Assembly: GCF_019316905.1 (NCBI RefSeq) | Contig: NZ_CP079216.1 | Location: forward strand, 2,232,001 to 2,296,000 | DNA length: 64,000 nt | Direction: 5' to 3' | DNA from: Tessaracoccus palaemonis | Lineage (GTDB): Bacteria; Actinomycetota; Actinomycetes; Propionibacteriales; Propionibacteriaceae | Part shown: one piece after another, positions 1-64,000 of the stretch | How positions within the stretch are numbered: the stretch's first letter is position 1 | How the letters are laid out: each line of letters opens with the position of its first letter | Made by a program: the position numbers and the translations under genes | The notes under the pieces: model-generated | What the model was told of the DNA's origin: nothing | What the model saw: only the letters and a program-made list of their open reading frames with translations | Databases searched by the model: none

Positions 1-49
1 CCTTGTTCGCGACGCCGCGGACGCCGTCGGTTCCGAAAAGTCTTGCCAC
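1..49 (-). CDS. glmM: Phosphoglucosamine mutase, N-terminal fragment
   Basis: Only the first 16 codons lie in the window; the gene continues past position 1. Reading from a GTG at 49, the residues are (M)ARLFGTDGVRGVANK, the characteristic start of GlmM, which converts glucosamine-6-phosphate to glucosamine-1-phosphate for peptidoglycan precursor synthesis. An AAGGTGGGA ribosome-binding stretch lies a few bases upstream. It follows rpsI on the same strand, the usual actinobacterial order rplM-rpsI-glmM, with a terminator-like hairpin between. The catalytic serine loop is outside the window. Confidence 0.88.
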   Translation of the reverse strand, partial: MARLFGTDGVRGVANK

Positions 50-99
50 CCGTCCCACCTTACCGTCGAGCGCTGAGGGGTTCTTCGGGGCAATGCAGA

Positions 100-126
100 A
101 CGCCCGCCCCCTGAGGGGACGGGCGT
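100..126 (-). terminator. Terminator-like hairpin after rpsI
   Basis: ACGCCCG at 100-106 pairs with CGGGCGT at 120-126, and CCCC at 108-111 pairs with GGGG at 115-118, leaving one C-A mismatch and a three-base loop. It lies just past the rpsI stop and before glmM. No clear U-run follows, so termination may be partial. Confidence 0.6.
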
Positions 127-141
127 CGCTGCAGAGCTGGA

Positions 142-663
142 TCAGCGCTTGCTGTACTGCGGGGCCTTGCGGGCCTTCTTGAGACCGGCCTTCTTGCGCT
201 CGATGACGCGGGCGTCGCGGGTCAGCATGCCGGCCTTCTTCAGCGCGGGGCGTGAGGCCTCGGCGTCGACGAAGTTCAGCGCACGGGCCACGCCGAGGCG
301 CAGCGCGCCGGCCTGACCGGAGGTGCCGCCGCCGTCGATGCGGGCGATGACGTCGTAGGAACCGACGACACCGGCGACCACGAAGGGCTCGTTGACGTGC
401 TGCTGGTCGATCTTGTTGGGGAAGTAGTCCTCAAGCGTGCGACCGTTGACGGTCCACTGGCCGGAGCCGGGGACGATGCGGACGCGGGCGACAGCCTCCT
501 TGCGGCGGCCGGTGGCGGCACCGGGGGCCACGACGGCGGGGCGAACGTCGGCGCCAGCGGCGGCCGCCGGGTTCGAGTCCGAGCGGTAGGCGATCTCGCG
601 GTTCTGATCGTCGACGAAGGGGGTGATCTCCTCGACGGCGGCTTCGTTAGCGGTGTCAGTCAT
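142..663 (-). CDS. rpsI: 30S ribosomal protein S9
   Basis: Small-subunit protein whose basic C-terminal tail reaches the P-site tRNA. The C-terminal end, [12 protein letters not shown], is the invariant S9 tail, and the core contains the S9 signature [13 protein letters not shown]. The 173-residue product has an acidic N-terminal extension of about 45 residues before the conserved core, as is common in actinobacteria. The ATG at 663 was chosen because the longer open frame upstream is out-of-frame rplM sequence. The gene starts 11 bases after the rplM stop, and the two are surely co-transcribed. Confidence 0.96.
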
Positions 664-674
664 CTGCTTCTCAC

Positions 675-1118
675 TCACTGGGCGATCTGGGTGATCTCGT
701 AGGGCTGCGGCTGCTGCGCGGTGTGGGGGTGCTCCGGGCCGGCGTAGACCTTGAGCTTGCCCATCAGCTGACGGCTCAGCTTGTTCTTCGGCAGCATGCC
801 CCACACGGCCTTCTCGACGGCCTTGCGGGGATCCTTCTCGAGCAGCTCGCCGATCGAGACGGTCTTCAGACCACCCGGGCGACCGGAGTGCGAGTAGCGC
901 ATCGAGTTGGCGCGCTTGTTGCCGGTCAGGGCGATCTTGGAGGCGTTGACGATGACGACGAAGTCGCCACCGTCGACGTGGGGGGCGTAGGTGGCCTTGT
1001 GCTTGCCCCGGAGCAGGGTCGCAGCGGCCACGGCGAGACGACCGAGGACAATGTCCTCGGCGTCAATCACATGCCAGTTCCGGGCGATTTCGCCTGGCTT
1101 CGGAGTGTACGTAGACAC
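675..1118 (-). CDS. rplM: 50S ribosomal protein L13
   Basis: Early-assembly large-subunit protein. Conserved L13 features are visible: [15 protein letters not shown] near the N-terminus, [13 protein letters not shown], and the terminal region [14 protein letters not shown]. The GTG at 1118 gives 147 residues, matching the length in other actinobacteria; an in-frame ATG at 1142 would add eight residues with no homology support. It is the first gene of the rplM-rpsI(-glmM) operon. About 100 bases of leader separate it from the predicted promoter and could hold an autoregulatory structure, which I did not fold. Confidence 0.94.
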
Positions 1119-1222
1119 GGAGGCAGACCAACTTCCATTCATTGCGTTCTAAAAATCTCGTAGGCACTGGCGGCAATCGACTCTAAAAGGTCGCCAAGCC
1201 ACACGGCGCGCAACAGCTACCT

Positions 1223-1252
1223 AGCTTAGGCCGTCGATCCCCTTGACAGCAA
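1223..1252 (-). promoter_or_regulatory. Predicted rplM-rpsI promoter
   Basis: On the minus strand, TTGCTG (-35, 1247-1252) and TAAGCT (-10, 1223-1228) are separated by 18 bases. Transcription would begin near 1216, leaving a leader of about 100 bases before rplM. Confidence 0.5.
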
Positions 1253-1283
1253 ATCGGGCCGTCGCATGCGTCTGACCAGCAGG

Positions 1284-2516
1284 CTACCGGGCCGGGGGCC
1301 GCAACGCCCGCACGACCGCGTCCAGAAGCCCATCCGCAGCCTCCCTCTTGGATCCGGTCACGTCACCGACGATCGCACCGTCGGATCCGAGGATCACCAG
1401 GTGGTTGTCGGAGGTCTCGAAGCCCGCGGTCCAGCCCACCTCGTTCACCGCAAACAGGTCGGCCCCCTTTCGGACACGCTTCCGCCTGCCACGCTCCAGC
1501 AGTTCCTCTCCGGCGGCAGTCTCCGCCGCGAATCCGACGATCAGCTGTCCCTCACTGCGGGAACGGACGAGCCCGGCGAGGATGTCGGGGTTCTCGGTGA
1601 GCTGCAGAGTCGGGATCCCGCCGTCCTCCTTCGTGAGCTTGCCGTCGGAGACCGAGGCGACGCGGAAGTCGGCGACCGCAGCGGCCATGACGATGACATC
1701 GGCCCTTGCGGCGAAGCCCTGCATGGCCTCCGCCAGCTCGGCGGTGGACCCGACCTCGACGATCTCGACCCCTGGGACGCGCGCCGCGTCGAGCACCGTC
1801 TGCTCCACATTGGCCGCGGCCAGCAGCACCGTCGCCCCACGGTCGACGGCGGCCCTCGCCACTGCGACTCCCTGCTTTCCGCTCGACCGGTTCCCGAGGT
1901 AGCGCACCGGGTCGATGGGCTCACGGGTGCCACCCGCCGACACCGAAACCGTGACGCCGGTCAGGTCCCGCCTGACGTTCAGCAGCGCCAAGGCGGCCGC
2001 GTGGATGTCCTCCGGCTCGCTCATCCGGCCCGGCCCGGAGTCGCCGCCGGTCAGCGGTCCGTCGGCCGGCCCGACCACGCGCACGCCGCGGGCACGCAGC
2101 GTGGCCAGGTTCGCCTGCGTCGCGGGATGGCGCCACATCTCGGTGTGCATGGCGGGGGCGATGAGCACGGGGGCGGTGGTGGCGAGCAGCGTCGTGCCGA
2201 GCAGGTCCGGGGCCAGCCCCGCCGCCATCGAGGCCATGGTATTGGCCGTGGCGGGCGCGATGACGACCAGGTCAGCTGCCTGGCCGAGCGCGACGTGGCG
2301 CACGCGCGGCACGTCGTCATGCACCGAGGTCGTGACTTGGTTACGGCTGATCGCCTCCCAGGTGGGGAGCCCGACGAACCGCAGCGCGTCGTCGGTGGGC
2401 ACCACATGGACGTCGTGCCCATCCGCGATGAACAGGCGGACGAGGTGGACGGCCTTGTAGGCGGCGATGCCACCCGTGACTCCGACGACGATGTTCATGG
2501 GACCCGATTGTTCCAT
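1284..2516 (-). CDS. coaBC: Bifunctional phosphopantothenoylcysteine decarboxylase / phosphopantothenate-cysteine ligase
   Basis: Catalyses two consecutive steps of coenzyme A synthesis: ligation of cysteine to 4'-phosphopantothenate, then FMN-dependent decarboxylation. The N-terminal CoaC half shows the flavoprotein start IVVGVTGGIAAYKA, the active-site histidine in RVRHVALGQAADL and the PAMHTEMW substrate-clamp motif. The C-terminal CoaB half carries GGTREPIDPVRYLGNRSSGKQG-type nucleotide-binding sequence. At 410 residues it is the normal fused length. Two starts are possible: ATG 2516, seven bases after a CATCGT -10-like box, or ATG 2498, right at the conserved core; neither has a good ribosome-binding site. 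It is divergent from the NRDE gene. Confidence 0.95.
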   Translation of the reverse strand: MEQSGPMNIVVGVTGGIAAYKAVHLVRLFIADGHDVHVVPTDDALRFVGLPTWEAISRNQVTTSVHDDVPRVRHVALGQAADLVVIAPATANTMASMAAGLAPDLLGTTLLATTAPVLIAPAMHTEMWRHPATQANLATLRARGVRVVGPADGPLTGGDSGPGRMSEPEDIHAAALALLNVRRDLTGVTVSVSAGGTREPIDPVRYLGNRSSGKQGVAVARAAVDRGATVLLAAANVEQTVLDAARVPGVEIVEVGSTAELAEAMQGFAARADVIVMAAAVADFRVASVSDGKLTKEDGGIPTLQLTENPDILAGLVRSRSEGQLIVGFAAETAAGEELLERGRRKRVRKGADLFAVNEVGWTAGFETSDNHLVILGSDGAIVGDVTGSKREAADGLLDAVVRALRPPAR

Positions 2517-2522
2517 CCCCGC

Positions 2523-2528
2523 TACGAT
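2523..2528 (+). promoter_or_regulatory. -10 box for a leaderless NRDE transcript
   Basis: TACGAT lies eight bases before ATG 2537, and no Shine-Dalgarno sequence is present. The complementary strand of the same bases gives CATCGT, seven bases before coaBC ATG 2516, so the two divergent promoters appear to share their -10 region. Confidence 0.45.
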
Positions 2529-2536
2529 GCCGCGTC

Positions 2537-3247
2537 ATGTGCACCGTGGTGATTCGCGTGCCGGAGCCGGGCTCCGGCGATGAGGTCCGCATCCTCGCCG
2601 TCCGCGACGAGGACCCGGCTCGCCCCTGGCGACCCCTCGGCCGGTGGTGGCCAGAGCACCCCGATGTCGTCGGCATCCAGGACGTCCTCGCCGGCGGGGC
2701 CTGGCTGGCCGCGACCGATGAACGGGTCGCGGTGCTGCTGAACCGCGCGGGCGGCGCCACCGGCGACCGGATCGAGTCGCGCGGCACGCTCGTCATGGGC
2801 TCCGTGGCGGGGAACGCGGTGCCCGATCCCCTGCGCACCCTCGGCTTCAACCTCGTCGAGGTGACCCGCGACGGGGCGCGAGTCACTGCCTGGGAGGGCG
2901 GCGTACCGCGCGTCGTCGACCTGCCGCCGGGCACGCACATGCTGGCCCACGACGACGTCGACGACCCGACGACCGCCCGCGTGCTGGCCTGGCGCGACGA
3001 GTTCGCCGCCACGCCCACCGACGGCGATCGGTGGTGGCGCGGCTGGCTGGACCTGCTGGCCCGCACCGCGGCACTCGACCCCACCGACGACCGTGCCATC
3101 ATCCGCGACAACCGGCCGCACGGCTACCCCACGCTGACCCTGCTCGTGTGCGCCGCGTCCCTGGGGACAGACGGCGTCACCACCGCGATGGCCACGCTGC
3201 AGGAGCCGGGCCGCTGGAACGACCTGGACCTGCGGCCCCCGCGCTGA
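2537..3247 (+). CDS. NRDE (TANGO2-like) family protein
   Basis: The protein begins MCTVVIRV, putting a cysteine at residue 2, exposed after methionine removal. The NRDE family is named for its Asn-Arg-Asp-Glu motif near the N-terminus; here the equivalent stretch reads AVRDEDPARPW. Other family traits are GGAWLAATDERVAVLLNR and, further on, an SRGTLVMG segment. The family (TANGO2 homologues) is thought to have an Ntn-hydrolase-like fold and has been linked to heme handling in eukaryotes; the bacterial role is unknown. The 236-residue product is full length. It is divergent from coaBC with about 20 bases between starts, so its mRNA is probably leaderless. Confidence 0.82.
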   Translation: MCTVVIRVPEPGSGDEVRILAVRDEDPARPWRPLGRWWPEHPDVVGIQDVLAGGAWLAATDERVAVLLNRAGGATGDRIESRGTLVMGSVAGNAVPDPLRTLGFNLVEVTRDGARVTAWEGGVPRVVDLPPGTHMLAHDDVDDPTTARVLAWRDEFAATPTDGDRWWRGWLDLLARTAALDPTDDRAIIRDNRPHGYPTLTLLVCAASLGTDGVTTAMATLQEPGRWNDLDLRPPR

Positions 3248-3251
3248 CCCG

Positions 3252-3635
3252 TCAGAAGGGGTGCGCGCTGTCGACGATCCGCTTGCCGAACGGGAAGCAC
3301 GTCACGGGGATCATCTTCAGGGAGACCCAGGCGTTGGCGAGGCCGATGATGGTGATGGCCTGCCCGAGCGCGGTCACGACGTGACCGACGGCGAGCCACC
3401 AGCCGGCGATGATGAACCAGATGACGTTCATGACCGCGGAGCCGGCGCCGGCGCGCGGGTTCGGGACGACGGTCTTGCCGAAGGGCCAGAACACGTAGCG
3501 CGCCATGCGGAACGACGCGACCCCTGCCGGGATCGTGATGATGAAGATGCAGGCGATGATGCCCGCCACGAAGTAGCCCAGAGCGAGCCAGAACCCGCCG
3601 AGTACCACCCAGATCACATTGAGCACGGTGCGCAT
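3252..3635 (-). CDS. YccF domain membrane protein
   Basis: A small integral membrane protein of 127 residues with two internally repeated YccF units. Each unit begins NVIW and ends in a PFGK motif (FWPFGKTVV and CFPFGKRIV), with hydrophobic helices between. YccF proteins are inner-membrane proteins of unknown function. ATG 3635 was chosen because AAGGGGAG lies just upstream; the open frame extends 16 codons further but loses homology. It is convergent with the NRDE gene, with four bases between stops. Confidence 0.88.
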   Translation of the reverse strand: MRTVLNVIWVVLGGFWLALGYFVAGIIACIFIITIPAGVASFRMARYVFWPFGKTVVPNPRAGAGSAVMNVIWFIIAGWWLAVGHVVTALGQAITIIGLANAWVSLKMIPVTCFPFGKRIVDSAHPF

Positions 3636-3737
3636 GACTCCCCTTAGAAACGTGTGACGACACGTCCATTCTACGGAGGACAAGGGGGTTAGGTGGTGCG
3701 GGTTTGCCCTGATTCTGCCCGGGTGCCGGTGCCTCGA

Positions 3738-3743
3738 TATTGT
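3738..3743 (+). promoter_or_regulatory. -10 box for trmB
   Basis: TATTGT sits six bases before GTG 3750 with no Shine-Dalgarno sequence between, predicting a leaderless start for trmB. The matching -35 (CTGCCC at 3715-3720) is weak. Confidence 0.42.
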
Positions 3744-3749
3744 GGGCAG

Positions 3750-4481
3750 GTGGATCCGCTACCCCCTCGCCTGCACCGCGACGTCGTCAGCTTCGTGCGT
3801 CGCAGCACCCGCATGAACGAGTCCCAGATGAAGGCGTGGGAGCGCTACGAGAAGGCCTTCGTCGTCGACGTGCCCCGCGGTGACATGTCGACCTCGATCG
3901 CCGACGACGCCCTGGTCGACTGGAGCGCCGCGTTCGGCCGCGAGGCCCCGCTGATCGTCGAGATCGGGTCGGGCGCCGGAGACTCACTCGCGCCGATGGC
4001 CGAGGGCCGCCCCGACGCCAACGTCGTCGCCTTCGAGGTCTTCGAGCCCGCCGTGGCCTCGACGCTCGGCAGGCTGGGGCGCCACGGGATCGACAACGTG
4101 CGCGTCGTCGTCGCCGACGGCGCCCAGGGGCTCGCGAGGCTGTTCGACGACGGCTCGGTCTCCGAACTGTGGACGTTCTTCGCCGACCCGTGGCACAAGA
4201 AACGCCACCACAAGCGCCGCCTCGTCGGGACGGACTTCGCCGACGTGGTCGTCGCCAAGCTGGCGCCGGGAGGCCTGTGGCGGCTCGCGACCGACTGGGA
4301 GGACTACGCGCTGTGGATGCGGGAGCACCTGGACGGCTTCCCGGGTCTCGAGAACGTCCACGGGGGCTGGGCTCCGCGGCTGGCCGAGCGTCCCGTCACC
4401 AAGTACGAGCGCAAGGGCCTCGAGGCAGGGCGGACCGTCTACGACCTGACGTACCGGAGGGTCGATGCGCCTCAGGATTGA
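3750..4481 (+). CDS. trmB: tRNA (guanine-N7-)-methyltransferase
   Basis: Makes m7G46 in the tRNA variable loop using S-adenosylmethionine. The SAM-binding loop VEIGSGAGDSL and the TrmB hallmark FADPWHKKRHHKRRLV are both present, as is the C-terminal TKYERKG motif. GTG 3750 gives 243 residues and follows a -10 box by six bases; an upstream GTG at 3693 would add 19 residues not resembling the family. It overlaps truA by 17 bases, and a further SAM methyltransferase follows, so three RNA-modification-type genes appear co-transcribed. Confidence 0.93.
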   Translation: MDPLPPRLHRDVVSFVRRSTRMNESQMKAWERYEKAFVVDVPRGDMSTSIADDALVDWSAAFGREAPLIVEIGSGAGDSLAPMAEGRPDANVVAFEVFEPAVASTLGRLGRHGIDNVRVVVADGAQGLARLFDDGSVSELWTFFADPWHKKRHHKRRLVGTDFADVVVAKLAPGGLWRLATDWEDYALWMREHLDGFPGLENVHGGWAPRLAERPVTKYERKGLEAGRTVYDLTYRRVDAPQD

Positions 4482-5286
4482 CCTCGCCTACGACGGGGCC
4501 GCGTTCCACGGCTGGGCCACGCAGCCCGGCCTGCGGACGGTGCAGGGGGTGCTCGAGGAGTGGATCCCCCGGGTGCTGCGCATCGCCCCCACTCCGCTGG
4601 TCGTGGCAGGCCGCACCGACGCCGGCGTCCATGCACGGGGGCAGGTCTGCCACGTCGACCTGCCCGACGAGCTGACCCTCGACCAGGATCCGTGCGCCGT
4701 GCTGCTGAGGCGGCTGGGCCGCGTGCTGCCGCACGACATCGTGATCCGGGACGTGCGCAGGGCCCCCGAGGGCTTCGACGCCCGCTTCTCCGCCACCTGG
4801 CGCCGCTACATCTACCGCATCGTCGACGAGGGGCAGATCCCCGACCCGCTCCTGCGCGGCCACGTCGCCCGGGTGCCACACCCCGTCGACGTGGGCGCGC
4901 TCAACGCCGGCGCCGGCACGCTGCTCGGGCTGCGTGACTTCGCGCCGTTCTGCAAGCCGCGCGAAGGGGCGACCACGATCCGGGAGCTCCGCCGCTGCAG
5001 CGCGAGGCGCCTGGGCGACGGCGTGATCGAGATCGAGCTGGTCGCCGACGCCTTCTGCCACTCGATGGTCCGCTCACTGGTCGGCGCGCTGACCGCCGTC
5101 GGCGGGTCGAGGCGCACGCTGGCCTGGCTGGAGGACGTGGCGGCGCATCCCGTCCGTCACAACGAGGTCCTCGTGATGCCGGCGCACGGGCTTGTTCTCG
5201 AGGAGGTCGGCTATCCGGCCGACGATCAGCTCGCCGAGCGGGCACGCCAGGCCCGCGCCGTCCGCACGATGGAGGAACCGTCATGA
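4465..5286 (+). CDS. truA: tRNA pseudouridine(38-40) synthase
   Basis: Isomerises uridines 38-40 of the anticodon stem-loop to pseudouridine. The catalytic motif GRTDAGVHARGQV contains the nucleophilic aspartate at residue 52. Other TruA features are the N-terminal YDGAAFHGWATQP and the C-terminal FCHSMVRSLVG segment. The length of 273 residues is typical. It starts inside the end of trmB and ends in an ATGA overlap with the next methyltransferase, a tightly coupled operon. In many actinobacteria truA follows rplQ; here it lies far from rplQ. Confidence 0.95.
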   Translation: MRLRIDLAYDGAAFHGWATQPGLRTVQGVLEEWIPRVLRIAPTPLVVAGRTDAGVHARGQVCHVDLPDELTLDQDPCAVLLRRLGRVLPHDIVIRDVRRAPEGFDARFSATWRRYIYRIVDEGQIPDPLLRGHVARVPHPVDVGALNAGAGTLLGLRDFAPFCKPREGATTIRELRRCSARRLGDGVIEIELVADAFCHSMVRSLVGALTAVGGSRRTLAWLEDVAAHPVRHNEVLVMPAHGLVLEEVGYPADDQLAERARQARAVRTMEEPS

Positions 5287-5873
5287 GCCACTACTTCGAG
5301 ACCCCCGACCAGGCGGGGCCGACCCACGAGTTCACCGCGACGGTCTTCGGGCGCGAGCTCACCTTCACCGCCGCCCCCGGCGTGTTCTCGGGGCACCGGC
5401 TCGACCTCGGCACCTCGGTGCTGCTGCGGGAGGTCGAGCCGCCCGCCGAGGGCCGCGTGCTCGATCTCGGCTGCGGCGTCGGCACGATCGCCGTCGCACT
5501 GGCCGTGGCCTCGCCCCGGCTGCGGGTGACTGCCGTCGACGTGAACGACCTGGCGATCGAGCTGACGGCCGCGAACGCGGCCCGGCACGGCGTCGCCGAC
5601 CGCCTCGACGCCTGTCGACCGGAGGCCGTCCCCGCGGACGCGACCTTCGACGAGATCTGGTCCAACCCGCCGATCCGCATCGGAAAGGCCGCGCTCCACG
5701 AGCTGCTCCTGACGTGGCTGCCCCGCCTCTCCCCCGACGGGGTCGCCTGGCTGGTCGTCGGGAAGAACCTCGGCGGCGACTCGCTGCAGCGCTGGCTGAC
5801 CGACCAGGGCTACCCGACCGGGCGCGTCGCCTCCGCGAAGGGCTTCAGGGTCCTCAAGGTCGCCCGCGGCTAG
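5283..5873 (+). CDS. Class I SAM-dependent methyltransferase (RsmC/RlmG-like small domain)
   Basis: A 196-residue single-domain methyltransferase. Motif I is VLDLGCGVGTIAVALA (about 59-74), the acidic loop is AVDVNDLA, and motif IV is NPPI at residues 128-131, typical of enzymes that methylate exocyclic amino groups of purines. The family includes the 16S rRNA G1207 methyltransferase RsmC, but the N-terminal half of RsmC is missing, so the exact target is uncertain. Its ATG overlaps the truA stop (ATGA), supporting an RNA-modification role. Confidence 0.85.
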   Translation: MSHYFETPDQAGPTHEFTATVFGRELTFTAAPGVFSGHRLDLGTSVLLREVEPPAEGRVLDLGCGVGTIAVALAVASPRLRVTAVDVNDLAIELTAANAARHGVADRLDACRPEAVPADATFDEIWSNPPIRIGKAALHELLLTWLPRLSPDGVAWLVVGKNLGGDSLQRWLTDQGYPTGRVASAKGFRVLKVARG

Positions 5874-6011
5874 GGCCGCGACCGGCCGGGGCTTTTCCCC
5901 GACAGCGCAACGCGATGGCTCCAAACCCGGCCTGTGTACCGAACCGGGCCCCTACTATGGGTGGGTCAGAGCGTTCTGCTATGGACGCGAGCCCAACGGA
6001 TGGAGTCACAC

Positions 6012-6623
6012 ATGACCTACACCCTTCCCGACCTCGACTACGACTACGGAGCACTGGCGCCGCACATCGCTCCGGAGATCATGGAGCTGCACCACTCCAA
6101 GCACCACGCCACCTACGTCAAGGGTGCCAACGACGCGCTCGAGCAGCTGGCGGCGGCCCGCGACAAGGGTGAGTTCGGGGCCATCCCGAAGCTGGAGAAG
6201 GACCTCGCCTTCCACCTGGGGGGCCACATCAACCACTCCGTGTTCTGGAAGAACCTCTCCCCGAACGGCGGCGGAGAGCCGACCGGCGACGTGGCTGAGG
6301 CCATCGGCGAGTTCTTCGGCTCGTTCGACGGCTTCAAGGGCCAGTTCGCGGCGGCCGCGAACTCCATCCAGGGTTCCGGCTGGGCCATGCTCGTGTGGGA
6401 CACCCTCGGCAAGCGCCTGAACATCAACCAGCTGTACGACCAGCAGGGCAACCTCCCCGTCGGTCAGCTGCCGATCCTGCAGCTCGACATGTGGGAGCAC
6501 GCGTTCTACCTGCAGTACAAGAACGTGAAGGGCGACTACGTCAACGCCTGGTGGAATGTCGTCAACTGGGACGACGTCGCGCAGCGTCTGGCCGCCGCCA
6601 AGGCCGCCCAGATCAGCTACTGA
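6012..6623 (+). CDS. sodA: Superoxide dismutase, Fe/Mn type
   Basis: Converts superoxide to peroxide and oxygen. The four metal ligands are visible: H27 in ELHHSKHH, H75 in [10 protein letters not shown], and D159 and H163 in [10 protein letters not shown]. The start ATG at 6012 is preceded by GGAG; the longer frame upstream is not conserved. At 203 residues it is a standard Fe/Mn enzyme. The propionibacterial homologue is known to work with either metal, and this one could too, but metal choice cannot be read from sequence alone. A possible -10 box, TACTAT, lies at 5953-5958. A strong hairpin follows the gene. Confidence 0.96.
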
Positions 6624-6649
6624 TCCGCAGCAGTCCCCACCTGAGCCCC

Positions 6650-6677
6650 GCGGGCCCGGCCGACCGGCCGGGCCCGC
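6650..6677. terminator. Bidirectional terminator between sodA and the transglutaminase-like gene
   Basis: GCGGGCCCGGCC at 6650-6661 pairs perfectly with GGCCGGGCCCGC at 6666-6677 around a GACC loop. It lies between two convergent genes and is symmetric, so it can serve both. There is no U-run on either side. Confidence 0.7.
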
Positions 6678-6690
6678 GTCGCGTCCGCCG

Positions 6691-7299
6691 TCAGTTGGCC
6701 GGGCGGTCGCCGTAGACCCAGTCGGCCACGTCGCGGCCGGTCAGCCAGGCGCGCCACACGGCCCCGATCACGAACGGCACGAGCGCCAGTCCCACCGCCC
6801 ACCGGGTGGCCTTCCGCAGCGGCAGCACCGGGGTCAGCGGCACGAAGGGCGGGTGGCCCGCCCGGCTCGCGGGCTGCGAGGCGCACGCGTCGAGCCAGCG
6901 GCCCCCCGTCCTGACCTGGGCCCAGCTGTGGCCCGCGAGGAACCAGGGAAGGCCGAAGCCGCGGACGCGCGCAGCGTGCACGAGGCGCACGTCGAAACCC
7001 AGCTCCCGCAATACCAGCAGCAGCACGGTGTTGTACTGGTGCGACCAGCCGCGGTGGGCAGCCAGCGAGCGACGCGGCGTCTCCCACAGATGCCACAGCG
7101 AGTGCACGGGGTAGGCGCGAGCGACCTGGGCGATCGCGACGTCCACCAGGTCCCGCCCCTTCGCGCCGGTGCCCCGGCAGGCGCGCACCAGGTCTTCCAC
7201 CGTGTCCGGCAGGTCCGTGCGCCCGGGTGGGGGCGCGAAGGCCCACACGGGGATCAGGCCGATGCCGAGCGCCCCGAGCGCTATCCACCTGAGCCTCAT
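6691..7299 (-). CDS. Membrane-anchored transglutaminase/NAT-fold protein with Ser in place of Cys
   Basis: A 202-residue protein with an N-terminal hydrophobic segment (about 5-22) and a second one near 166-183. Between them lies a region resembling the papain-like core of transglutaminases and arylamine N-acetyltransferases: GWSHQYN (84-90) followed by LRELGFDVRLV, then GHSW (H124) and RWLDA (D137). In NAT enzymes the matching motif holds the catalytic cysteine; here that position is S86. The His and Asp are kept. It overlaps the glycosyltransferase gene by four bases, so it may act on the same cell-envelope glycan or on its carrier. The family assignment rests on motif pattern only. Confidence 0.55.
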   Translation of the reverse strand: MRLRWIALGALGIGLIPVWAFAPPPGRTDLPDTVEDLVRACRGTGAKGRDLVDVAIAQVARAYPVHSLWHLWETPRRSLAAHRGWSHQYNTVLLLVLRELGFDVRLVHAARVRGFGLPWFLAGHSWAQVRTGGRWLDACASQPASRAGHPPFVPLTPVLPLRKATRWAVGLALVPFVIGAVWRAWLTGRDVADWVYGDRPAN

Positions 7300-8438
7300 C
7301 GCATCTCCCCTCGTCGATGGCCGAACCCTCGCACTGACGCGTCGGGGATCTCGTCGGCCAGGCGGCTGTGCAGGTCGAGCATCTGCCGGACCGTCCTGGA
7401 CCAGCTGTACTGCTCCGCGCGAGCGCGGGCGGCCTCCCGCAGCTCGGGCCCGAGACGCGGCACCAGGGACTCGACGGCGTCGGCGAGCAGCTCGGGGTCC
7501 GGGTCCGCGGACGCGCCGGACGACGCGTCGACGAGTTCGTGCGCACCGCCCCGGTTGGACGTCACCACCGGCGTCCCGCAGGCCAGTGCCTCCAGCACTG
7601 CGAGCCCGAAGGTCTCCGCCGGGCAGACGGACAGGGACACGTCGGCCGCCGCGATGCGCCGGGCGACCTCCTCGCGGCCTGCGACGAAGCCGTGGAAGTG
7701 GACGGGGGCGTCACCCGCGAGAGCCTCCAGCTCGGCCAGGTCGGGGCCGGTCCCGTAGAGGTCGAGCCGGACGGGGCGCCCTCTACGGTGCAGCTCCACG
7801 ACGGTGGCCACGGCCAGCTGCGGGCTCTTCTCATGCGACAGGCGCCCCACGTAGCACAGCTTCAGGAGCCCGTCGTCGGCCGGCGCCCCCTTCGCAGGGT
7901 GGAAGATGTCGAGATCCACGCCCAACGGGACGAGCTCCAGCTGTGCGCCGGTGGACTCGAACTCGTCGGCCGCGTACCGGCTCGTCACCACGACGCGGTC
8001 GAACTCCTTCGCGAGGCGCCGGTTGAGGGCGCCGACCGCGGTCTCCACTCCGAAGGAGCGGCGGGCCCACATGGACAGCATGTCGCTCAGCTGCTCGTGG
8101 CTGAACAGCACCGACCCGACGTTGTTGCGGCTCGCCCAGCGGCCCGCCGGGGACAGTGTCCACTTGTCGGAGACCTCGATGGAGGTGGGCCGGAACCGGC
8201 CGAGCACGTCGAGGGCGCGCCAGGGGCGAAAGATCATGCGGTACTGCTGGGAGACCTTCGGCGCCCGGACGGTGACGAGGATGCCGGCCTCGGTCTCGGT
8301 CACCTCGTCACGCTCCCCCGGCGCCACGAAGATCCGGGTGTGCCCGGCCGCCACGTACCCCTTGCCCAGCTCCTCGATGACCACCTTCATGCCCCCGGAG
8401 GTGGGGCCGACGAAGTTGGCGAGCTGGGCTATCCGCAT
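7296..8438 (-). CDS. GT4-family glycosyltransferase
   Basis: A retaining glycosyltransferase of the GT-B fold, 380 residues. The N-terminal domain begins MRIAQLANFVGPTSGGMK, with the Gly-Gly loop that binds donor phosphate. The C-terminal donor-binding domain shows CYVGRLSHEKSPQLA, the lysine-containing motif typical of GT4, and the catalytic glutamate in SVCPAETFGLAVLEALA (E-x7-E pattern). Donor and acceptor are unknown; GT4 enzymes in actinobacteria often add mannose or GlcNAc to lipids, mycothiol precursors or polysaccharides. TATATT six bases before the ATG suggests a leaderless mRNA. It is co-transcribed with the following membrane protein. Confidence 0.88.
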   Translation of the reverse strand: MRIAQLANFVGPTSGGMKVVIEELGKGYVAAGHTRIFVAPGERDEVTETEAGILVTVRAPKVSQQYRMIFRPWRALDVLGRFRPTSIEVSDKWTLSPAGRWASRNNVGSVLFSHEQLSDMLSMWARRSFGVETAVGALNRRLAKEFDRVVVTSRYAADEFESTGAQLELVPLGVDLDIFHPAKGAPADDGLLKLCYVGRLSHEKSPQLAVATVVELHRRGRPVRLDLYGTGPDLAELEALAGDAPVHFHGFVAGREEVARRIAAADVSLSVCPAETFGLAVLEALACGTPVVTSNRGGAHELVDASSGASADPDPELLADAVESLVPRLGPELREAARARAEQYSWSRTVRQMLDLHSRLADEIPDASVRGFGHRRGEMR

Positions 8439-8444
8439 CCCCCC

Positions 8445-8450
8445 AATATA
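8445..8450 (-). promoter_or_regulatory. -10 box for the glycosyltransferase gene
   Basis: TATATT on the minus strand lies six bases (GGGGGG) before ATG 8438. It falls just after the stop of the upstream permease gene, giving the glycosyltransferase pair its own probable leaderless transcript. Confidence 0.45.
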
Positions 8451-8460
8451 GGGGGATGCG

Positions 8461-9486
8461 TCACTGGTTCCTGCGCGCGAGCACCGCCCGTTGCAGGAGC
8501 ACGAACACCAGAAGGATGCCGCCGGTGATGATGGTCGTCGCCTCCGGGGGCACCGTGCCGTCGCGGGTGATCAGGACGTTCATCAGCCCCAGCACCAGAG
8601 CGCCGACGACCGAGCCGAGCACGAACCCGGCGCCGCCGGTCAGCAGGGTTCCACCGATCACGGTGGCAGCGATCGCGTCCAGCTCCCAGCCGATGCCCGT
8701 GATGTTCTGCGCGATACCGAGCCGCGCGGTGTAGATGACCGCGGCGACGCCGGCGAGCAGCCCGCTGATGACGTAGACCCACATCTTGGTCCGGTGCACG
8801 GGCAGCCCCATGAGCTGCGCGGACTGCTCGGACCCACCGATGGCGTACACCGTGCGTCCCGTCCGGGTCCGGTGCAGGGTGAAGAACGCGACCACCACGA
8901 CGACCAGCGCCACGAGGACACCGGGCGTGATCACGAGGTCGTTGACCTTCGGGCCGTCGATGATCTTCCACTGCTCGGCGAGCACCCTGAAGGCGGACTC
9001 GTCCGGCAGCCGCCCCGGCTTGGTGCTCAGCATCGAGGCCAGCCCCCTCGCGAGGAACATCATGGCCAACGTCGCGATGAACGGCTGCACGTTGAAGTAC
9101 TGGATCAGGACCCCCGAAGCCAGCCCGAACGCCGCGCCGATCAGGATCATCAGGATCATCACGAGCCAGGGGTTCCAGCCGGAGTTGATCAGCATGACTC
9201 CGGAGACCGAACTGAAGGCGATCACGGCGCCGACCGACAGATCGATGCCCCCCGTCAGGATGACGAACGTCAGTCCGACGGCCAGGACGATCAGGTGTGC
9301 GTTGTTGATGAGCAGATTCGAGATCGTGCTCATCTGGACGATGCGCCCGTAGGCCACCTCGCCGTAGATCACCATGCCCACGAAGATGACGAGCGCGGCG
9401 AGGGTGGGCAGCAGGTCAAGGCGGAGTCGGGGCCGGGTCCTGGCGCCGGTCGGGGCCTCGGGCCGGGTCACGGTTGCGGAGCTCAT
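8461..9486 (-). CDS. yjfF: Sugar ABC transporter permease (YjfF-like)
   Basis: Inner-membrane permease of the BPD_transp_2 (RbsC) family, 341 residues with about ten hydrophobic helices. The signature LTGGIDLSVGAVIAFSSVSG and the coupling-loop sequence YAIGGSEQSAQLMGL are clear. It resembles YjfF, one of two permeases of the E. coli galactofuranose importer YtfQ-YtfR-YtfT-YjfF. The ATG at 9486 overlaps the stop of the preceding permease (ATGA), so the two are translated together and likely form a heterodimer. It is the last gene of the sugar importer operon. Confidence 0.87.
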   Translation of the reverse strand: MSSATVTRPEAPTGARTRPRLRLDLLPTLAALVIFVGMVIYGEVAYGRIVQMSTISNLLINNAHLIVLAVGLTFVILTGGIDLSVGAVIAFSSVSGVMLINSGWNPWLVMILMILIGAAFGLASGVLIQYFNVQPFIATLAMMFLARGLASMLSTKPGRLPDESAFRVLAEQWKIIDGPKVNDLVITPGVLVALVVVVVAFFTLHRTRTGRTVYAIGGSEQSAQLMGLPVHRTKMWVYVISGLLAGVAAVIYTARLGIAQNITGIGWELDAIAATVIGGTLLTGGAGFVLGSVVGALVLGLMNVLITRDGTVPPEATTIITGGILLVFVLLQRAVLARRNQ

Positions 9487-10538
9487 GCCGCCACCTCCTT
9501 CACCAGGGGCGCAGGCCGCGACATGGTCCTGCGCCGGACGAACAGCTGACGGACCCGCTGCGACTGGAGCAGACACAGCACGACGATCACGATGGCCTTG
9601 AAGGCCGGGGTCGCCGACGAGGAGATCCCGAGGAACACCACCGTCTTGTCCAGCGTGGCGATGAGGAGTGCGCCGATGGTCGCCCCCGTCAGGTTGAACT
9701 TGCCACCGGCGAGCGAGGTGCCCCCGATGACGACGGCGAGGATCGCGTCCATCTCCATCTGATCGCCCGTCCTGGAGATGTCGACCGTCATGACCGAAGC
9801 CGTGGCGAACACCCCGGCGACGCCGGCGGTCAGTCCCGAGATGGCGTAGACGGCCAGCAGCATGCCGCGACGGTTGACGCCGGCGAGGCGGGCGGCAGCG
9901 GGGTCCATGCCGATGGCCTCGATCATCAGCCCCAACGCGCTCCGCCGCACCAGGAGGCCGAGCAGCACGACGATGAGCACGGCGAAGACGAACACGACGG
10001 GCAGGCCGAGCACGTAGCCGTTGGCGATCCACCGGAACGTGTCGTTCGTCGCGGCCGTGTTCTGCCCGGAGGTGATGACCTTCGCCACGCCGCGGCCGGC
10101 CAGCATCATCACCAGGGTGCTGATGAACGGCTGCAGCCCCACCACGGACACCAGCACGCCGTTGACCAGGCCGAGCACGACGCTGATGCCGAGCGCCAGA
10201 GCGAGGGCCGTCAGGGCCGCGCCCGGCGTGTTCCCTGCGCCGGCGAGCAGCTCCATGGAGGCGGCCCCGGCCACGACCATCACGGAGCCGACCGAGAGGT
10301 CGATCCCGCTCGTCGCGACGACCAGACACATGCCCAGCGCGATCATCATCACCGGGGCGGCCGCCCGCAGGATGTCGATCACGTTGCCCACCAGCGCGCC
10401 GTTGCTCGCGTTGTAGCCGATGCTGAGATAGCTCGGGTCCTTGGCCACGTTGACCGCCAGCAGCAGGATGATCGCGACGATCCCCCACACGTACTGGCGT
10501 TTCAACACGCCCTTGATCCCGTCACTCTGCCCGGTCAT
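9483..10538 (-). CDS. ytfT: Sugar ABC transporter permease (YtfT-like)
   Basis: The first of two paired permeases, 351 residues, RbsC-type fold. It carries VVATSGIDLSVGSVMVVAG, the same membrane signature as its partner, and the cytoplasmic loop MIEAIGMDPAAARLAGV that contacts the ATPase. ATG 10538 was chosen because GGAGGAGG lies six bases upstream. The start is inside the last codons of the ATPase gene (17-base overlap), and the end overlaps the second permease by four bases. By analogy it moves a furanose or pyranose monosaccharide; the exact sugar is not shown by sequence. Confidence 0.88.
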   Translation of the reverse strand: MTGQSDGIKGVLKRQYVWGIVAIILLLAVNVAKDPSYLSIGYNASNGALVGNVIDILRAAAPVMMIALGMCLVVATSGIDLSVGSVMVVAGAASMELLAGAGNTPGAALTALALALGISVVLGLVNGVLVSVVGLQPFISTLVMMLAGRGVAKVITSGQNTAATNDTFRWIANGYVLGLPVVFVFAVLIVVLLGLLVRRSALGLMIEAIGMDPAAARLAGVNRRGMLLAVYAISGLTAGVAGVFATASVMTVDISRTGDQMEMDAILAVVIGGTSLAGGKFNLTGATIGALLIATLDKTVVFLGISSSATPAFKAIVIVVLCLLQSQRVRQLFVRRRTMSRPAPLVKEVAA

Positions 10539-12108
10539 GGGCGACCTCCTCCACACTCACCACGGCCTCCTCGGATGCCGCCGCCCTGGTGGCGGCCGCG
10601 ATGCCGTCACTGGCGATGATATTGACGATGTCGTCGGCGCTCAGGCCTTCCCTGTTGGCGAGCTCCGCGATCTTGCGGTGGTCCTTCAGCACGACGATGC
10701 GGTCGCTCAGGCGGACCACCTCCTCCAGCTCGGAGGAGATGAACACGACGGTCACGCCGTCACGCGCCAGCTGCACCACCCGCTCCTGGATCTCGGCCTT
10801 GGCGCCGACGTCGATGCCGCGGGTGGGCTCGTCGAGGATCAGCAGCTCCGGCTGCGTGGCAAGCCAGCGCCCGAGCAGCACCTTCTGCTGGTTGCCTCCG
10901 GACAACGTCCGGATGGGACGGTCCGGATCGGCGGGGCGGACGTTGAGCTCCGTCATGTAGCGATCAACCATGGCGTCTGCCTCCCGACGGGGCAGCGGCC
11001 GGGCCCAGCCCCGCTTCGCCTGCACGCCGAGCACGATGTTCTCGCGCACGCTCAGGTCGCGGATGATCCCTTCGTCGCGGCGGTTCTCGCTGGAGAACGC
11101 GATGCGGTGCCGGAGCGCGGCGGCCGGGCTGCGGACCTCCGCGGCGGCCCCCCCGACCTCGACGGCCCCGCCCTCGAGGCGGTCCGCCCCGAACATGAGA
11201 CGCGCAAGCTCGGTGCGCCCCGACCCCAGCAGGCCGGCGAAGCCGACGATCTCGCCCCTGTGGAGCTCGAGGTCCGTCGGCTCGATGGCGCCCTTCCGCG
11301 CGATCCCCGTAGCCCGGTACACGACCTCGGTGTCGGCGAGGTCCCGCGCACCGCCCCCCTCGAGACTCCTGAGGGCGGCGATGTCCTTGCCGATCATGGC
11401 GGCGATCAGGCTCGCCCGGTCCAGGTCCTTCGTGAGGTACTCCCCCACGAAGCTGCCGTTGCGCAGCACGGTCAGCCGGTCGCTGATCGCGTAGACCTGG
11501 TCGAGGAAGTGGGAGACGAAGAGGATCGCCACGCCCTCGTCCCGCAGGCGCCTGATCACCGAGAAGAGCTGCTCCACCTCCCGCGCGTCGAGGCTGGAGG
11601 TGGGCTCGTCGAGGATCAGCACCTTCGCGTTGGTGACCACGGACCGGCTGATGGCGACGAGCTGCTGCATCGCCAGCGACAGCGAGCTGAGCGGCGCCCT
11701 CGGGTTCAGGTGACCGAGGCCGAGCTTCCCGAGCGCCTCGCGCGCCCGCGCATGGGTCGCCTTCCATCGGATACCGAACGGGCCGTGCACCTCGTGCCCG
11801 AGCATGACGTTCTCGCCGATCGTCAGGTTGGCGCAGAGGTTCACCTCCTGATAGACGGTCGAGATGCCGGCCGCCTGCGCGTCGGCCGTCCCGCCGAGCT
11901 TCAGGTCCCTGCCGTCGATGAGGATCTGGCCATCATCGATGTGATAGACGCCCGTCAGCGCCTTGATGAGGGTGGACTTTCCCGCGCCGTTCTCGCCCAT
12001 CAGCGTGTGCACTTCTCCCGGCAGCAGCCGGAAGTCCACGTCGTCGAGGGCCTTGACGCCGGGGAAGGATATCGAGATGGACTTCATCTCGACGATGGGG
12101 CTGGTCAT
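10522..12108 (-). CDS. ytfR: Sugar ABC transporter ATP-binding protein (YtfR-like)
   Basis: A double-domain ATPase of the MglA/RbsA class, 528 residues. The N-terminal domain has Walker [10 protein letters not shown], a divergent signature SLSLAMQQ and Walker [13 protein letters not shown]. The C-terminal domain has a degenerate P-loop (GLLGSGRTE), a good signature [10 protein letters not shown] and Walker [16 protein letters not shown] 12108 has GGGAG at the right distance. It powers the YtfT/YjfF permeases encoded immediately downstream. A long GC hairpin separates it from the binding-protein gene upstream. Confidence 0.9.
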
Positions 12109-12158
12109 GGCCATCTCCCTAGGTCTGGTTGTTCGGCGGCCACGCGTGCCGCCGGGAG

Positions 12159-12187
12159 GCGGGCGGGGCGCTCGGCGCCCCGCCCGC
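12159..12187 (-). terminator. Intra-operon hairpin between binding protein and ATPase genes
   Basis: GCGGGCGGGGCGC (12159-12171) and GCGCCCCGCCCGC (12175-12187) form a perfect 13-bp stem with a three-base loop. Such hairpins after binding-protein genes commonly stabilise the upstream mRNA or cut downstream transcription, yielding more binding protein than membrane components. No U-run follows. Confidence 0.65.
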
Positions 12188-12208
12188 TGCTGCCGACTGG
12201 CACGTGGG

Positions 12209-13219
12209 TCAGAACTTGCGGTCCGGAAGGGCCTCGGAGGCGGCCTCGGGCGAATCGAACGTCTCGCTCGGGACGATGATGTAGGGATCGACCTCCTCAC
12301 CGGCCAGGGTCTTCTTCACGACGTCGAGGGCCGTCTCCCCGAACAGCGGGTTGTACTCCGCGACGAAGGACAGCTTCCCGTCTGCAAGGGCCTGGAGGGC
12401 GTTCTTCGTGCCGTCGATCGTCGCGATCTTGACGTCGACGCCCGGGGTCAGCCCTGCCTCCTCGACGGCCTGCACCGCGCCGAGGCCCATCTCGTCGTTC
12501 TGCGCGAACACCAGCTGGACGTCGTTGTTGTTCGACTTCAGCACGGTCTCGAAGACGCTCTTCGCCTCCTCGGTCGACCAGTTGGCCGTCTGCGCGCCGA
12601 GCTTGGTGAACTTGTCATTGCTGCCGATGACCTCGTCCCAGCCGACGTTGCGCTCGTTGACGACCGACACGCCGGCCGGGCCCTCGAGGGTGAAGTACTT
12701 CGCCCCGTCCGGGAAGGCCGAGACCGCCCAGTTCGCCACGGAGGCCGACACCTCCTTGTTGTCCGGCGCGATGCGGGTCACGTACAGGCTGGTGTCATCC
12801 GGCTCGATGCCGCGGTCGATGAGGATGACGGGGATCTCCGCCTCCTGGGCGCGCTTCAGCGAGTCCTCCCAGCCGGACCCTTCCGTGGCGGACAGCAGGA
12901 TCACGTCCACACCCTCGTCCACGAACGAGGTGAAGGCGTCGATCTGCGACTTCTGATCGAGCTTGGCCGCAGGGGCGTACTTGAGGTCGAAGCCGGCGTC
13001 CTGGGTGAACGTGTCCTGCACGTTCTGCTCGTTGGCCTTGCGCCAGGCCCCCTCGGGGCCGACGGCGACGAAGCCGATGGTGGTGAGATCATCTCCCGAA
13101 CCGCCGGTTCCGGCGGTGTCCTCACTGCCGGCGTTGCCGCCCCCGCAGGCGGTGAGCCCCAGCGCGAGGGCTCCCGTGGTCAGGAGGCCGATGGCCGTCC
13201 TCACGATGCGACGAGTCAT
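12209..13219 (-). CDS. ytfQ: Sugar ABC transporter substrate-binding lipoprotein (YtfQ-like)
   Basis: A periplasmic-binding-protein-type lipoprotein, 336 residues. The signal peptide ends in a lipobox, LTAC, followed by Gly/Ser-rich linker. The mature part has the type-1 sugar-binding fold; GWEDSLKRAQEAEIPVILIDR and FAQNDEMGLGAVQAV align with the galactofuranose-binding protein YtfQ of E. coli. ATG 13219 follows AGGAGA. It is the first gene of the importer transcript from the operator-covered promoter. The ligand is probably a monosaccharide; galactofuranose or galactose is a fair guess by homology only. Confidence 0.88.
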   Translation of the reverse strand: MTRRIVRTAIGLLTTGALALGLTACGGGNAGSEDTAGTGGSGDDLTTIGFVAVGPEGAWRKANEQNVQDTFTQDAGFDLKYAPAAKLDQKSQIDAFTSFVDEGVDVILLSATEGSGWEDSLKRAQEAEIPVILIDRGIEPDDTSLYVTRIAPDNKEVSASVANWAVSAFPDGAKYFTLEGPAGVSVVNERNVGWDEVIGSNDKFTKLGAQTANWSTEEAKSVFETVLKSNNNDVQLVFAQNDEMGLGAVQAVEEAGLTPGVDVKIATIDGTKNALQALADGKLSFVAEYNPLFGETALDVVKKTLAGEEVDPYIIVPSETFDSPEAASEALPDRKF

Positions 13220-13282
13220 GTTCGTTGTTCTCCTCTTTGAGAGGACCCTGGGCCGGGTCCGTTGGTGGCGCTCCACTGCGCC

Positions 13283-13318
13283 CCGCGTGTTACCGGGAAC
13301 ATTACCGGTAACACGCGG
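13283..13318. promoter_or_regulatory. Palindromic operator for the LacI-family regulator
   Basis: A perfect 14-bp inverted repeat: CCGCGTGTTACCGG at 13283-13296 and CCGGTAACACGCGG at 13305-13318, eight bases apart. Within it are two LacI-type 14-mers, TGTTACCGGGAACA and (minus strand) TGTTACCGGTAATG, each with the central CG typical of LacI operators. It overlaps the predicted -10 box of the binding-protein promoter and is within 2.7 kb of the only LacI-family gene in the window, so binding would repress the importer. Confidence 0.78.
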
Positions 13319-13329
13319 CCGGGGGGCAA
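13301..13329 (-). promoter_or_regulatory. Predicted promoter of the sugar importer operon
   Basis: On the minus strand, TTGCCC (-35, 13324-13329) and GGTAAT (-10, 13301-13306) are 17 bases apart. The -10 lies inside the palindromic operator. The transcript would start near 13294 and leave a leader of about 75 bases ending in a good ribosome-binding site. Confidence 0.5.
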
Positions 13330-13373
13330 GGGGTTTCAGATAACGTTTAGGTCACGGTCCCGATGGGACGGCG

Positions 13374-14897
13374 TCAGTCGTCCTCGGCGGCCGAGGCGAT
13401 CATCTCGACCACGGTCTGGACGGTGACGCCCGGGCCGTTGGAGATCTCCCCCACCTTGTCGCGATCCTTGAGGACGATGATTCGGTCGGCGAGGCGGAGC
13501 ACCTCGCTGAACTCGGAGGAGATGAACACCACGGCCATGCCCTGATCGACCATCGCCGCCACCCGCCGTTGGATGGCGACCTTCGACCCGATGTCCACAC
13601 CGCGGGTGGGCTCATCGAGGATGAGGACCCGCGGCCGGGTCGCGAGAAGTCGAGCGAGGAGGATCTTCTGCTGCTGGCCTCCCGACAACAGCCCGGCCGG
13701 GGTCTCGGGCGAGAGCTGCTCGAGGCCGAACAGCTCCCTCGCCCAGGTCACGATCTCCGCCCGCTCGCGACGCGACACGCGCGACCGCCAGCCGCGCATG
13801 GCCTGCAGGCTGAGCACCACGTTGTCCGCCACCGTCATCTCGGCGATGATGCCGTCGACCGTCCGGTCCTGCGCCGAGAGCACGACCCGGTGCCGCAGCC
13901 CGCTGGCGGGCGAGTCGACCCGCACCCTGCGGCCGTCGATGGTCAGGGTCCCCTGCGACGTCGGCGTGACGCCCGCCAGCAGCCTGGCCAACTCCGTACG
14001 CCCGGATCCCCGCAGCCCGATGAACCCGACGATCTCGCCGCGGTAGAGCGCGAGATCCGTCCGGGCGAACACGCCGGAACGCCCGAAGCCCTCCGCCAGG
14101 AGGACGGGATCGCCCTCCGGATCCTGCCGGTGCGCGCGCCGTTCTGATCCGATCTCCCTGAGGGCGTCGACGCTCCTCCCGAGCATCAGCGAGATCAGCT
14201 CGACGCGATCGATGGTGTCGGCCTCCCGTTCCGCGACCACCCGGCCGTCCCGGAGCACCGTCACCCGGTCGCTGATCGCGAACACCTGCTCCAGGAAGTG
14301 CGACACGAACACGATCGCCATCCCGTCGTCGCGGAGACGCCGGAGCACCTTGAACAGCAGCGCGACGTCGGCAGGCGCCAGGCTGGAGGTCGGCTCGTCG
14401 AGCAGCAGCACGCGCGGTCTGCCCACCATCGCACGCGCGACGGCCACGAGCTGCTGTGTCGAGGGCGACAGGGCGTTGAGCCTCGTGCGCAGGTCGAGGT
14501 CCTCGAGCCCGAGGCGGGACAGCACCTCCGCGGCCGCCGCCCGTGTCGCGCCCCAGTCGATGCCGAACCGGCCGCGAGGCTCGTGCCCGAGCATCACGTT
14601 CTCTGCGACGGTCAGGTTCCCGCTCAGGTGGATGTCCTGGAAGACCGTTGCGATCCCCGCCGCCCGGCTGGCCGCCGGGTTGGCGAGCGCGACGGGCTCG
14701 CCGTCGAGGAGGATCTCCCCCGAGGCGATGGGTCGGACACCGTTGAGGACGTTGATGACGGTGGACTTACCCGCCCCGTTCTCGCCGAGCAGCGCATGCA
14801 CCTCACCGGGGAACAGCGCGATGTCCACCCCGTCGAGGGCCAGCATCCCCGGGTACTCCACGGTGACGCCCACGAGTTCGAGGACAGGCTGCGTCAT
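13374..14897 (-). CDS. Second sugar ABC transporter ATP-binding protein
   Basis: A double-domain ATPase, 507 residues, clearly paralogous to the one at 10522-12108. The first domain has Walker [10 protein letters not shown], a divergent signature ALSPSTQQ and Walker [12 protein letters not shown]. The second has GLRGSGRTE, a canonical signature LLSGGQQQKI and [12 protein letters not shown]. Both domains look intact. It has no permease or binding protein of its own here: it is squeezed between the LacI gene (four-base overlap) and the operator. It may serve the same permeases, an unlinked transporter, or replace the other ATPase under other conditions. Confidence 0.87.
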   Translation of the reverse strand: MTQPVLELVGVTVEYPGMLALDGVDIALFPGEVHALLGENGAGKSTVINVLNGVRPIASGEILLDGEPVALANPAASRAAGIATVFQDIHLSGNLTVAENVMLGHEPRGRFGIDWGATRAAAAEVLSRLGLEDLDLRTRLNALSPSTQQLVAVARAMVGRPRVLLLDEPTSSLAPADVALLFKVLRRLRDDGMAIVFVSHFLEQVFAISDRVTVLRDGRVVAEREADTIDRVELISLMLGRSVDALREIGSERRAHRQDPEGDPVLLAEGFGRSGVFARTDLALYRGEIVGFIGLRGSGRTELARLLAGVTPTSQGTLTIDGRRVRVDSPASGLRHRVVLSAQDRTVDGIIAEMTVADNVVLSLQAMRGWRSRVSRRERAEIVTWARELFGLEQLSPETPAGLLSGGQQQKILLARLLATRPRVLILDEPTRGVDIGSKVAIQRRVAAMVDQGMAVVFISSEFSEVLRLADRIIVLKDRDKVGEISNGPGVTVQTVVEMIASAAEDD

Positions 14898-15919
14898 CCC
14901 AGCCCCCCTCTCGGCGCGGCGACCGACAGGCGGCGGACGAGCTCGATCGGCAGCCGGGTCCGCTGCGGGACATCGCGCCCCTTCGCTGCCGCGATGACGA
15001 TCTCCAGTGCCTTGGCGCCGATGGCGTGGAAGTCCTGCCGGACGGTCGTCAGGGGCGGCAGGAAGTGCGCGGTCATGGGGAGATCGTCGAAGCCGACGAT
15101 GCTCATCTCGTCTGGCACCGAGATGCCGCGCTCCGAGAAGCCGTGGATCAGCCCGAGCGCAGACTCGTCATTGGCGGCGAAGATCGCCGTGTAGTCGGGG
15201 CGTCGCTTGAGCCCGAGCGCGTACTCGTAGGCGAAGTCGGCGCTCCAGTCCCCCACCACGATCGGCCGCTCGACGAGCTTCCACGCCTTGGCCCGCTCGT
15301 GGAAGGCACGCTCCCTCGCGCGGGCGTCGAGCCAGTCGAGCGGTCCGGCCAGGTGCAGGATGTCGCGGTGCCCCAGCTCGGCCAGATGATCGACCAGCAG
15401 GTTGGTGCCCATCCTCTGGTCCGCGGAGACCGTGACGAAGGTCGGGTCCCTGTCCGACTTCACCACGACCACGGGGACCCTGAACTCGATCTGCCGCAGC
15501 GCCGAGAGCGAGGTGGAGCGCGGGGCGATGACGCAGATGCCGTCGACGCCCTGGGCCGACAGCTGCTCGATGCCCTCCCGCGGGCCCGCGGGATCCTCCG
15601 CCCGCAGGGTGACAGACGTCACGGAGTAGTCGGCCTCGCCCGCCGCCAGCTCGATGCCGCGCAGGGTGTGCGTGGGCCCGTAGGCGAAGTGGCTCTCCAT
15701 CAGCACCCCGATGCGCTGGTGCCGCTGCGTAGCCAGGGCGCGCGCAGCATTGCTGGGGCGGTAGTTGAGCTCTGCGATGGCAGCGAGCACCCTGTCGCGG
15801 GTATCGGGTCGGATGTTCGGGGCGTCGTTCAGCACGCGCGACACCGTCATGTGGGACACGCCGGCCCGCGCCGCCACCTGTCGGATGTTGGGGCGCTCGT
15901 GAGCGGGGTCAGTTGCCAC
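14894..15919 (-). CDS. LacI-family transcriptional regulator
   Basis: A 341-residue repressor. The N-terminal helix-turn-helix reads NIRQVAARAGVSHMTVSRVLN and is followed by the hinge helix NYRPSNAARALAT. The rest is a sugar-binding periplasmic-protein-like domain, ending in IVGFDDLPMTAHFLPPLTTV, which is typical for LacI/GalR members. It starts with GTG 15919 after a strong GGGAGGT site. It overlaps the second ATPase gene by four bases and precedes the operator-bearing sugar importer, making it the obvious local regulator. Its effector is presumably the imported sugar or a phosphorylated derivative. Confidence 0.92.
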   Translation of the reverse strand: MATDPAHERPNIRQVAARAGVSHMTVSRVLNDAPNIRPDTRDRVLAAIAELNYRPSNAARALATQRHQRIGVLMESHFAYGPTHTLRGIELAAGEADYSVTSVTLRAEDPAGPREGIEQLSAQGVDGICVIAPRSTSLSALRQIEFRVPVVVVKSDRDPTFVTVSADQRMGTNLLVDHLAELGHRDILHLAGPLDWLDARARERAFHERAKAWKLVERPIVVGDWSADFAYEYALGLKRRPDYTAIFAANDESALGLIHGFSERGISVPDEMSIVGFDDLPMTAHFLPPLTTVRQDFHAIGAKALEIVIAAAKGRDVPQRTRLPIELVRRLSVAAPRGGLG

Positions 15920-15982
15920 TACACCTCCCGCCGGACACCACTGGGTCAGAGCTTAGCGGGCCGACCTCGGCCGCGGCCGCTC

Positions 15983-16774
15983 TCAGTCGAGCAGCGTACG
16001 GTCGGACAGGCTGGCGCCCTTGATCTTCGAGAACTCCTCGAGGAGGTGTTCCGCGGTGATCGACTTCTTGGCCTGCTCGTCCACCTCCAGCACGACGCGG
16101 CCCTCATGCATCATGATCAGCCGGTTGCCGAGCTCGATCGCCTGGTTCATGTTGTGCGTGACCATCAGCGCGGTCAGGTTGTTGCGCGCGACCGCCTCCC
16201 CCGTGAGCCGCGTGATGAGCTCGGCCCGGGACGGGTCGAGGGCAGCGGTGTGCTCATCGAGCAGCAGGATGGCCGGCTTCGCGTAGGTGGCCATCAGAAG
16301 ACTGAGCGCCTGGCGCTGGCCGCCCGAGAGCATGCCGACGCGCATCTCGAGGCGGTCCTCGAGACCCAGCTCGAGGGTGATGAGGGCCTCGCGGAAGACC
16401 TCGCGCTTGGCCCGCGTGACCGCCATCCGCAGCCCTCGGCCCTTGCCCCGTTCGAAGGCGATGGCCAGGTTCTCCTCGATCGTCAGGTGCGGCGCGGTGC
16501 CGGCCATCGGGTCCTGGAAGACGCGGGCGACGGCGCTGGCGCGGCGGTGCTCAGGCGCCTTCGTGACGTCGTGGCCGTCGATGATGACCCTGCCGCCGTC
16601 GGCGGGGTACCGGCCGGAGATGACGTTGAGCATGGTCGACTTGCCGGCGCCGTTGGAGCCGATGACGGTGACGAAGTCCCCCTCGGACAGCTTCAGGGAG
16701 AGGTCGTCGAGCGCGACCCGCTCGTTGACCGTGCCGGGGAAGAACCGCTTGGTGACGTTGACGAGCTCGAGCAT
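15983..16774 (-). CDS. ABC transporter ATP-binding protein (TrpZ/COG1101 type)
   Basis: A single-domain ATPase of 263 residues. Walker A is GSNGAGKST, the signature MLSGGQRQALS, and Walker B AILLLDEHTAALDP, where His replaces the usual Pro after the catalytic Glu, a known trait of this subfamily. The ATG at 16774 overlaps the permease stop by one base (TGATG). With the upstream permease and two binding lipoproteins it forms a complete importer. Related systems include the streptococcal tryptophan importer TrpXYZ, but many family members have unknown ligands. Confidence 0.88.
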   Translation of the reverse strand: MLELVNVTKRFFPGTVNERVALDDLSLKLSEGDFVTVIGSNGAGKSTMLNVISGRYPADGGRVIIDGHDVTKAPEHRRASAVARVFQDPMAGTAPHLTIEENLAIAFERGKGRGLRMAVTRAKREVFREALITLELGLEDRLEMRVGMLSGGQRQALSLLMATYAKPAILLLDEHTAALDPSRAELITRLTGEAVARNNLTALMVTHNMNQAIELGNRLIMMHEGRVVLEVDEQAKKSITAEHLLEEFSKIKGASLSDRTLLD

Positions 16775-17676
16775 CACTTGGCTCCTTCCGCGACCGCCGC
16801 GGCGGTCCTCCTGCGGATCCGCAGCTTCTTCAGCGGCGCCCACTGGGGCAGCACGAGCGCCAGCACCACGAGCACCGCGGACACCAGCTTCATGTCGTTG
16901 GGGTTGAAGCCGTTGTTCAGCGCGATCTGGATCACGCCGCGGTAGATGACGGAGCCGAGGGCAGCGGCCAGCACGGCCTGCCAGACGGCCGTCATGCCGA
17001 AGATGGCCTGGCCGACGATCACCGATGCCAGGCCGGCCACGATCAGGCCGATGCCCATCGAGATGTCGGCGAAGCCCTGGTACTGCGCCACGATCGTGCC
17101 GCAGAGCGCCACCAGGCCGTTCGACAGGGCGAGCCCGATGACCTTCGTGACGCCCGTGTTGATGCCCTGCGAGGAGGCCATCAACTCGTTGTCGCCCGTC
17201 GCACGGATCGCCACCCCGAAGCTCGTGCCCAGGAACCAGTAGACGATGACCCCGACGATGGCGACCACCACGGCGAAGATCGCGACCGACGCCCACGTGC
17301 GCAGGAGACCCGCCTCCTGCAGCGGCGTGAACAGCGTCGTCTGGCGCAGCAGCGGCACGTTGGCCTTGTTGCCCATGATGCGGAGGTTGATCGAGTAGAG
17401 GGCGATCTGGGTCAGGATGCCCGCCAGCAGCGGGTTGATGTGCCCCCAGACGTGCAGCAGGCCCGTGACCGCGCCGGCAGCCATGCCGGCCAGCGTGCCG
17501 GCGACCATCGCAACCGGGACCGGGAGCCCGCCCACGATCAGCATGGCACAGGTGGCGGCGCCCGTCGTGAAGGACCCGTCGACCGTCAGGTCGGGGAAGT
17601 CCAGCACTCGGTAGGTGAGGTAGACCCCCAACGCCATGATGGCGTAGAGAAGGCCGATCTCCAGTGCGATGATCAT
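16774..17676 (-). CDS. ABC transporter permease (TrpY/COG4120 type)
   Basis: An integral membrane protein of 300 residues with about eight or nine hydrophobic helices. The early sequence VYLTYRVLDFPDLTVDGSF is characteristic of COG4120 permeases, a branch of the LivH/RbsC-like fold. The C-terminus is basic and cytoplasmic (KKLRIRRR). It lies 16 bases after the first binding-protein gene and overlaps the ATPase gene by one base. Substrate is not determined by sequence; aromatic amino acids are known for characterised relatives. Confidence 0.88.
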   Translation of the reverse strand: MIIALEIGLLYAIMALGVYLTYRVLDFPDLTVDGSFTTGAATCAMLIVGGLPVPVAMVAGTLAGMAAGAVTGLLHVWGHINPLLAGILTQIALYSINLRIMGNKANVPLLRQTTLFTPLQEAGLLRTWASVAIFAVVVAIVGVIVYWFLGTSFGVAIRATGDNELMASSQGINTGVTKVIGLALSNGLVALCGTIVAQYQGFADISMGIGLIVAGLASVIVGQAIFGMTAVWQAVLAAALGSVIYRGVIQIALNNGFNPNDMKLVSAVLVVLALVLPQWAPLKKLRIRRRTAAAVAEGAK

Positions 17677-17692
17677 CGGTTCACACGTACTC

Positions 17693-18667
17693 TCAGTACT
17701 TGGTGGTGGCGCGCTCGACGATGGCGTCGGGCAGCGTCAGGCCCTGCGTGGTGGCCGCAGCCTCGTTCACGAAGAGGTCGAACTCCTTCTGCGTGGCCAC
17801 GGGGATCTCGCTGGCCGGAGTGCCGTCGAGAAGCTTCAGCATGACGGCCGCGGCGTCCCTGCCCTGCTGGGTGTAGTTCACGGACAGGCCGGCGGCGGCG
17901 CCGCGCTCGATCGTGGACTCGTCGGAGGCAAACACCGGCGCCTGCTTCTGCTCGCCGACCTGGATGACAGACTCGGCAGCGGACACGACCGTGTTGTCGG
18001 TCGGGATCAGGAAGGCGTCGACGTCGAGAGACTCGGCAGCCTGCTGCACCTCCGAGCTGTTGGTGACGGTGGCGGTCCTGATCTCCAGGCCCAGCGTCGC
18101 GGCTGCGTCGGTGGCCTCCTGGACCTGGACCTCGGAGTTGACCTCACCGGACGCGTAGACGATGCCGACGGTCTTCACCCCAGGCATGGCCTCCTGGATG
18201 AGCTCGAGCTGGTCGGCCATCGGGTTGAGGTCGGAGACCCCTGTGATGTTGGCGTCCGGCGCGTCCCAGGAGCCGACGAGCCCGGCGGACTCCGGGTCTG
18301 TGACGGCGGCGAAGACGACCGGGCGGTCCGTGATCACGTTGGCCAGCGCCTGGGCCGTCGGGGTGGCGATCGCGAGGAAGGCGTCGTAGTCCGAGGAGGC
18401 GAAGGTGTTGGCGATGTTCGTCAGCGTCGTCTGGTCACCCTGCGCGTTCTGCTCATCGAAGGTGACCTCGACGCCGGCCTCCTCGAAGGCGGCCTTGAAG
18501 CCCTCGGTCACGGCGTCCAGCGCCGGGTGGGACTGGATCGTGGCGATCCCGATCGAGTACGACGCCGCGCCGCTCTCGGATCCGGGTGTGGGCTCCCCCG
18601 TCGAACCTCCGCAGGCGGACAGGGACAGGGCGGCTGCGACGCCGAAGGCGAGTGCCGTGATCTTCAT
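17693..18667 (-). CDS. ABC transporter substrate-binding lipoprotein (TrpX-like), copy 1
   Basis: A 324-residue lipoprotein of the TrpX/COG2984 family. The signal peptide ends at the lipobox LSAC. Family marks are IQSHPALDAV, NAQGDQTTLTNIANTFA, ITDRPVVFAAVTDPESAGLV and SLDVDAFLIPTDNTVVSA. It is adjacent to the permease and is the likely main receptor for it. Upstream it has its own probable -10 box (TAGGCT at 18702-18707) and a small CCCCTG/CAGGGG hairpin, so expression may be partly independent of the other copy. Confidence 0.88.
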   Translation of the reverse strand: MKITALAFGVAAALSLSACGGSTGEPTPGSESGAASYSIGIATIQSHPALDAVTEGFKAAFEEAGVEVTFDEQNAQGDQTTLTNIANTFASSDYDAFLAIATPTAQALANVITDRPVVFAAVTDPESAGLVGSWDAPDANITGVSDLNPMADQLELIQEAMPGVKTVGIVYASGEVNSEVQVQEATDAAATLGLEIRTATVTNSSEVQQAAESLDVDAFLIPTDNTVVSAAESVIQVGEQKQAPVFASDESTIERGAAAGLSVNYTQQGRDAAAVMLKLLDGTPASEIPVATQKEFDLFVNEAAATTQGLTLPDAIVERATTKY

Positions 18668-18744
18668 CGTTCTCCTCGTGGAGCTGGGGGGTGACCGAGA
18701 CAGCCTAACCGTCCCCTGTGGGCCGGCAGGGGGGCCGTCCGGGA

Positions 18745-19731
18745 TCAGACGGTCTTGTCCGCCTTCTTGACGACCGCGTCGGGAATCGCCACGCCCATGG
18801 CCTCGGCCGCGCCCGGGTTGATGACCAGCTCCAGGCTCTCCTGGAGCTCGACCGGCATGTCAGCCGGGTCGGCACCCTCGATGATGCGCACGAGCATCTC
18901 CCCCGTCTGGCGCCCCTGTGCCTCGTAGTCGGTGGCCAGCGCTGCGGCGGCGCCGCGCTCCACCGAGTCGGCGTCGGATGCCACCAGCAGTCGGTGGTGC
19001 TGCTCGGCCACCTGCACCATGGACTCCATGGCGGACACGACGGTGTTGTCCACGAGCACGAAGTAGGCGTCGACGTCGAGCGACTCCGCGGCCTGCTGAA
19101 CCTCGGAGCTGTTGGTGACGGTGGCGGTCAGCACCTCGATGCCCAGCTGCCTGCCGGCCTCGACCGCGGCCTCGGCCTGCACCTGGGCGTTGACCTCCGC
19201 TGAGGAGTAGACGATGCCGACGGTCTTGACGCTCGGGTCGATCTCGGTGAGCACCTGCAGCTGCTGATCCGTCGGCAGCTGGTCGCTGGTGCCCGTGACG
19301 TTGCCGCCCGGCGCGTCCATGGAGTCGACGAGTCCTGCGGCAGCGGGGTCGGTGACGGACGCGAACACGATGGGCCGGTCCGTGATGACCTGGGCCAGCG
19401 CCTGCGCCGGCGGGGTCGCGATGGCGACGAAATAGTCCTTGTCGGAGGCCGCGAAGGTGTTGGCGATGCTCGCCAGCGTCGCCTGGTCCCCCTGCGGGTT
19501 CTCCAGGGACATCTGCAGGTTCTCCCCCTCGACGTATCCCGCGTCTGCCAGGGCCTCGGTGATGCCCTCGTACAGCAGGTCCAGGGACGGGTGCGACACG
19601 ATGGTGACCGCACCCACGCTCACGCTGCGCTTCTCCCCGGATGGACTCGTCGTCGCTGTCGAGCCCCCCTGCGCGCAACCGGCAAGCAGCAGCGCGCCGA
19701 GTGTCATCCCGGCAAGCCCACGTCGCAGCAT
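18745..19731 (-). CDS. ABC transporter substrate-binding lipoprotein (TrpX-like), copy 2
   Basis: A 328-residue lipoprotein with lipobox LAGC, a tandem paralogue of the gene just downstream. Long blocks are shared, for example NSSEVQQAAESLDVDA in both, while the surroundings have diverged (VEGENLQMSLENPQGDQ versus VEVTFDEQNAQGDQ). It lacks its own permease and must share the one at 16774-17676. It follows the rplQ terminator region and has a GAGAGGAA ribosome-binding site. Two receptors for one permease suggests two ligands or two affinities. Confidence 0.88.
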   Translation of the reverse strand: MLRRGLAGMTLGALLLAGCAQGGSTATTSPSGEKRSVSVGAVTIVSHPSLDLLYEGITEALADAGYVEGENLQMSLENPQGDQATLASIANTFAASDKDYFVAIATPPAQALAQVITDRPIVFASVTDPAAAGLVDSMDAPGGNVTGTSDQLPTDQQLQVLTEIDPSVKTVGIVYSSAEVNAQVQAEAAVEAGRQLGIEVLTATVTNSSEVQQAAESLDVDAYFVLVDNTVVSAMESMVQVAEQHHRLLVASDADSVERGAAAALATDYEAQGRQTGEMLVRIIEGADPADMPVELQESLELVINPGAAEAMGVAIPDAVVKKADKTV

Positions 19732-19793
19732 CTTGTTCCTCTCGGTGATCTCCGGCCTGACAGCTTACGCCGCATCCTCCGTGCAATGGAAAA

Positions 19794-19815
19794 GAGGGGC
19801 CCCGAAGGGCCCCTC
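19794..19815 (-). terminator. Intrinsic terminator after rplQ
   Basis: GAGGGGCCC (19794-19802) and GGGCCCCTC (19807-19815) pair around a four-base loop (TTCG in the transcript), and the minus-strand RNA continues with UUUUCC. This is a textbook factor-independent terminator closing the alpha operon. Confidence 0.9.
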
Positions 19816-19835
19816 CTGACTCAGCGTGCGTCAGC

Positions 19836-20312
19836 TCACTTGGCTTCGGCGGTCTCCTCGACCTCGACGGTCTCGTCGACCTCGGGGGTCTCCTCGGCCA
19901 CGGGGGCCACGTCGACGACCGGCTTGGCGGCGGCGGGCGCGGCCTTCGGCGCGACGGCCTCGGTGATGACCTCGATCATCGCCATGGGGGCGTTGTCGCC
20001 CTTGCGGGGGCCGAGCTTCGTGATGCGGGTGTAGCCGCCCTCACGCTCGGCGACGGCCGGGGCGATCTCGTCGAACAGCACGCGGACGACGGCGGGATCG
20101 GTCACCGACTGCAGCACCAGACGACGCGAGTGCAGGTCGCCGCGCTTCGCCTTGGTGATGAGCTTCTCGGCCAGGGGCTGCACGCGGCGGGCCTTGGTCT
20201 CGGTGGTCGTGATGCGGCCGTGCTCGAAGAGCTGGGTCGCCAGGTTACGCAGGATGATCCGCTCGTGGGTCGGGCTGCCGCCCAGACGGGGACCCTTGGT
20301 TGGCTTGGGCAT
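19836..20312 (-). CDS. rplQ: 50S ribosomal protein L17
   Basis: Large-subunit protein near the exit tunnel. The core reads [18 protein letters not shown] at the start and has [14 protein letters not shown] and [18 protein letters not shown], all typical of L17. Residues beyond about 117 form an Ala/Pro/Val/Glu-rich acidic tail not found in E. coli L17 but common in actinobacteria. It is the last gene of the alpha operon, 35 bases after rpoA, and is followed by a clear terminator. Confidence 0.97.
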
Positions 20313-20347
20313 TGGTGTTTAACTCCAGGTGTAGATGCGTTGGGCGG

Positions 20348-21358
20348 TCAGTACTGCTCGGTCTCGGCGAAGTCCGAGTCCTCGTCGTAGCGCTCGATGG
20401 CCTGCATCGGGTCGAAGCCCGGGTGCGAGTCACGCAGCGCGAGTCCGAGGCCGGCGAGGGTCTCCTTGACCTCGTCGATGGACTTCGAACCGAAGTTGCG
20501 GATGTCGAGCAGGTCCTCTTCGCTGCGCGCGACGAGCTCACCCACGGTGTGGATGCCCTCGCGCTTGAGGCAGTTGTAGGAACGCACCGACAGCTCCAGG
20601 TCCTCGACCGGGAGGTTCAGGGACTCCGTGATCTGCTCGTCGACGGGCGACGGGCCGATCTCGATGCCCTCGGCCTCGACGTTCAGCTCACGCGCCAGGC
20701 CGAAGAGCTCGACCAGGGTGCGACCGGCCGAGGCGACGGCGTCGCGGGGCAGGATCGAGTTCTTGGTCTCGACGTCGACGATCAGGCGGTCGAAGTCCGT
20801 GCGCTGGGCGACACGGGTGGCCTCGACCTTGTAGGTGACCTTGAGCACCGGCGAGTAGATCGAGTCGACCGGGATGCGGCCGATCTCGGACTCGGGGTCC
20901 TTGTTCTGCGCAGCGGACACGTAGCCGCGTCCACGCTCGACGACGAGCTCCATCTCGAGCTTGCCGTTGTCGTTGAGGGTGGCGATGTGCAGATCCGGGT
21001 TGTGGATCTCGACACCGGCCGGGGGCTGGATGTCCCCGGCGGTGACCGCACCGGCACCGGCCTTGCGCAGGTACATGACGACGGGCTCGTCCTCCTCGGA
21101 CGACAGCACGAGGCCCTTGAGGTTGAGGATGATCTCGGTGACATCCTCGACGATGCCCTCCAGGGTGGAGAACTCGTGCTGGTTGCCCTCGATCTTGATG
21201 CTGGTCACCGAGGCGCCCGGGATGGACGACAGGAGGGTGCGACGCAGCGAGTTGCCGAGGGTGTAGCCGAAGCCGGGCTCCAGCGGCTCGATGACGAACC
21301 GGGAACGGAACTCGGAGACGACCTCTTCGGAGAGGGTCGGGCGCTGAGCGATGAGCAT
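20348..21358 (-). CDS. rpoA: DNA-directed RNA polymerase alpha subunit
   Basis: Scaffold for RNA polymerase assembly and, through its C-terminal domain, contact for UP elements and activators. The N-terminal domain shows [20 protein letters not shown]; the C-terminal domain has [18 protein letters not shown] and the helix-hairpin-helix region [19 protein letters not shown]. The acidic tail ends in [11 protein letters not shown]. At 336 residues it is typical for actinobacteria. ATG 21358 follows GGAAGGA; seven codons of open frame upstream are not conserved. Confidence 0.97.
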
Positions 21359-21440
21359 TGACTGTCCTTCCCGCGCCAACCGCTATCTGATGGCGCGAAT
21401 GGTGTTGTCTGGTTGAGGCCCGTGGGCCTCGAAAGACCGC

Positions 21441-21461
21441 CGGCCGGAACGCGTCCGGCCG
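21441..21461. other. Hairpin between rpsD and rpoA
   Basis: CGGCCGGA (21441-21448) and TCCGGCCG (21454-21461) pair around ACGCG in the 115-base gap between rpsD and rpoA. It could be a processing or attenuation site that sets rpoA level apart from ribosomal proteins. No U-run follows. Confidence 0.45.
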
Positions 21462-21473
21462 ACGGCCCTGGGA

Positions 21474-22079
21474 TCACTTCGAGTAGAGCTCGACGATCAT
21501 CTGCTCGGCCACGTCGATCACGATCTGCTCGCGGACGGGGAGCTGGTGAACGAGGATGCGCATCCGGTTCGGACGGGCCTCGAGCCACGCGGGGACGGTG
21601 CGGTCGCCGTGGGTCTCCCGGGCGATCACGAAAGGCGTCAGGTTCAGCGACTTCTCGGCGACGTCGATGATGTCCTTGGCGCGGACGCGGTACGAGGGGA
21701 TGTTCACGCGCTGGCCGTTCACGAGGAAGTGGCCGTGAACGACGAGCTGGCGGGCCTGACGACGCGTAGCGGCGAACCCTGCGCGGTACACGACGTTGTC
21801 GAGACGCGACTCCAGGATCTGCAGCAGACGGTCACCGGTCTTGCCGGCGGAGCGGTCAGCCTCTTCGTAGTAGCGACGGAACTGCTTCTCGAGCACGCCG
21901 TACGCGTAACGAGCCTTCTGCTTCTCCTTGAGCTGCAGCGAGTACTCGGAGTCCTTCGTGCGGCCGCGGCCGTGCACACCCGGGGGGTACGGGCGACGCT
22001 CGAAGGCCTTGTCGTTGCCGACAAGGTCAGTCCCGAGACGACGGGACTTCTTGGTCATAGGGCCGGTGTAACGAGCCAT
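21474..22079 (-). CDS. rpsD: 30S ribosomal protein S4
   Basis: Primary 16S rRNA-binding protein, 201 residues. The N-terminus MARYTGPMTKKSRRLGTDL lacks the zinc-binding cysteines of the C+ form, so this is the zinc-independent C- variant. The S4 RNA-binding domain is seen in LESRLDNVVYRAGFA and RQLVVHGHFLVNG. Its place between rpsK and rpoA is the usual alpha-operon order. Whether it autoregulates the operon cannot be seen. Confidence 0.97.
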   Translation of the reverse strand: MARYTGPMTKKSRRLGTDLVGNDKAFERRPYPPGVHGRGRTKDSEYSLQLKEKQKARYAYGVLEKQFRRYYEEADRSAGKTGDRLLQILESRLDNVVYRAGFAATRRQARQLVVHGHFLVNGQRVNIPSYRVRAKDIIDVAEKSLNLTPFVIARETHGDRTVPAWLEARPNRMRILVHQLPVREQIVIDVAEQMIVELYSK

Positions 22080-22107
22080 GTTCTTAGTCCTTTACTCTCT
22101 CGGTCGA

Positions 22108-22515
22108 TCAGACGCGACGACGCTTGGGCGGACGGCAGCCGTTGTGCGGCACCGGGGTCACGTCGGAGATCGCGCCGACCTCGAGGCCGACGGCGCCGAG
22201 CGAGCGGATCGCGGTCTCACGGCCGGAGCCGGGGCCCTTGACGAACACGTCGACGCGCTTCATGCCGTGCTCCATGGCGCGGCGGCCAGCGGCCTCGGCG
22301 GCCATCTGGGCGGCGAACGGGGTCGACTTACGCGAGCCCTTGAAGCCGACGGTGCCGGCAGAGGCCCACGCGATCACGGCACCGGTGGGATCGGTGATCG
22401 AGATGATGGTGTTGTTGAACGTGCTCTTGATGTGCGCCTGGCCGGCGAGCACATTCTTCTTCTCCTTGCGGCGCACCTTGGTCTTGGCGCCCGCCTTACG
22501 GCTTGCAGTAGCCAT
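22108..22515 (-). CDS. rpsK: 30S ribosomal protein S11
   Basis: Platform protein of the small subunit. Recognisable S11 blocks are [35 protein letters not shown] and the C-terminal [18 protein letters not shown]. The basic N-terminal stretch ([15 protein letters not shown]) is common in this phylum. At 135 residues it is of normal size. It lies between rpsM and rpsD with short gaps and belongs to the alpha operon. Confidence 0.97.
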
Positions 22516-22557
22516 AAAAGTCTTTCTCCTTGAGTCCTGAGAAGCCCTGACCTAAGG

Positions 22558-22932
22558 TCAGCGGGCCTTCTTCTTGCCAGCGACGGCCTTCTTCTTGCCC
22601 TTGCGGGTGCGCGCGTTGGTCCGCGTACGCTGACCACGAACCGGGAGGCCGGCGCGGTGGCGGCGGCCCTGGTAGTTGCCGATCTCGACCTTGCGACGGA
22701 TGTCGGCGGCGACGCTACGACGCAGGTCACCCTCGGTCTCGTAGTTGGCTTCGATGTGGTCACGCAGCGCGACGAGCTGATCGTCGGTGAGCTGGTGGAC
22801 TCGCAGATCGCCGCTCACTCCAGTGGCGGCGAGGGTCTCGGCGGCGCGGGTCTTCCCGATGCCGAAGATGTAGGTCAGTGCGACCTCGAGGCGCTTCTCG
22901 CGCGGGAGGTCGACACCAATGAGGCGTGCCAT
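22558..22932 (-). CDS. rpsM: 30S ribosomal protein S13
   Basis: Small-subunit head protein that contacts L5 and the P-site tRNA. The N-terminus [19 protein letters not shown], the helix-hairpin region [15 protein letters not shown] and the tail [18 protein letters not shown] are diagnostic. The Lys-rich C-terminus ([14 protein letters not shown]) contacts tRNA. A 253-base non-coding gap precedes it, unusual inside this operon, and may carry a promoter or leader. Confidence 0.97.
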
Positions 22933-23185
22933 CAGGCGGTACCTTTCTGAAAACTCGGTCCTGGCTCCATGGGAGCCCGGTCATGGACCGCGAAGGTGTG
23001 TGGCGTGACGCGTCCCCGCCGCCTGTGGTGCCTCGGTGGCACCGACGGGGCCTTGGCCTTCGTCCAAGGGTGGGAACCCCGGTCAAGGGGGTCCTTGCAA
23101 TCACGTTGCTATCTAGTTGTCGGCGGTGTGGGGACCAGACCCTTACCGCGGTGCTCTGCTCATCTGAGGCCTCGCGGCCCCGGAA
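22933..23185 (-). other. Gene-free gap between rpmJ and rpsM with hairpins
   Basis: No coding frame is supported here. One perfect short hairpin, GGCTCC-ATG-GGAGCC, lies at 22963-22977, close to the rpsM start, and a TTGACC -35-like word is present on the minus strand without a convincing -10. The size suggests an additional promoter or structured leader controlling rpsM-rplQ separately from infA-rpmJ. Confidence 0.4.
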
Positions 23186-23299
23186 TCAGCCCTGACGCTG
23201 CTTGTGGCGGGGGTTTTCGCAGATCACCATCACACGACCGTGCCGGCGGATGACCTTGCACTTGTCGCAGATCTTCTTGACGCTCGGCTGAACCTTCAT
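23186..23299 (-). CDS. rpmJ: 50S ribosomal protein L36
   Basis: A 37-residue zinc-ribbon protein, [19 protein letters not shown] at the start, with ligands in C-x2-C and downstream Cys and His ([13 protein letters not shown]). This is the zinc-binding (C+) form. ATG 23299 follows AAGG at a good distance; upstream open frame is not conserved. It is in the usual position between infA and rpsM. Confidence 0.96.
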
Positions 23300-23468
23300 T
23301 CGAGCAACCTTTTCAATCAGCGACTGGGCGCTTGGCAGCACCCAATCTTGTGGTGGATTTCCGGTGGCCGTCACCCGGGCACGCTCGCACGCGTCCGGGC
23401 GGGGACGACCGACGCACCAGCTTACGCCACGCGGGCGCGCGGCCCAAATCGCCCCCGAAACACAGCAA

Positions 23469-23497
23469 CGCGCCGCACCCCTGACGGGGCGGGCGCG
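23469..23497 (-). terminator. Hairpin downstream of infA
   Basis: CGCGCC (23469-23474) pairs with GGCGCG (23492-23497) and CCCC (23478-23481) with GGGG (23486-23489) across a small internal loop. It lies in the infA-rpmJ gap and lacks a U-run, so it may attenuate or process rather than fully stop transcription. Confidence 0.5.
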
Positions 23498-23515
23498 TCG
23501 AGCGGCCTGGGAGGC

Positions 23516-23737
23516 TCACTTGTGACGGTAGACGATGCGTCCTCGGGTGAGGTCGTAGGGAGACAGCTCCACGACGACGCGGTCGGCCGGCAGGATGCGG
23601 ATGTAGTGCTGGCGCATCTTGCCGCTGATGGTCGTCAGGACCTTGTGCCCGTTGGCGAGCTCCACGCGGAACATCGCGTTCGGCAGTGCCTCGACCACGG
23701 TGCCCTCGAGCTCGAGGGCTCCTTCTTTCTTCGCCAT
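23516..23737 (-). CDS. infA: Translation initiation factor IF-1
   Basis: A 73-residue OB-fold protein that occupies the ribosomal A site during initiation. The sequence [19 protein letters not shown], the block [20 protein letters not shown] and the end [10 protein letters not shown] are nearly invariant. It has its own promoter (TTGGAA/TAAAAT) and starts the infA-rpmJ-rpsM-rpsK-rpsD-rpoA-rplQ block. In many genomes infA directly follows map; here about 2.7 kb of unrelated genes lie between. Confidence 0.97.
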
Positions 23738-23797
23738 GAACTCTCATTCTGTCGCGCCGGCGGGCCTGTGCGCCGCCGGAGTGTACTTCAGACAGGC

Positions 23798-23827
23798 ATT
23801 TTACGCCGAAGCTGGAGGTCTTTCCAA
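23798..23827 (-). promoter_or_regulatory. Predicted infA promoter
   Basis: TTGGAA (-35, 23822-23827) and TAAAAT (-10, 23798-23803) are 18 bases apart on the minus strand. The leader before infA would be about 55 bases. Confidence 0.6.
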
Positions 23828-23848
23828 ATACGGGGCTCGGCAACTCAC

Positions 23849-23854
23849 TAGCCT
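23849..23854 (+). promoter_or_regulatory. -10 box for the YciI-like gene
   Basis: TAGCCT lies eight bases before ATG 23863 with no Shine-Dalgarno sequence, predicting a leaderless transcript divergent from infA. Confidence 0.45.
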
Positions 23855-23862
23855 GTGGACCC

Positions 23863-24147
23863 ATGAAGTACTTCGCAGTCCAGTACACCTATTCGTCCGA
23901 CGCCGATGCCCTGGCGGCGATCCGGCCGAAGCACCGCGAGTTCCTCGCGTCCCTGGCGGGCGGGTCGCTGATCGCCAGCGGCCCGTACGTGGACGTCGAG
24001 GTGGCCAGCGCGCTGCTGCTGTTCCGGGGCGAGACTGCGGCGGAGATCGCCGCGCTGCTGGACGAGGACCCGTTCTGGCACGCCTCGCTGATCGTGGGCC
24101 GCTCGATCACGGAGTGGAACCCCGTGATCGGCGTCTTCGCCGGCTGA
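23863..24147 (+). CDS. YciI family protein
   Basis: A 94-residue ferredoxin-like fold protein of the YciI family. Typical features are the N-terminal strand MKYFAVQYTYSS, the Arg-Pro-x-His motif in IRPKHREFLASLAGGSLIASGPY, and LLDEDPFWHASL with the conserved DPF. The Asp and His residues are thought to form an active site, but no reaction is established for most members. It sits alone on the plus strand between minus-strand infA and a zinc peptidase gene, with one base between the convergent stops. Confidence 0.88.
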   Translation: MKYFAVQYTYSSDADALAAIRPKHREFLASLAGGSLIASGPYVDVEVASALLLFRGETAAEIAALLDEDPFWHASLIVGRSITEWNPVIGVFAG

Positions 24148-24148
24148 G

Positions 24149-25099
24149 TCACTCGACGTCCGCCGACGGCACGACCCAGGTGTTGCACTCCCCCAGGGCG
24201 TCGGCGTAGAGACCGCGCAGCCCCCAGTTGGCGACCGAGTCGGGAGAGCCGTGCACGCCGTCGTCGATGGTGGCGCGCAGGTACGGCTCGATGGTGTCGA
24301 AGACCTCCCGGGTCAGGTCGACGGAACCGTCGCGGGCGATCTGCGCGTAGGCGAAGCAGGTGGCCTGGAGCTCGAGTCGCCTGACCGGCTCGTTCCCGGA
24401 CAGGCCCGCCGAGGCCTCCATCATGCCGGCCAGCGCCTGGAGATGGTGGCCGTACTCGTGGCCGGCGACCTCCTTGACACCCAGGTCGTACCAGCTGGTG
24501 CCGTTCAGGGCGGTCACGCCGAAGTAGATGGCGCCGCCCTGCGCGGAGCAGTACAGCGCCGGCGCCTCCACCCAGCCACAGGGGGTGTCGACGCCCTCCG
24601 CGTCGTAGAAGTAGTACGGGATCCCGGTGGCATCGAAGCCGAGGGCCGCGAGCACCGGGGCCCACGCCTCCTGGAGGCAGTCGAGCTGGCCGCCCGCCAG
24701 GTCCTCCAGCTCCTCCATGGATCCGGCGGACGCCGGAGCGGGACAGCCCACCTGTCCTGGCGCGGCGACCTCGTAGAGGGCGCTGCTCTGCAGCGTCCGC
24801 CCGGCCGCGTCCGTCGCGCTGGGCGCGGGGAGGGCGGGCCAGGTCCGCTCGGGCAGTCCGGGCTCCGGGGCGGCGCTCGGGGTCGCGACCGGTGCCGACG
24901 CGGTGACGGAGGGCCGGGGCGTCGCCACGTCGGGATCAGCGGGCTGCGGCTGGAGCCGCGCGACCATGGACCCGACGAGCGACGCGGCGAGCAGGGCCAC
25001 GAGCAGCGCGGCCGCCAGCGCGCCGACGACCAGCCCGACGCCCGAGGCGCCGCCGCGTCTCCGGCCGCCGGTTCGTGGCGCACGGCGCCAGCCGGCCAT
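24149..25099 (-). CDS. Membrane-anchored neutral zinc metallopeptidase, copy 1
   Basis: A 316-residue protein: an Arg/Gly-rich cytoplasmic start, one transmembrane helix (about 20-46), a Pro/Ala/Thr linker, and an external peptidase domain. The zinc site is HEYGHH (214-219) with a likely third ligand E243 in RRLELQATCFA. Cysteines at about 119, 141, 174, 184 and 248 fit disulfides outside the cell. This matches the putative neutral zinc metallopeptidase family (YpfJ-like). It overlaps its tandem paralogue by one base. Substrate is unknown. Confidence 0.82.
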   Translation of the reverse strand: MAGWRRAPRTGGRRRGGASGVGLVVGALAAALLVALLAASLVGSMVARLQPQPADPDVATPRPSVTASAPVATPSAAPEPGLPERTWPALPAPSATDAAGRTLQSSALYEVAAPGQVGCPAPASAGSMEELEDLAGGQLDCLQEAWAPVLAALGFDATGIPYYFYDAEGVDTPCGWVEAPALYCSAQGGAIYFGVTALNGTSWYDLGVKEVAGHEYGHHLQALAGMMEASAGLSGNEPVRRLELQATCFAYAQIARDGSVDLTREVFDTIEPYLRATIDDGVHGSPDSVANWGLRGLYADALGECNTWVVPSADVE

Positions 25100-26049
25100 C
25101 AGCCCACCGCCGACGGCGCTGCCACCCAGGTGTTGCAGGCCTGGTAGGTCGTGGCGTACAGGCCTCGCGCCCCCCAGTCGAGCAGCGAGTCCTGGCTGCC
25201 GTGGATATCGTCCGAGAGCATCGTCCCGAGCCGCTGCATCCAGCCCTCGTACTCCTCGACGCCGAAGTCGACGGCCTCATTGTTGATGGTGAGGGCGGCA
25301 GACAGGCACGTCGCCTGCAGTTCGGCCCGCCTGTCGAGCTCGGCTCCCCCGGACGCCGCGACCTTCACCGCCGTGATGCCGAACAGCGACTGGAGGTGGT
25401 GCGCGTACTCGTGGTTGACCATCTCGTTGACCGACAGGTCCCAGTACTTCGCCATCTGGAAGTGGCCGGTGCCGAAGTGCGCGGACCCGTCGCCCGCCGA
25501 GCAGTAGAAGGCGGGCGCGTCGATCCAGCCGCAGGCGCTGTCGGCCCCGTTACCGTCGTAGAAGCTGACGGCAGGCTCAGTCACGCCCAGCCCGTAGCCG
25601 GCCAGCACGGGCGCCCACGCCTCCTGCAGGCAGTGCCACTGCGCGCGAACGGCCCTCTTCCAGGCCGCACGGGATGAGACCCTGGCCGGGGCCGGGCAGC
25701 CGGTCAGTGAGATGACGGGGAGCGCGTTGAGCGCCGCGGTCTGGGCCGGGTACAGCTCCGAGTCCGGGTCCGGGTCCGGCAGATCGGGAAGCGTGCGGGT
25801 CGGCAGCTGCCACGCGCCGGCGCCGACATCGACGCCGAGCGGCAGGTCGATGCCGGCCGTGACGCTCATGGTCGGGGCCGTGACCGTCGCCACCCTGGAA
25901 CCGCCGCCGCCCAGCAGCGAGGAAGCCGCCGCCAGGGCCGCCAGCACGAGCACGGCAGCAACCGCCGTGCCTGCCGCCCGGACGCGTCGGGCACCCTCGT
26001 CCGCGGGCGCGGCACGCCGCGGCTGCGGAGGCGGTTCTCGGTTCGACAC
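25099..26049 (-). CDS. Membrane-anchored neutral zinc metallopeptidase, copy 2
   Basis: Also 316 residues and built in the same order: charged start, transmembrane helix (about 27-46), linker, and peptidase domain with HEYAHH (213-218) and E243 in RRAELQATCLS. Shared blocks with copy 1 include HCLQEAWAPVLAGYG versus DCLQEAWAPVLAALG and the Cys pattern. The catalytic residues are intact in both, but linker and substrate-side loops differ. GTG 26049 is preceded by TAGCCT at six bases, suggesting a leaderless mRNA that would carry both copies. Confidence 0.82.
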   Translation of the reverse strand: MSNREPPPQPRRAAPADEGARRVRAAGTAVAAVLVLAALAAASSLLGGGGSRVATVTAPTMSVTAGIDLPLGVDVGAGAWQLPTRTLPDLPDPDPDSELYPAQTAALNALPVISLTGCPAPARVSSRAAWKRAVRAQWHCLQEAWAPVLAGYGLGVTEPAVSFYDGNGADSACGWIDAPAFYCSAGDGSAHFGTGHFQMAKYWDLSVNEMVNHEYAHHLQSLFGITAVKVAASGGAELDRRAELQATCLSAALTINNEAVDFGVEEYEGWMQRLGTMLSDDIHGSQDSLLDWGARGLYATTYQACNTWVAAPSAVG

Positions 26050-26055
26050 GCTGGC

Positions 26056-26061
26056 AGGCTA
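26056..26061 (-). promoter_or_regulatory. -10 box for the peptidase pair
   Basis: TAGCCT on the minus strand lies six bases before GTG 26049; no Shine-Dalgarno sequence is present. Confidence 0.42.
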
Positions 26062-26074
26062 GTGCGAGAGTCGC

Positions 26075-26437
26075 TCAGAACAGCAGGATGCCGACGAGCA
26101 CGGCGATCACCACGACCAGCGAGAGGCCGACCGCGCCCACCAGGATGGTCAGGGGCATCAGGTTGCGCGCGGTCGAGACCTCGCCGGCCGGGGTGCTGCC
26201 CTGCGCGACGATCGCCGGCACCCCGGCCGACGCCGCGGGCAGCTGTTCGATGACGGGCACGAGCTCGCCGAGCGCGCGGGCCCCGTAGACGACGTCCATG
26301 GCCGCGGCGTACTCGTCGTGCGTCACCCGGCCCTCGGCGAAGGCGGAGTTGAGCCGTGCGGTCAGCGACTCCCGCTCGACATCGTCGACCGGATCCGCGG
26401 CGCGTTGGAGGTACTTCGAGCTGGGAGGCAGGGCCAT
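26075..26437 (-). CDS. DUF1707 (SHOCT-like) membrane protein
   Basis: A 120-residue protein. Residues about 15-65 form a DUF1707 domain: DVERESLTARLNSAFAEGR, then THDEYAAAMDVVYGARALGEL. A single transmembrane helix closes the protein (about 93-119). In the family this short helical domain sits beside membrane segments and may mediate oligomerisation; function is unknown. A TATCAT box six bases before the ATG suggests a leaderless mRNA. It lies 16 bases after map but probably has its own start. Confidence 0.82.
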   Translation of the reverse strand: MALPPSSKYLQRAADPVDDVERESLTARLNSAFAEGRVTHDEYAAAMDVVYGARALGELVPVIEQLPAASAGVPAIVAQGSTPAGEVSTARNLMPLTILVGAVGLSLVVVIAVLVGILLF

Positions 26438-26443
26438 GGGCCC

Positions 26444-26449
26444 ATGATA
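26444..26449 (-). promoter_or_regulatory. -10 box for the DUF1707 gene
   Basis: TATCAT on the minus strand, six bases (GGGCCC) before ATG 26437. It is one of the best matches to TATAAT among the leaderless candidates. Confidence 0.48.
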
Positions 26450-26453
26450 GGCG

Positions 26454-27275
26454 TCAGTCGGCGAGCGGGGCGTAGAGGTCGCCCAGCCGGGACTCGCCGC
26501 CGTCGGCCTCCGTCAGCACCCAGACGCCGCCGGGCGTGATCGCGACCGTGTTCTCCCAGTGGGCGCCGCGCGAGCCGTCGCGGCTCACGACGCTCCACTC
26601 GTCGTCGAGCTCGAGGGTGTGGTGCGTGCCGCGGGTGAGCATCGGTTCGATCGCCAGGACCATGCCGGTGCGCAGCCGGGCCGTGGGGCGCGGGCGGTAC
26701 CAGTTCGGCACGTCCGGCTCCATGTGCATCTGGGTGCCGATGCCGTGGCCGGTGTACTCGCGCAGCGACCCGTAGCGCACGGGCAGCGACTTGACGTAGC
26801 CCTCGATGGCCCTGGAAACGTCGCCGACGCGGCCGCCGTCGCGCATCTGACGCGCGCCGGCCCACATGGCCTCACAGGTTGCGTCGACGAGCGCGACGTC
26901 CGCAGGGTCTGCCGAGCCGACGATGACGGTCCGGGCAGCGTCCCCGTGCCAGCCTCCCACGATGGCGCCGAAGTCGATGGAGACGACGTCGCCGTCCTCG
27001 AGCGGACGGTCGTCGGGGATGCCGTGCACCAGCGTGTCGTTGACGGAGATGCAGGCGACGGCGGGGAACGGCGCACCGTACTCGGCGCCGTAGCCGAGGA
27101 AGGAGCTCAACGCGCCGTTGCGGGTGAGGACCTCGCGGCCGATGGAGTCGAGCTCACGGGTGGTGACCCCGATGGCGGCGGCCCCGCACATGGCGGCAAG
27201 GCCATCGCTCACCACGAGACCGGCCCGCCGCATCAGCTTCAGCTGAACTGCGTCCTTGATCTCGATCTGGCTCAT
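26454..27275 (-). CDS. map: Methionine aminopeptidase, type I
   Basis: Removes initiator methionine from nascent proteins at the ribosome. The five metal ligands are present: D101 and D112 ([18 protein letters not shown]), H177 (TGHGIG), E210 (AIEPML) and E241 (WENTVAI); H84 of VHGIP is the substrate-contact histidine. At 273 residues it lacks the N-terminal zinc-finger linker seen in some actinobacterial isoforms. It overlaps adk by four bases (ATGA) in the secY-adk-map operon. Confidence 0.96.
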
Positions 27276-27847
27276 CTGGCGGTGTGTGCGTCCACGAGGC
27301 CGAACATCCGCTGGCGGACCTCCTCGACCGATCCGGTTCCGTCGACCTCGACGAGGAGGCCCTTGGACTCGTAGTGGAACAGGAGCGGGGCGGTCTGGCC
27401 CGCGTAGACCTCCATCCGGCGGCGGATGGTGTCCTCGTTGTCGTCGGCGCGTCCCTCGAGCTCGGCGCGCTGCAGGAGGCGCTGCACGAGCGCCTCTGGC
27501 TGCACCATCAGCGACACGACCGCGTCGAGCGCCTGGCCGTGCTCCGTGAGGTGGCGGTCGAGGAAATGCACCTGATGCATGGTGCGGGGGAAGCCGTCGA
27601 GCAGGAACCCCTGCGCGCAGTCGGGCTCCGCCAGCCGCGCGGCGACGATCTCCTCGGTCACGTCGTCGGGCACGTACTCGCCGGCGTCGATCAGTTCCTT
27701 GACCTTGATGCCGAGCGGCGTGGCGTTCCTGATGTTGTGCCTGAAGATGTCTCCGGTTGAGATCGCGGGAACCCCGTACCTGGCGGCCAGTTCGGTCGCC
27801 TGGGTGCCCTTGCCGGCGCCGGGGGCGCCCATGATCAACAACCTCAT
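27272..27847 (-). CDS. adk: Adenylate kinase
   Basis: Interconverts ATP + AMP and two ADP. The P-loop [10 protein letters not shown] lies at residues 7-16, the AMP-binding segment STGDIFR follows, and [12 protein letters not shown] is the conserved core motif. The LID is the short form without zinc cysteines (191 residues total), as in other actinobacteria. It overlaps secY upstream and map downstream by four bases each, so the three are translationally coupled. Confidence 0.97.
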
Positions 27848-29157
27848 CGCAGGAATCCTTCGTAGTTACGCTGCTGCAGCTGGCTCTCGATCTTCTTGAC
27901 GGTGTCGAGGCCGACGCCGACGATGATGAGGATCGACGTGCCGCCGAACGGGAAGTTCTGCTGAGCACCGACCGCGATGAACGCGAGCGTCGGGATCAGG
28001 GCGATCGTCGCCAGGTACAGCGAGCCAGGCGCGGTCAGCCGTGACAGCACGTAGGCGAGGTAGCGCTCGGTCGGCTTCCCGGCACGGATGCCGGGGATGA
28101 AGCCGCCGTACTTCTTCATGTTGTCGGAGACCTCTTCGGGGTTGAAGGTGATCGACACGTAGAAGTAGCAGAAGGCGATGATGAGGACGAACTGGACGAC
28201 CGTGTACACCCACGAGTAGACGCCGCTGCCGGTGAAGTTGGCGATGATCCACTCGGACACCGCGCCCTCGGGGCGGAAGGTGGCGTACAGGACCGGCAGG
28301 TACATGATCGACGAGGCGAAGATGACGGGGATGACGCCGGACTGGTTGACCTTCAGCGGGATGTAGGTGGTGGAGCCGCCGACGAGGCGACGCCCGACCA
28401 TGCGCTTGGCGTACTGGACCGGGATGCGGCGCTGCCCCTGTTCGATCCAGATGATCGCGAGCATGACGAGCAGCCCGATGCCGATGACGGCGAAGAAGAG
28501 GAACCATCCGACGGCGCCGGGGTGGCCCTGCTTGATCGACCACAGGCCGGTCGGGAAGCTGGCCGCGATCTGGGTGAAGATCATGATCGACATGCCGTTG
28601 CCGATGCCGCGCTCGGTGATCAACTCGCCCATCCACATGATGACGCCGGTGCCGGCGGTCATGATCAGGACCATCGTGATCAGGGGGAACAGCTCCTCGG
28701 AGTAGATGATGCCCGTGCAGCCCTGGAACAGCTGGCCGGTGCGCGCCATCGTGACGTACGCGGTGGCGTTCAGCACGGCGAGCACCAGCGTCAGATACCG
28801 GGTGTACTCGGTGATCTTCGCCGTGCCGGAGGCACCCTCCTTCTTGAGGGCCTCGAGCTTGGGGATCACGACCGTGAGGAGCTGCAGGATGATCGACGCG
28901 GTGATGTAGGGCATGATGCCGAGCGCGAAGATCGTCAGGTGCAGCAGCGCACCACCGGAGAACAGGTTCACGATCGAGTACAGCCCGGCCTGGTCGCCAC
29001 TGGAGGCGAGGTCGACGCACTCGTTGATGCGCGACATGTTGACGTTCGGGGTGGGGATCGATGAGCCGAGTCGGAACACGGTGATGATGCCCAGCGTGAA
29101 GAGGATCTTCTTGCGAAGGTCCGGGGTCTTCAACGCGTTAGCGAGAGCGGAGAGCAT
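27844..29157 (-). CDS. secY: Protein translocase subunit SecY
   Basis: The ten-helix channel of the Sec translocon, 437 residues. Family marks are [10 protein letters not shown] early, the plug-region [19 protein letters not shown], and the cytoplasmic loop [20 protein letters not shown] 29157 opens the conserved start [18 protein letters not shown]; the longer frame is not conserved. It has its own promoter and is separated from rplO by a strong terminator, so it is transcribed apart from the spc ribosomal genes. The ribosome-binding site is weak. Confidence 0.97.
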
Positions 29158-29218
29158 CCGGTTACTACTTTCGACTGATGACACGTGGGTCGCGCGCACA
29201 TGGCACGGCAACCATGGC

Positions 29219-29248
29219 AGCCTACCAAGCCCCGCCGCTGGCAGACAA
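29219..29248 (-). promoter_or_regulatory. Predicted secY promoter
   Basis: TTGTCT (-35, 29243-29248) and TAGGCT (-10, 29219-29224), 18 bases apart on the minus strand, directly after the rplO terminator. Leader of about 55 bases. Confidence 0.58.
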
Positions 29249-29268
29249 AACACCCTGCACAAATGAAC

Positions 29269-29307
29269 CGACGGGGTGGGTCCGCCAGAAGCGGACCCAC
29301 CCCGTCG
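29269..29307 (-). terminator. Terminator after rplO
   Basis: A perfect 17-bp stem, 29269-29285 with 29291-29307 (core GACGGGGTGGGTCCGC), loop of five. The minus-strand RNA continues GUUCAUUUGUG, moderately U-rich. It separates the spc ribosomal genes from secY. Confidence 0.88.
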
Positions 29308-29328
29308 ATGGTGATGCGCGGTTGCGCC

Positions 29329-29769
29329 TCAGAGCTCGTTCGCGGAGCCGCCGGCGGCAGCCAGCTTCTCCTTGGCGGAGCCGGAGAACGCGTGAGCGGT
29401 CACGTCGAGCTTGACGGCCACGTCACCGGTGCCGAGCACCTTGACGAGCTTGCCGTCGCGCACCGCACCGGCGGCGATGAGCTCGGCGACGCCGACCTTG
29501 CCACCCTGCGGGAACAGCTCGGCGATCCGGCCGACGTTGACGACCTGGAACTCCACGCGGAACGGGTTCTTGAAGCCCTTGAGCTTCGGGAGCCGCATGT
29601 GCAGCGGCATCTGGCCACCCTCGAAGTTCTCCGGAACGTTCTTGCGAGCGCCGGTACCCTTCGTGCCGCGACCAGCGGTCTTACCCTTGGATCCCTCACC
29701 GCGGCCAACACGGGTCTTCGCCGTCTTGGCGCCCGGGGCGGGACGCAGGTGATGAAGCTTCAGCGACAT
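29329..29769 (-). CDS. rplO: 50S ribosomal protein L15
   Basis: Large-subunit assembly protein. The N-terminus [19 protein letters not shown] and the Gly/Lys-rich [19 protein letters not shown] are typical. ATG 29769 was chosen over GTG 29775 because GAGGTGA lies seven bases before it. The product has 146 residues. It is the last gene of the spc ribosomal block and is followed by a strong terminator. Confidence 0.96.
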
Positions 29770-29771
29770 GG

Positions 29772-29954
29772 TCACTTCACCTCTTCCACGGTAACGAGGT
29801 GGGCGACGGTGCGGATCATGCCGAGGACCTCGGGGCGGTCCTCGCGGACGACCTGGTCACCGATGCGCTTGAGGCCGAGCGTACGCAGCGTGTCACGCTG
29901 GTACTGCTTGCCACCCACCCCAGACTTTGCCTGGGTGATCTTGAGACGAGCCAT
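29772..29954 (-). CDS. rpmD: 50S ribosomal protein L30
   Basis: A 60-residue ferredoxin-fold protein: [19 protein letters not shown], then the signature [20 protein letters not shown]. It overlaps rpsE by one base and ends two bases before the rplO ATG. Present in the usual spc order rpsE-rpmD-rplO. Confidence 0.96.
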
Positions 29955-30553
29955 TACTTGGCCACCTCTTCCTTGGCTGCGCGGAGCAGAGCCGCCGGGG
30001 CGACGTCCTCCACGGCCATGCCGCGGCGACGTGCCACGGCCTCGGGCTCCTCGAGCTGCTTCAGCGCGTCGACGGTGGCGTGCACCACGTTGATCGCGTT
30101 GGAGGAGCCGAGCGACTTGGCGAGGACGTCGTGGACGCCCGCGCACTCGAGGACCGCACGCACCGAGCCACCGGCGATGACGCCGGTACCGGGGCTGGCC
30201 GGACGGAGCATGACGACACCGGCCGCCTTCTCGCCCTGCACCGGGTGCGGGATCGTGCGCTGGATCAGCGGAACGCGGAAGAAGTGCTTCTTGGCCTCTT
30301 CAACGCCCTTGGCGATCGCGGCCGGCACCTCCTTCGCCTTGCCGTAACCGACGCCGACGTTACCCTCGCCGTCGCCGACGACGACCAGTGCGGTGAAGCT
30401 GAAGCGACGACCACCCTGGACGACCTTGGCGACGCGGTTGATGGTCACCACGCGCTCGAGGTACTTGTTCTCTTCCTTGGGAGCCTGGCCACGACGATCG
30501 TCACGGCCACGACGGTCCCCGCCGCCGGAACGGCGCTGCTGGGTCTCACTCAT
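29954..30553 (-). CDS. rpsE: 30S ribosomal protein S5
   Basis: Small-subunit protein involved in decoding accuracy and mRNA unwinding, 199 residues. The double-stranded-RNA-binding part is [21 protein letters not shown] and the second domain has [23 protein letters not shown]. The first 25 residues are an Arg/Gly-rich extension ([16 protein letters not shown]) common in actinobacteria. No change is seen at the [10 protein letters not shown] loop linked to spectinomycin resistance. Confidence 0.97.
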
Positions 30554-30578
30554 CGTGAATACCTATCCTTTCGTCGTA

Positions 30579-30962
30579 TCAGAAGCCGAGGCCGGCCTCG
30601 CGGGCGGCGTCGGCCAGAGCCGCGATCCGCCCGTGGTACTTGTTACCGGCCCGGTCGAAGACGACCTGCTCGACACCCGCAGCCTTGGCGCGGGCGGCGA
30701 TCAGCTCGCCGACCTTCTTGGCCTTGGCCGACTTGTCGGCCTCGGTGGCCCGCAGGTCCGCCTCCATCGTCGACGCGGAGGCCAGCGTGGTGCCGGCGAC
30801 GTCGTCGATGACCTGGACGAACAGGTGACGCGAAGAGCGGGTCACAACCAGGCGGGGACGCTCGGGAGTGCCGTTGATCTTCTTGCGGGCACGCAGCTGA
30901 CGGCGCGTACGGGACGCGACCTTCGGAGCAAGCGACTTGTTGTGCTTGATCGAGATGGCCAT
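30579..30962 (-). CDS. rplR: 50S ribosomal protein L18
   Basis: 5S rRNA-binding protein, 127 residues. Typical blocks are [32 protein letters not shown] and [19 protein letters not shown]. It overlaps rplF by one base and is followed by rpsE after 25 bases, the usual spc order. Confidence 0.97.
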
Positions 30963-31504
30963 TACTTACCAGCCTTTCCAGCCTTGCGGCGGACGTGCTC
31001 GCCCGCGTAGCGGACACCCTTGCCCTTGTAGGGCTCCGGCTTGCGGATCTTGCGGATGTTGGCCGCGGTCTCGCCGACGAGCTGCTTGTCGATGCCCTTG
31101 ACCGAGAACTTGGTCGCGGACTCGACGGTGAACTCGATGCCCTCGGGGGCGTCGACGATCACGGGGTGCGAGAACCCGAGCGCGAACTCGAGCTGCTTGG
31201 GGCCCTTGGAGATCACGCGGTAACCGACGCCGACGATCTCGAGCTTCTTCTCGTAGCCCTCGGTCACACCGGTGATCATGTTGTTCACCAGCGTGCGGGT
31301 CAGGCCGTGCAGAGAACGGTTCTGGCGCTCGTCGTTCGGACGCGCGACCTCCAGCAGACCGGCCTCGTTGCGGCCGATCGTGATGGGCTCAGCGATCGTC
31401 AGCGCCAGGGAACCCTTGGGACCCTTGACGTCGACCTGCTGGCCGTCGAGCTTCACGTCGACACCTGACGGGATGGCGATGGGGAGCCTGCCAATTCGTG
31501 ACAT
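30962..31504 (-). CDS. rplF: 50S ribosomal protein L6
   Basis: Large-subunit protein near the factor-binding site, 180 residues with two similar domains. The start [19 protein letters not shown] and the C-terminal [19 protein letters not shown] are diagnostic of L6. It lies between rpsH and rplR in standard order and overlaps rplR by one base. Confidence 0.97.
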
Positions 31505-31531
31505 GTTGTTTCCTCCTTACCTATCGCCGCG

Positions 31532-31936
31532 TCACCAGACGTAGGCGAGAACTTCGCCGCCCACGGACTTGGCCTTGGCGTCGCGGTCGGTCAGCAGACC
31601 CTGCGACGTCGAGATGATGGCGATGCCCAGGCCGCCGAGCACCTTCGGCAGCTCGGTGGACTTCGCGTAGACGCGGAGACCGGGCTTGCTGATGCGCTTG
31701 ATGCCGGAGATCGAACGCTCGCGGGACTCGCCGTACTTCAGCGAGACCTTGAGCGTCTTGCCGACCTGGCCCTCGACCTCGGTCAGCTCGTAGCCGGCGA
31801 TGTAGCCGTTGGCCTTGAGGATCTCGGCGATACCCACCTTGATCTTCGACGACGGCATGGACGTGGAATCCTGGAACGCCTGGTTGGCGTTGCGGACACG
31901 CGTGAGCATGTCTGCGATCGGATCAGTCATCGTCAT
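31532..31936 (-). CDS. rpsH: 30S ribosomal protein S8
   Basis: Primary 16S rRNA-binding protein, 134 residues. [18 protein letters not shown] at the start and the end [19 protein letters not shown] with EVLAYVW are conserved. ATG 31936 has GAGGAAA at good spacing; ATG 31930 is an alternative. In E. coli S8 represses the spc operon by binding rplE mRNA; such a site was not identified here. Confidence 0.96.
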
Positions 31937-32016
31937 GACTTATTTCCTCATTTCTCACACCGGTTTCCGGGAACGCTCCCGGACCTGGTGTTAGTTGATG
32001 TGTTCAGTGGGTCGAT

Positions 32017-32202
32017 TCACCAGGACGACTTGGTCACGCCCGGCAGCTCGCCGGCGTGGGCCATTTCGCGGAGGCAGACACGGCAGAGCCCGAACTTGCG
32101 GTAGACCGAGTGGGGTCGGCCGCACTTCTGGCAGCGGGTGTAGGCGCGCACGCCGAACTTCGGCTTGCGGGACTGCTTGACCTTGAGTGCTGTCTTAGCC
32201 AT
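32017..32202 (-). CDS. rpsN: 30S ribosomal protein S14, zinc-binding type
   Basis: A 61-residue type Z S14 with two C-x2-C pairs ([10 protein letters not shown] and [12 protein letters not shown]) binding one zinc. The ending [12 protein letters not shown] is the typical tail. Many actinobacteria also encode a longer zinc-free S14 elsewhere for zinc starvation; none is in this window. It lies between rplE and rpsH. Confidence 0.97.
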
Positions 32203-32210
32203 TGCTCAGC

Positions 32211-32834
32211 TCACTTCTTCTTCTTGGCGTAGTACGCGGGACCGCGCTTGGCCGACTGCTTCTTCGGGTCGTCGACGGCCTTGAACGGGAAGCCGAGGTG
32301 CTTGAGCAGCGCGCGACCCTCCACGTCGTTGGTCGCGGACGTCACGAAGGTGATGTCCATGCCGCGCACGCGGTCGATCTTGTCCTGATCGATCTCGAGG
32401 AACATGACCTGCTCGGACAGACCGAAGGTGTAGTTGCCGTTGCCGTCGAACTGGCGGCCGTTGAGGCCACGGAAGTCGCGGATACGGGGCAGCGCGAGCG
32501 TCAGGAGACGGTCCGCGAACTCCCACATGCGGTCGCCACGCAGCGTGACGTGGCACCCGATGGGCTGGCCCTCACGGAGCTTGAACTGCGCGATGGACTT
32601 GCGGGCCTTGGTGACGGCCGGCTTCTGACCGGTGATCGCGGTGAGGTCGCGGATGGCGCCCTCGATGATCTTCGAGTCGCGTGCGGCCTCGCCGACACCC
32701 ATGTTCACGACGATCTTCACCAGACCGGGGATCTGCATGACGTTGGAGTACTGGAACTCCTCCTGCAGGGCCGGGACGATGGTCTCGCGGTACTGGGCCT
32801 TCAGACGGGGCATCGCGGTAGCGGTGGCGGTCAT
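32211..32834 (-). CDS. rplE: 50S ribosomal protein L5
   Basis: 5S rRNA-binding protein that touches P-site tRNA, 207 residues. The blocks [34 protein letters not shown] and FPEI-type C-terminal [16 protein letters not shown] are characteristic. ATG 32834 gives a length close to other actinobacterial L5; a second ATG seven codons in is possible. The start overlaps the rplX stop by one base. Confidence 0.96.
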
Positions 32835-33205
32835 CAGATCTCCTCCCCGGTCTTGCGGGCGATGCGCACGGAGCGCTGCGCCTGGTACTCGGTGCCGTCG
32901 GCGTGCTTCTTGGTGACGTCGACGCGCTTGTAACCGACGCGCGTGACGACCTCCTTGCCGTCGACCTTCACAACGAGCTGGACGTTGCTGACGTGGATGG
33001 GGGCCTCGACCGTGATGATGCCGCCCTCGATCTTCTTGCCCGCGGCGGTCTGCGACTCGCGACGGTGCTTCTTGACGAGGTTGACGCCCTGCACGGTGAC
33101 GCGCTCGGCCTTGGGATCGACGGCGATGACCTCGGCCACTACGCCCTTGTCCTTGCCCGAGATGACCTTGACGCGGTCACCCTTCTTGATGTGGAGCGAT
33201 GCCAT
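32834..33205 (-). CDS. rplX: 50S ribosomal protein L24
   Basis: Assembly-initiator protein with a KOW motif, 123 residues: [21 protein letters not shown], then [15 protein letters not shown]. The start is [10 protein letters not shown]. It follows rplN by two bases and overlaps rplE by one, in the expected spc order. Confidence 0.96.
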
Positions 33206-33207
33206 GA

Positions 33208-33576
33208 TCAGATCACCTCCGGGGCGAGCGAGACGATGCGCATGAACTTCTTCTCACGCAGCTCACGGGCGACGGGGCCGAAGATGCGGGTGCCACGGGG
33301 CTCCCCGTCGTTCTTCAGGATGACGGCCGCGTTCTCATCGAACTTGATGTAGGAACCGTCGGCGCGGCGACGCTCCTTGACGGTGCGGACGACGACGGCC
33401 TTGACCACGTCGCCCTTCTTGACGTTGCCGCCAGGGATGGCATCCTTGACGGTGGCGACGATGGTGTCGCCCAGGTAGGCATAGCGGCGCTTGGTGCCAC
33501 CGAGCACACGGATGCAGAGGATCTCCTTTGCACCAGTGTTGTCGGCGACCTTCAGTCGCGACTCCTGCTGGATCAT
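33208..33576 (-). CDS. rplN: 50S ribosomal protein L14
   Basis: A 122-residue protein starting [19 protein letters not shown], with [17 protein letters not shown] and [20 protein letters not shown], all typical of L14. ATG 33576 follows AGGAGA; the long upstream frame is not conserved. It is the first gene of the spc block here because an ABC transporter gene separates it from rpsQ, and it has a promoter and a long structured leader of its own. Confidence 0.97.
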
Positions 33577-33735
33577 TACTTCTCCTTGCTCCACCGGTTC
33601 CCATGCATAAGGCCTTGTGAAACTAGAAACGAACCCCCTGGATTCTGCCAGGAGGCAACCCCCAGCTCGAGGGAGAGGGGGCCTTAGCCATTGCCCGGGA
33701 AGGGTCCCCCCGAAGGGGCACAGACCCAAGGCAAC
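33577..33735 (-). promoter_or_regulatory. Structured 5' leader of rplN
   Basis: About 160 bases of untranslated RNA are predicted before rplN. In the transcript, TTGCC, GGGTC and GCCCC pair in order with GGGG, GACCC and GGCAA around a TTCG loop, forming one extended interrupted hairpin. A second hairpin, CCTGG/CCAGG, and a C-rich/G-rich pair follow. This could be a ribosomal-protein autoregulation site; no known class was recognised. Confidence 0.5.
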
Positions 33736-33741
33736 TGGGTA

Positions 33742-33770
33742 AGTCTATCCCAGGGGCGCCATGCCACGAA
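33742..33770 (-). promoter_or_regulatory. Predicted rplN (spc) promoter
   Basis: TTCGTG (-35, 33765-33770) and TAGACT (-10, 33742-33747) are 17 bases apart on the minus strand. The -35 lies inside the hairpin that follows the ABC transporter gene. Confidence 0.55.
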
Positions 33771-33784
33771 ATCGTGCCTGGCGC
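33756..33784 (-). terminator. Hairpin after the ABC/FtsX gene
   Basis: GCGCCA (33756-33761) pairs with TGGCGC (33779-33784), and CACGA with TCGTG inside, with one mismatch and one bulge. It follows the stop of the ABC transporter gene and precedes rplN; there is no U-run. Confidence 0.5.
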
Positions 33785-33793
33785 AACCCGGGC

Positions 33794-36700
33794 TCACTCG
33801 GAGCGGAGCGCCTCGACGGGGTCCTTGCGCGACGCGGTGCTGGCCGGCATCAGGCCCGCGACCGACGTCAGGCCCATGCTGATCAGCACCAGGATGATCG
33901 CCGCCTGCCACGGCAGCACCGCCACATTCTCGACGCCGAAGTTCGCCGCGACGATCGCGTTGGCCGGGATCGTCATGAGCGCGGTGATGGCCACGCCGAG
34001 CGCGCCGGCGACGAAGCCGACGATGAGGGTCTCGGCGTTGAACACCGTGCGGATGTCGCGCTTGCGGGCGCCGACGGAGCGCAGGATGCCGATCTCCTTC
34101 TTCCGCTCGAGCACCGAGATGTAGGTGATGACGCCGATCATGATCGACGAGACGACCAGCGAGATGGCGACGAAGGCGATCAGCACGTAGCTGATGGTGT
34201 TGATGATGTCAGTGACCGACGTCATCAGCGCACCCACGATGTCGGTGTAGGTGACCACCCTGTCGTCGTCGCCCGCATCGCGGGCGTCGTCGTTGTAGGT
34301 GTCGAGGATGTTGATGACCTCGGCCTTCGACTCGAAGTCGATCGGGTAGATGTCGATGTTCGACGGGTTGTCGAGGTCGGCGTACCCGAGAGTGCGCAGG
34401 TTCCCCTCCAGCGACGCTGCCTCGGTGTTGGCCATCGACATCAGCAGGCGGGTCAGCTCGTCGGTGCTGCGGTTGAGCTGGAAGGCGTCGAGGAACGCGT
34501 CCTCGTTGATGCCCATGGCACTCGACATGTTGTCGGCCAGCGACGCCATCGAGGACTCGAGCGCCGAGCCGATCTGCGACGAGAGTGCCGCGCCGAGCTG
34601 AGAGGAGAGGTCGGCGGAATAGGCCGCCACGACCTGGTCGACGTAGTCGCCGAGGATCGGCTGCAGCTGCGCGCTGAGCGCGTCGGTGTCCACATAGGTC
34701 CCGGCCTCTGCAAGCAGCGCCGCCCCCTCGTCCGTGGCGAGGAACGCCGGGAGGTTGGTCCCGATGTCCGCCGGGTCCAGGTTGTTGGCCTGGGCGTACG
34801 CGAGGTAGCCCTGGACGAGGCGTCCGGCGAGCGAGTCGTCGGCCGCCTGGGCGGCGTCGTCGGCATCGGGCGTGTCGGGGGTCAGCGACGCCAGCAGCGC
34901 CTGGCCCTCCGGGGAGGCGAGGAAGGCCGGCATCGTGGTGGCCACGTCGCTCGGGTCCGCCCCGGTGGTCACGGCAAAGGCGAGGTAGGCCTCGAGGAGC
35001 TGCTGGGCCGCCTCGGCGTCGAGGGCCTCTCCCCCGGCTGCCAGGGCCGCCTGGCCCTCCGCGGAGGCGAGGAAGGCCGTCAGCGTCGCCGGGTCGGTCG
35101 GGTCGAGGCCGGCTGCGGTCGCCCATTGCGTGTAGGCCTCGACGAAGGCTGTCACCGCGGCGGTGAGCACCTCGGTGTCGACCTGCGGCGCGGACGGCGT
35201 GGCTTCGCCGTCGTCCTCGGCCTCTGGGAGCTTGATCACGCTGCTGAGGTCAAGCTGCGAGAGAATGTCGGCCACGTCGAGGGCCGGCAGCTTGGACGCG
35301 TCGAGTTGCACATCGTCCAGGCCCAGGTCGAGGTTGGACAGCTCCGACTCCAGGGCCGACGTGTCGAGCTGCAGCTTCGACTGGTCGAACGTGAAGGCGC
35401 CGGCCAGCGCGTCCTCGTCGATGGTGAACAGGGAACTGAGGTCGGCCTCCTCTCCGTCGTCCTCGGCGCCGAACTCCTTGCCGGTGAACACGTCGACGTC
35501 CGGGTCGGCGAGCTGGCTCTGCACGATGGCGGAGTCGGTCGCGTCGGCGATCATGTGCTCGGTCAGGTCGCGGGTGTAGTAGATGCCCGGCTGCAGGGTC
35601 GACGAGTCGCCGCTCGGCTGGACGACCCCGACGACCCGCAGTTCGTCGCCGTCGTCGACGAGATCTGTGACGTAGTCGGTGTCGTCGGAGCGGTCGGTCC
35701 ACACGTCGAACTCGTCGTCGTAGGAGTAGAGGTCCGCGGAGTCGACGGCCTTGAAGGTCACCCCCATCAGTTCCTGGTAGCTGTAGGTGCCGGGGTCGTC
35801 GGGGACGGTCACGTCCCCCTCGATCGCGACCTGCTTGACCATGTCGTCGAGCTCCTGCGGGTCGCGCAGCCCCATCGCGTACAGGGTGAGGTCGCTCACC
35901 CCCCCGCTGCCCGTCAGCACCAGGGCGACCTCGTCGTAGGCGGTCGGCCAGCGGCCGGCCACCACCTCGGCGTTGTTCTCGACCAGCGACAGGTCGTCTA
36001 CCAGCTCGGAGAAGACGCTGGTGCTCGACGAGCTGGACAGCAGGCTGCTGGCGGATGTGCTCGACCCGAAGCCCAGCGACGAGAAGGTGGTGTCCGGGTT
36101 GACCTGGCGGACACCGTCGGACGTGTCCGAGGCGTAGATCAGCGGCGAGACGTCGTAGGAGTACTGGATGGAGTTGACGTAGTCGTCGATGCCTCCGCCG
36201 TTCGCGTCGAGGAAGCTCTTCAGCGAGCGGAGGTCGTTCGTGCCGACGCTGCCGAACATCGACGCCATGAGCTGCACCTCGTGCACGTCGCCGTCATCCG
36301 TGTCACCGGAGCCGGAGGCCTCCTGCGCGATGCCGCTGGAGGCGGTCAGCAGGCTGGTCAGGTCCACGCCCTGCCGCTGGATCGACAGCGGATAGAGCGA
36401 GAGCGTGTCCTCCTCGACCCCCTTGATGTAGGCGTTGACGCCGTTGGCCAGGGCGAGGATCGAGGCGATGCCGATGATGCCGATGCTGCCCGCGAAGGAC
36501 GTCATCAGCGTGCGGCCCTTCTTCGTCATGAGGTTGTTGAAGGACAGCGCGATGGCGGTGGGGAAGCTCATCGCGGTGCGGCGGGCCTTCCTGCCCTCCC
36601 GCTCGACGGCCTGCGGCACGAAGGGGTCGGTGTCGGACGCGATCACGCCGTCCTTCAGCGACACGATGCGGGTGGCGTACTCCTCGGCGAGCTCGGGGTT

Positions 36701-37294
36701 GTGGGTCACCATGACGACCAGCCGGTCTCTGGCGATGCTCGTGAGCAGGCCCATGATCTGCACGCTGGTGGTCGAGTCGAGCGCGCCGGTGGGCTCGTCG
36801 GCCAGCAGGATCTCGGGGTCGTTGACCAGCGCGCGGGCGATGGCGACGCGCTGCATCTGCCCGCCGGAGAGCTGGCTGGGACGCTTGTGGATGTGGTCGC
36901 CGAGGCCCACGTCCTGCAGCGCGGCGGTGGCGCGACGTCGTCGCTCGGCCCGGGAGACGCCCGCCAGGGTCAGCGCGAGTTCGACGTTGGCCAGCACACT
37001 CTGGTGCGGGATCAGGTTGTAGCTCTGGAAGACGAATCCGATGCGGTTGTTGCGGTAGGCGTCCCAGTCCCGGTCGCGGTAGCTGGACGTCTCGATGCCG
37101 TCGATGATCAGGTTGCCCGAATCGTAGTGATCCAGCCCTCCCACGATGTTCAGCATGGTCGTCTTGCCCGAGCCGGACGGGCCGAGCACCGCCACGAACT
37201 CGGAGTCGCGGAAGGCGATGGAGACGTCGTTCAGCGCGACCTGGGTGAAGTCACCTGTCGTGTAGGTCTTGCGGACGTCCCTGAGCTCGAGCAT
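33794..37294 (-). CDS. ABC transporter, fused ATPase and FtsX-type permease with long ectodomain (MacB-like)
   Basis: A 1166-residue fusion. Residues 1-220 are a LolD/MacB-type ATPase: [27 protein letters not shown] and [12 protein letters not shown] transmembrane helix follows near 260-285, then an external part of about 740 residues, far longer than the roughly 200 of MacB. It includes Ser/Asp/Ala-rich stretches and three repeats (721-864). The C-terminal FtsX domain has three helices (about 1035-1150) with [18 protein letters not shown]. Such mechanotransmitter transporters move lipoproteins, peptides or signals across envelopes; the cargo is unknown. It interrupts the ribosomal operon between rpsQ and rplN. 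A -10-like TAAGCT lies at 37330-37335 and AGGAAAG precedes the ATG. Confidence 0.9.
34703..35137 (-). repeat. Three degenerate protein repeats in the transporter ectodomain
   Basis: Coding repeats beginning at residues 721, 770 and 830 share the pattern Y-x2-aromatic-A, then a DP-x-D pair, then AFLA-[ST]-x-EG-x-ALLA. Each unit is about 35 conserved residues with variable linkers (unit spacing 49 and 60). They are alpha-helical in character and rich in Ala and acidic residues. Confidence 0.75.
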
Positions 37295-37383
37295 GCGGGT
37301 CTTTCCTGGAGGGCCAATCGGGCGTACACAGCTTACGTGGAGATAGAAAACACTCCTGTATCGGGGCGTTGCAGCACCCCTGG

Positions 37384-37389
37384 CATGCT
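37384..37389 (+). promoter_or_regulatory. -10-like box for the holin-family gene
   Basis: CATGCT lies six bases before ATG 37396. It is a weak match, and GAGG just before the ATG could instead act as a too-close ribosome-binding site. Confidence 0.3.
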
Positions 37390-37395
37390 TGAGGC

Positions 37396-37773
37396 ATGGA
37401 GTTCATCACGCGTCTGGTCGTCACGGCCGCTGCCACCGCCGTCGCCGTCTGGCTGGTGCCGGGCGTCGAGCTTACCGCCGTCGACACCGCCGACAAGGTC
37501 ATCACGCTGCTGGTCGTGGCCCTGATCTTCGGCCTGGTCAACGCGTTCATCAGGCCGGTCGTGACCTTCTTCAGCGGCTGCCTCGTGCTCATCACGTTCG
37601 GCCTGTTCCTGCTGGTCATCAACGCCCTGATGCTTGAGCTCACAAGCTGGGCTGCGGGCACCCTCGGCCTCGGCTTCCACGTGGAGGGATTCTGGCCCGC
37701 CTTCTGGGGCTCGGTGATCATCTCGATCGTGGGCGCTGCCCTCGGCGCGCTCCTCGACCCCGACCGTGCCTGA
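37396..37773 (+). CDS. Phage holin family (4-TM) membrane protein
   Basis: A 125-residue protein with four hydrophobic helices, matching the family named Phage_holin_4_2 (mycobacterial 4-TMS holin superfamily). The pattern LIFGLVNAFIRPVV with conserved Asn and Arg-Pro, followed by ITFGLFLLVINALML, is the family mark. Most members are chromosomal and have no proven holin role. It is the only plus-strand gene between 24.1 kb and 47.1 kb, divergent from the ABC transporter gene, and ends in a strong terminator. No other phage gene is nearby. Confidence 0.85.
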   Translation: MEFITRLVVTAAATAVAVWLVPGVELTAVDTADKVITLLVVALIFGLVNAFIRPVVTFFSGCLVLITFGLFLLVINALMLELTSWAAGTLGLGFHVEGFWPAFWGSVIISIVGAALGALLDPDRA

Positions 37774-37786
37774 CCGGCGACGCGCC

Positions 37787-37816
37787 CCTTCAGCCGTCCT
37801 TTCGGACGGCTGAAGG
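37787..37816 (+). terminator. Terminator after the holin-family gene
   Basis: CCTTCAGCCGTCC (37787-37799) pairs perfectly with GGACGGCTGAAGG (37804-37816) around TTTC. It ends 14 bases past the stop codon's neighbourhood and has no marked U-run. Confidence 0.78.
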
Positions 37817-37978
37817 TCAAGATCCTGCCTGTCGGCGAATCCAGGGGCCGTGGCCCCCTGCGCTGTCTCCGCGTTCCCCCCAACTGACCGGTTGCCCTTC
37901 GGCCTCCGTCATACGCGGTTGTTGCCGAAAGCGTACGACGTGCCTTATGCCACTGTCCATGGTTTTTCGTCAAATGCG

Positions 37979-38011
37979 AGGCGGCCCGTCCCACAAGGGG
38001 ACGGGCCGCCT
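37979..38011 (-). terminator. Terminator after rpsQ
   Basis: AGGCGGCCCGTCCC (37979-37992) pairs with GGGACGGGCCGCCT (37998-38011), a perfect 14-bp stem just past the rpsQ stop. It ends the S10 block, so the genes from rplN on need their own promoter. Confidence 0.82.
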
Positions 38012-38023
38012 GGCTGAATCGCC

Positions 38024-38299
38024 TTACTTGGCGCGCTCAACGATCTCCACGAGACGCCAGCGCTTCTGCGCGGACAGCGGGCGGGTCTCCATGACCCGCA
38101 CGCGGTCGCCGATGCCGGCGTCGTTGTTCTCGTCGTGCGCCTTGACGCGCGAGGACTTGGTCATGACCTTGCCGTAGAGCGGGTGCTTGACGCGCTCCTC
38201 GACCATCACGACGATCGTCTTGTCCATCTTGTCGGAGACGACAACGCCCTGGAGGACCTTGCGGCTGTTGCGCTCTGCGGTGGGGGTGGTTTCACTCAT
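38024..38299 (-). CDS. rpsQ: 30S ribosomal protein S17
   Basis: Primary 16S rRNA-binding OB-fold protein, 91 residues: [19 protein letters not shown], then [18 protein letters not shown] and [21 protein letters not shown] 38299 was preferred over GTG 38305 because GAGGAG lies eight bases upstream. It follows rpmC closely and is the last gene of the S10 block, followed by a terminator and then by unrelated genes. Confidence 0.96.
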
Positions 38300-38301
38300 G
38301 T

Positions 38302-38535
38302 TCACTTCTCCTCGGCCTCGGGCTCGTCTTCGATGCCGAGGTTGCGCTCCTGCAGCACCGTGTAGATGCGGGCGATGTCCTTGCGGACGGAACGCAGCCG
38401 GGCGCTCGACTCCAGCTGCCCGGTCGCCGCCTGGAAGCGGAGCCCGAACAGCTCCTCCTTCAGCTCGACCACCTTGGCGTTGAGCTGCTCGCGCGAGAGA
38501 CCACGCAGGTCGTTTGCGGTAAGAGCCTTACTCAT
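38302..38535 (-). CDS. rpmC: 50S ribosomal protein L29
   Basis: A 77-residue helical hairpin near the tunnel exit, where SRP and trigger factor dock. Key sequence is [20 protein letters not shown] and [20 protein letters not shown]. An acidic C-terminal tail ([10 protein letters not shown]) is added. It overlaps rplP by one base. Confidence 0.96.
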
Positions 38536-38954
38536 CAGATGTCACCTGCTTCGCGCTTGATGAAGCGTGCCTTGAACGGCAGCTTGTGGATGGCCAGACG
38601 CATGGCCTCACGGGCCACCTCCTCCGGAACACCGGAGAGCTCGAACAGCACGCGGCCGGGCTTGATGTTGGCGACCCACCATTCGGGCGAGCCCTTGCCG
38701 GAACCCATGCGGGTCTCGGCGGGCTTCTTGGTCAGCGGGCGGTCGGGGTAGACGTTGATCCACACCTTGCCGCCACGCTTGATGTGACGGGTCATGGCGA
38801 TACGAGCTGCCTCGATCTGACGGTTGGTCAGGTAGGAGGACTCGAGCGCCTGGATGCCGTAGTCACCGAAGGCGAGCTTGGTGCCGCCCTTGGCCGCACC
38901 GTCACGCTTCGGGTGGTGCTGCTTACGGAACTTCACTCGACGAGGAATCAGCAT
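38535..38954 (-). CDS. rplP: 50S ribosomal protein L16
   Basis: A-site region protein of 139 residues: [19 protein letters not shown] at the start, [20 protein letters not shown] and [19 protein letters not shown] within. The Arg in position about 80 that is hydroxylated in some bacteria lies in TRMGSGKG. It follows rpsC by two bases in the S10 block. Confidence 0.97.
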
Positions 38955-38956
38955 GT

Positions 38957-39769
38957 TCAGGCTCCTGCGTTCTCAGTAGCGGGCGCAGCCGGGGCCTCAG
39001 CCTGAGCTGCGTCGGCGCGACGGCGACCACCGCGCTCGGGACGGTCCCCACGGCCCTCGCCGCGGCCGGGGCGACGGCCCGGACGCTGACGGCCACCGGG
39101 GGCGGAGTTGCGGGCCTCACGCTGGGCCTGACGCTCGGCCTTGGTGCCGGCGACGTCGCCCTTGTAGATCCAGACCTTGACGCCGATGCGACCGAAGGTC
39201 GTACGGGCCTCGAAGAAGCCGTAGTCGATGTCCGCGCGCAGGGTGTGCAGCGGCACCTGGCCGTCGCGGTAACCCTCGGAGCGGGACATCTCGGCGCCGC
39301 CGAGACGGCCGGAGCACTTGATGCGGATGCCCTTGGCGCCGGCGCGCATGGCCGTCTGCTGGGCCTTGCGCATGGCGCGACGGAAGGCGACGCGGGCGCC
39401 GAGCTGCTCGGCGATGCCCTGGGCGACCAGCTGAGCGTCGGTCTCGGGGTTCTTGACCTCGAGGATGTTCAGCTGGACCTGCTTGCCGGTGAGCTTCTCC
39501 AGCTCGCCACGCACGCGCTCCGCCTCGGCGCCGTTACGGCCGATGACGATGCCCGGGCGAGCGGCGCGCAGGAAGATGGTGACGCGCTCGGAGCGACGCT
39601 CGATCTCGATGGACGAGATGCCGGCGCGCTCGAGGTTCTTGGTCAGGTACTCACGGATCTTGACGTCCTCGCCGACCAGCTGCGCGTACTGCTTGTCGCT
39701 GAACCAGCGCGTCTTGTGATCGGTGGTGATGCCGAGACGGAAGCCGTTCGGGTTGATCTTCTGGCCCAT
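38957..39769 (-). CDS. rpsC: 30S ribosomal protein S3
   Basis: Head protein with KH domain that forms the mRNA entry tunnel, 270 residues. [19 protein letters not shown] at the start, the KH motif [18 protein letters not shown], and [20 protein letters not shown] are conserved. About 55 extra C-terminal residues are Arg/Gly/Ala-rich ([20 protein letters not shown]), an actinobacterial extension. It follows rplV by two bases. Confidence 0.97.
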
Positions 39770-39771
39770 TG

Positions 39772-40173
39772 TCAGGCTCCCTTCGTCTCGCGGGGCTCCA
39801 CGACCACGGTGATGTGCGACCCACGCTTCAGGATGCGGGAGGCCGAACCCTTGGCGCGCGGGCGGATGCGACGGAGGGTGACACCCTCGTCGACAAACGC
39901 CTTGGAGATGTAGAGGTCGTCGGCGCGCAGAGCCTCAGCGGACTCTGCGTTGGCCACGGCGGAAGCCACGACCTTGTAGACCGGCTCGGAGGCGGCCTGG
40001 GGCGCGAACTTCAGCGCGGTCAGGGCGTCGTTGACGTCCATCCCGCGGACCAGGTCGACGACGCGGCGGACCTTGGTGGAGCTCATCCGGACGTGGCGCG
40101 CAATGGCGTACGAGCCAGGACGATCCCCGAGCAGGGTTTCCCGTCGACGGCTGTTGCCGTTTTCGTTGCTCAT
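39772..40173 (-). CDS. rplV: 50S ribosomal protein L22
   Basis: Tunnel-lining protein of 133 residues. Core blocks are [35 protein letters not shown] and the beta-hairpin tip [20 protein letters not shown]. The tip sequence carries no insertion or deletion of the type linked to macrolide resistance. It lies between rpsS and rpsC. Confidence 0.96.
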
Positions 40174-40200
40174 AGTTGAATCAGTTCCTTATCTCGCGCC

Positions 40201-40482
40201 TCAGCGGCGACGGGCCTTCTTGTCGTCCTTCACGTGCCCCTTGAAGGTGCGCGTGGGGGCGAACTCGCCCAGCTTGTGGCCAATCATCGACTCGGTGACG
40301 AACACCGGGACGTGCTTGCGGCCGTCGTGCACGGCGATCGTGTGCCCGAGCATGTCGGGGATGATCATCGAGCGTCGCGACCAGGTCTTGATGACGTTCT
40401 TGGTGCCCTTTTCGTTCTGAGCGTCCACCTTCTTGATCAGGTGGTCGTCAACGAAGGGGCCCTTCTTCAGGCTGCGTGGCAT
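40201..40482 (-). CDS. rpsS: 30S ribosomal protein S19
   Basis: Head protein forming a complex with S13, 93 residues: [39 protein letters not shown] and [20 protein letters not shown] are nearly invariant. It lies between rplB and rplV in the S10 block. Confidence 0.97.
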
Positions 40483-40500
40483 TTCTTTCAGGCTCCCTTA

Positions 40501-41337
40501 TCAGCGCTTCTTGCCGGTCTTGCGACGACGGACGATCAGGCGGTTGCTCGCCTTGTTCTTGTCGCGGGTGCGGCCCTCGGGCTTGCCCCACGGAGACACC
40601 GGGTGACGACCACCGGAGGTGCGACCCTCGCCACCACCGTGCGGGTGGTCGACGGGGTTCATCACGACGCCACGGACGGTCGGGCGGATGCCCTTCCAGC
40701 GGTTACGTCCGGCCTTGCCCCAGTTGATGTTCGACTGCTCGGCGTTGCCGACCGTGCCGATCGTGGCGCGGCAGCGCACGTCGACCATGCGCATCTCGCC
40801 CGAGGGCATGCGCAGGGTGGCGTACTTGCCCTCGCGGGCGACGAGCTGGATCGCGGCGCCGGCGGAGCGGCCGAGCTTGGCGCCACCGCCGGGGCGGAGC
40901 TCCACGGCGTGCACCGTGGTGCCGACCGGGATGTTGCGCAGCTCGAGGTTGTTGCCCGGCTTGATGTCCGAGCCCTCACCTGCGGAGACCACGGTGCCCT
41001 GCGTCAGGCCGTTCGGCGCGATGATGTAGCGCTTCTCGCCGTCGGCGTAGTGCAGCAGGGCGATGCGGGCGGTGCGGTTGGGGTCGTACTCGATGTGAGC
41101 GACCTTGGCCGGGACGCCGTCCTTGTCGTACCGCTTGAAGTCGATGATGCGGTACGCCTGCTTGTGGCCACCGCCGATGTGGCGGGTGGTGATGCGGCCG
41201 GTGTTGTTGCGACCACCGGTCTTGGTCTTCGGGGCGAGCAGCGACTTCTCCGGCGTGGAGCGAGTCAGCTCGACGAAATCGGACACGCTGGAGCCACGAC
41301 GGCCCGGCGTAGTCGGCTTGTACTTACGGATACCCAT
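40501..41337 (-). CDS. rplB: 50S ribosomal protein L2
   Basis: Essential for peptidyl transferase centre assembly, 278 residues. The start [20 protein letters not shown], the block [15 protein letters not shown] and the universal [19 protein letters not shown] with its functional histidine are present. It ends [13 protein letters not shown]. Position between rplW and rpsS is standard. Confidence 0.97.
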
Positions 41338-41367
41338 GTCAGTTCCCTTGTCTCAGCAGCCGCCGGG

Positions 41368-41679
41368 TCAGGCGCCCGCGCCGCCGAAGATGTCGATGCT
41401 CTGGCCCTCGGCAAGGGTGACGATCGCACGCTTGGTGGCGACGGTCTTGCCGTAGCCGTACTTGGTGCGACGACGCTTCCCCTGGCGGTTGAGGGTGTTC
41501 ACGGAGGTGACCTTGACGTTGAAGATGGCCTCGATGGCGATCTTGATCTCGGTCTTGTTGGCGTCGGGGGAGACGACGAAGGTGTACTTGCCGTCGTCGA
41601 GAAGGTTGTAGCTCTTCTCGCTCACCACGGGACGCAGGATGACGTCGCGGTGATCGCGGATCTTCAGCGCAGTCGTCAC
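41368..41679 (-). CDS. rplW: 50S ribosomal protein L23
   Basis: Tunnel-exit protein that docks trigger factor and SRP, 103 residues. Typical sequence is [38 protein letters not shown] and [18 protein letters not shown]. It starts with GTG 41679 overlapping the rplD stop by four bases. Confidence 0.96.
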
Positions 41680-42566
41680 TTGTCCTTCTCCTCAGAGTTG
41701 TTGGTCACACCGGCGATGAAGCCCGCGGCCTCGGCGGCCTCGGCGCTGTTGAACCAGACCTCGGCCTTGGTGCGGCCGTAGTACGGGGACTCGGGGGTGT
41801 GGTACTTGCCGGACTGGTTGCCCTTGATGTCGTAGCCGGCCGGCGGGTTGTCGCCGCGGTACGAACCGTCGGCGACCTCGGCCTCGGCGACAGCCTCGGA
41901 CTCGGTGGCGACGGCCTTGAAGGACTTGCCCGACGCGGGGCCGGCCACGAAGGCGGCGAGAGCGGCGGACGTGAACACGATCTTGTCGTTGGCCAGCACG
42001 TCGTACGTGTTGAGCTGGTCGACGGCCAGGGCGTGCACCGTGGGGACGTTGCGGAGGCTCAGCCAGGCGACATCCTCGAAGCGGTCGAGGACGACGAGCA
42101 CCTTGCTGATGTCCGTCGCGACGTTCGTCAGCGCGGCGATCGCGGCCTTGGTCGAGGGCTTCTCGCCGGAGACGAGCTCCGAGACGACGAAGATCTGACC
42201 GTCGCGGGCCCGGTCGGACAGCGCGCCACGCAGAGCGGCGGCGACCATCTTCTTGGGGGTGCGCTGCGAGTAGTCACGCGGCGTCGGGCCGTGGACGATG
42301 CCACCGCCGGTCCAGATGGGGGAACGACGCGAGCCGTGACGGGCGCGGCCGGTGCCCTTCTGGCGCCAGGGCTTGATGCCACCGCCGCGGACCTCGCCGC
42401 GGGTCTTGGTGTCGTGGGTGCCCTGGCGGGCAGCCGCCAGCTGGGCCACGACGACCTGGTGGATCAGCGGGATGTTGGTCTGCGCGTCGAACAGAGCCGC
42501 GGGCAGGTCGGCCGAGCCGGCCTTCTTGCCCGAGGCGTCGATCACGTCAACAGTGAGATCGCTCAT
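41676..42566 (-). CDS. rplD: 50S ribosomal protein L4 with C-terminal sunset-type domain
   Basis: The L4 core (about 1-210) has [40 protein letters not shown] and [15 protein letters not shown]; it lines the exit tunnel and in E. coli represses its own operon. At 296 residues it is about 90 longer than E. coli L4. After an Ala/Glu-rich linker, residues about 242-281 form a small module with IKGN, YHTP, YYGRT and EVWF motifs, matching the sunset domain found on various actinobacterial proteins. The function of that module is unknown. It overlaps rplC and rplW by four bases each. Confidence 0.93.
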
Positions 42567-43219
42567 GCTGCGTCACCCTTCTTAGCTGCGCTGCGGACGA
42601 CGACGAGGGAGCCGTTGTTGCCGGGGATTGCGCCACGGACGAGCAGCAGGCCGCGCTCGGCGTCGACAGCGTGAATCTTCAGGTTCTGGATGGTGACCTT
42701 GTCATTGCCCATGCGACCCGCCATGCGAAGGCCCTTGAAGACCCTGCCGGGGGTGGCGCAGCCACCGATGGAGCCGGGCGAGCGGTGCTTGCGGTGCACA
42801 CCGTGCGAAGAGCTGAGGCCCTTGAAGCCGTGGCGCTTCATGACACCGGCGGTGCCCTTGCCCTTGGTCGTACCGGTCACGTCGACGGTCTCGCCGTCGG
42901 CGAAGACCTCTGCGGTCAGTTCCTGGCCGAGCGTGAACTCGGAGGCGTCAGCCGTGCGCAGCTCGACGAGGTGCTTGCGCGGGGTGACGTCGGCCTTGGC
43001 GAAGTGGCCGGCGGCCGGCTTCGTGACGGCCTTGGCCTTGATCGCGCCGAAGCCGAGCTGGACAGCGTTGTAGCCGTCGGTCTCGGGGGTGCGGACCTGC
43101 GTGACGACACACGGGCCGGCCTGGATCACGGTAACGGGTACGACCTTGTTGTTGTCGTCCCACAGCTGGGTCATGCCGAGCTTGGTGCCCAGGATGCCCT
43201 TCACGATTCGTTCACTCAT
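42563..43219 (-). CDS. rplC: 50S ribosomal protein L3
   Basis: Early-assembly protein reaching the peptidyl transferase centre, 218 residues. Blocks: [20 protein letters not shown], the loop [20 protein letters not shown] with the [15 protein letters not shown] motif, and the end [16 protein letters not shown] 43219 follows GAGGT; GTG 43234 is a poorer choice. It overlaps rplD by four bases. Confidence 0.97.
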
Positions 43220-43230
43220 TTCAACAGACC

Positions 43231-43542
43231 TCACGGAAGCTTGATCTCGATGTCGACGCCCGCAGGCAGGTCAAGACGCATCAGCGAATCGACCGTCTTG
43301 GGGGTCGGATCGAGGATGTCGATCAGACGCTTGTGCGTGCGCATCTCGAAGTGCTCACGGCTGTCCTTGTACTTGTGAGGCGAACGGATGACGCAGAACA
43401 CGTTCTTCTCCGTCGGCAGCGGCACCGGGCCGGCCACCTTGGCGCCCGTGCGGGTCACGGTGTCGACGATCTTGCGCGCCGAGCTGTCGATGACCTCGTG
43501 GTCATACGCCCGCAGCCTGATGCGGATCTTTTGTCCAGCCAC
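43231..43542 (-). CDS. rpsJ: 30S ribosomal protein S10
   Basis: Head protein and partner of NusB in antitermination, 103 residues as in E. coli. From GTG 43542 it reads (M)[18 protein letters not shown], with [18 protein letters not shown] and [19 protein letters not shown]. An in-frame upstream ATG adds 12 unconserved residues. GAAGGAAC lies just before the GTG. It is the first gene of the S10 block and has a leader of about 180 bases. Confidence 0.97.
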
Positions 43543-43720
43543 AGTCGTTCCTTCTTCTCGTCCCTTTGGAAATTTCAAGTTCCTTCGGGGTAAAACCCCT
43601 TGTCACCCCCACCCCCGAACTCGGGAGTGTCGCAGCCTGGCCACTCACAGCGCCGGGGCGCCGAAAGACCTGGCTCGCGGGGTCCGACGCGTTTCCACAT
43701 CGCGGTCCCTCGCGGAGCAA
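43543..43720 (-). promoter_or_regulatory. 5' leader of the S10 operon
   Basis: About 180 bases lie between the predicted start of transcription and rpsJ. In the transcript two small hairpins are visible close to rpsJ: CCCGA/TCGGG and GGGG-TTTTA-CCCC. In E. coli the S10 leader binds L4 for autoregulation; a similar role here is possible but no homology to that leader was recognised. Confidence 0.4.
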
Positions 43721-43727
43721 CTTGTAC

Positions 43728-43756
43728 ATTCTGTCATGATCGGGCGCCGTCGCCAA
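43728..43756 (-). promoter_or_regulatory. Predicted S10 operon promoter
   Basis: TTGGCG (-35, 43751-43756) and CAGAAT (-10, 43728-43733) are 17 bases apart on the minus strand. Confidence 0.5.
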
Positions 43757-43814
43757 ATCGGGGTGCCCACAGGGGGCTTCGACACGCGCGGCGGCGTGTG
43801 CGGGGGTGCCGGGC

Positions 43815-44672
43815 TCAGTAGACGGTCAGCCCGCGGGAGCGGAAGGTGGCGCGCGCGGCCTCGACGGACTCCGCGGTCGGCGGCTGCGTGTCGGCGAGCC
43901 GGTACTCCATGCCGAGCGAGGCCCACTTGTCGCGGCCCATCTGGTGGAAGGGCAGGATCTCGACGCGCGTCACCTGGCTCATCGAGGCGGCGTGGTCGGC
44001 GACCCGCGCGATGTTGGCCGGGTCGTCGGTGAGCCCGGGGACCAGCACGAAGCGCACCCAGGTCTCGATGCCGAGGCGCTCCAGGCGGCGGCCGAATTCC
44101 AGGGTCGGGGCCAGCTGGCGGCCCGTGACGCGCTCATAGGTCTCCTCGTCGCCCGACTTGAGATCGAGCAGGACGAGGTCGACGTCGGCGAGCAGCTCGT
44201 CGCCGGCCGCGGCGCCGAGGAAGCCGGACGTGTCGATCGCCGTGTGGATGGCGAGGTCCTTCGCGCCGCGCAGGATGCGCGCGGCGAAGGCGGGCTGCTG
44301 CAGGATCTCCCCGCCCGAGAGCGTGATGCCTCCGCCTGTCGCGCGGAACACGCCGCGGTAGCGCCGGATCCGGGCGAGCAGGTCGTCGGCGCGGACGGGG
44401 AGGCCCCGGGCGCCGGACATGGTGTCGGGGTTGTGGCAGTACAGGCAGCGCAGCGGGCAGCCGGCCACGAACGTGGTCATGCGGGTACCGGGGCCGTCGA
44501 CGGCCGTCACCAACTCCCAGGAGTGGACCGAACCGATCTCGCCGGCGCGCATCGCGGCGAACAGGTCACCCCGCCCGAGGTCCGTCACGACCGGGACCCC
44601 GCCCAGCGACGTGACGGACGGCGCGGACGCCACCGGGTCGAGCCCGATGGCGTCCACCAGGAGGTCCGTCAC
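43815..44672 (-). CDS. pflA: Pyruvate formate-lyase activating enzyme
   Basis: A radical-SAM enzyme that installs the glycyl radical on PflB. The iron-sulfur motif is GCPLRCLYCHNP with C72, C76 and C79 (C-x3-C-x2-C), followed by GGGITLSGGEILQQP, the SAM-binding GGE motif. At 285 residues it has about 40 more at the N-terminus than E. coli PflA. GTG 44672 directly follows the pflB stop and has GAGG eight bases upstream, so it was kept; ATG 44552 would give the usual length. It is co-transcribed with pflB. Confidence 0.94.
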   Translation of the reverse strand: MTDLLVDAIGLDPVASAPSVTSLGGVPVVTDLGRGDLFAAMRAGEIGSVHSWELVTAVDGPGTRMTTFVAGCPLRCLYCHNPDTMSGARGLPVRADDLLARIRRYRGVFRATGGGITLSGGEILQQPAFAARILRGAKDLAIHTAIDTSGFLGAAAGDELLADVDLVLLDLKSGDEETYERVTGRQLAPTLEFGRRLERLGIETWVRFVLVPGLTDDPANIARVADHAASMSQVTRVEILPFHQMGRDKWASLGMEYRLADTQPPTAESVEAARATFRSRGLTVY

Positions 44673-46946
44673 TCAGATCGCCTCGTGGAAGGTCCGCGAG
44701 AGGACGTCGAGCTGCTGCTCGCGGGTGAGCTTGACGAAGTTCACGGCGTAGCCGGAGACGCGGATCGTCAGCTGCGGGTAGTTCTCCGGGTTCTCCATGG
44801 CGTCGAGCAGCGTCTCGCGGTTGAGGACGTTGATGTTGGCGTGGTAGAGCCCCTCCCCCATGCCCGCGTCGAGGATGCCGACGAGGTTGGTGACCCGCTC
44901 CTCGTGCGTGCGGCCCAGTGCCGGCGGCGTGATGGTGTTGGTCAGCGAGATACCGTCGAGCGCGTCCTCGTAGGACAGCTTGCCGACGCTCATCATGGAG
45001 GCGACCATGCCGTGTGTGTCGGCGCCGTTCTCCGGGTTGGCGCCCGGCGCGAAGGGCGTGCCGGCCTCGTGGCCGCAGGGGAACGCGCCGGTGGCCTTGC
45101 CGTAGACCACGTTCGACGTGATCGTCAGCACGGACTGCGTCGGGACGGCATTGCGGTACATCTTGATGGCGCGGATCTTGTCCATCACGGTCTTGACGAC
45201 CAGCTGGGCGATCTCGTCGGCGCGGTCGTCGTCGTTGCCGTACTTCGGGAACTCGCCCTCGGTGATGTAGTCGATGACCAGGCCGGAGTCGTCCCGCACG
45301 GGCGTGACGGTCGCGTAGCGGATCGCGGCGAGCGAGTCGGCCACGATCGACAGGCCGGCGATGCCGCAGCCCATCGTGCGGACGATCTCGTCGTCGTGCA
45401 GCGCCATCTCCATCGCCTCGTAGGCGTACTTGTCGTGGCTGTAGTGGATGATGTTCAGGGCCTCGACGTAGGTGCGCACGACCCAGTCGAGCATCTTGTC
45501 GTACTTGGCCCAGACGGTGTCGAAGTCGAGGGGGGCGTCTCCGTCGACGGGCGCGAAGCCCTCGACGATCTGCTTGCCGCTGACCTCGTCGCGGCCGCCG
45601 TTGATGGCGTACAGGAGGGTCTTGGCCGCGTTGACGCGGGCGCCGAAGAACTGCATCTGCTTGCCGATCGCCATCGGGGAGACGCAGCAGGCGATGGCGG
45701 TGTCGTCGCCCCAGTGGGAGCGGATCGACGAGTCGGACTCGTACTGGATCGCGGAGGTCTCGATCGAGATCTCGGCACAGAAGTCCTTGTACCCGGCAGG
45801 CAGCGCGTCATCCCAGTAGATGGTGATGTTCGGCTCGGGCGCGGGGCCGAGGTTCCGCAGCGTCTGCAGCAGCCGGAACGACGACTTGGTCACCAGCGTG
45901 CGGCCGTCGTTGGCGAACCCGCCGTCGGACCAGGTCGCCCAGTACGGGTCACCAGAGAAGATGTTGTCGTAGTCGATCGTGCGGAGGAAGCGGACGATGC
46001 GCAGCTTGGTCACCAGCGCATCCATGGCCTCCTGGACCTCGGACTCGGTGATCAGGCCGGCGGCCAGGTCACGCTCGGCGTAGACGTCGAAGAAGCCCGA
46101 AAGGCGGCCGATGCTCATGGCGGCGCCGTCCTGGCTCTTCACGGACGCCAGGTACGCGAAGTACGTCCACTGGACGGCCTCGATGTAGTTGGCGGCCGGG
46201 CGCGACAGGTCGAAGCCGTAGCTGGCGCCGAGGTTCTTCAGCTTCTCGAGGGCCTTGATCTGCTCGGAGTGCTCCTCGCGGTAGCGCGCCCAATCCTCGG
46301 TGAAGTCCACCTGGTCGGTCACGCGACGCTTGTCGTTGCGCTTGGCCAGGATCAGCGCGTCGACGCCGTAGAGGGCGACGCGGCGGTAGTCGCCGATGAT
46401 GCGGCCGCGACCGTAGGCGTCGGGAAGGCCGGTGATGATGTGGGAGCTGCGCGCGGCGCGGATCCGCGGCGTGTAGATGTCGAAGACGGCCTCGTTGTGC
46501 GTCTTGCGGTAGCGGGTGAAGATCTCCTTGATCCGCTCGTCGGGCTCCAGGCCCGCCTCGCGGATGGCGGTCTCGACCATGCGCCAGCCGCCGGCGGGCA
46601 TCATCGGCCGCTTCAGCGGGACGTCGGTCTGCAGGCCGACGATGACGTCGTCGTCCGTGCTGATGTAGCCGGCGGGGAACGCGTCGACGTCCGCCGGGAT
46701 GTGGGTCTCGACGTCGTAGACGCGCTTGGCGCGCTCGACGCTCAGGTAGTCACGCTGGAGGGTGTCCCACACCTGGAGCGTCTTGCGGGTGGGGCCGGCC
46801 AGGAAGCTGGAGTCGCCGACGTACGGCGTGTAGTTCGTCAGGATGAAGTCGCGCACGTCGATGGCGGTGCGCCAGTTGCCGTCGGTGAAACCCTCCCACG
46901 GGTCTTCGCGATGTAGGTCCTTGCTAGCGGTGGCCGTGGCCGACAT
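44673..46946 (-). CDS. pflB: Formate C-acetyltransferase (pyruvate formate-lyase)
   Basis: Converts pyruvate and CoA to acetyl-CoA and formate under anoxia. The catalytic pair C420-C421 lies in [15 protein letters not shown], and the radical glycine G732 in RVSGYAVNF close to the C-terminus. The 757 residues match classical PflB and not the diol dehydratase or choline lyase relatives. It is followed at once by its activase gene. A TTGACA promoter with two inverted repeats lies upstream. Its presence indicates mixed-acid type fermentation in a facultative or strict anaerobe. Confidence 0.97.
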
Positions 46947-46971
46947 TTTGCTCCTGGTGTGACAGACGAAA

Positions 46972-46992
46972 CTCGCCGCCTACTGTGGCGAG
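46972..46992. promoter_or_regulatory. Inverted repeat over the pflB -10 box
   Basis: CTCGCC (46972-46977) and GGCGAG (46987-46992) flank and overlap the predicted -10 box of pflB. It may be an operator or merely a chance GC repeat. Confidence 0.35.
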
Positions 46993-47005
46993 CAGTGCGT
47001 GTCAA
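46977..47005 (-). promoter_or_regulatory. Predicted pflB-pflA promoter
   Basis: A perfect -35, TTGACA (47000-47005), and TAGGCG (-10, 46977-46982) are 17 bases apart on the minus strand. CAGGAG just before the ATG provides a ribosome-binding site, so this mRNA has a normal leader. Confidence 0.62.
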
Positions 47006-47022
47006 TACTACGCCCGATAGTA
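47006..47022. promoter_or_regulatory. Inverted repeat TACTA-N7-TAGTA upstream of pflB -35
   Basis: TACTA (47006-47010) and TAGTA (47018-47022) lie immediately upstream of the TTGACA -35 box, where an activator would bind. It does not match the FNR, CRP or Rex consensus. Confidence 0.4.
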
Positions 47023-47101
47023 ATTTTCCCAGAATCGAAGGAGGGTCCCGGTCACTGCGTTCACCGACAGCGTCAGCCCGGGGCGGCGCAGGCACTCTCG
47101 C

Positions 47102-47129
47102 GCGTGCGCGCCCGCGCGGGCGCGCACGC
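47102..47129. promoter_or_regulatory. Perfect 28-base palindrome before the cNMP/CBS gene
   Basis: GCGTGCGCGCCCGC (47102-47115) is followed directly by its reverse complement (47116-47129), 17 bases before ATG 47146 and just upstream of a TAATGT -10 box. It could be an operator in the -35 region or a cruciform-prone sequence. Confidence 0.55.
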
Positions 47130-47132
47130 CGG

Positions 47133-47138
47133 TAATGT
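47133..47138 (+). promoter_or_regulatory. -10 box for the cNMP/CBS/DUF294 gene
   Basis: TAATGT lies seven bases before ATG 47146 with no Shine-Dalgarno sequence, consistent with a leaderless transcript. Confidence 0.45.
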
Positions 47139-47145
47139 CGCGCCC

Positions 47146-48972
47146 ATGAGTGAGCTGGCGGAGGTGACTGCGTTCCTCGGCGGGCGCGAGCCGTGGTCCG
47201 CGCTCCCCCGGGGTCAGTTGGCCGCGCTCGCCCGGCGCGCCGAAGCCGTCTACTTCCCCCGAGGAAGCACCGTGCTCTCCGCCGGCGATCACCCGTCGAG
47301 CATGTTCGTGATCCGCTCCGGGGCGGTCGAGGTGCGCGACGTGAGCGACCAGCTCGCCACGATCGAGGAGGAGGGGGGGTGCTTCGGGCAGTCGTCCATC
47401 GTCGAGCGACGCCCGTCGCGGTTCAGCTTCAGGACCGTCGAGGACACGCTGCTGTGGCGCTTCGATGCCGGCGTCGTCGATGAGCTCGTCGCGCTGCCGA
47501 AGGTCAGCCGCTACTTCACCGCCTCGAGACTTGGCGACGCGACGCAGCAGGGAGCGCCGGAGGGCGGCCCGGTGCTGCAGGTACGGGTCGAGGACATGCT
47601 CACCCGCGGCGCGGTGTCGATCCGCTCCGATGCCACCGTGCGCGACGCCGCCCGGCTGATGGATGAGCAACGCATCTCCTCGATCGTCGTGACCCGCGAC
47701 GACCGCCTGGTCGGCATCCTCACCGACCGCGACCTGCGCCGCGTCGTCGCCAGGCAGATTCCCGGGGAGACCCCGTTGCGGGAGGTGATGACGCTCTCCC
47801 CCGTCACGGTCAGCCCGGACGCGCTCGCCCTCGACGTGCTCCTCACGCTCGTCGAGAACCGCATCCACCACCTGCCCGTGGTGCGCGGCGATCAGCTCCT
47901 CGGCATGGTCACCTCCGGCGACCTGATGCGGTTGGAGCGCTCCAGCCCCTTGTACCTCGTGGGTGACCTCGCCCGCCAGGGCGACGTCGAGGGGCTGGCG
48001 GCTGTGATGCGCCGCGTGCCCGGCCTGGTCACGCGCCTGCTGCGCCAGGACGCGACCGCGGAGGACATCGGCCGCATCGTGAGCCGGACGACCGAGGCAC
48101 TGTGGCAGCGCCTGGGGGCGCTGGCCGAGGAGCGCTTCGGGCCACCCCCCGTCGCGTACTGCTGGGTCGCGCTGGGCTCCCTGGCCCGTCAGGAGCAGGC
48201 CCTCGGCTCCGACCAGGACCACGCGTTCATCCTCAGCGACGAGGCGCTCCCCGAGCACGACGACTACTTCGCATCCGTGGCCGGGTTCCTGACCGACGCC
48301 CTGGTTGAGTGCGGCTTCCCCCGCTGCCAGGGTGACGTGATGGCCACGAACCCACGCTGGCGGCAGCCCGTCTCGGGCTGGTGGCACACCTTCTCGGCCT
48401 GGCTGGCCTCCCCCACCGCCGACGCAGTGCTCGGGTCATCGATCTTCTTCGACATGCGACCGGTCTTCGGCGACGGCAACCTGGCGGCCGGTCTGCAGCG
48501 CCGGATCCTGGCCGCCGCCCCCGGCGCCTCCCGCTTCCTCGGGCACCTCGCCTCGCACGCGAACGACATCGAGGTGCCGCTCGGATTCCTGCGCGGCCTT
48601 GTCGTCGAGCGGCAGGGCAGCCATCGGGACCAGCTCGACATCAAGAAGGGCGGGCTGACGCCGATCGTCGACGTCGCCCGGCTGTACGCCCTGCGCTGGG
48701 GCCTGCCGCAGGTCGGCACCCGCCCGCGGCTCGCGGCCGCCGCGCTGCACGGCGTCCACGTCGACAACCTGCTCGACGCGCATGAGTACCTGGGCTACAC
48801 GCGCCTCCAGCATCAGGGGCGGCAGGTGGGCCGCGACGAGGAGCCCGACAATCACCTCGCGCCGTCGGAGCTCACCGAGTTCGAGCGCCGCTCGCTACGC
48901 GACGCCTTCTGGTACGTCTCGCAGGCGCAGAAGGCCCTGACCGTGACGTTCCAGACCCAGTTCATCGGCTGA
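47146..48972 (+). CDS. cNMP-binding, CBS-pair and DUF294 nucleotidyltransferase-like protein
   Basis: A 608-residue multidomain protein. Order: cyclic-nucleotide-binding fold (about 10-130, SMFVIRSGAVEVRDV), two CBS domains (about 145-265, ISSIVVTRDDRLVGILTDRD and IHHLPVVRGDQLLGMVTSGD), DUF294 nucleotidyltransferase-like domain (about 290-430, with ALGSLARQEQALGSDQDHA), and a C-terminal DUF294_C helical domain. The GS-x10-DxD pattern resembles GlnD/GlnE-type nucleotidyltransferases, so it may modify a protein in response to nucleotides; no target is known. The exonuclease gene begins three bases after its stop, a pairing seen in many bacteria, often beside acetate or solute symporters. Confidence 0.86.
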   Translation: MSELAEVTAFLGGREPWSALPRGQLAALARRAEAVYFPRGSTVLSAGDHPSSMFVIRSGAVEVRDVSDQLATIEEEGGCFGQSSIVERRPSRFSFRTVEDTLLWRFDAGVVDELVALPKVSRYFTASRLGDATQQGAPEGGPVLQVRVEDMLTRGAVSIRSDATVRDAARLMDEQRISSIVVTRDDRLVGILTDRDLRRVVARQIPGETPLREVMTLSPVTVSPDALALDVLLTLVENRIHHLPVVRGDQLLGMVTSGDLMRLERSSPLYLVGDLARQGDVEGLAAVMRRVPGLVTRLLRQDATAEDIGRIVSRTTEALWQRLGALAEERFGPPPVAYCWVALGSLARQEQALGSDQDHAFILSDEALPEHDDYFASVAGFLTDALVECGFPRCQGDVMATNPRWRQPVSGWWHTFSAWLASPTADAVLGSSIFFDMRPVFGDGNLAAGLQRRILAAAPGASRFLGHLASHANDIEVPLGFLRGLVVERQGSHRDQLDIKKGGLTPIVDVARLYALRWGLPQVGTRPRLAAAALHGVHVDNLLDAHEYLGYTRLQHQGRQVGRDEEPDNHLAPSELTEFERRSLRDAFWYVSQAQKALTVTFQTQFIG

Positions 48973-48975
48973 CGC

Positions 48976-49638
48976 ATGGCCTGGTTCCGACGTGGCAATG
49001 CCGTCCTGGCCCCTCGCGTTCCTTACGGGCCGCTGCGGCGGTTCCTGCTCTCGACCCCGCCCGGGCGCGACACCCCGCTGGAGGAGTTGCGTCTGCTGGC
49101 GATCGACCTCGAGACCACCGGGCTGTCGCCGGCCAGCGACCACATCCTCTCGGTCGGCATGGTGGACGTCGACGGGCTGTGCATCCCGCTCGGCACCGCC
49201 ACCAACGTCCTGGTCAACCCGGGCACCGGCGTCGGCCAGTCCGCCGTGATCCACGGCCTGACCGACGACGAGCTGCTCGCCGACGGGATCCCTCCCGCGG
49301 CGGCACTCGACCTCGTCTTCGAGCGCCTCGTCGGTCGGGTGCTGCTGGCCCACCACGCCGGCGTGGAGGTCGGCTTCCTGACCGCCGCGGTGCGCTCCCT
49401 CCACGGGATCACGATCGGCATTCCCGCGGTCGACACGATGGTGCTGGGGCACCGGGCGCTCGGCATCGGCGAGGACCACCCGGCCGACGCGCTGCGCCTG
49501 TGGCGGCTGCGGCGTCGCAGCGGCCTGCCGACCTACAAGGGGCACGACGCGGTCGTGGACGCCCTGGCGTGCGCGGAGTTGTACCTCGCCCTGGCCCAGG
49601 AGCTGGGGCTGCGCCGGTTCGCTCAGGTCCGCGCCTGA
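48976..49638 (+). CDS. DnaQ-like 3'-5' exonuclease
   Basis: A DEDDh-type exonuclease of 220 residues. Exo I is AIDLETTGL, Exo II HHAGVEVGF and Exo III HDAVVDALA; the catalytic Asp, Glu, Asp and Asp and the general-base His are present. It resembles the epsilon proofreading subunit but is a stand-alone domain. Linked to the cNMP/CBS/DUF294 gene with three bases between, the two very likely act in one pathway. Its 3' end overlaps the convergent NUDIX gene by 16 bases. Confidence 0.87.
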   Translation: MAWFRRGNAVLAPRVPYGPLRRFLLSTPPGRDTPLEELRLLAIDLETTGLSPASDHILSVGMVDVDGLCIPLGTATNVLVNPGTGVGQSAVIHGLTDDELLADGIPPAAALDLVFERLVGRVLLAHHAGVEVGFLTAAVRSLHGITIGIPAVDTMVLGHRALGIGEDHPADALRLWRLRRRSGLPTYKGHDAVVDALACAELYLALAQELGLRRFAQVRA

Positions 49639-50186
49639 GGCCCCAGGTCGCCGAGCAGCATGACGGTCTCGTCCCAGCCGGGCGCGAGCCACTCCAGCAG
49701 CTGCGGCAGCTCCACGGGGAACACCTCGACGTCGATCGCCGCGAACTCGTCGGCCGTGAACCAGTGCAGGGAGTCGACGAAGTGGCGCTCGACCTCGGTC
49801 CACCCGTCGGTTGCCAGAGCCTCGTCGGACAGGTCGCCGTCGAGTCGCCCGACGAAGAACTCCTCGGCCTGGCGGACCGGACGGGCGAAGAAGTCGAAGA
49901 CAGAGCTGCGGGCCGCAACCGGGCCCGTCAGAGCGCCTGGGTCGAGCACCAGCCCCGTCTCCTCGAGCACCTCCCGCACGGCCGCCTCCCGTGCCGTCTC
50001 GCCCGGGTCGATGCCTCCGCCGACCGTGAACCACCAGGTGCGCTCCGGCTGCTGGGCGTCGTGGGCCTGCACCAGCAGGAGGCGACCGGCGCCGTCGAAG
50101 AGCAGCACCCGGGCGGCGCGGCGGAACGGGAGCCCGTCGTCGCCGATCCTCCAGCCCTCCCCCGGCAGCGGTCCGTCGTCAGTCAC
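49623..50186 (-). CDS. NUDIX hydrolase
   Basis: A 187-residue nucleoside-diphosphate-X hydrolase. The Nudix box is GGIDPGETAREAAVREVLEE followed by TGL, matching Gx5Ex7REUxEExGU. Substrate cannot be deduced. GTG 50186 lies seven bases after TAGGGT, suggesting a leaderless start; GTG 50195 is an alternative. It is divergent from eutS and convergent with the exonuclease gene. Confidence 0.88.
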   Translation of the reverse strand: MTDDGPLPGEGWRIGDDGLPFRRAARVLLFDGAGRLLLVQAHDAQQPERTWWFTVGGGIDPGETAREAAVREVLEETGLVLDPGALTGPVAARSSVFDFFARPVRQAEEFFVGRLDGDLSDEALATDGWTEVERHFVDSLHWFTADEFAAIDVEVFPVELPQLLEWLAPGWDETVMLLGDLGPQART

Positions 50187-50193
50187 GGGCCCC

Positions 50194-50199
50194 ACCCTA
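50194..50199 (-). promoter_or_regulatory. -10 box for the NUDIX gene
   Basis: TAGGGT on the minus strand, seven bases (GGGGCCC) before GTG 50186, with no Shine-Dalgarno sequence. Confidence 0.4.
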
Positions 50200-50275
50200 C
50201 GGCCAGGGTCGCCCCGGGTCGCGGAGTTGAGGCACTGGACCTAGACTCGGCGGTGACAACCGACGGAGGGCAACG

Positions 50276-50635
50276 ATGGCCGACGACAACCTCACCCGCA
50301 TCATCCAGGAGACGGTCCCGGGCCGTCAGATCACGCTGGCGCACATCATCGCGCGGCCGCGGCCGATCATCTACAAGAAGCTCGGCCTGAACCCGGGGAT
50401 CGACTACTCGCAGTCCGCGATCGGCGTGCTGACGATGACGCCGGCCGAGATGGCGATCATCGGCTCGGACCTGGCGACCAAGGCCTCCGACATCGAACTC
50501 GGGTTCCTCGACCGCTTCTCGGGCACCCTGATCTTCACCGGGACGCTGTCGAATGTGGAGCAGGCGATCAGGGAGATCCTCAACTACGCCGAGCACACGC
50601 TGCGTTTCACGGTGTGCCCCGTCTCGCGCTCCTGA
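50276..50635 (+). CDS. eutS: Bacterial microcompartment shell protein, EutS/PduU type
   Basis: A 119-residue circularly permuted BMC-domain protein. It aligns closely with E. coli EutS: IIQETVPGRQITLAHIIARP, then AIGVLTMTPAEMAIIGSDLA and LGFLDRFSGTLIFTGTLSNVE. EutS/PduU form bent hexamers in the shell of ethanolamine or propanediol microcompartments. A normal GGAGGG site lies five bases before the ATG and a TAGACT -10 box at 50242-50247. It is coupled (TGATG) to a EutP/PduV GTPase gene. No other shell protein or signature enzyme is in the window, so the pair is an orphan or satellite locus. Confidence 0.92.
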   Translation: MADDNLTRIIQETVPGRQITLAHIIARPRPIIYKKLGLNPGIDYSQSAIGVLTMTPAEMAIIGSDLATKASDIELGFLDRFSGTLIFTGTLSNVEQAIREILNYAEHTLRFTVCPVSRS

Positions 50636-51057
50636 TGCGCAAGATCATGCTGGTCGGCCGCGTCGGGAGCGGCAAGACCACGCTGACGCAGGTGCTGAGG
50701 GGCGAACAGATCAGCTACCACAAGACGCAGTACATCAACCACCACGACGTGGTGATCGACACGCCCGGCGAGTACGCGGAGACCAAGGAACTGGCCCGCG
50801 GGCTGGCGCTGTACAGCTATGAGGCCGACGTCATCGGTCTCCTGCTCAGCGCGACGGAGCCCTTCTCGCTGTACCCGCCGAACCTGACCGGGTCGGTGAA
50901 CCGGGAGGTCATCGGCATCGTGACCCGCATCGACGACCCCGAGGGTGACGCGGACCAGGCCGAGCGGTGGCTCGAGCTGACCGGCGTCGAGCACATCTTC
51001 CGGGTCTCCGCCGTCACCGGCGAGGGCGTCGAGGAGCTGCTCGCGCACCTCGCCTGA
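50635..51057 (+). CDS. eutP: EutP/PduV-type small GTPase
   Basis: A 140-residue Ras-like GTPase associated with microcompartments. G1 is GRVGSGKT (8-15), G3 DTPGEY, G4 TRIDD (the usual Lys is Arg) and G5 SAVTGEG. The family pattern QYINHHDVVIDTPGEY is conserved. PduV has been reported to associate with the outside of microcompartments and influence their movement; acetate-kinase activity has been reported for a EutP. ATG 50635 overlaps the eutS stop by one base, so translation is coupled. Confidence 0.9.
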   Translation: MRKIMLVGRVGSGKTTLTQVLRGEQISYHKTQYINHHDVVIDTPGEYAETKELARGLALYSYEADVIGLLLSATEPFSLYPPNLTGSVNREVIGIVTRIDDPEGDADQAERWLELTGVEHIFRVSAVTGEGVEELLAHLA

Positions 51058-51093
51058 GGCCGGGCGCGACGGCCCGGACGCCGAACCACACCG

Positions 51094-51123
51094 TTGGGAT
51101 TTGCCCGCGACGGCGACTAGAGT
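51094..51123 (+). promoter_or_regulatory. Predicted promoter of the helicase gene
   Basis: TTGGGA (-35, 51094-51099) and TAGAGT (-10, 51118-51123) are 18 bases apart. The -10 is eight bases before GTG 51132, so the transcript should begin at or next to the start codon. Confidence 0.55.
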
Positions 51124-51131
51124 GGCCGACC

Positions 51132-52883
51132 GTGTCGTCGTCGGCCCTCGAGCATCTCTCCCCCGCCTTCCCCCAGCGAGCCGCCTGGGGTACGGCGTCG
51201 TCGCTGCGCGCCTGGCAGCAGGAGGCCCTCGACATCTACGAGCGCGACGACCCCCGCGACTTCCTGTGCGTCGCGACCCCGGGCGCAGGCAAGACGACGT
51301 TCGCGCTGCGCATCGCGCTGAACCTGCTGCGCTCCCGCACGGTGCGTCGGATCGTCGTCGTCGCCCCGACGGAGCACCTGAAGGTGCAGTGGGCCGACGC
51401 CGCCGCCCGCGTCGGCATCCAGCTGGACCCCGGCACCGGCGGCTCCTCGCGCCGCGGACGCTCGAAGGAGTACGACGGCTCCGTCGTCACGTACGCGGGC
51501 GTCGCGGCCCGCAGCTACGTCTACGAGGCGCTGTGCCACTCCAAGGAACTCCTGGTCATCTTCGACGAGATCCACCACGCGGGTGACTCGAAGAGCTGGG
51601 GCGAGGCGATCAGCTACGCCTTCACGCACGCGACCCGGCGCCTGTCGCTGACCGGCACCCCGTTCCGCTCCGACGACAATCCCATCCCGTTCGTCGCGTA
51701 CGACGAGCTGGCCCCGGGGGTGAAGCAGTCGCGCGCCGACTACACCTATGGCTACTCTGAGGCGCTGGCCGACAGCGTCGTGCGCCCCGTGCTGTTCATG
51801 AACTACGGCGGCCCGATGCGCTGGCGCACCAAGTCCGGCGACGAGCTGGCCGCCGAACTCGGCGTGCCGATGACCAAGGACCTCACGGCCGCGGCCTGGC
51901 GCACCGCGCTGTCGCCGACGGGAGAGTGGGTCAACGCGGTGCTGCGGGCCGCGGACACGCGGCTGACGGAGGTCCGCCGCCACGTACCCGATGCTGGCGG
52001 GCTCGTCATTGCCACCAACCAGACGACCGCGCGGGCCTATGCCCGGCTGCTGGCCGACCTCACGGGCGTCAAGCCGTGCGTGGTGCTCTCGGACGATGCG
52101 TTGGCCAGCTCCCGCATCGACGCGTTCTCCGGGTCCGACGAGCGCTGGATGGTCGCCGTCCGCATGGTCTCGGAGGGCGTCGACGTGCCCCGGCTCGCCG
52201 TCGGCGTCTACGCGACCGCCACGTCGACCCCGCTGTTCTTCGCGCAGGCCGTCGGCCGCTTCGTGCGCTCGCGCCGCAAGGGGGAGGTCGCCACCGTCTT
52301 CCTCCCGACCGTGCCGGTGCTGCTGGCGCACGCCTCGACCATCGAGAAGCAGCGCGACCATGTACTGGGGCGGCCGAAGAACGACGAGGACGGGTTGTGG
52401 GCCGAGTCCGAGGCCCTGATGGAGGCGGCCAACTCCTCGGAGTCCGCCTCCGACGACCTGCTCGGCGAGTTCGAGGCCCTCGAGTCGCATGCGACTTTCG
52501 ACCACGTGCTGTTCGACGCGCAGGCCTTCGGGATGCACGCCGAGCCGACCAGCCAGGACGAGGCCGACTACCTCGGCCTCCCCGGGCTGCTGGACGCCGG
52601 CCAGGTCCGCACGCTGCTCGCGGACCGGCAGCGCCGCCAGGTGAAGCGGCACGAGCACGCGGACCGGAAGGTCGAGCCGGAGGTCGCGCTGCACCGGGCG
52701 ATCGCGACGAAGCGCAAGGAGCTCAACTCGCTGGTCAGCCAGTACGCCAATCTGAAGGGCGTCCCGCACAGCCACGTGCACGCGGACCTGAGGCGCGAGT
52801 GCGGCGGCCCGAAGCTGGCGCAGGCCTCGTCGGCGGAGGTCGACGAGCGGATCACGGCGATCCGAGGCTGGCTGCGGGGCTGA
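51132..52883 (+). CDS. SF2 DEAD/DEAH-box helicase
   Basis: A 583-residue superfamily 2 helicase. Walker A is ATPGAGKTT (48-56), motif II FDEIHHAGD with D145 and H148, motif III LTGTPFRSD, and in the second RecA domain MVSEGVDVPRLAVGV and QAVGRFVRSRRKG with the arginine finger. A C-terminal region rich in charged residues (HEHADRKVEPEV) follows. The layout resembles phage- and restriction-type DEAD/DEAH helicases (UvrB/ResIII family). GTG 51132 was chosen from the -10 spacing and the start of homology. The biological role is not shown by neighbours. Confidence 0.88.
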   Translation: MSSSALEHLSPAFPQRAAWGTASSLRAWQQEALDIYERDDPRDFLCVATPGAGKTTFALRIALNLLRSRTVRRIVVVAPTEHLKVQWADAAARVGIQLDPGTGGSSRRGRSKEYDGSVVTYAGVAARSYVYEALCHSKELLVIFDEIHHAGDSKSWGEAISYAFTHATRRLSLTGTPFRSDDNPIPFVAYDELAPGVKQSRADYTYGYSEALADSVVRPVLFMNYGGPMRWRTKSGDELAAELGVPMTKDLTAAAWRTALSPTGEWVNAVLRAADTRLTEVRRHVPDAGGLVIATNQTTARAYARLLADLTGVKPCVVLSDDALASSRIDAFSGSDERWMVAVRMVSEGVDVPRLAVGVYATATSTPLFFAQAVGRFVRSRRKGEVATVFLPTVPVLLAHASTIEKQRDHVLGRPKNDEDGLWAESEALMEAANSSESASDDLLGEFEALESHATFDHVLFDAQAFGMHAEPTSQDEADYLGLPGLLDAGQVRTLLADRQRRQVKRHEHADRKVEPEVALHRAIATKRKELNSLVSQYANLKGVPHSHVHADLRRECGGPKLAQASSAEVDERITAIRGWLRG

Positions 52884-52904
52884 TCCCCCGGCTCGCCCGG
52901 CCGG

Positions 52905-52910
52905 TAGGGT
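52905..52910 (+). promoter_or_regulatory. -10 box for the glutathione-transferase-like gene
   Basis: TAGGGT lies seven bases before ATG 52918. No clear -35 or Shine-Dalgarno sequence. Confidence 0.4.
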
Positions 52911-52917
52911 CGAGGTC

Positions 52918-53874
<957 letters not shown>

Positions 53875-53921
53875 CAGGCACCAGTTCCTGTGGCCCGCCG
53901 GTTCCCGACGGCGTGTCGCAC

Positions 53922-53927
53922 TACAGT
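53922..53927 (+). promoter_or_regulatory. -10 box for the malic enzyme gene
   Basis: TACAGT lies seven bases before ATG 53935; no Shine-Dalgarno sequence is present. Confidence 0.42.
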
Positions 53928-53934
53928 TGCTGCC

Positions 53935-55642
53935 ATGCCACGCCGCCAGTACGAAGTCCTGCCCGGCAGCCATGGATCCCGCGTGCGTGTCCAGGCCCGG
54001 GGCCAGGACGTCCTCCACGATCCCCGCATCAACCGGGGCACCGCCTTCACGCACGAGGAGCGGTCCGCCCTCGGCCTCGAGGGCATGCTGCCCGTCAGCA
54101 TCACCCCCCTGGAGGCCCAGGAGGCGCGGGCGCTGAGCCGGGTCAGGGGCGCCCGGACGATGCTCGACAAGTTCGCCTACCTCCAGGCGCTGCGGGAACG
54201 CAACACCGTGCTGTTCTACCGGCTGCTCACCGACCACATCGAGGAGATCATGCCGATCGTCTACACGCCGACGATCGGCGAGGCGATCAAGGAGTTCAGC
54301 CTCTGGTATCAGCACATGGCAGGCGTGTTCCTGTCGATCGACCAGGTGGACCGCGTCGAGGAGTGCCTGCGCAACACGGGGCTGACCGACGGCGATGTCG
54401 ACATCCTGATCGTGACGGACTCCGAGGGCATCCTCGGCATCGGCGACCAGGGCGTCGGCGGCATCCAGATCTGCAACGGCAAGAAGTCGCTGTACACCGC
54501 CGCGGGGGGTGTGGACCCCGACCGCATGCTGGCCGTCGTGCTCGACGTCGGCACGGACAACCTCGCGCTGCTCAACGACGACCTCTACATGGGGCTGAAG
54601 AAGGCCCGCGTGCGCGACGAGCGCTACGACGAGTTCGTCGCGGCCTTCGTCGCCGCCGCCGGCCGCGTGTTCCCCGGAGCCATGATCCACTGGGAGGACT
54701 TCGGCGCCAACAACGCGCACCGCCTCCTGCACACCTACCGCGACGAGATCTGCTCCTTCAACGACGACATCCAGGGCACCGCGGCCGTCGTCGCCAGCGC
54801 CGTGCTGGCCGGCGTGAAGGCCAAGCATGAGCGGCTGTCCGAGCAGCGCTTCGTGATCCACGGCGCCGGCACCGCGGGCATCGGCATCGCCGACCTGCTC
54901 GTCGACCTGATGGTCAAGGAGGGCGTGACCCGTGAGGAGGCCCGCACGCGCTTCTGGATGACGAGCAGCCGCGGGCTGGTCACCGACGACGCGACGCTCA
55001 GGTTCCGCGACTTCCAGCGGCCGTGGGCCCGCGGCGTCGGCGAGCTGCGCGACTGGGAGCTCGACCAGGTAGGCCGCTACATGCTGGCCGACATCGTCCG
55101 CAACACGCACCCGACCGTCCTGATCGGCACCTCCGGGCAGCCGGGCTCGTTCTCGGAGGCGATCGTCCGGGACATGGCCGGGTACGTCGAGCGGCCGATC
55201 ATCATGCCCCTGTCGAACCCGACGGCGCTCGCGGAGGCCACCCCCGCGGAGCTGCTGGGCTGGACCGATGGTCGGGCGATGATCGCGACCGGTTCGCCGT
55301 TCCCCGCGGTGACGCTGGGTGACGTGACGTATTCGATCGCGCAGGCCAACAACGCCCTGGTGTTTCCCGGCATCGGGCTCGGCGTCGCCGTCTGCAAGGC
55401 GACGAGGGTCACCGACGCGATGATCGCCGCCTCGGCCGAGGCCGTGGCCTCGTTGGCCCAGGTGCGCTCCCCCTCCGACCCGCTGCTGCCCAGAATCAAC
55501 GACCTGCGGCACGTGTCCGCGGCCGTCGCGATCGCCGTCGCGCGGGTCGCGGCCGACGAATCCATCGCGTCCGCGCCGCTCACCGAGCCCGTGCAACAGG
55601 TCTTCGACGAGATGTGGCAGCCCGTCTACCCGGAGCTGATCC

Positions 55643-55650
<8 letters not shown>
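53935..55650 (+). CDS. maeA: NAD-dependent malic enzyme (oxaloacetate-decarboxylating)
   Basis: Decarboxylates malate to pyruvate with NAD(P) reduction; could supply pyruvate for pyruvate formate-lyase. The long form (571 residues) shows the catalytic-tyrosine motif MPIVYTPTIGEAIKEFS, VVTD-like VTDSEGILGIGDQGVGG, the metal site MIHWEDFGANNAHRLL and FNDDIQGTAAVV, and the dinucleotide fold HGAGTAGIGIADLL. ATG 53935 follows TACAGT at seven bases. Its end overlaps the convergent gltX by eight bases. Coenzyme preference is inferred from family length. Confidence 0.92.
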
Positions 55651-57109
<1,459 letters not shown>

Positions 57110-57119
57110 AGTGCCCCTG

Positions 57120-57125
57120 AGTCTA
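57120..57125 (-). promoter_or_regulatory. -10 box for gltX
   Basis: TAGACT on the minus strand, ten bases before ATG 57109. The 5' leader would be only about three bases. Confidence 0.42.
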
Positions 57126-57215
57126 GTGCCGACGGCCCCCTGCCCCGGCTGCGGGACGTCCCTGGGCCTCCCCCGGTCCCCGGCGACAGCGGCTGGGGTG
57201 GGCCCGTCGGGAGGG

Positions 57216-57221
57216 CAGACT
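57216..57221 (+). promoter_or_regulatory. -10-like box for the DUF4112 gene
   Basis: CAGACT lies six bases before GTG 57228. A GGGAGGG run is further upstream, too distant for a good ribosome-binding site. Confidence 0.35.
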
Positions 57222-57227
57222 GGTCGG

Positions 57228-57734
57228 GTGACCAGTCGAGAGATCCATGCCGCGCAGCAGGAGGTGGAGCGGGAGCTCCGCGGGCCGCAGCCCGCCCGCC
57301 TGACGACGGCGCTCACGCACGTGCTGGAGGACCTCGTGCCGGTGCCGGGCACGAAGCTGCGCGTGGGGATCGACCCGGTGCTCACGCTGGTCCCCTGGGC
57401 AGGCACCGCCATCGGCTCGGTCTTCGGGTCCGCCCTCCTGGTCGACGCCGTGCGGCTGCGGATGCCGCTGCCGGTGCTGCTGCGGATGTTCGCCAACTGG
57501 CTGATCGACTGGCTGGTCGGCCTGCTGCCCTACGCGGGCCCGCTGCTGGACGCCGCCTGGCGGTCGAACAACCGGAATCTGCGGCTGCTGCGCCGGACGA
57601 TCGACGACCGCGAACAGGTGCGCCACGCCTCCGTCCTGTACTGGATCAGCGCGGTGGCCATCCTCGTGGGGATGATGCTGCTGATCCTGCTGGTGCCCGT
57701 GCTGCTGATCGCGTGGCTGACGAGCCTCGGGTGA
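57228..57734 (+). CDS. DUF4112 membrane protein
   Basis: A 168-residue protein with the DUF4112 core: VPGTKLRVGIDPVLTLVPWAG followed by a Gly/Ser-rich transmembrane stretch, RMPLPVLLRMFANWLIDWLVG, and LPYAGPLLDAAWRSNNRN. A further hydrophobic helix is at the C-terminus (about 140-166). The function of the family is unknown. GTG 57228 is where homology begins; longer open frame upstream is not conserved. The glnS gene follows after 48 bases. Confidence 0.85.
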   Translation: MTSREIHAAQQEVERELRGPQPARLTTALTHVLEDLVPVPGTKLRVGIDPVLTLVPWAGTAIGSVFGSALLVDAVRLRMPLPVLLRMFANWLIDWLVGLLPYAGPLLDAAWRSNNRNLRLLRRTIDDREQVRHASVLYWISAVAILVGMMLLILLVPVLLIAWLTSLG

Positions 57735-57770
57735 GCCAGACGCGGGGCGTCGCTTCCCGGCCGGACCCGA

Positions 57771-57776
57771 TAGCAT
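57771..57776 (+). promoter_or_regulatory. -10 box for glnS
   Basis: TAGCAT lies six bases before ATG 57783, with no Shine-Dalgarno sequence, predicting a leaderless glnS transcript. Confidence 0.42.
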
Positions 57777-57782
57777 GACGCC

Positions 57783-59465
57783 ATGACTGCCGCGGACCTG
57801 CCTTCGAACTTCATCTACGACGCCGTGTCGGCGGACGTGGAGCAGGGTCAGCGGGGCGGCAGGGTGCAGACGAGGTTCCCACCCGAGCCCAACGGCTTCC
57901 TGCACATCGGCCACGCGAAGGCCATCGTCGTCGACTTCGGCGTGGCCGACGACTTCGGGGGGCGCTGCGTCCTGCGCCTCGACGACACCAACCCGGAGAC
58001 CGAGGAGACGGACTTCGTCGACGGGATCATCAACGACATCGCCTGGCTGGGGTACGAACCCGCCGAGGTGCGCCACGCCTCCGACTACTTCGCGCAGCTG
58101 TACCTGTGGGCCGAGGAGCTGATCGGCCGCGGGCTCGCCTACGTCGACGACCAGACCCCGGAGGAGATCTCCCAGGGGCGCGGGGGGTTCGGACGGCCCG
58201 GCGTCGAGTCCCCGTTCCGCGACCGCACCCCCGCCGACAACCTCGACCTGTTCCGCCGCATGCGGGCGGGCGAGTTCCCCGACGGGTCGCGGGTGCTGCG
58301 CGCGAAGATCGACATGGCGTCGGAGAACATGCAGCTGCGTGACCCGATCATGTACCGCATCCGCCACGCCCACCACCACCGCACGGGCGACGAGTGGCCC
58401 ATCTACCCCACCTACGACTGGGCGCACGGCCAGTCCGACGCGTTGGAGGGCGTGACGCACTCCATCTGCACGCTGGAGTTCGAGTCACACCGGCCGCTCT
58501 ACGACTGGTTCCTGCGCCAGCTCGAGGTGCCCGACGCGCCCCGCCAGTACGAGTTCGCCCGCCTGGAGTTCACGCACACCGTCACGTCGAAGCGCCGGCT
58601 TGCCAAGCTGGTCGCCGACGGCATCGTCGACGGCTGGGACGACGCCCGGATGCCCACGATCGGCGGTCTGCGCCGCCGTGGCTACCCGGCCTCGGCGATC
58701 CGCTCCTTCTGCCGTGAGGTCGGCACCACGCGCACCAACTCGCGCCAGTCCATGGAGGCGCTCGAGTCCTACGTGCGTCGCGAACTCAACGAGACCGCGC
58801 AGCGCCGGATGGCTGTGCTGCGGCCCCTGAAGCTGACGATCACCAACTGGCCCGTCGACGAGGCCGGACTGCCCGTCGTCGAGCACTTCGAGGTGACCAA
58901 CAACCCGGAGCGGCCCGAGGACGGCACCCGGCAGGTGCCCTTCACCGGGCAGCTGTGGATCGAGCAGGACGACTTCCGCGAGGTTCCCCCGCCGAAGTAC
59001 TTCCGGCTGTCCATCGGCCGCGAGGTGCGGCTGCGCGGCGCGTTCTTCGTGACGGCCACCGACGTCGTGAAGGACACCGAGGGCAACGTCGTGGAGGTGC
59101 TCGCCACCTACGACCCGGCCACCCGCGGCGGCGACGCCCCCGACGGCAGGCGCGTGAAGTCGACCATGCACTGGGTCTCGCTCCCCCACGCCGTCGACGC
59201 GACGGCCGCGCTGTACGAGCGGCTGTTCAGCGCCGAGGTGCCGGGCGACGCCACCGGGGAGCCCCTCGACGACCTGAACCCGAACTCCCGCGAGCTGCTG
59301 ACGGGATGCAAGGTCGAGCCGGCCCTGGAGGAGGCCGCGGGCGGCGAGGTCGTGCAGTTCGAGCGGCTCGGCTACTTCGCCGTCGACCCCGACGAGGAGA
59401 TGTACTTCCACCGCACCGTCGGGCTGCGCGACGAGTGGGCGGCCATCCAGAAGCGCAAGGGCTGA
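57783..59465 (+). CDS. glnS: Glutaminyl-tRNA synthetase
   Basis: Class I synthetase of 560 residues charging tRNA-Gln directly. The HIGH box is EPNGFLHIGHAKAI; the KMSKS box is HTVTSKRRLAKL; the active-site block RLDDTNPETEETDFVDGI and the two-barrel anticodon domain (RLSIGREVRLRGAFFVTATD) are as in E. coli GlnRS. Many actinobacteria lack this gene and use the GatCAB amidotransferase instead. Its codon usage looks like its neighbours'. A strong terminator follows. Confidence 0.95.
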   Translation: MTAADLPSNFIYDAVSADVEQGQRGGRVQTRFPPEPNGFLHIGHAKAIVVDFGVADDFGGRCVLRLDDTNPETEETDFVDGIINDIAWLGYEPAEVRHASDYFAQLYLWAEELIGRGLAYVDDQTPEEISQGRGGFGRPGVESPFRDRTPADNLDLFRRMRAGEFPDGSRVLRAKIDMASENMQLRDPIMYRIRHAHHHRTGDEWPIYPTYDWAHGQSDALEGVTHSICTLEFESHRPLYDWFLRQLEVPDAPRQYEFARLEFTHTVTSKRRLAKLVADGIVDGWDDARMPTIGGLRRRGYPASAIRSFCREVGTTRTNSRQSMEALESYVRRELNETAQRRMAVLRPLKLTITNWPVDEAGLPVVEHFEVTNNPERPEDGTRQVPFTGQLWIEQDDFREVPPPKYFRLSIGREVRLRGAFFVTATDVVKDTEGNVVEVLATYDPATRGGDAPDGRRVKSTMHWVSLPHAVDATAALYERLFSAEVPGDATGEPLDDLNPNSRELLTGCKVEPALEEAAGGEVVQFERLGYFAVDPDEEMYFHRTVGLRDEWAAIQKRKG

Positions 59466-59487
59466 CCCCGCCCCGCCGCAGACACAC

Positions 59488-59520
59488 GAGGCGCCCTCCC
59501 GGATCACGGGAGGGCGCCTC
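59488..59520 (+). terminator. Terminator after glnS
   Basis: GAGGCGCCCTCCCG (59488-59501) pairs perfectly with CGGGAGGGCGCCTC (59507-59520) around a five-base loop, 23 bases past the glnS stop. Confidence 0.82.
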
Positions 59521-59531
59521 CATCTGTGCCG

Positions 59532-59614
59532 CGATGAGCACGACACACTTGTCGTCGCCGAAAAGGCAGTCTTTCGGGCCAAATCGGCCCATGAGCAGGA
59601 GGATGTGCTCATCG
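59532..59614. other. Candidate structured element between glnS and tuf
   Basis: Outer arms CGATGAGCAC (59532-59541) and GTGCTCATCG (59605-59614) match over ten bases. Inside are three possible hairpins: GACA/TGTC (59542-59553), CCGAAA/TTTCGG (59558-59577) and GGGCC/GGCCC (59576-59590); some are mutually exclusive. ATGAGCA at 59591-59597 can also compete for the right arm. It lies between two terminators of convergent genes. Strand, transcription and function are unknown. Confidence 0.35.
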
Positions 59615-59632
59615 TCGCCCGGGCATAGAGAA

Positions 59633-59662
59633 AGGGCCGCGCAGCCGGAGCTGCGCGACCCT
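59633..59662 (-). terminator. Terminator after tuf
   Basis: CGCGCAGC (59638-59645) pairs with GCTGCGCG (59650-59657), extended by AGGG/CCCT across one mismatch. The minus-strand RNA continues with UUUCUCU, a reasonable U-tract. Confidence 0.82.
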
Positions 59663-59685
59663 CTGCTCTAGATCAGCGAATCAGT

Positions 59686-60885
<1,200 letters not shown>

Positions 60886-60987
60886 GAGGGCTCCTTCTTG
60901 GATCTCGCCAGGCGGGATTGCCCGGCGTGTGGTCTTTCCTCTGTGAGGCGTCGGAACCGGGCGCAAGCTCGGTGCCATACCTGCCTT

Positions 60988-61015
60988 ATCCTAGCGACCC
61001 GGCCCCTTCAGTCAA
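60988..61015 (-). promoter_or_regulatory. Predicted tuf promoter
   Basis: TTGACT (-35, 61010-61015) and TAGGAT (-10, 60988-60993) are 16 bases apart on the minus strand, one of the best matches in the window. The leader before tuf is about 95 bases and has a normal ribosome-binding site. Confidence 0.68.
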
Positions 61016-61042
61016 AGTCGGGGGCGAGTCGCGCTCGGACAG

Positions 61043-61075
61043 GACTCTGGCCGGGGGAAACCCCCGGCCAGAGTC
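61043..61075 (-). terminator. Terminator after fusA
   Basis: A perfect 15-bp stem: GACTCTGGCCGGGGG (61043-61057) with CCCCCGGCCAGAGTC (61061-61075), loop AAA. It lies 18 bases beyond the fusA stop and before the tuf promoter. No U-run follows. Confidence 0.82.
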
Positions 61076-61093
61076 ATCGACGGGTGACTGGTG

Positions 61094-63175
61094 TCACTCG
61101 CCCTTCGCCTTGGCGACGATCTCGTCGGCGATGTTCTTCGGGGTCTCGGCGTAGGAGTCGAACTCCATGGAGTACGACGCCTGGCCCGAGGTCTTCGACC
61201 GCAGGTCGCCGACGTAGCCGAACATCTCGGACAGCGGCACCAGCGCACGCACGACGCGGTTGCCGTGCTGCTCGTCCATCGACTGCACTTGGCCGCGACG
61301 TGCGTTGAGGTCGCCGATGACCGTGCCGAGGTAGTCCTCGGGCGTGGTCACCTCGACGGCCATCATCGGCTCGAGGATCGCGGGATCGGCACGACGGGCT
61401 GCCTCCTTGAACGCCTGGGCGCCGGCGAGCTTGAAGGCAAGCTCGGAGGAGTCGACGTCGTGGTAGGCGCCGTCGGTCAGGGTCACCTTGATGTTGTCGA
61501 CCGGGTAGCCGGCGAGAACACCGAACTGCATGGCCTCCTTGACGCCCTGGTCCACCGCGGGGATGTACTCGCGGGGGATGCGGCCGCCGGTGACGGCGTT
61601 GACGAACTCGTAGCCCGAGCCCGGCTCGGTCGGCTCGAGGTCGATGATGACGCGCGCGAACTGGCCGGAACCACCGGTCTGCTTCTTGTGCGTGTACTCG
61701 ACCTTCTCCACCTTGCGGCGCAGGGTCTCGCGGTAGGCGACCTGGGGCTTGCCGATGTTGGCCTCGACCTTGAACTCACGACGCATGCGGTCGATGAGGA
61801 CGTCCAGGTGGAGCTCGCCCATGCCGGCGATGATCGTCTGACCGGTCTCCTCGTCGGTGTGGACGCGGAAGGTCGGGTCCTCCTCGGCCAGACGCTGGAT
61901 CGCGTTGGACAGCTTCTCCTGGTCGGACTTCGTCTTCGGCTCGATGGCCTGCTCGATGACCGGGTTCGGGAAGGTCATCGACTCCAGGACGATCGGGTTG
62001 GCCGGGTCGCAGAGGGTCTCACCGGTGGTGGTGTCCTTCAGGCCCATGACCGCGCAGATCATGCCGGCGCCGATCGAGTCGATCTCCTCACGCTTGTTGG
62101 CGTGCATCTGGTAGATCTTGCCGATGCGCTCCTTGCGACCCTTCGTCGAGTTGAGCACCTGCGAGCCGGCGGTCAGGACGCCGGAGTAGATGCGCACGAA
62201 GGTCAGCTTGCCGAGGTGCGGGTCGGCGGCGATCTTGAAGGCCAGGATCGACAGCGGCTCGTCGTCGGAGGGGTGACGCTCGAGGGTGACCGCCTCGTCA
62301 TTGGGCTTGAAGCCCTCGATGGCGGGCACGTCGAGCGGGGACGGCAGGTAGTCGACGACCGCGTCGAGCAGGGGCTGGACGCCCTTGTTCTTGAACGAGG
62401 TGCCGCAGACCACCGCGGTGAAGGTGTTGGAGATGACGCCCTTGCGGACGGCGGCCTTGATCTGCTCGACCGAGGGCTCCTCGCCCTCGAGGTACATCTC
62501 CATGATCTCGTCGTCGACGTCAGCGACGCGCTCGATCAGGGTGGCGTGGGCAGCCTCGGCGGCGTCCTTGAGCTCGGCCGGGATCTCCTCGATCTCGTAC
62601 TTCTCGCCCATCTGGGTCTCGCCGCGCCAGGTGAGCGCGCGCATCTCGACGAGGTCGACGACCCCGAGGAAGTCGGACTCGGCGCCGATCGGGAGCTGCA
62701 GCAGGACCGGGTCGGTCATGAGGCGCTCACGGATCGTCTTGACGCAGTGGTCAAAGGACGCGCCGGTGCGGTCGAGCTTGTTGATGTAGCAGATGCGGGG
62801 GACGTTGTACTTCGTCGCCTGGCGCCACACCGTCATCGACTGCGGCTCGACGCCGGCGACACCGTCGAACACCGCGACAGCGCCGTCGAGCACGCGGAGC
62901 GAACGCTCCACCTCGACGGTGAAGTCGACGTGCCCGGGGGTGTCGATGATGTTGATCTGGGTGTCGTGCCAGAAACACGTGGTGGCGGCGGAGGTGATCG
63001 TGATGCCACGCTCCTGCTCCTGCTCCATCCAGTCCATGGTCGCGGCGCCGTCGTGGACCTCGCCGATCTTGTAGGACTTGCCGGTGTAGAACAGGATGCG
63101 CTCGGTGGTGGTGGTCTTACCGGCATCGATGTGGGCCATGATGCCGATGTTGCGAACCTTACTCAGGTCGGCCAT
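61094..63175 (-). CDS. fusA: Elongation factor G
   Basis: Translocase GTPase, 693 residues. G1 is [13 protein letters not shown], switch [16 protein letters not shown]3 [10 protein letters not shown]4 NKLDRTGA. Domain IV carries the conserved block [21 protein letters not shown] 63175 follows AAAGGA; upstream TTG would add seven residues. It lies between rpsG and tuf in the str operon. The fusidic-acid-contact residues were not examined in detail. Confidence 0.98.
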
Positions 63176-63217
63176 GTGTGCATTCCTTTGGGTCAAACTT
63201 CAACTAAGCGGAGAGCA

Positions 63218-63244
63218 CCCCCGGAGCCTTCGCGGATCCGGGGG
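63218..63244 (-). other. Hairpin between rpsG and fusA
   Basis: CCCCCGGA (63218-63225) and TCCGGGGG (63237-63244) pair with an 11-base loop in the gap just after the rpsG stop. In E. coli this intergenic region is where S7 represses the operon; a similar role is possible but unproven. Confidence 0.4.
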
Positions 63245-63250
63245 CGGCAG

Positions 63251-63721
63251 TCACCAGCGGTAGTGGGCGAAGGCGCGGTTGGCCTCGGCCATCTTGTGCG
63301 TGTCCTCGCGGCGCTTCACGGAGGCACCCAGGCCGTTGGAGGCGTCGAGGATCTCGTTCATGAGGCGCTCGGTCATCGTCTTCTCGCGACGGGCGCGGGA
63401 GAAGGAGACGAGCCAACGCAGCGCCAGCGTGTTCTGGCGGTTCGGCTTGACCTCGATCGGCACCTGGTAGGTGGCGCCGCCGACGCGGCGGGACTTGACC
63501 TCGATGCTCGGCTTGACGTTGTCGAGAGCCTTCTTCAGCGTCTGGACCGGATCGTTGCCGGTCTTGGCGCGGGTGCCCTCGAGGGCTTCGTACACGATGG
63601 CCTGAGCCACGGACTTCTTGCCGTCCAGGAGGATCTTGCTGACCAGCTGAGAGACAACCGGGGAGCCGTAGACCGGATCGGCGACGACGGGGCGCTTCGG
63701 CGCGGGACCCTTGCGAGGCAT
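63251..63721 (-). CDS. rpsG: 30S ribosomal protein S7
   Basis: Head-assembly initiator, 156 residues: [20 protein letters not shown] at the start, [19 protein letters not shown], and [20 protein letters not shown]. The end is [12 protein letters not shown]. The start codon overlaps the rpsL stop by one base. Confidence 0.97.
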
Positions 63722-64000
63722 TACTTCTCCTTCTTCGCGCCGTAGCGGCTGCGAGCCTGCTTGCGGCCCTTGACACCCTGGGTGTCGAGGGAGCCGCGGA
63801 TGATCTTGTAGCGCACGCCGGGGAGGTCCTTCACACGACCGCCGCGGACGAGCACCATGGAGTGCTCCTGCAGGTTGTGGCCGACACCCGGGATGTAGGC
63901 GGTGACCTCGATGCCGGAGCTCAGACGCACGCGCGCGACCTTACGGAGCGCGGAGTTCGGCTTCTTCGGCGTCGTGGTGTACACACGCGTGCACACGCCG
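63721..64000 (-). CDS. rpsL: 30S ribosomal protein S12, 5' end outside the window
   Basis: The last 93 or so residues of S12; the first 30 lie beyond 64000. The frame stays open to the window end, reading [21 protein letters not shown] in sequence order. Both lysines of TTPKKPN and the lysine of [10 protein letters not shown], sites of streptomycin-resistance substitutions, are wild type. It is the first gene of the str operon rpsL-rpsG-fusA-tuf. Confidence 0.97.

Follow-up and report, generated by a model that had tools for sequence, protein, structure and literature searches.

A eutS-eutP gene pair in the window (the whole stretch of 64,000 nucleotides analysed here) is, in the reading that we consider reasonably probable, a horizontally acquired satellite BMC locus acting in trans on the Pdu microcompartment of the same genome. 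The first gene (50276..50635, plus strand) encodes a eutS/pduU-type BMC-H shell protein of 119 residues, which matches PF00936 with 47.1 bits against a cut-off of 24.5, and the second (50635..51057, plus strand, from the ATG at 50635) encodes a eutP/pduV-type GTPase of 140 residues, which matches PF10662 with 171.1 bits against a cut-off of 21. The eutS stop codon TGA (50633-50635) and the eutP start codon ATG (50635-50637) have one base in common in a TGATG overlap, which suits translational coupling of the two genes. With both reading frames above the Pfam cut-offs and joined by this overlap, the EutS/PduU and EutP/PduV unit described in the initial annotation is real. That annotation had also credited it with a conventional promoter and ribosome-binding site, of which the second part stands: a GGAGG motif (50265..50269, plus strand), read from the sequence, is separated by 6 nt from the eutS ATG at 50276. 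A putative -10 element, TAGACT (50242..50247, plus strand), was read in the same way, and both elements are kept in the sister species (G159), but scanning 49600-51200 for consensus elements revealed no promoter of the sigma-70 type, and no clear -35 was seen at the right spacing to TAGACT.

The window EutS matched eight solved chains, all EutS or PduU (E 7e-32 to 3e-27), one of them titled ethanolamine carboxysome structural protein. Together with the PF00936 score, these relatives assign the protein to the PduU/EutS type, in which the BMC domain is circularly permuted; against the E. coli-type model NF012012 it scores 101.7 bits, below the cut-off of 123. The usual G4 motif of GTPases is TKxD. 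The window EutP shows a G4-like TRID at this place, along with the motifs GRVGSGKT (G1), DTPGE (G3), and SAVTGEG (G5), so that PF10662 with the P-loop and G3 places it among the EutP/PduV GTPases; its score with TIGR02528, 136.1 bits, is just under the cut-off of 138.35, and the sequence search found no solved chain matching it. The GC content of the two genes is 65% and 67% with a GC3 of 0.96. This composition is unremarkable, and the case for a foreign origin therefore rests on the tree described below rather than on composition.

The genome (G000) is a single contig of 3.20 Mb. Profile searches found seven PF00936 domains and one PF03319 gene in it, all but one at C1:456-466 kb; the window holds one PF00936 match, the EutS, and the single PF03319 match falls outside it. 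The locus at C1:456-466 kb, with six PF00936 domains (BMC-H/T) and the PF03319 gene (BMC-P), also encodes the large and medium subunits of diol dehydratase, the large and small subunits of its reactivase, a cobalamin adenosyltransferase (PduO), an aldehyde dehydrogenase (PduP), and a EutJ-like protein, with a gene for an Fe-type alcohol dehydrogenase nearby; by this gene content it is a B12-dependent pdu operon. A resident pduU-pduV pair (455640-456440) is divergent from the operon. The window pair lies about 1.8 Mb along the contig from the operon and shares with the resident pair 47% identity in EutS and 41% in EutP; at these identities it is a second, distant paralogue, and because the genome already has a pduU-pduV pair, it is an extra copy.

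Satellite BMC loci have been defined as contiguous shell genes with PF00936 or PF03319 domains, not both, with a main locus elsewhere in the genome and no BMC-associated Pfam immediately nearby (PMC4207490). The window contributes a single shell gene with PF00936 only, and the pdu locus with six PF00936 domains and one PF03319 gene lies elsewhere in the genome. Since the PF10662 gene eutP adjoins the shell gene, the pair is "satellite-like" in the terms of that source (PMC4207490), while in another source "satellite" covers shell genes located away from the main locus, whether or not enzymes accompany them (PMC8217296). The initial annotation had called the pair an orphan with no other BMC-domain protein in the window, and had offered a satellite of a main locus elsewhere as one explanation. 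As a description of the window this is accurate, the PF00936 and PF03319 searches finding EutS alone; as a description of the genome "orphan" is rejected, given the pdu operon and the resident pair on the same contig, and the full-genome search bears out the satellite explanation. Neither of the two findings that the initial annotation named as refuting its observation holds: no complete operon is directly adjacent, and the pair is not decayed. A view limited to a window or a contig can thus make a satellite locus look like an orphan.

The substitutions between the genome and its sister species argue that the window pair is maintained. EutS differs by nine synonymous changes and one non-synonymous change, and EutP by six and three; of the 19 changes in total (15 synonymous, four non-synonymous), four or fewer non-synonymous ones have a probability of 1.6e-6 under neutrality, and decay of the pair is rejected on this pattern. 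The two genes of the resident pair show 14 synonymous changes against none non-synonymous, and 13 against two. Amino-acid changes are few in both pairs, which indicates that both are maintained. The G4 motif of the resident PduV reads TKSG, i.e., its aspartate is lost. Such a loss occurs in 12 of 37 resident copies, compared with three of 78 copies of the clostridial type, so it is common among resident copies and not specific to satellite-bearing genomes. The terminal branch of the resident pair, at 0.72, is also among the longest in the tree. From the missing aspartate and the long branch, the resident pair may already be diverging.

Relatives of the window EutS occur in 51 of 197 genomes of the family, and the pair type of the window (at least 59% identity, the next best being 56%) in five of them (G000, G159, G146, G072, and G086); among same-genus genomes, two of 38 have it. 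In a class-wide sample of 394 genomes, the own genome alone has any match at E 1e-5. We examined the best 80 of 220 EutP relatives from named genomes, which were selected for their similarity to the window EutP and are thus not a fair sample of Clostridia: one belongs to an actinobacterial MAG, HGW-Actinobacteria-5 (76% identity), and the other 79, with 62-70% identity, are from Bacillota by title, except for L080, whose title is just "uncultured bacterium". The pair of HGW-Actinobacteria-5 (L183:10029-11203) lies beside a deoC-like gene, named by eye, whose product would release acetaldehyde; a link is possible.

A tree of 108 EutS+EutP rows, built by a quick search without bootstrap and with clostridial rows picked by likeness to the window EutP, unites the window pair with those of the sister species and HGW-Actinobacteria-5 (SH-aLRT 99). 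This trio falls within the clostridial part of the tree (split 100), where it adjoins four clostridial pairs that have no BMC genes beside them (94). The resident pair groups with other actinobacterial pairs. A constraint that placed the trio with the resident pairs of actinobacteria was rejected (AU p 1.2e-4, with a log-likelihood 106 lower). Because the window pair sits among clostridial pairs and not among the resident actinobacterial ones, horizontal acquisition from a clostridial-type source is probable. This is the simplest reading and not the only one: rows L195, L217, L218, L220, and L221 are clostridial but of another EutP type and fall on the actinobacterial side, so the tree is split by subfamily as much as by phylum. 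The tree suggests two separate entries into the family, one of the window trio and one of G072 and G086, but a constraint uniting all five family satellites is not rejected (AU p 0.118), which makes one and two entries indistinguishable.

The pair sits among housekeeping-like neighbours, including pflB, a DUF294/CBS protein, an exonuclease, a NUDIX hydrolase, a helicase, a GST-like protein (by eye), and malic enzyme. An extra stretch of 1,493 bp between the exonuclease and helicase genes (49639..51131, no strand assigned) contains the pair and its divergent neighbour, the NUDIX hydrolase gene on the minus strand (49623..50195; PF00293). This NUDIX gene is outside the eutS-eutP system and is present without the pair in G176 and G193. 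In four same-genus genomes (G084, G188, G193, and G170) the exonuclease-helicase gap measures 85-102 bp and has no pair, and at 28 helicase loci from other same-genus genomes, two of them covered for only about 0.3 kb upstream, neither EutS nor EutP adjoins the helicase. The contents of the gap vary, with NUDIX and eutS-eutP in the genome and its sister species, a photolyase-like gene (by eye) in G167, and NUDIX alone in G176, as seen in the window and the related loci L191 and L188. Between the genome and its sister species, the stretch 48976-50195 shows a dS of 0.33 for the exonuclease and 0.42 for NUDIX, compared with 0.06-0.17 in seven surrounding genes, as if the exonuclease/NUDIX stretch had recombined. 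An exact 11-base repeat is found at the exonuclease stop (49632) and the eutP stop (51051), with a count of two in the window against 0.17 expected, a number reached by one of 100 shuffles. We rejected it as an insertion footprint and treat it as chance because the sister species does not retain the copy next to the exonuclease. The window has no tRNA genes.

Isolated pairs of this type occur in genomes that possess compartment genes. Among the best 80 of 220 EutP loci, 44 have no PduA, PduB, or PduN match in the examined flank, some of them owing to contig ends. Whole-genome searches covered 29 of the 43 clostridial loci of this sort, the 14 left out being mostly on short contigs, and all 29 genomes carry 5-21 PF00936 domains; the background rate, taken from a sample of G214's class that includes three of the 29, is 75 of 245 (Fisher p 4e-14, assuming an independence that does not hold). 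The five family genomes with the window pair type all have 7-9 PF00936 domains and a PF02286 diol dehydratase, on a background of 69 of 197 family genomes with any PF00936 match. PF02286 is present in 24 of the 34 satellite-bearing genomes (5/5 family and 19/29 clostridial), and as the remaining ten are without it, the pairs as a kind are not confined to Pdu, a point that weighs against the satellite reading. In 14 of 25 genomes (22 of the 29 clostridial and three of the family), the pair-type EutP is the only EutP, and in 13 of these 14 it lies apart from BMC genes in the examined flanks, the exception being G086, where it is beside the pdu operon; in those 13 the isolated gene would be the only source for the compartment, though contig breaks in MAGs could separate true neighbours in such counts.

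Several loci depart from the simple pair. Four Anaerobutyricum-like loci (L065, L035, L040, and L084) have EutP without EutS beside conserved non-BMC genes, and G213 (A. hallii), G222, and G224 carry five EutP genes each. In four others (L018:6040-10225, L019:5965-10420, L021:1074-5253, and L037:6306-10462), glycyl-radical-enzyme-like and activase-like genes, named by eye, lie directly upstream of eutS-eutP. The latter four have no PduA, PduB, or PduN match in the examined flank and BMC genes elsewhere in their genomes, and are possibly split GRM loci.

PduU has been described as a hexamer with a β-barrel over the pore, with a PduU-PduV contact detected by two-hybrid and PduV placed outside the shell (PMC4315436). 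Each compartment is reported to contain approximately 130 PduU monomers, a minor part of the shell, and approximately 7 PduV, and a PduV-GFP fusion was seen at compartments (PMC7181861). A strong role is argued against by the reports that compartments assemble without EutS or PduU and that EutP looked cytosolic in Salmonella (PMC12487888). From these published data, the window pair would be expected to add a minor tile together with its GTPase. The window EutS would be built into the Pdu shell as a hexameric tile in low copy number, either replacing the resident PduU or sitting next to it. Its outward β-barrel would provide a docking site on the cytosolic face for EutP, a Ras-like GTPase. The docked EutP could affect positioning or another GTP-dependent step. 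With a promoter region of its own, the pair might supply the tile and the GTPase under conditions other than those of the pdu operon. Both the compartment that the pair serves and the timing of its service are points that we infer. Single knockouts of PduU/EutS or EutP/PduV have mild effects. Natural material for separating the roles of these proteins is offered by this complete genome, in which a foreign extra pair accompanies a resident one, and by the genomes with an isolated sole EutP. A wider proposal, which we regard as rather doubtful, is that EutS-EutP pairs of the window lineage are two-gene accessories, passing between Bacillota and Actinomycetota separately from BMC operons and exchanged into compartments already present. 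Conditions would then decide which of two minor tiles, both foreign and each with a GTPase of its own, a single Pdu shell uses.

The presence of a constrained resident pair makes the extra pair formally redundant, which is a point against the satellite reading and in favour of a neutral passenger, acquired by chance and kept for now without a role. The passenger is also favoured by the restriction of the pair to two of 38 same-genus genomes and by the weak transcription of the analogous pairs of Acetobacterium woodii (PMC7593272), the latter counting against the satellite reading too. We nevertheless hold a passenger to be quite improbable: the excess of synonymous changes, the intact frames and motifs, the kept ribosome-binding site and -10 element, and the retention of the same pair type at other sites in G146, G072, and G086 all argue against it. 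It is also unlikely that the pair works without a compartment, EutS serving as a scaffold or hexameric platform for a EutP that acts either as a free GTPase or as a small kinase of acetate/propionate. EutP has been reported as an acetate kinase in Salmonella, where it looked cytosolic (cited in PMC12487888 and PMC7593272), and 19 of 153 clostridial locus rows, duplicates included, have EutP without a neighbouring EutS. The window EutP, however, scores 49.7 bits against the cut-off of 258 of the EutP acetate-kinase equivalog model NF012011, far outside that family, and several other BMC genes are present in all of the 29 clostridial and five family genomes with such genes, so that the initial annotation's alternative of a shell protein and GTPase reused without a compartment has lost most of its ground.

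The same annotation had pointed to the nearby pyruvate formate-lyase, since glycyl radical enzymes are housed in some compartments, while judging this PflB to be the free cytosolic form. The pflB gene is approximately 3.3 kb from the pair, and the glycyl-radical-enzyme-like genes upstream of the related pairs in L018, L019, L021, and L037 lend the idea of a tie some colour. The judgement on the enzyme agrees with our assignment, as it exceeds the NCBIfam cut-off for formate C-acetyltransferase, whereas the proximity found no support as a functional link: pflB and DUF294 are adjacent in G167, which has no pair, so the proximity is ancestral and coincidental to the pair, and no pflB match occurs in the examined flanks of G146, G072, and G086, the distance not being conserved. 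On the NCBIfam assignment and the G167 adjacency we rejected the tie to pflB, which is barely credible.

The satellite reading, to which we return, has several published counterparts. In the case of A. woodii, clusters 2 and 3 (pduU-pduV2 and pduU-pduV3) are likewise lone two-gene units beside unrelated genes, away from the B12-dependent pdu operon; as described, cluster 1 is without pduU and the satellites hold the only PduU, (PMC7593272), whereas the operon examined here has retained a pair of its own, to which the satellite, from another lineage, is an addition. Transcription of the A. woodii pairs was 20-30-fold weaker than that of the main cluster on every substrate examined, and the authors were sceptical of a role for them there (PMC7593272). 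In Propionibacterium freudenreichii, pdu locus 1 (pocR, pduQ, pduV, and pduU) likewise places pduU-pduV apart from the main shell and enzyme locus (PMC8149966, PMC11255663). Described with the only pduU-pduV pair, that locus has a regulator and pduQ (PMC8149966, PMC11255663), and the window unit is without either companion. The satellite and satellite-like loci of PMC4207490, where PduV/EutP is reported near 57% of the satellite-like ones, likewise have an incomplete shell complement and a main locus elsewhere, and by that definition the window pair does not differ from them; it is particular in its foreign origin beside a resident pair. The β-carboxysome CcmK3/K4 satellites are likewise shell paralogues off the main locus, for which a role in adjusting the shell through regulation of their own has been proposed, but they belong to another compartment and, unlike the window pair, are without a GTPase partner (PMC8217296). 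The kind of locus is thus already known, satellite loci (PMC4207490, PMC8217296) and lone pduU-pduV pairs (PMC7593272) having been published, and what is new relative to these descriptions is the foreign ancestry of a pair beside a resident one.
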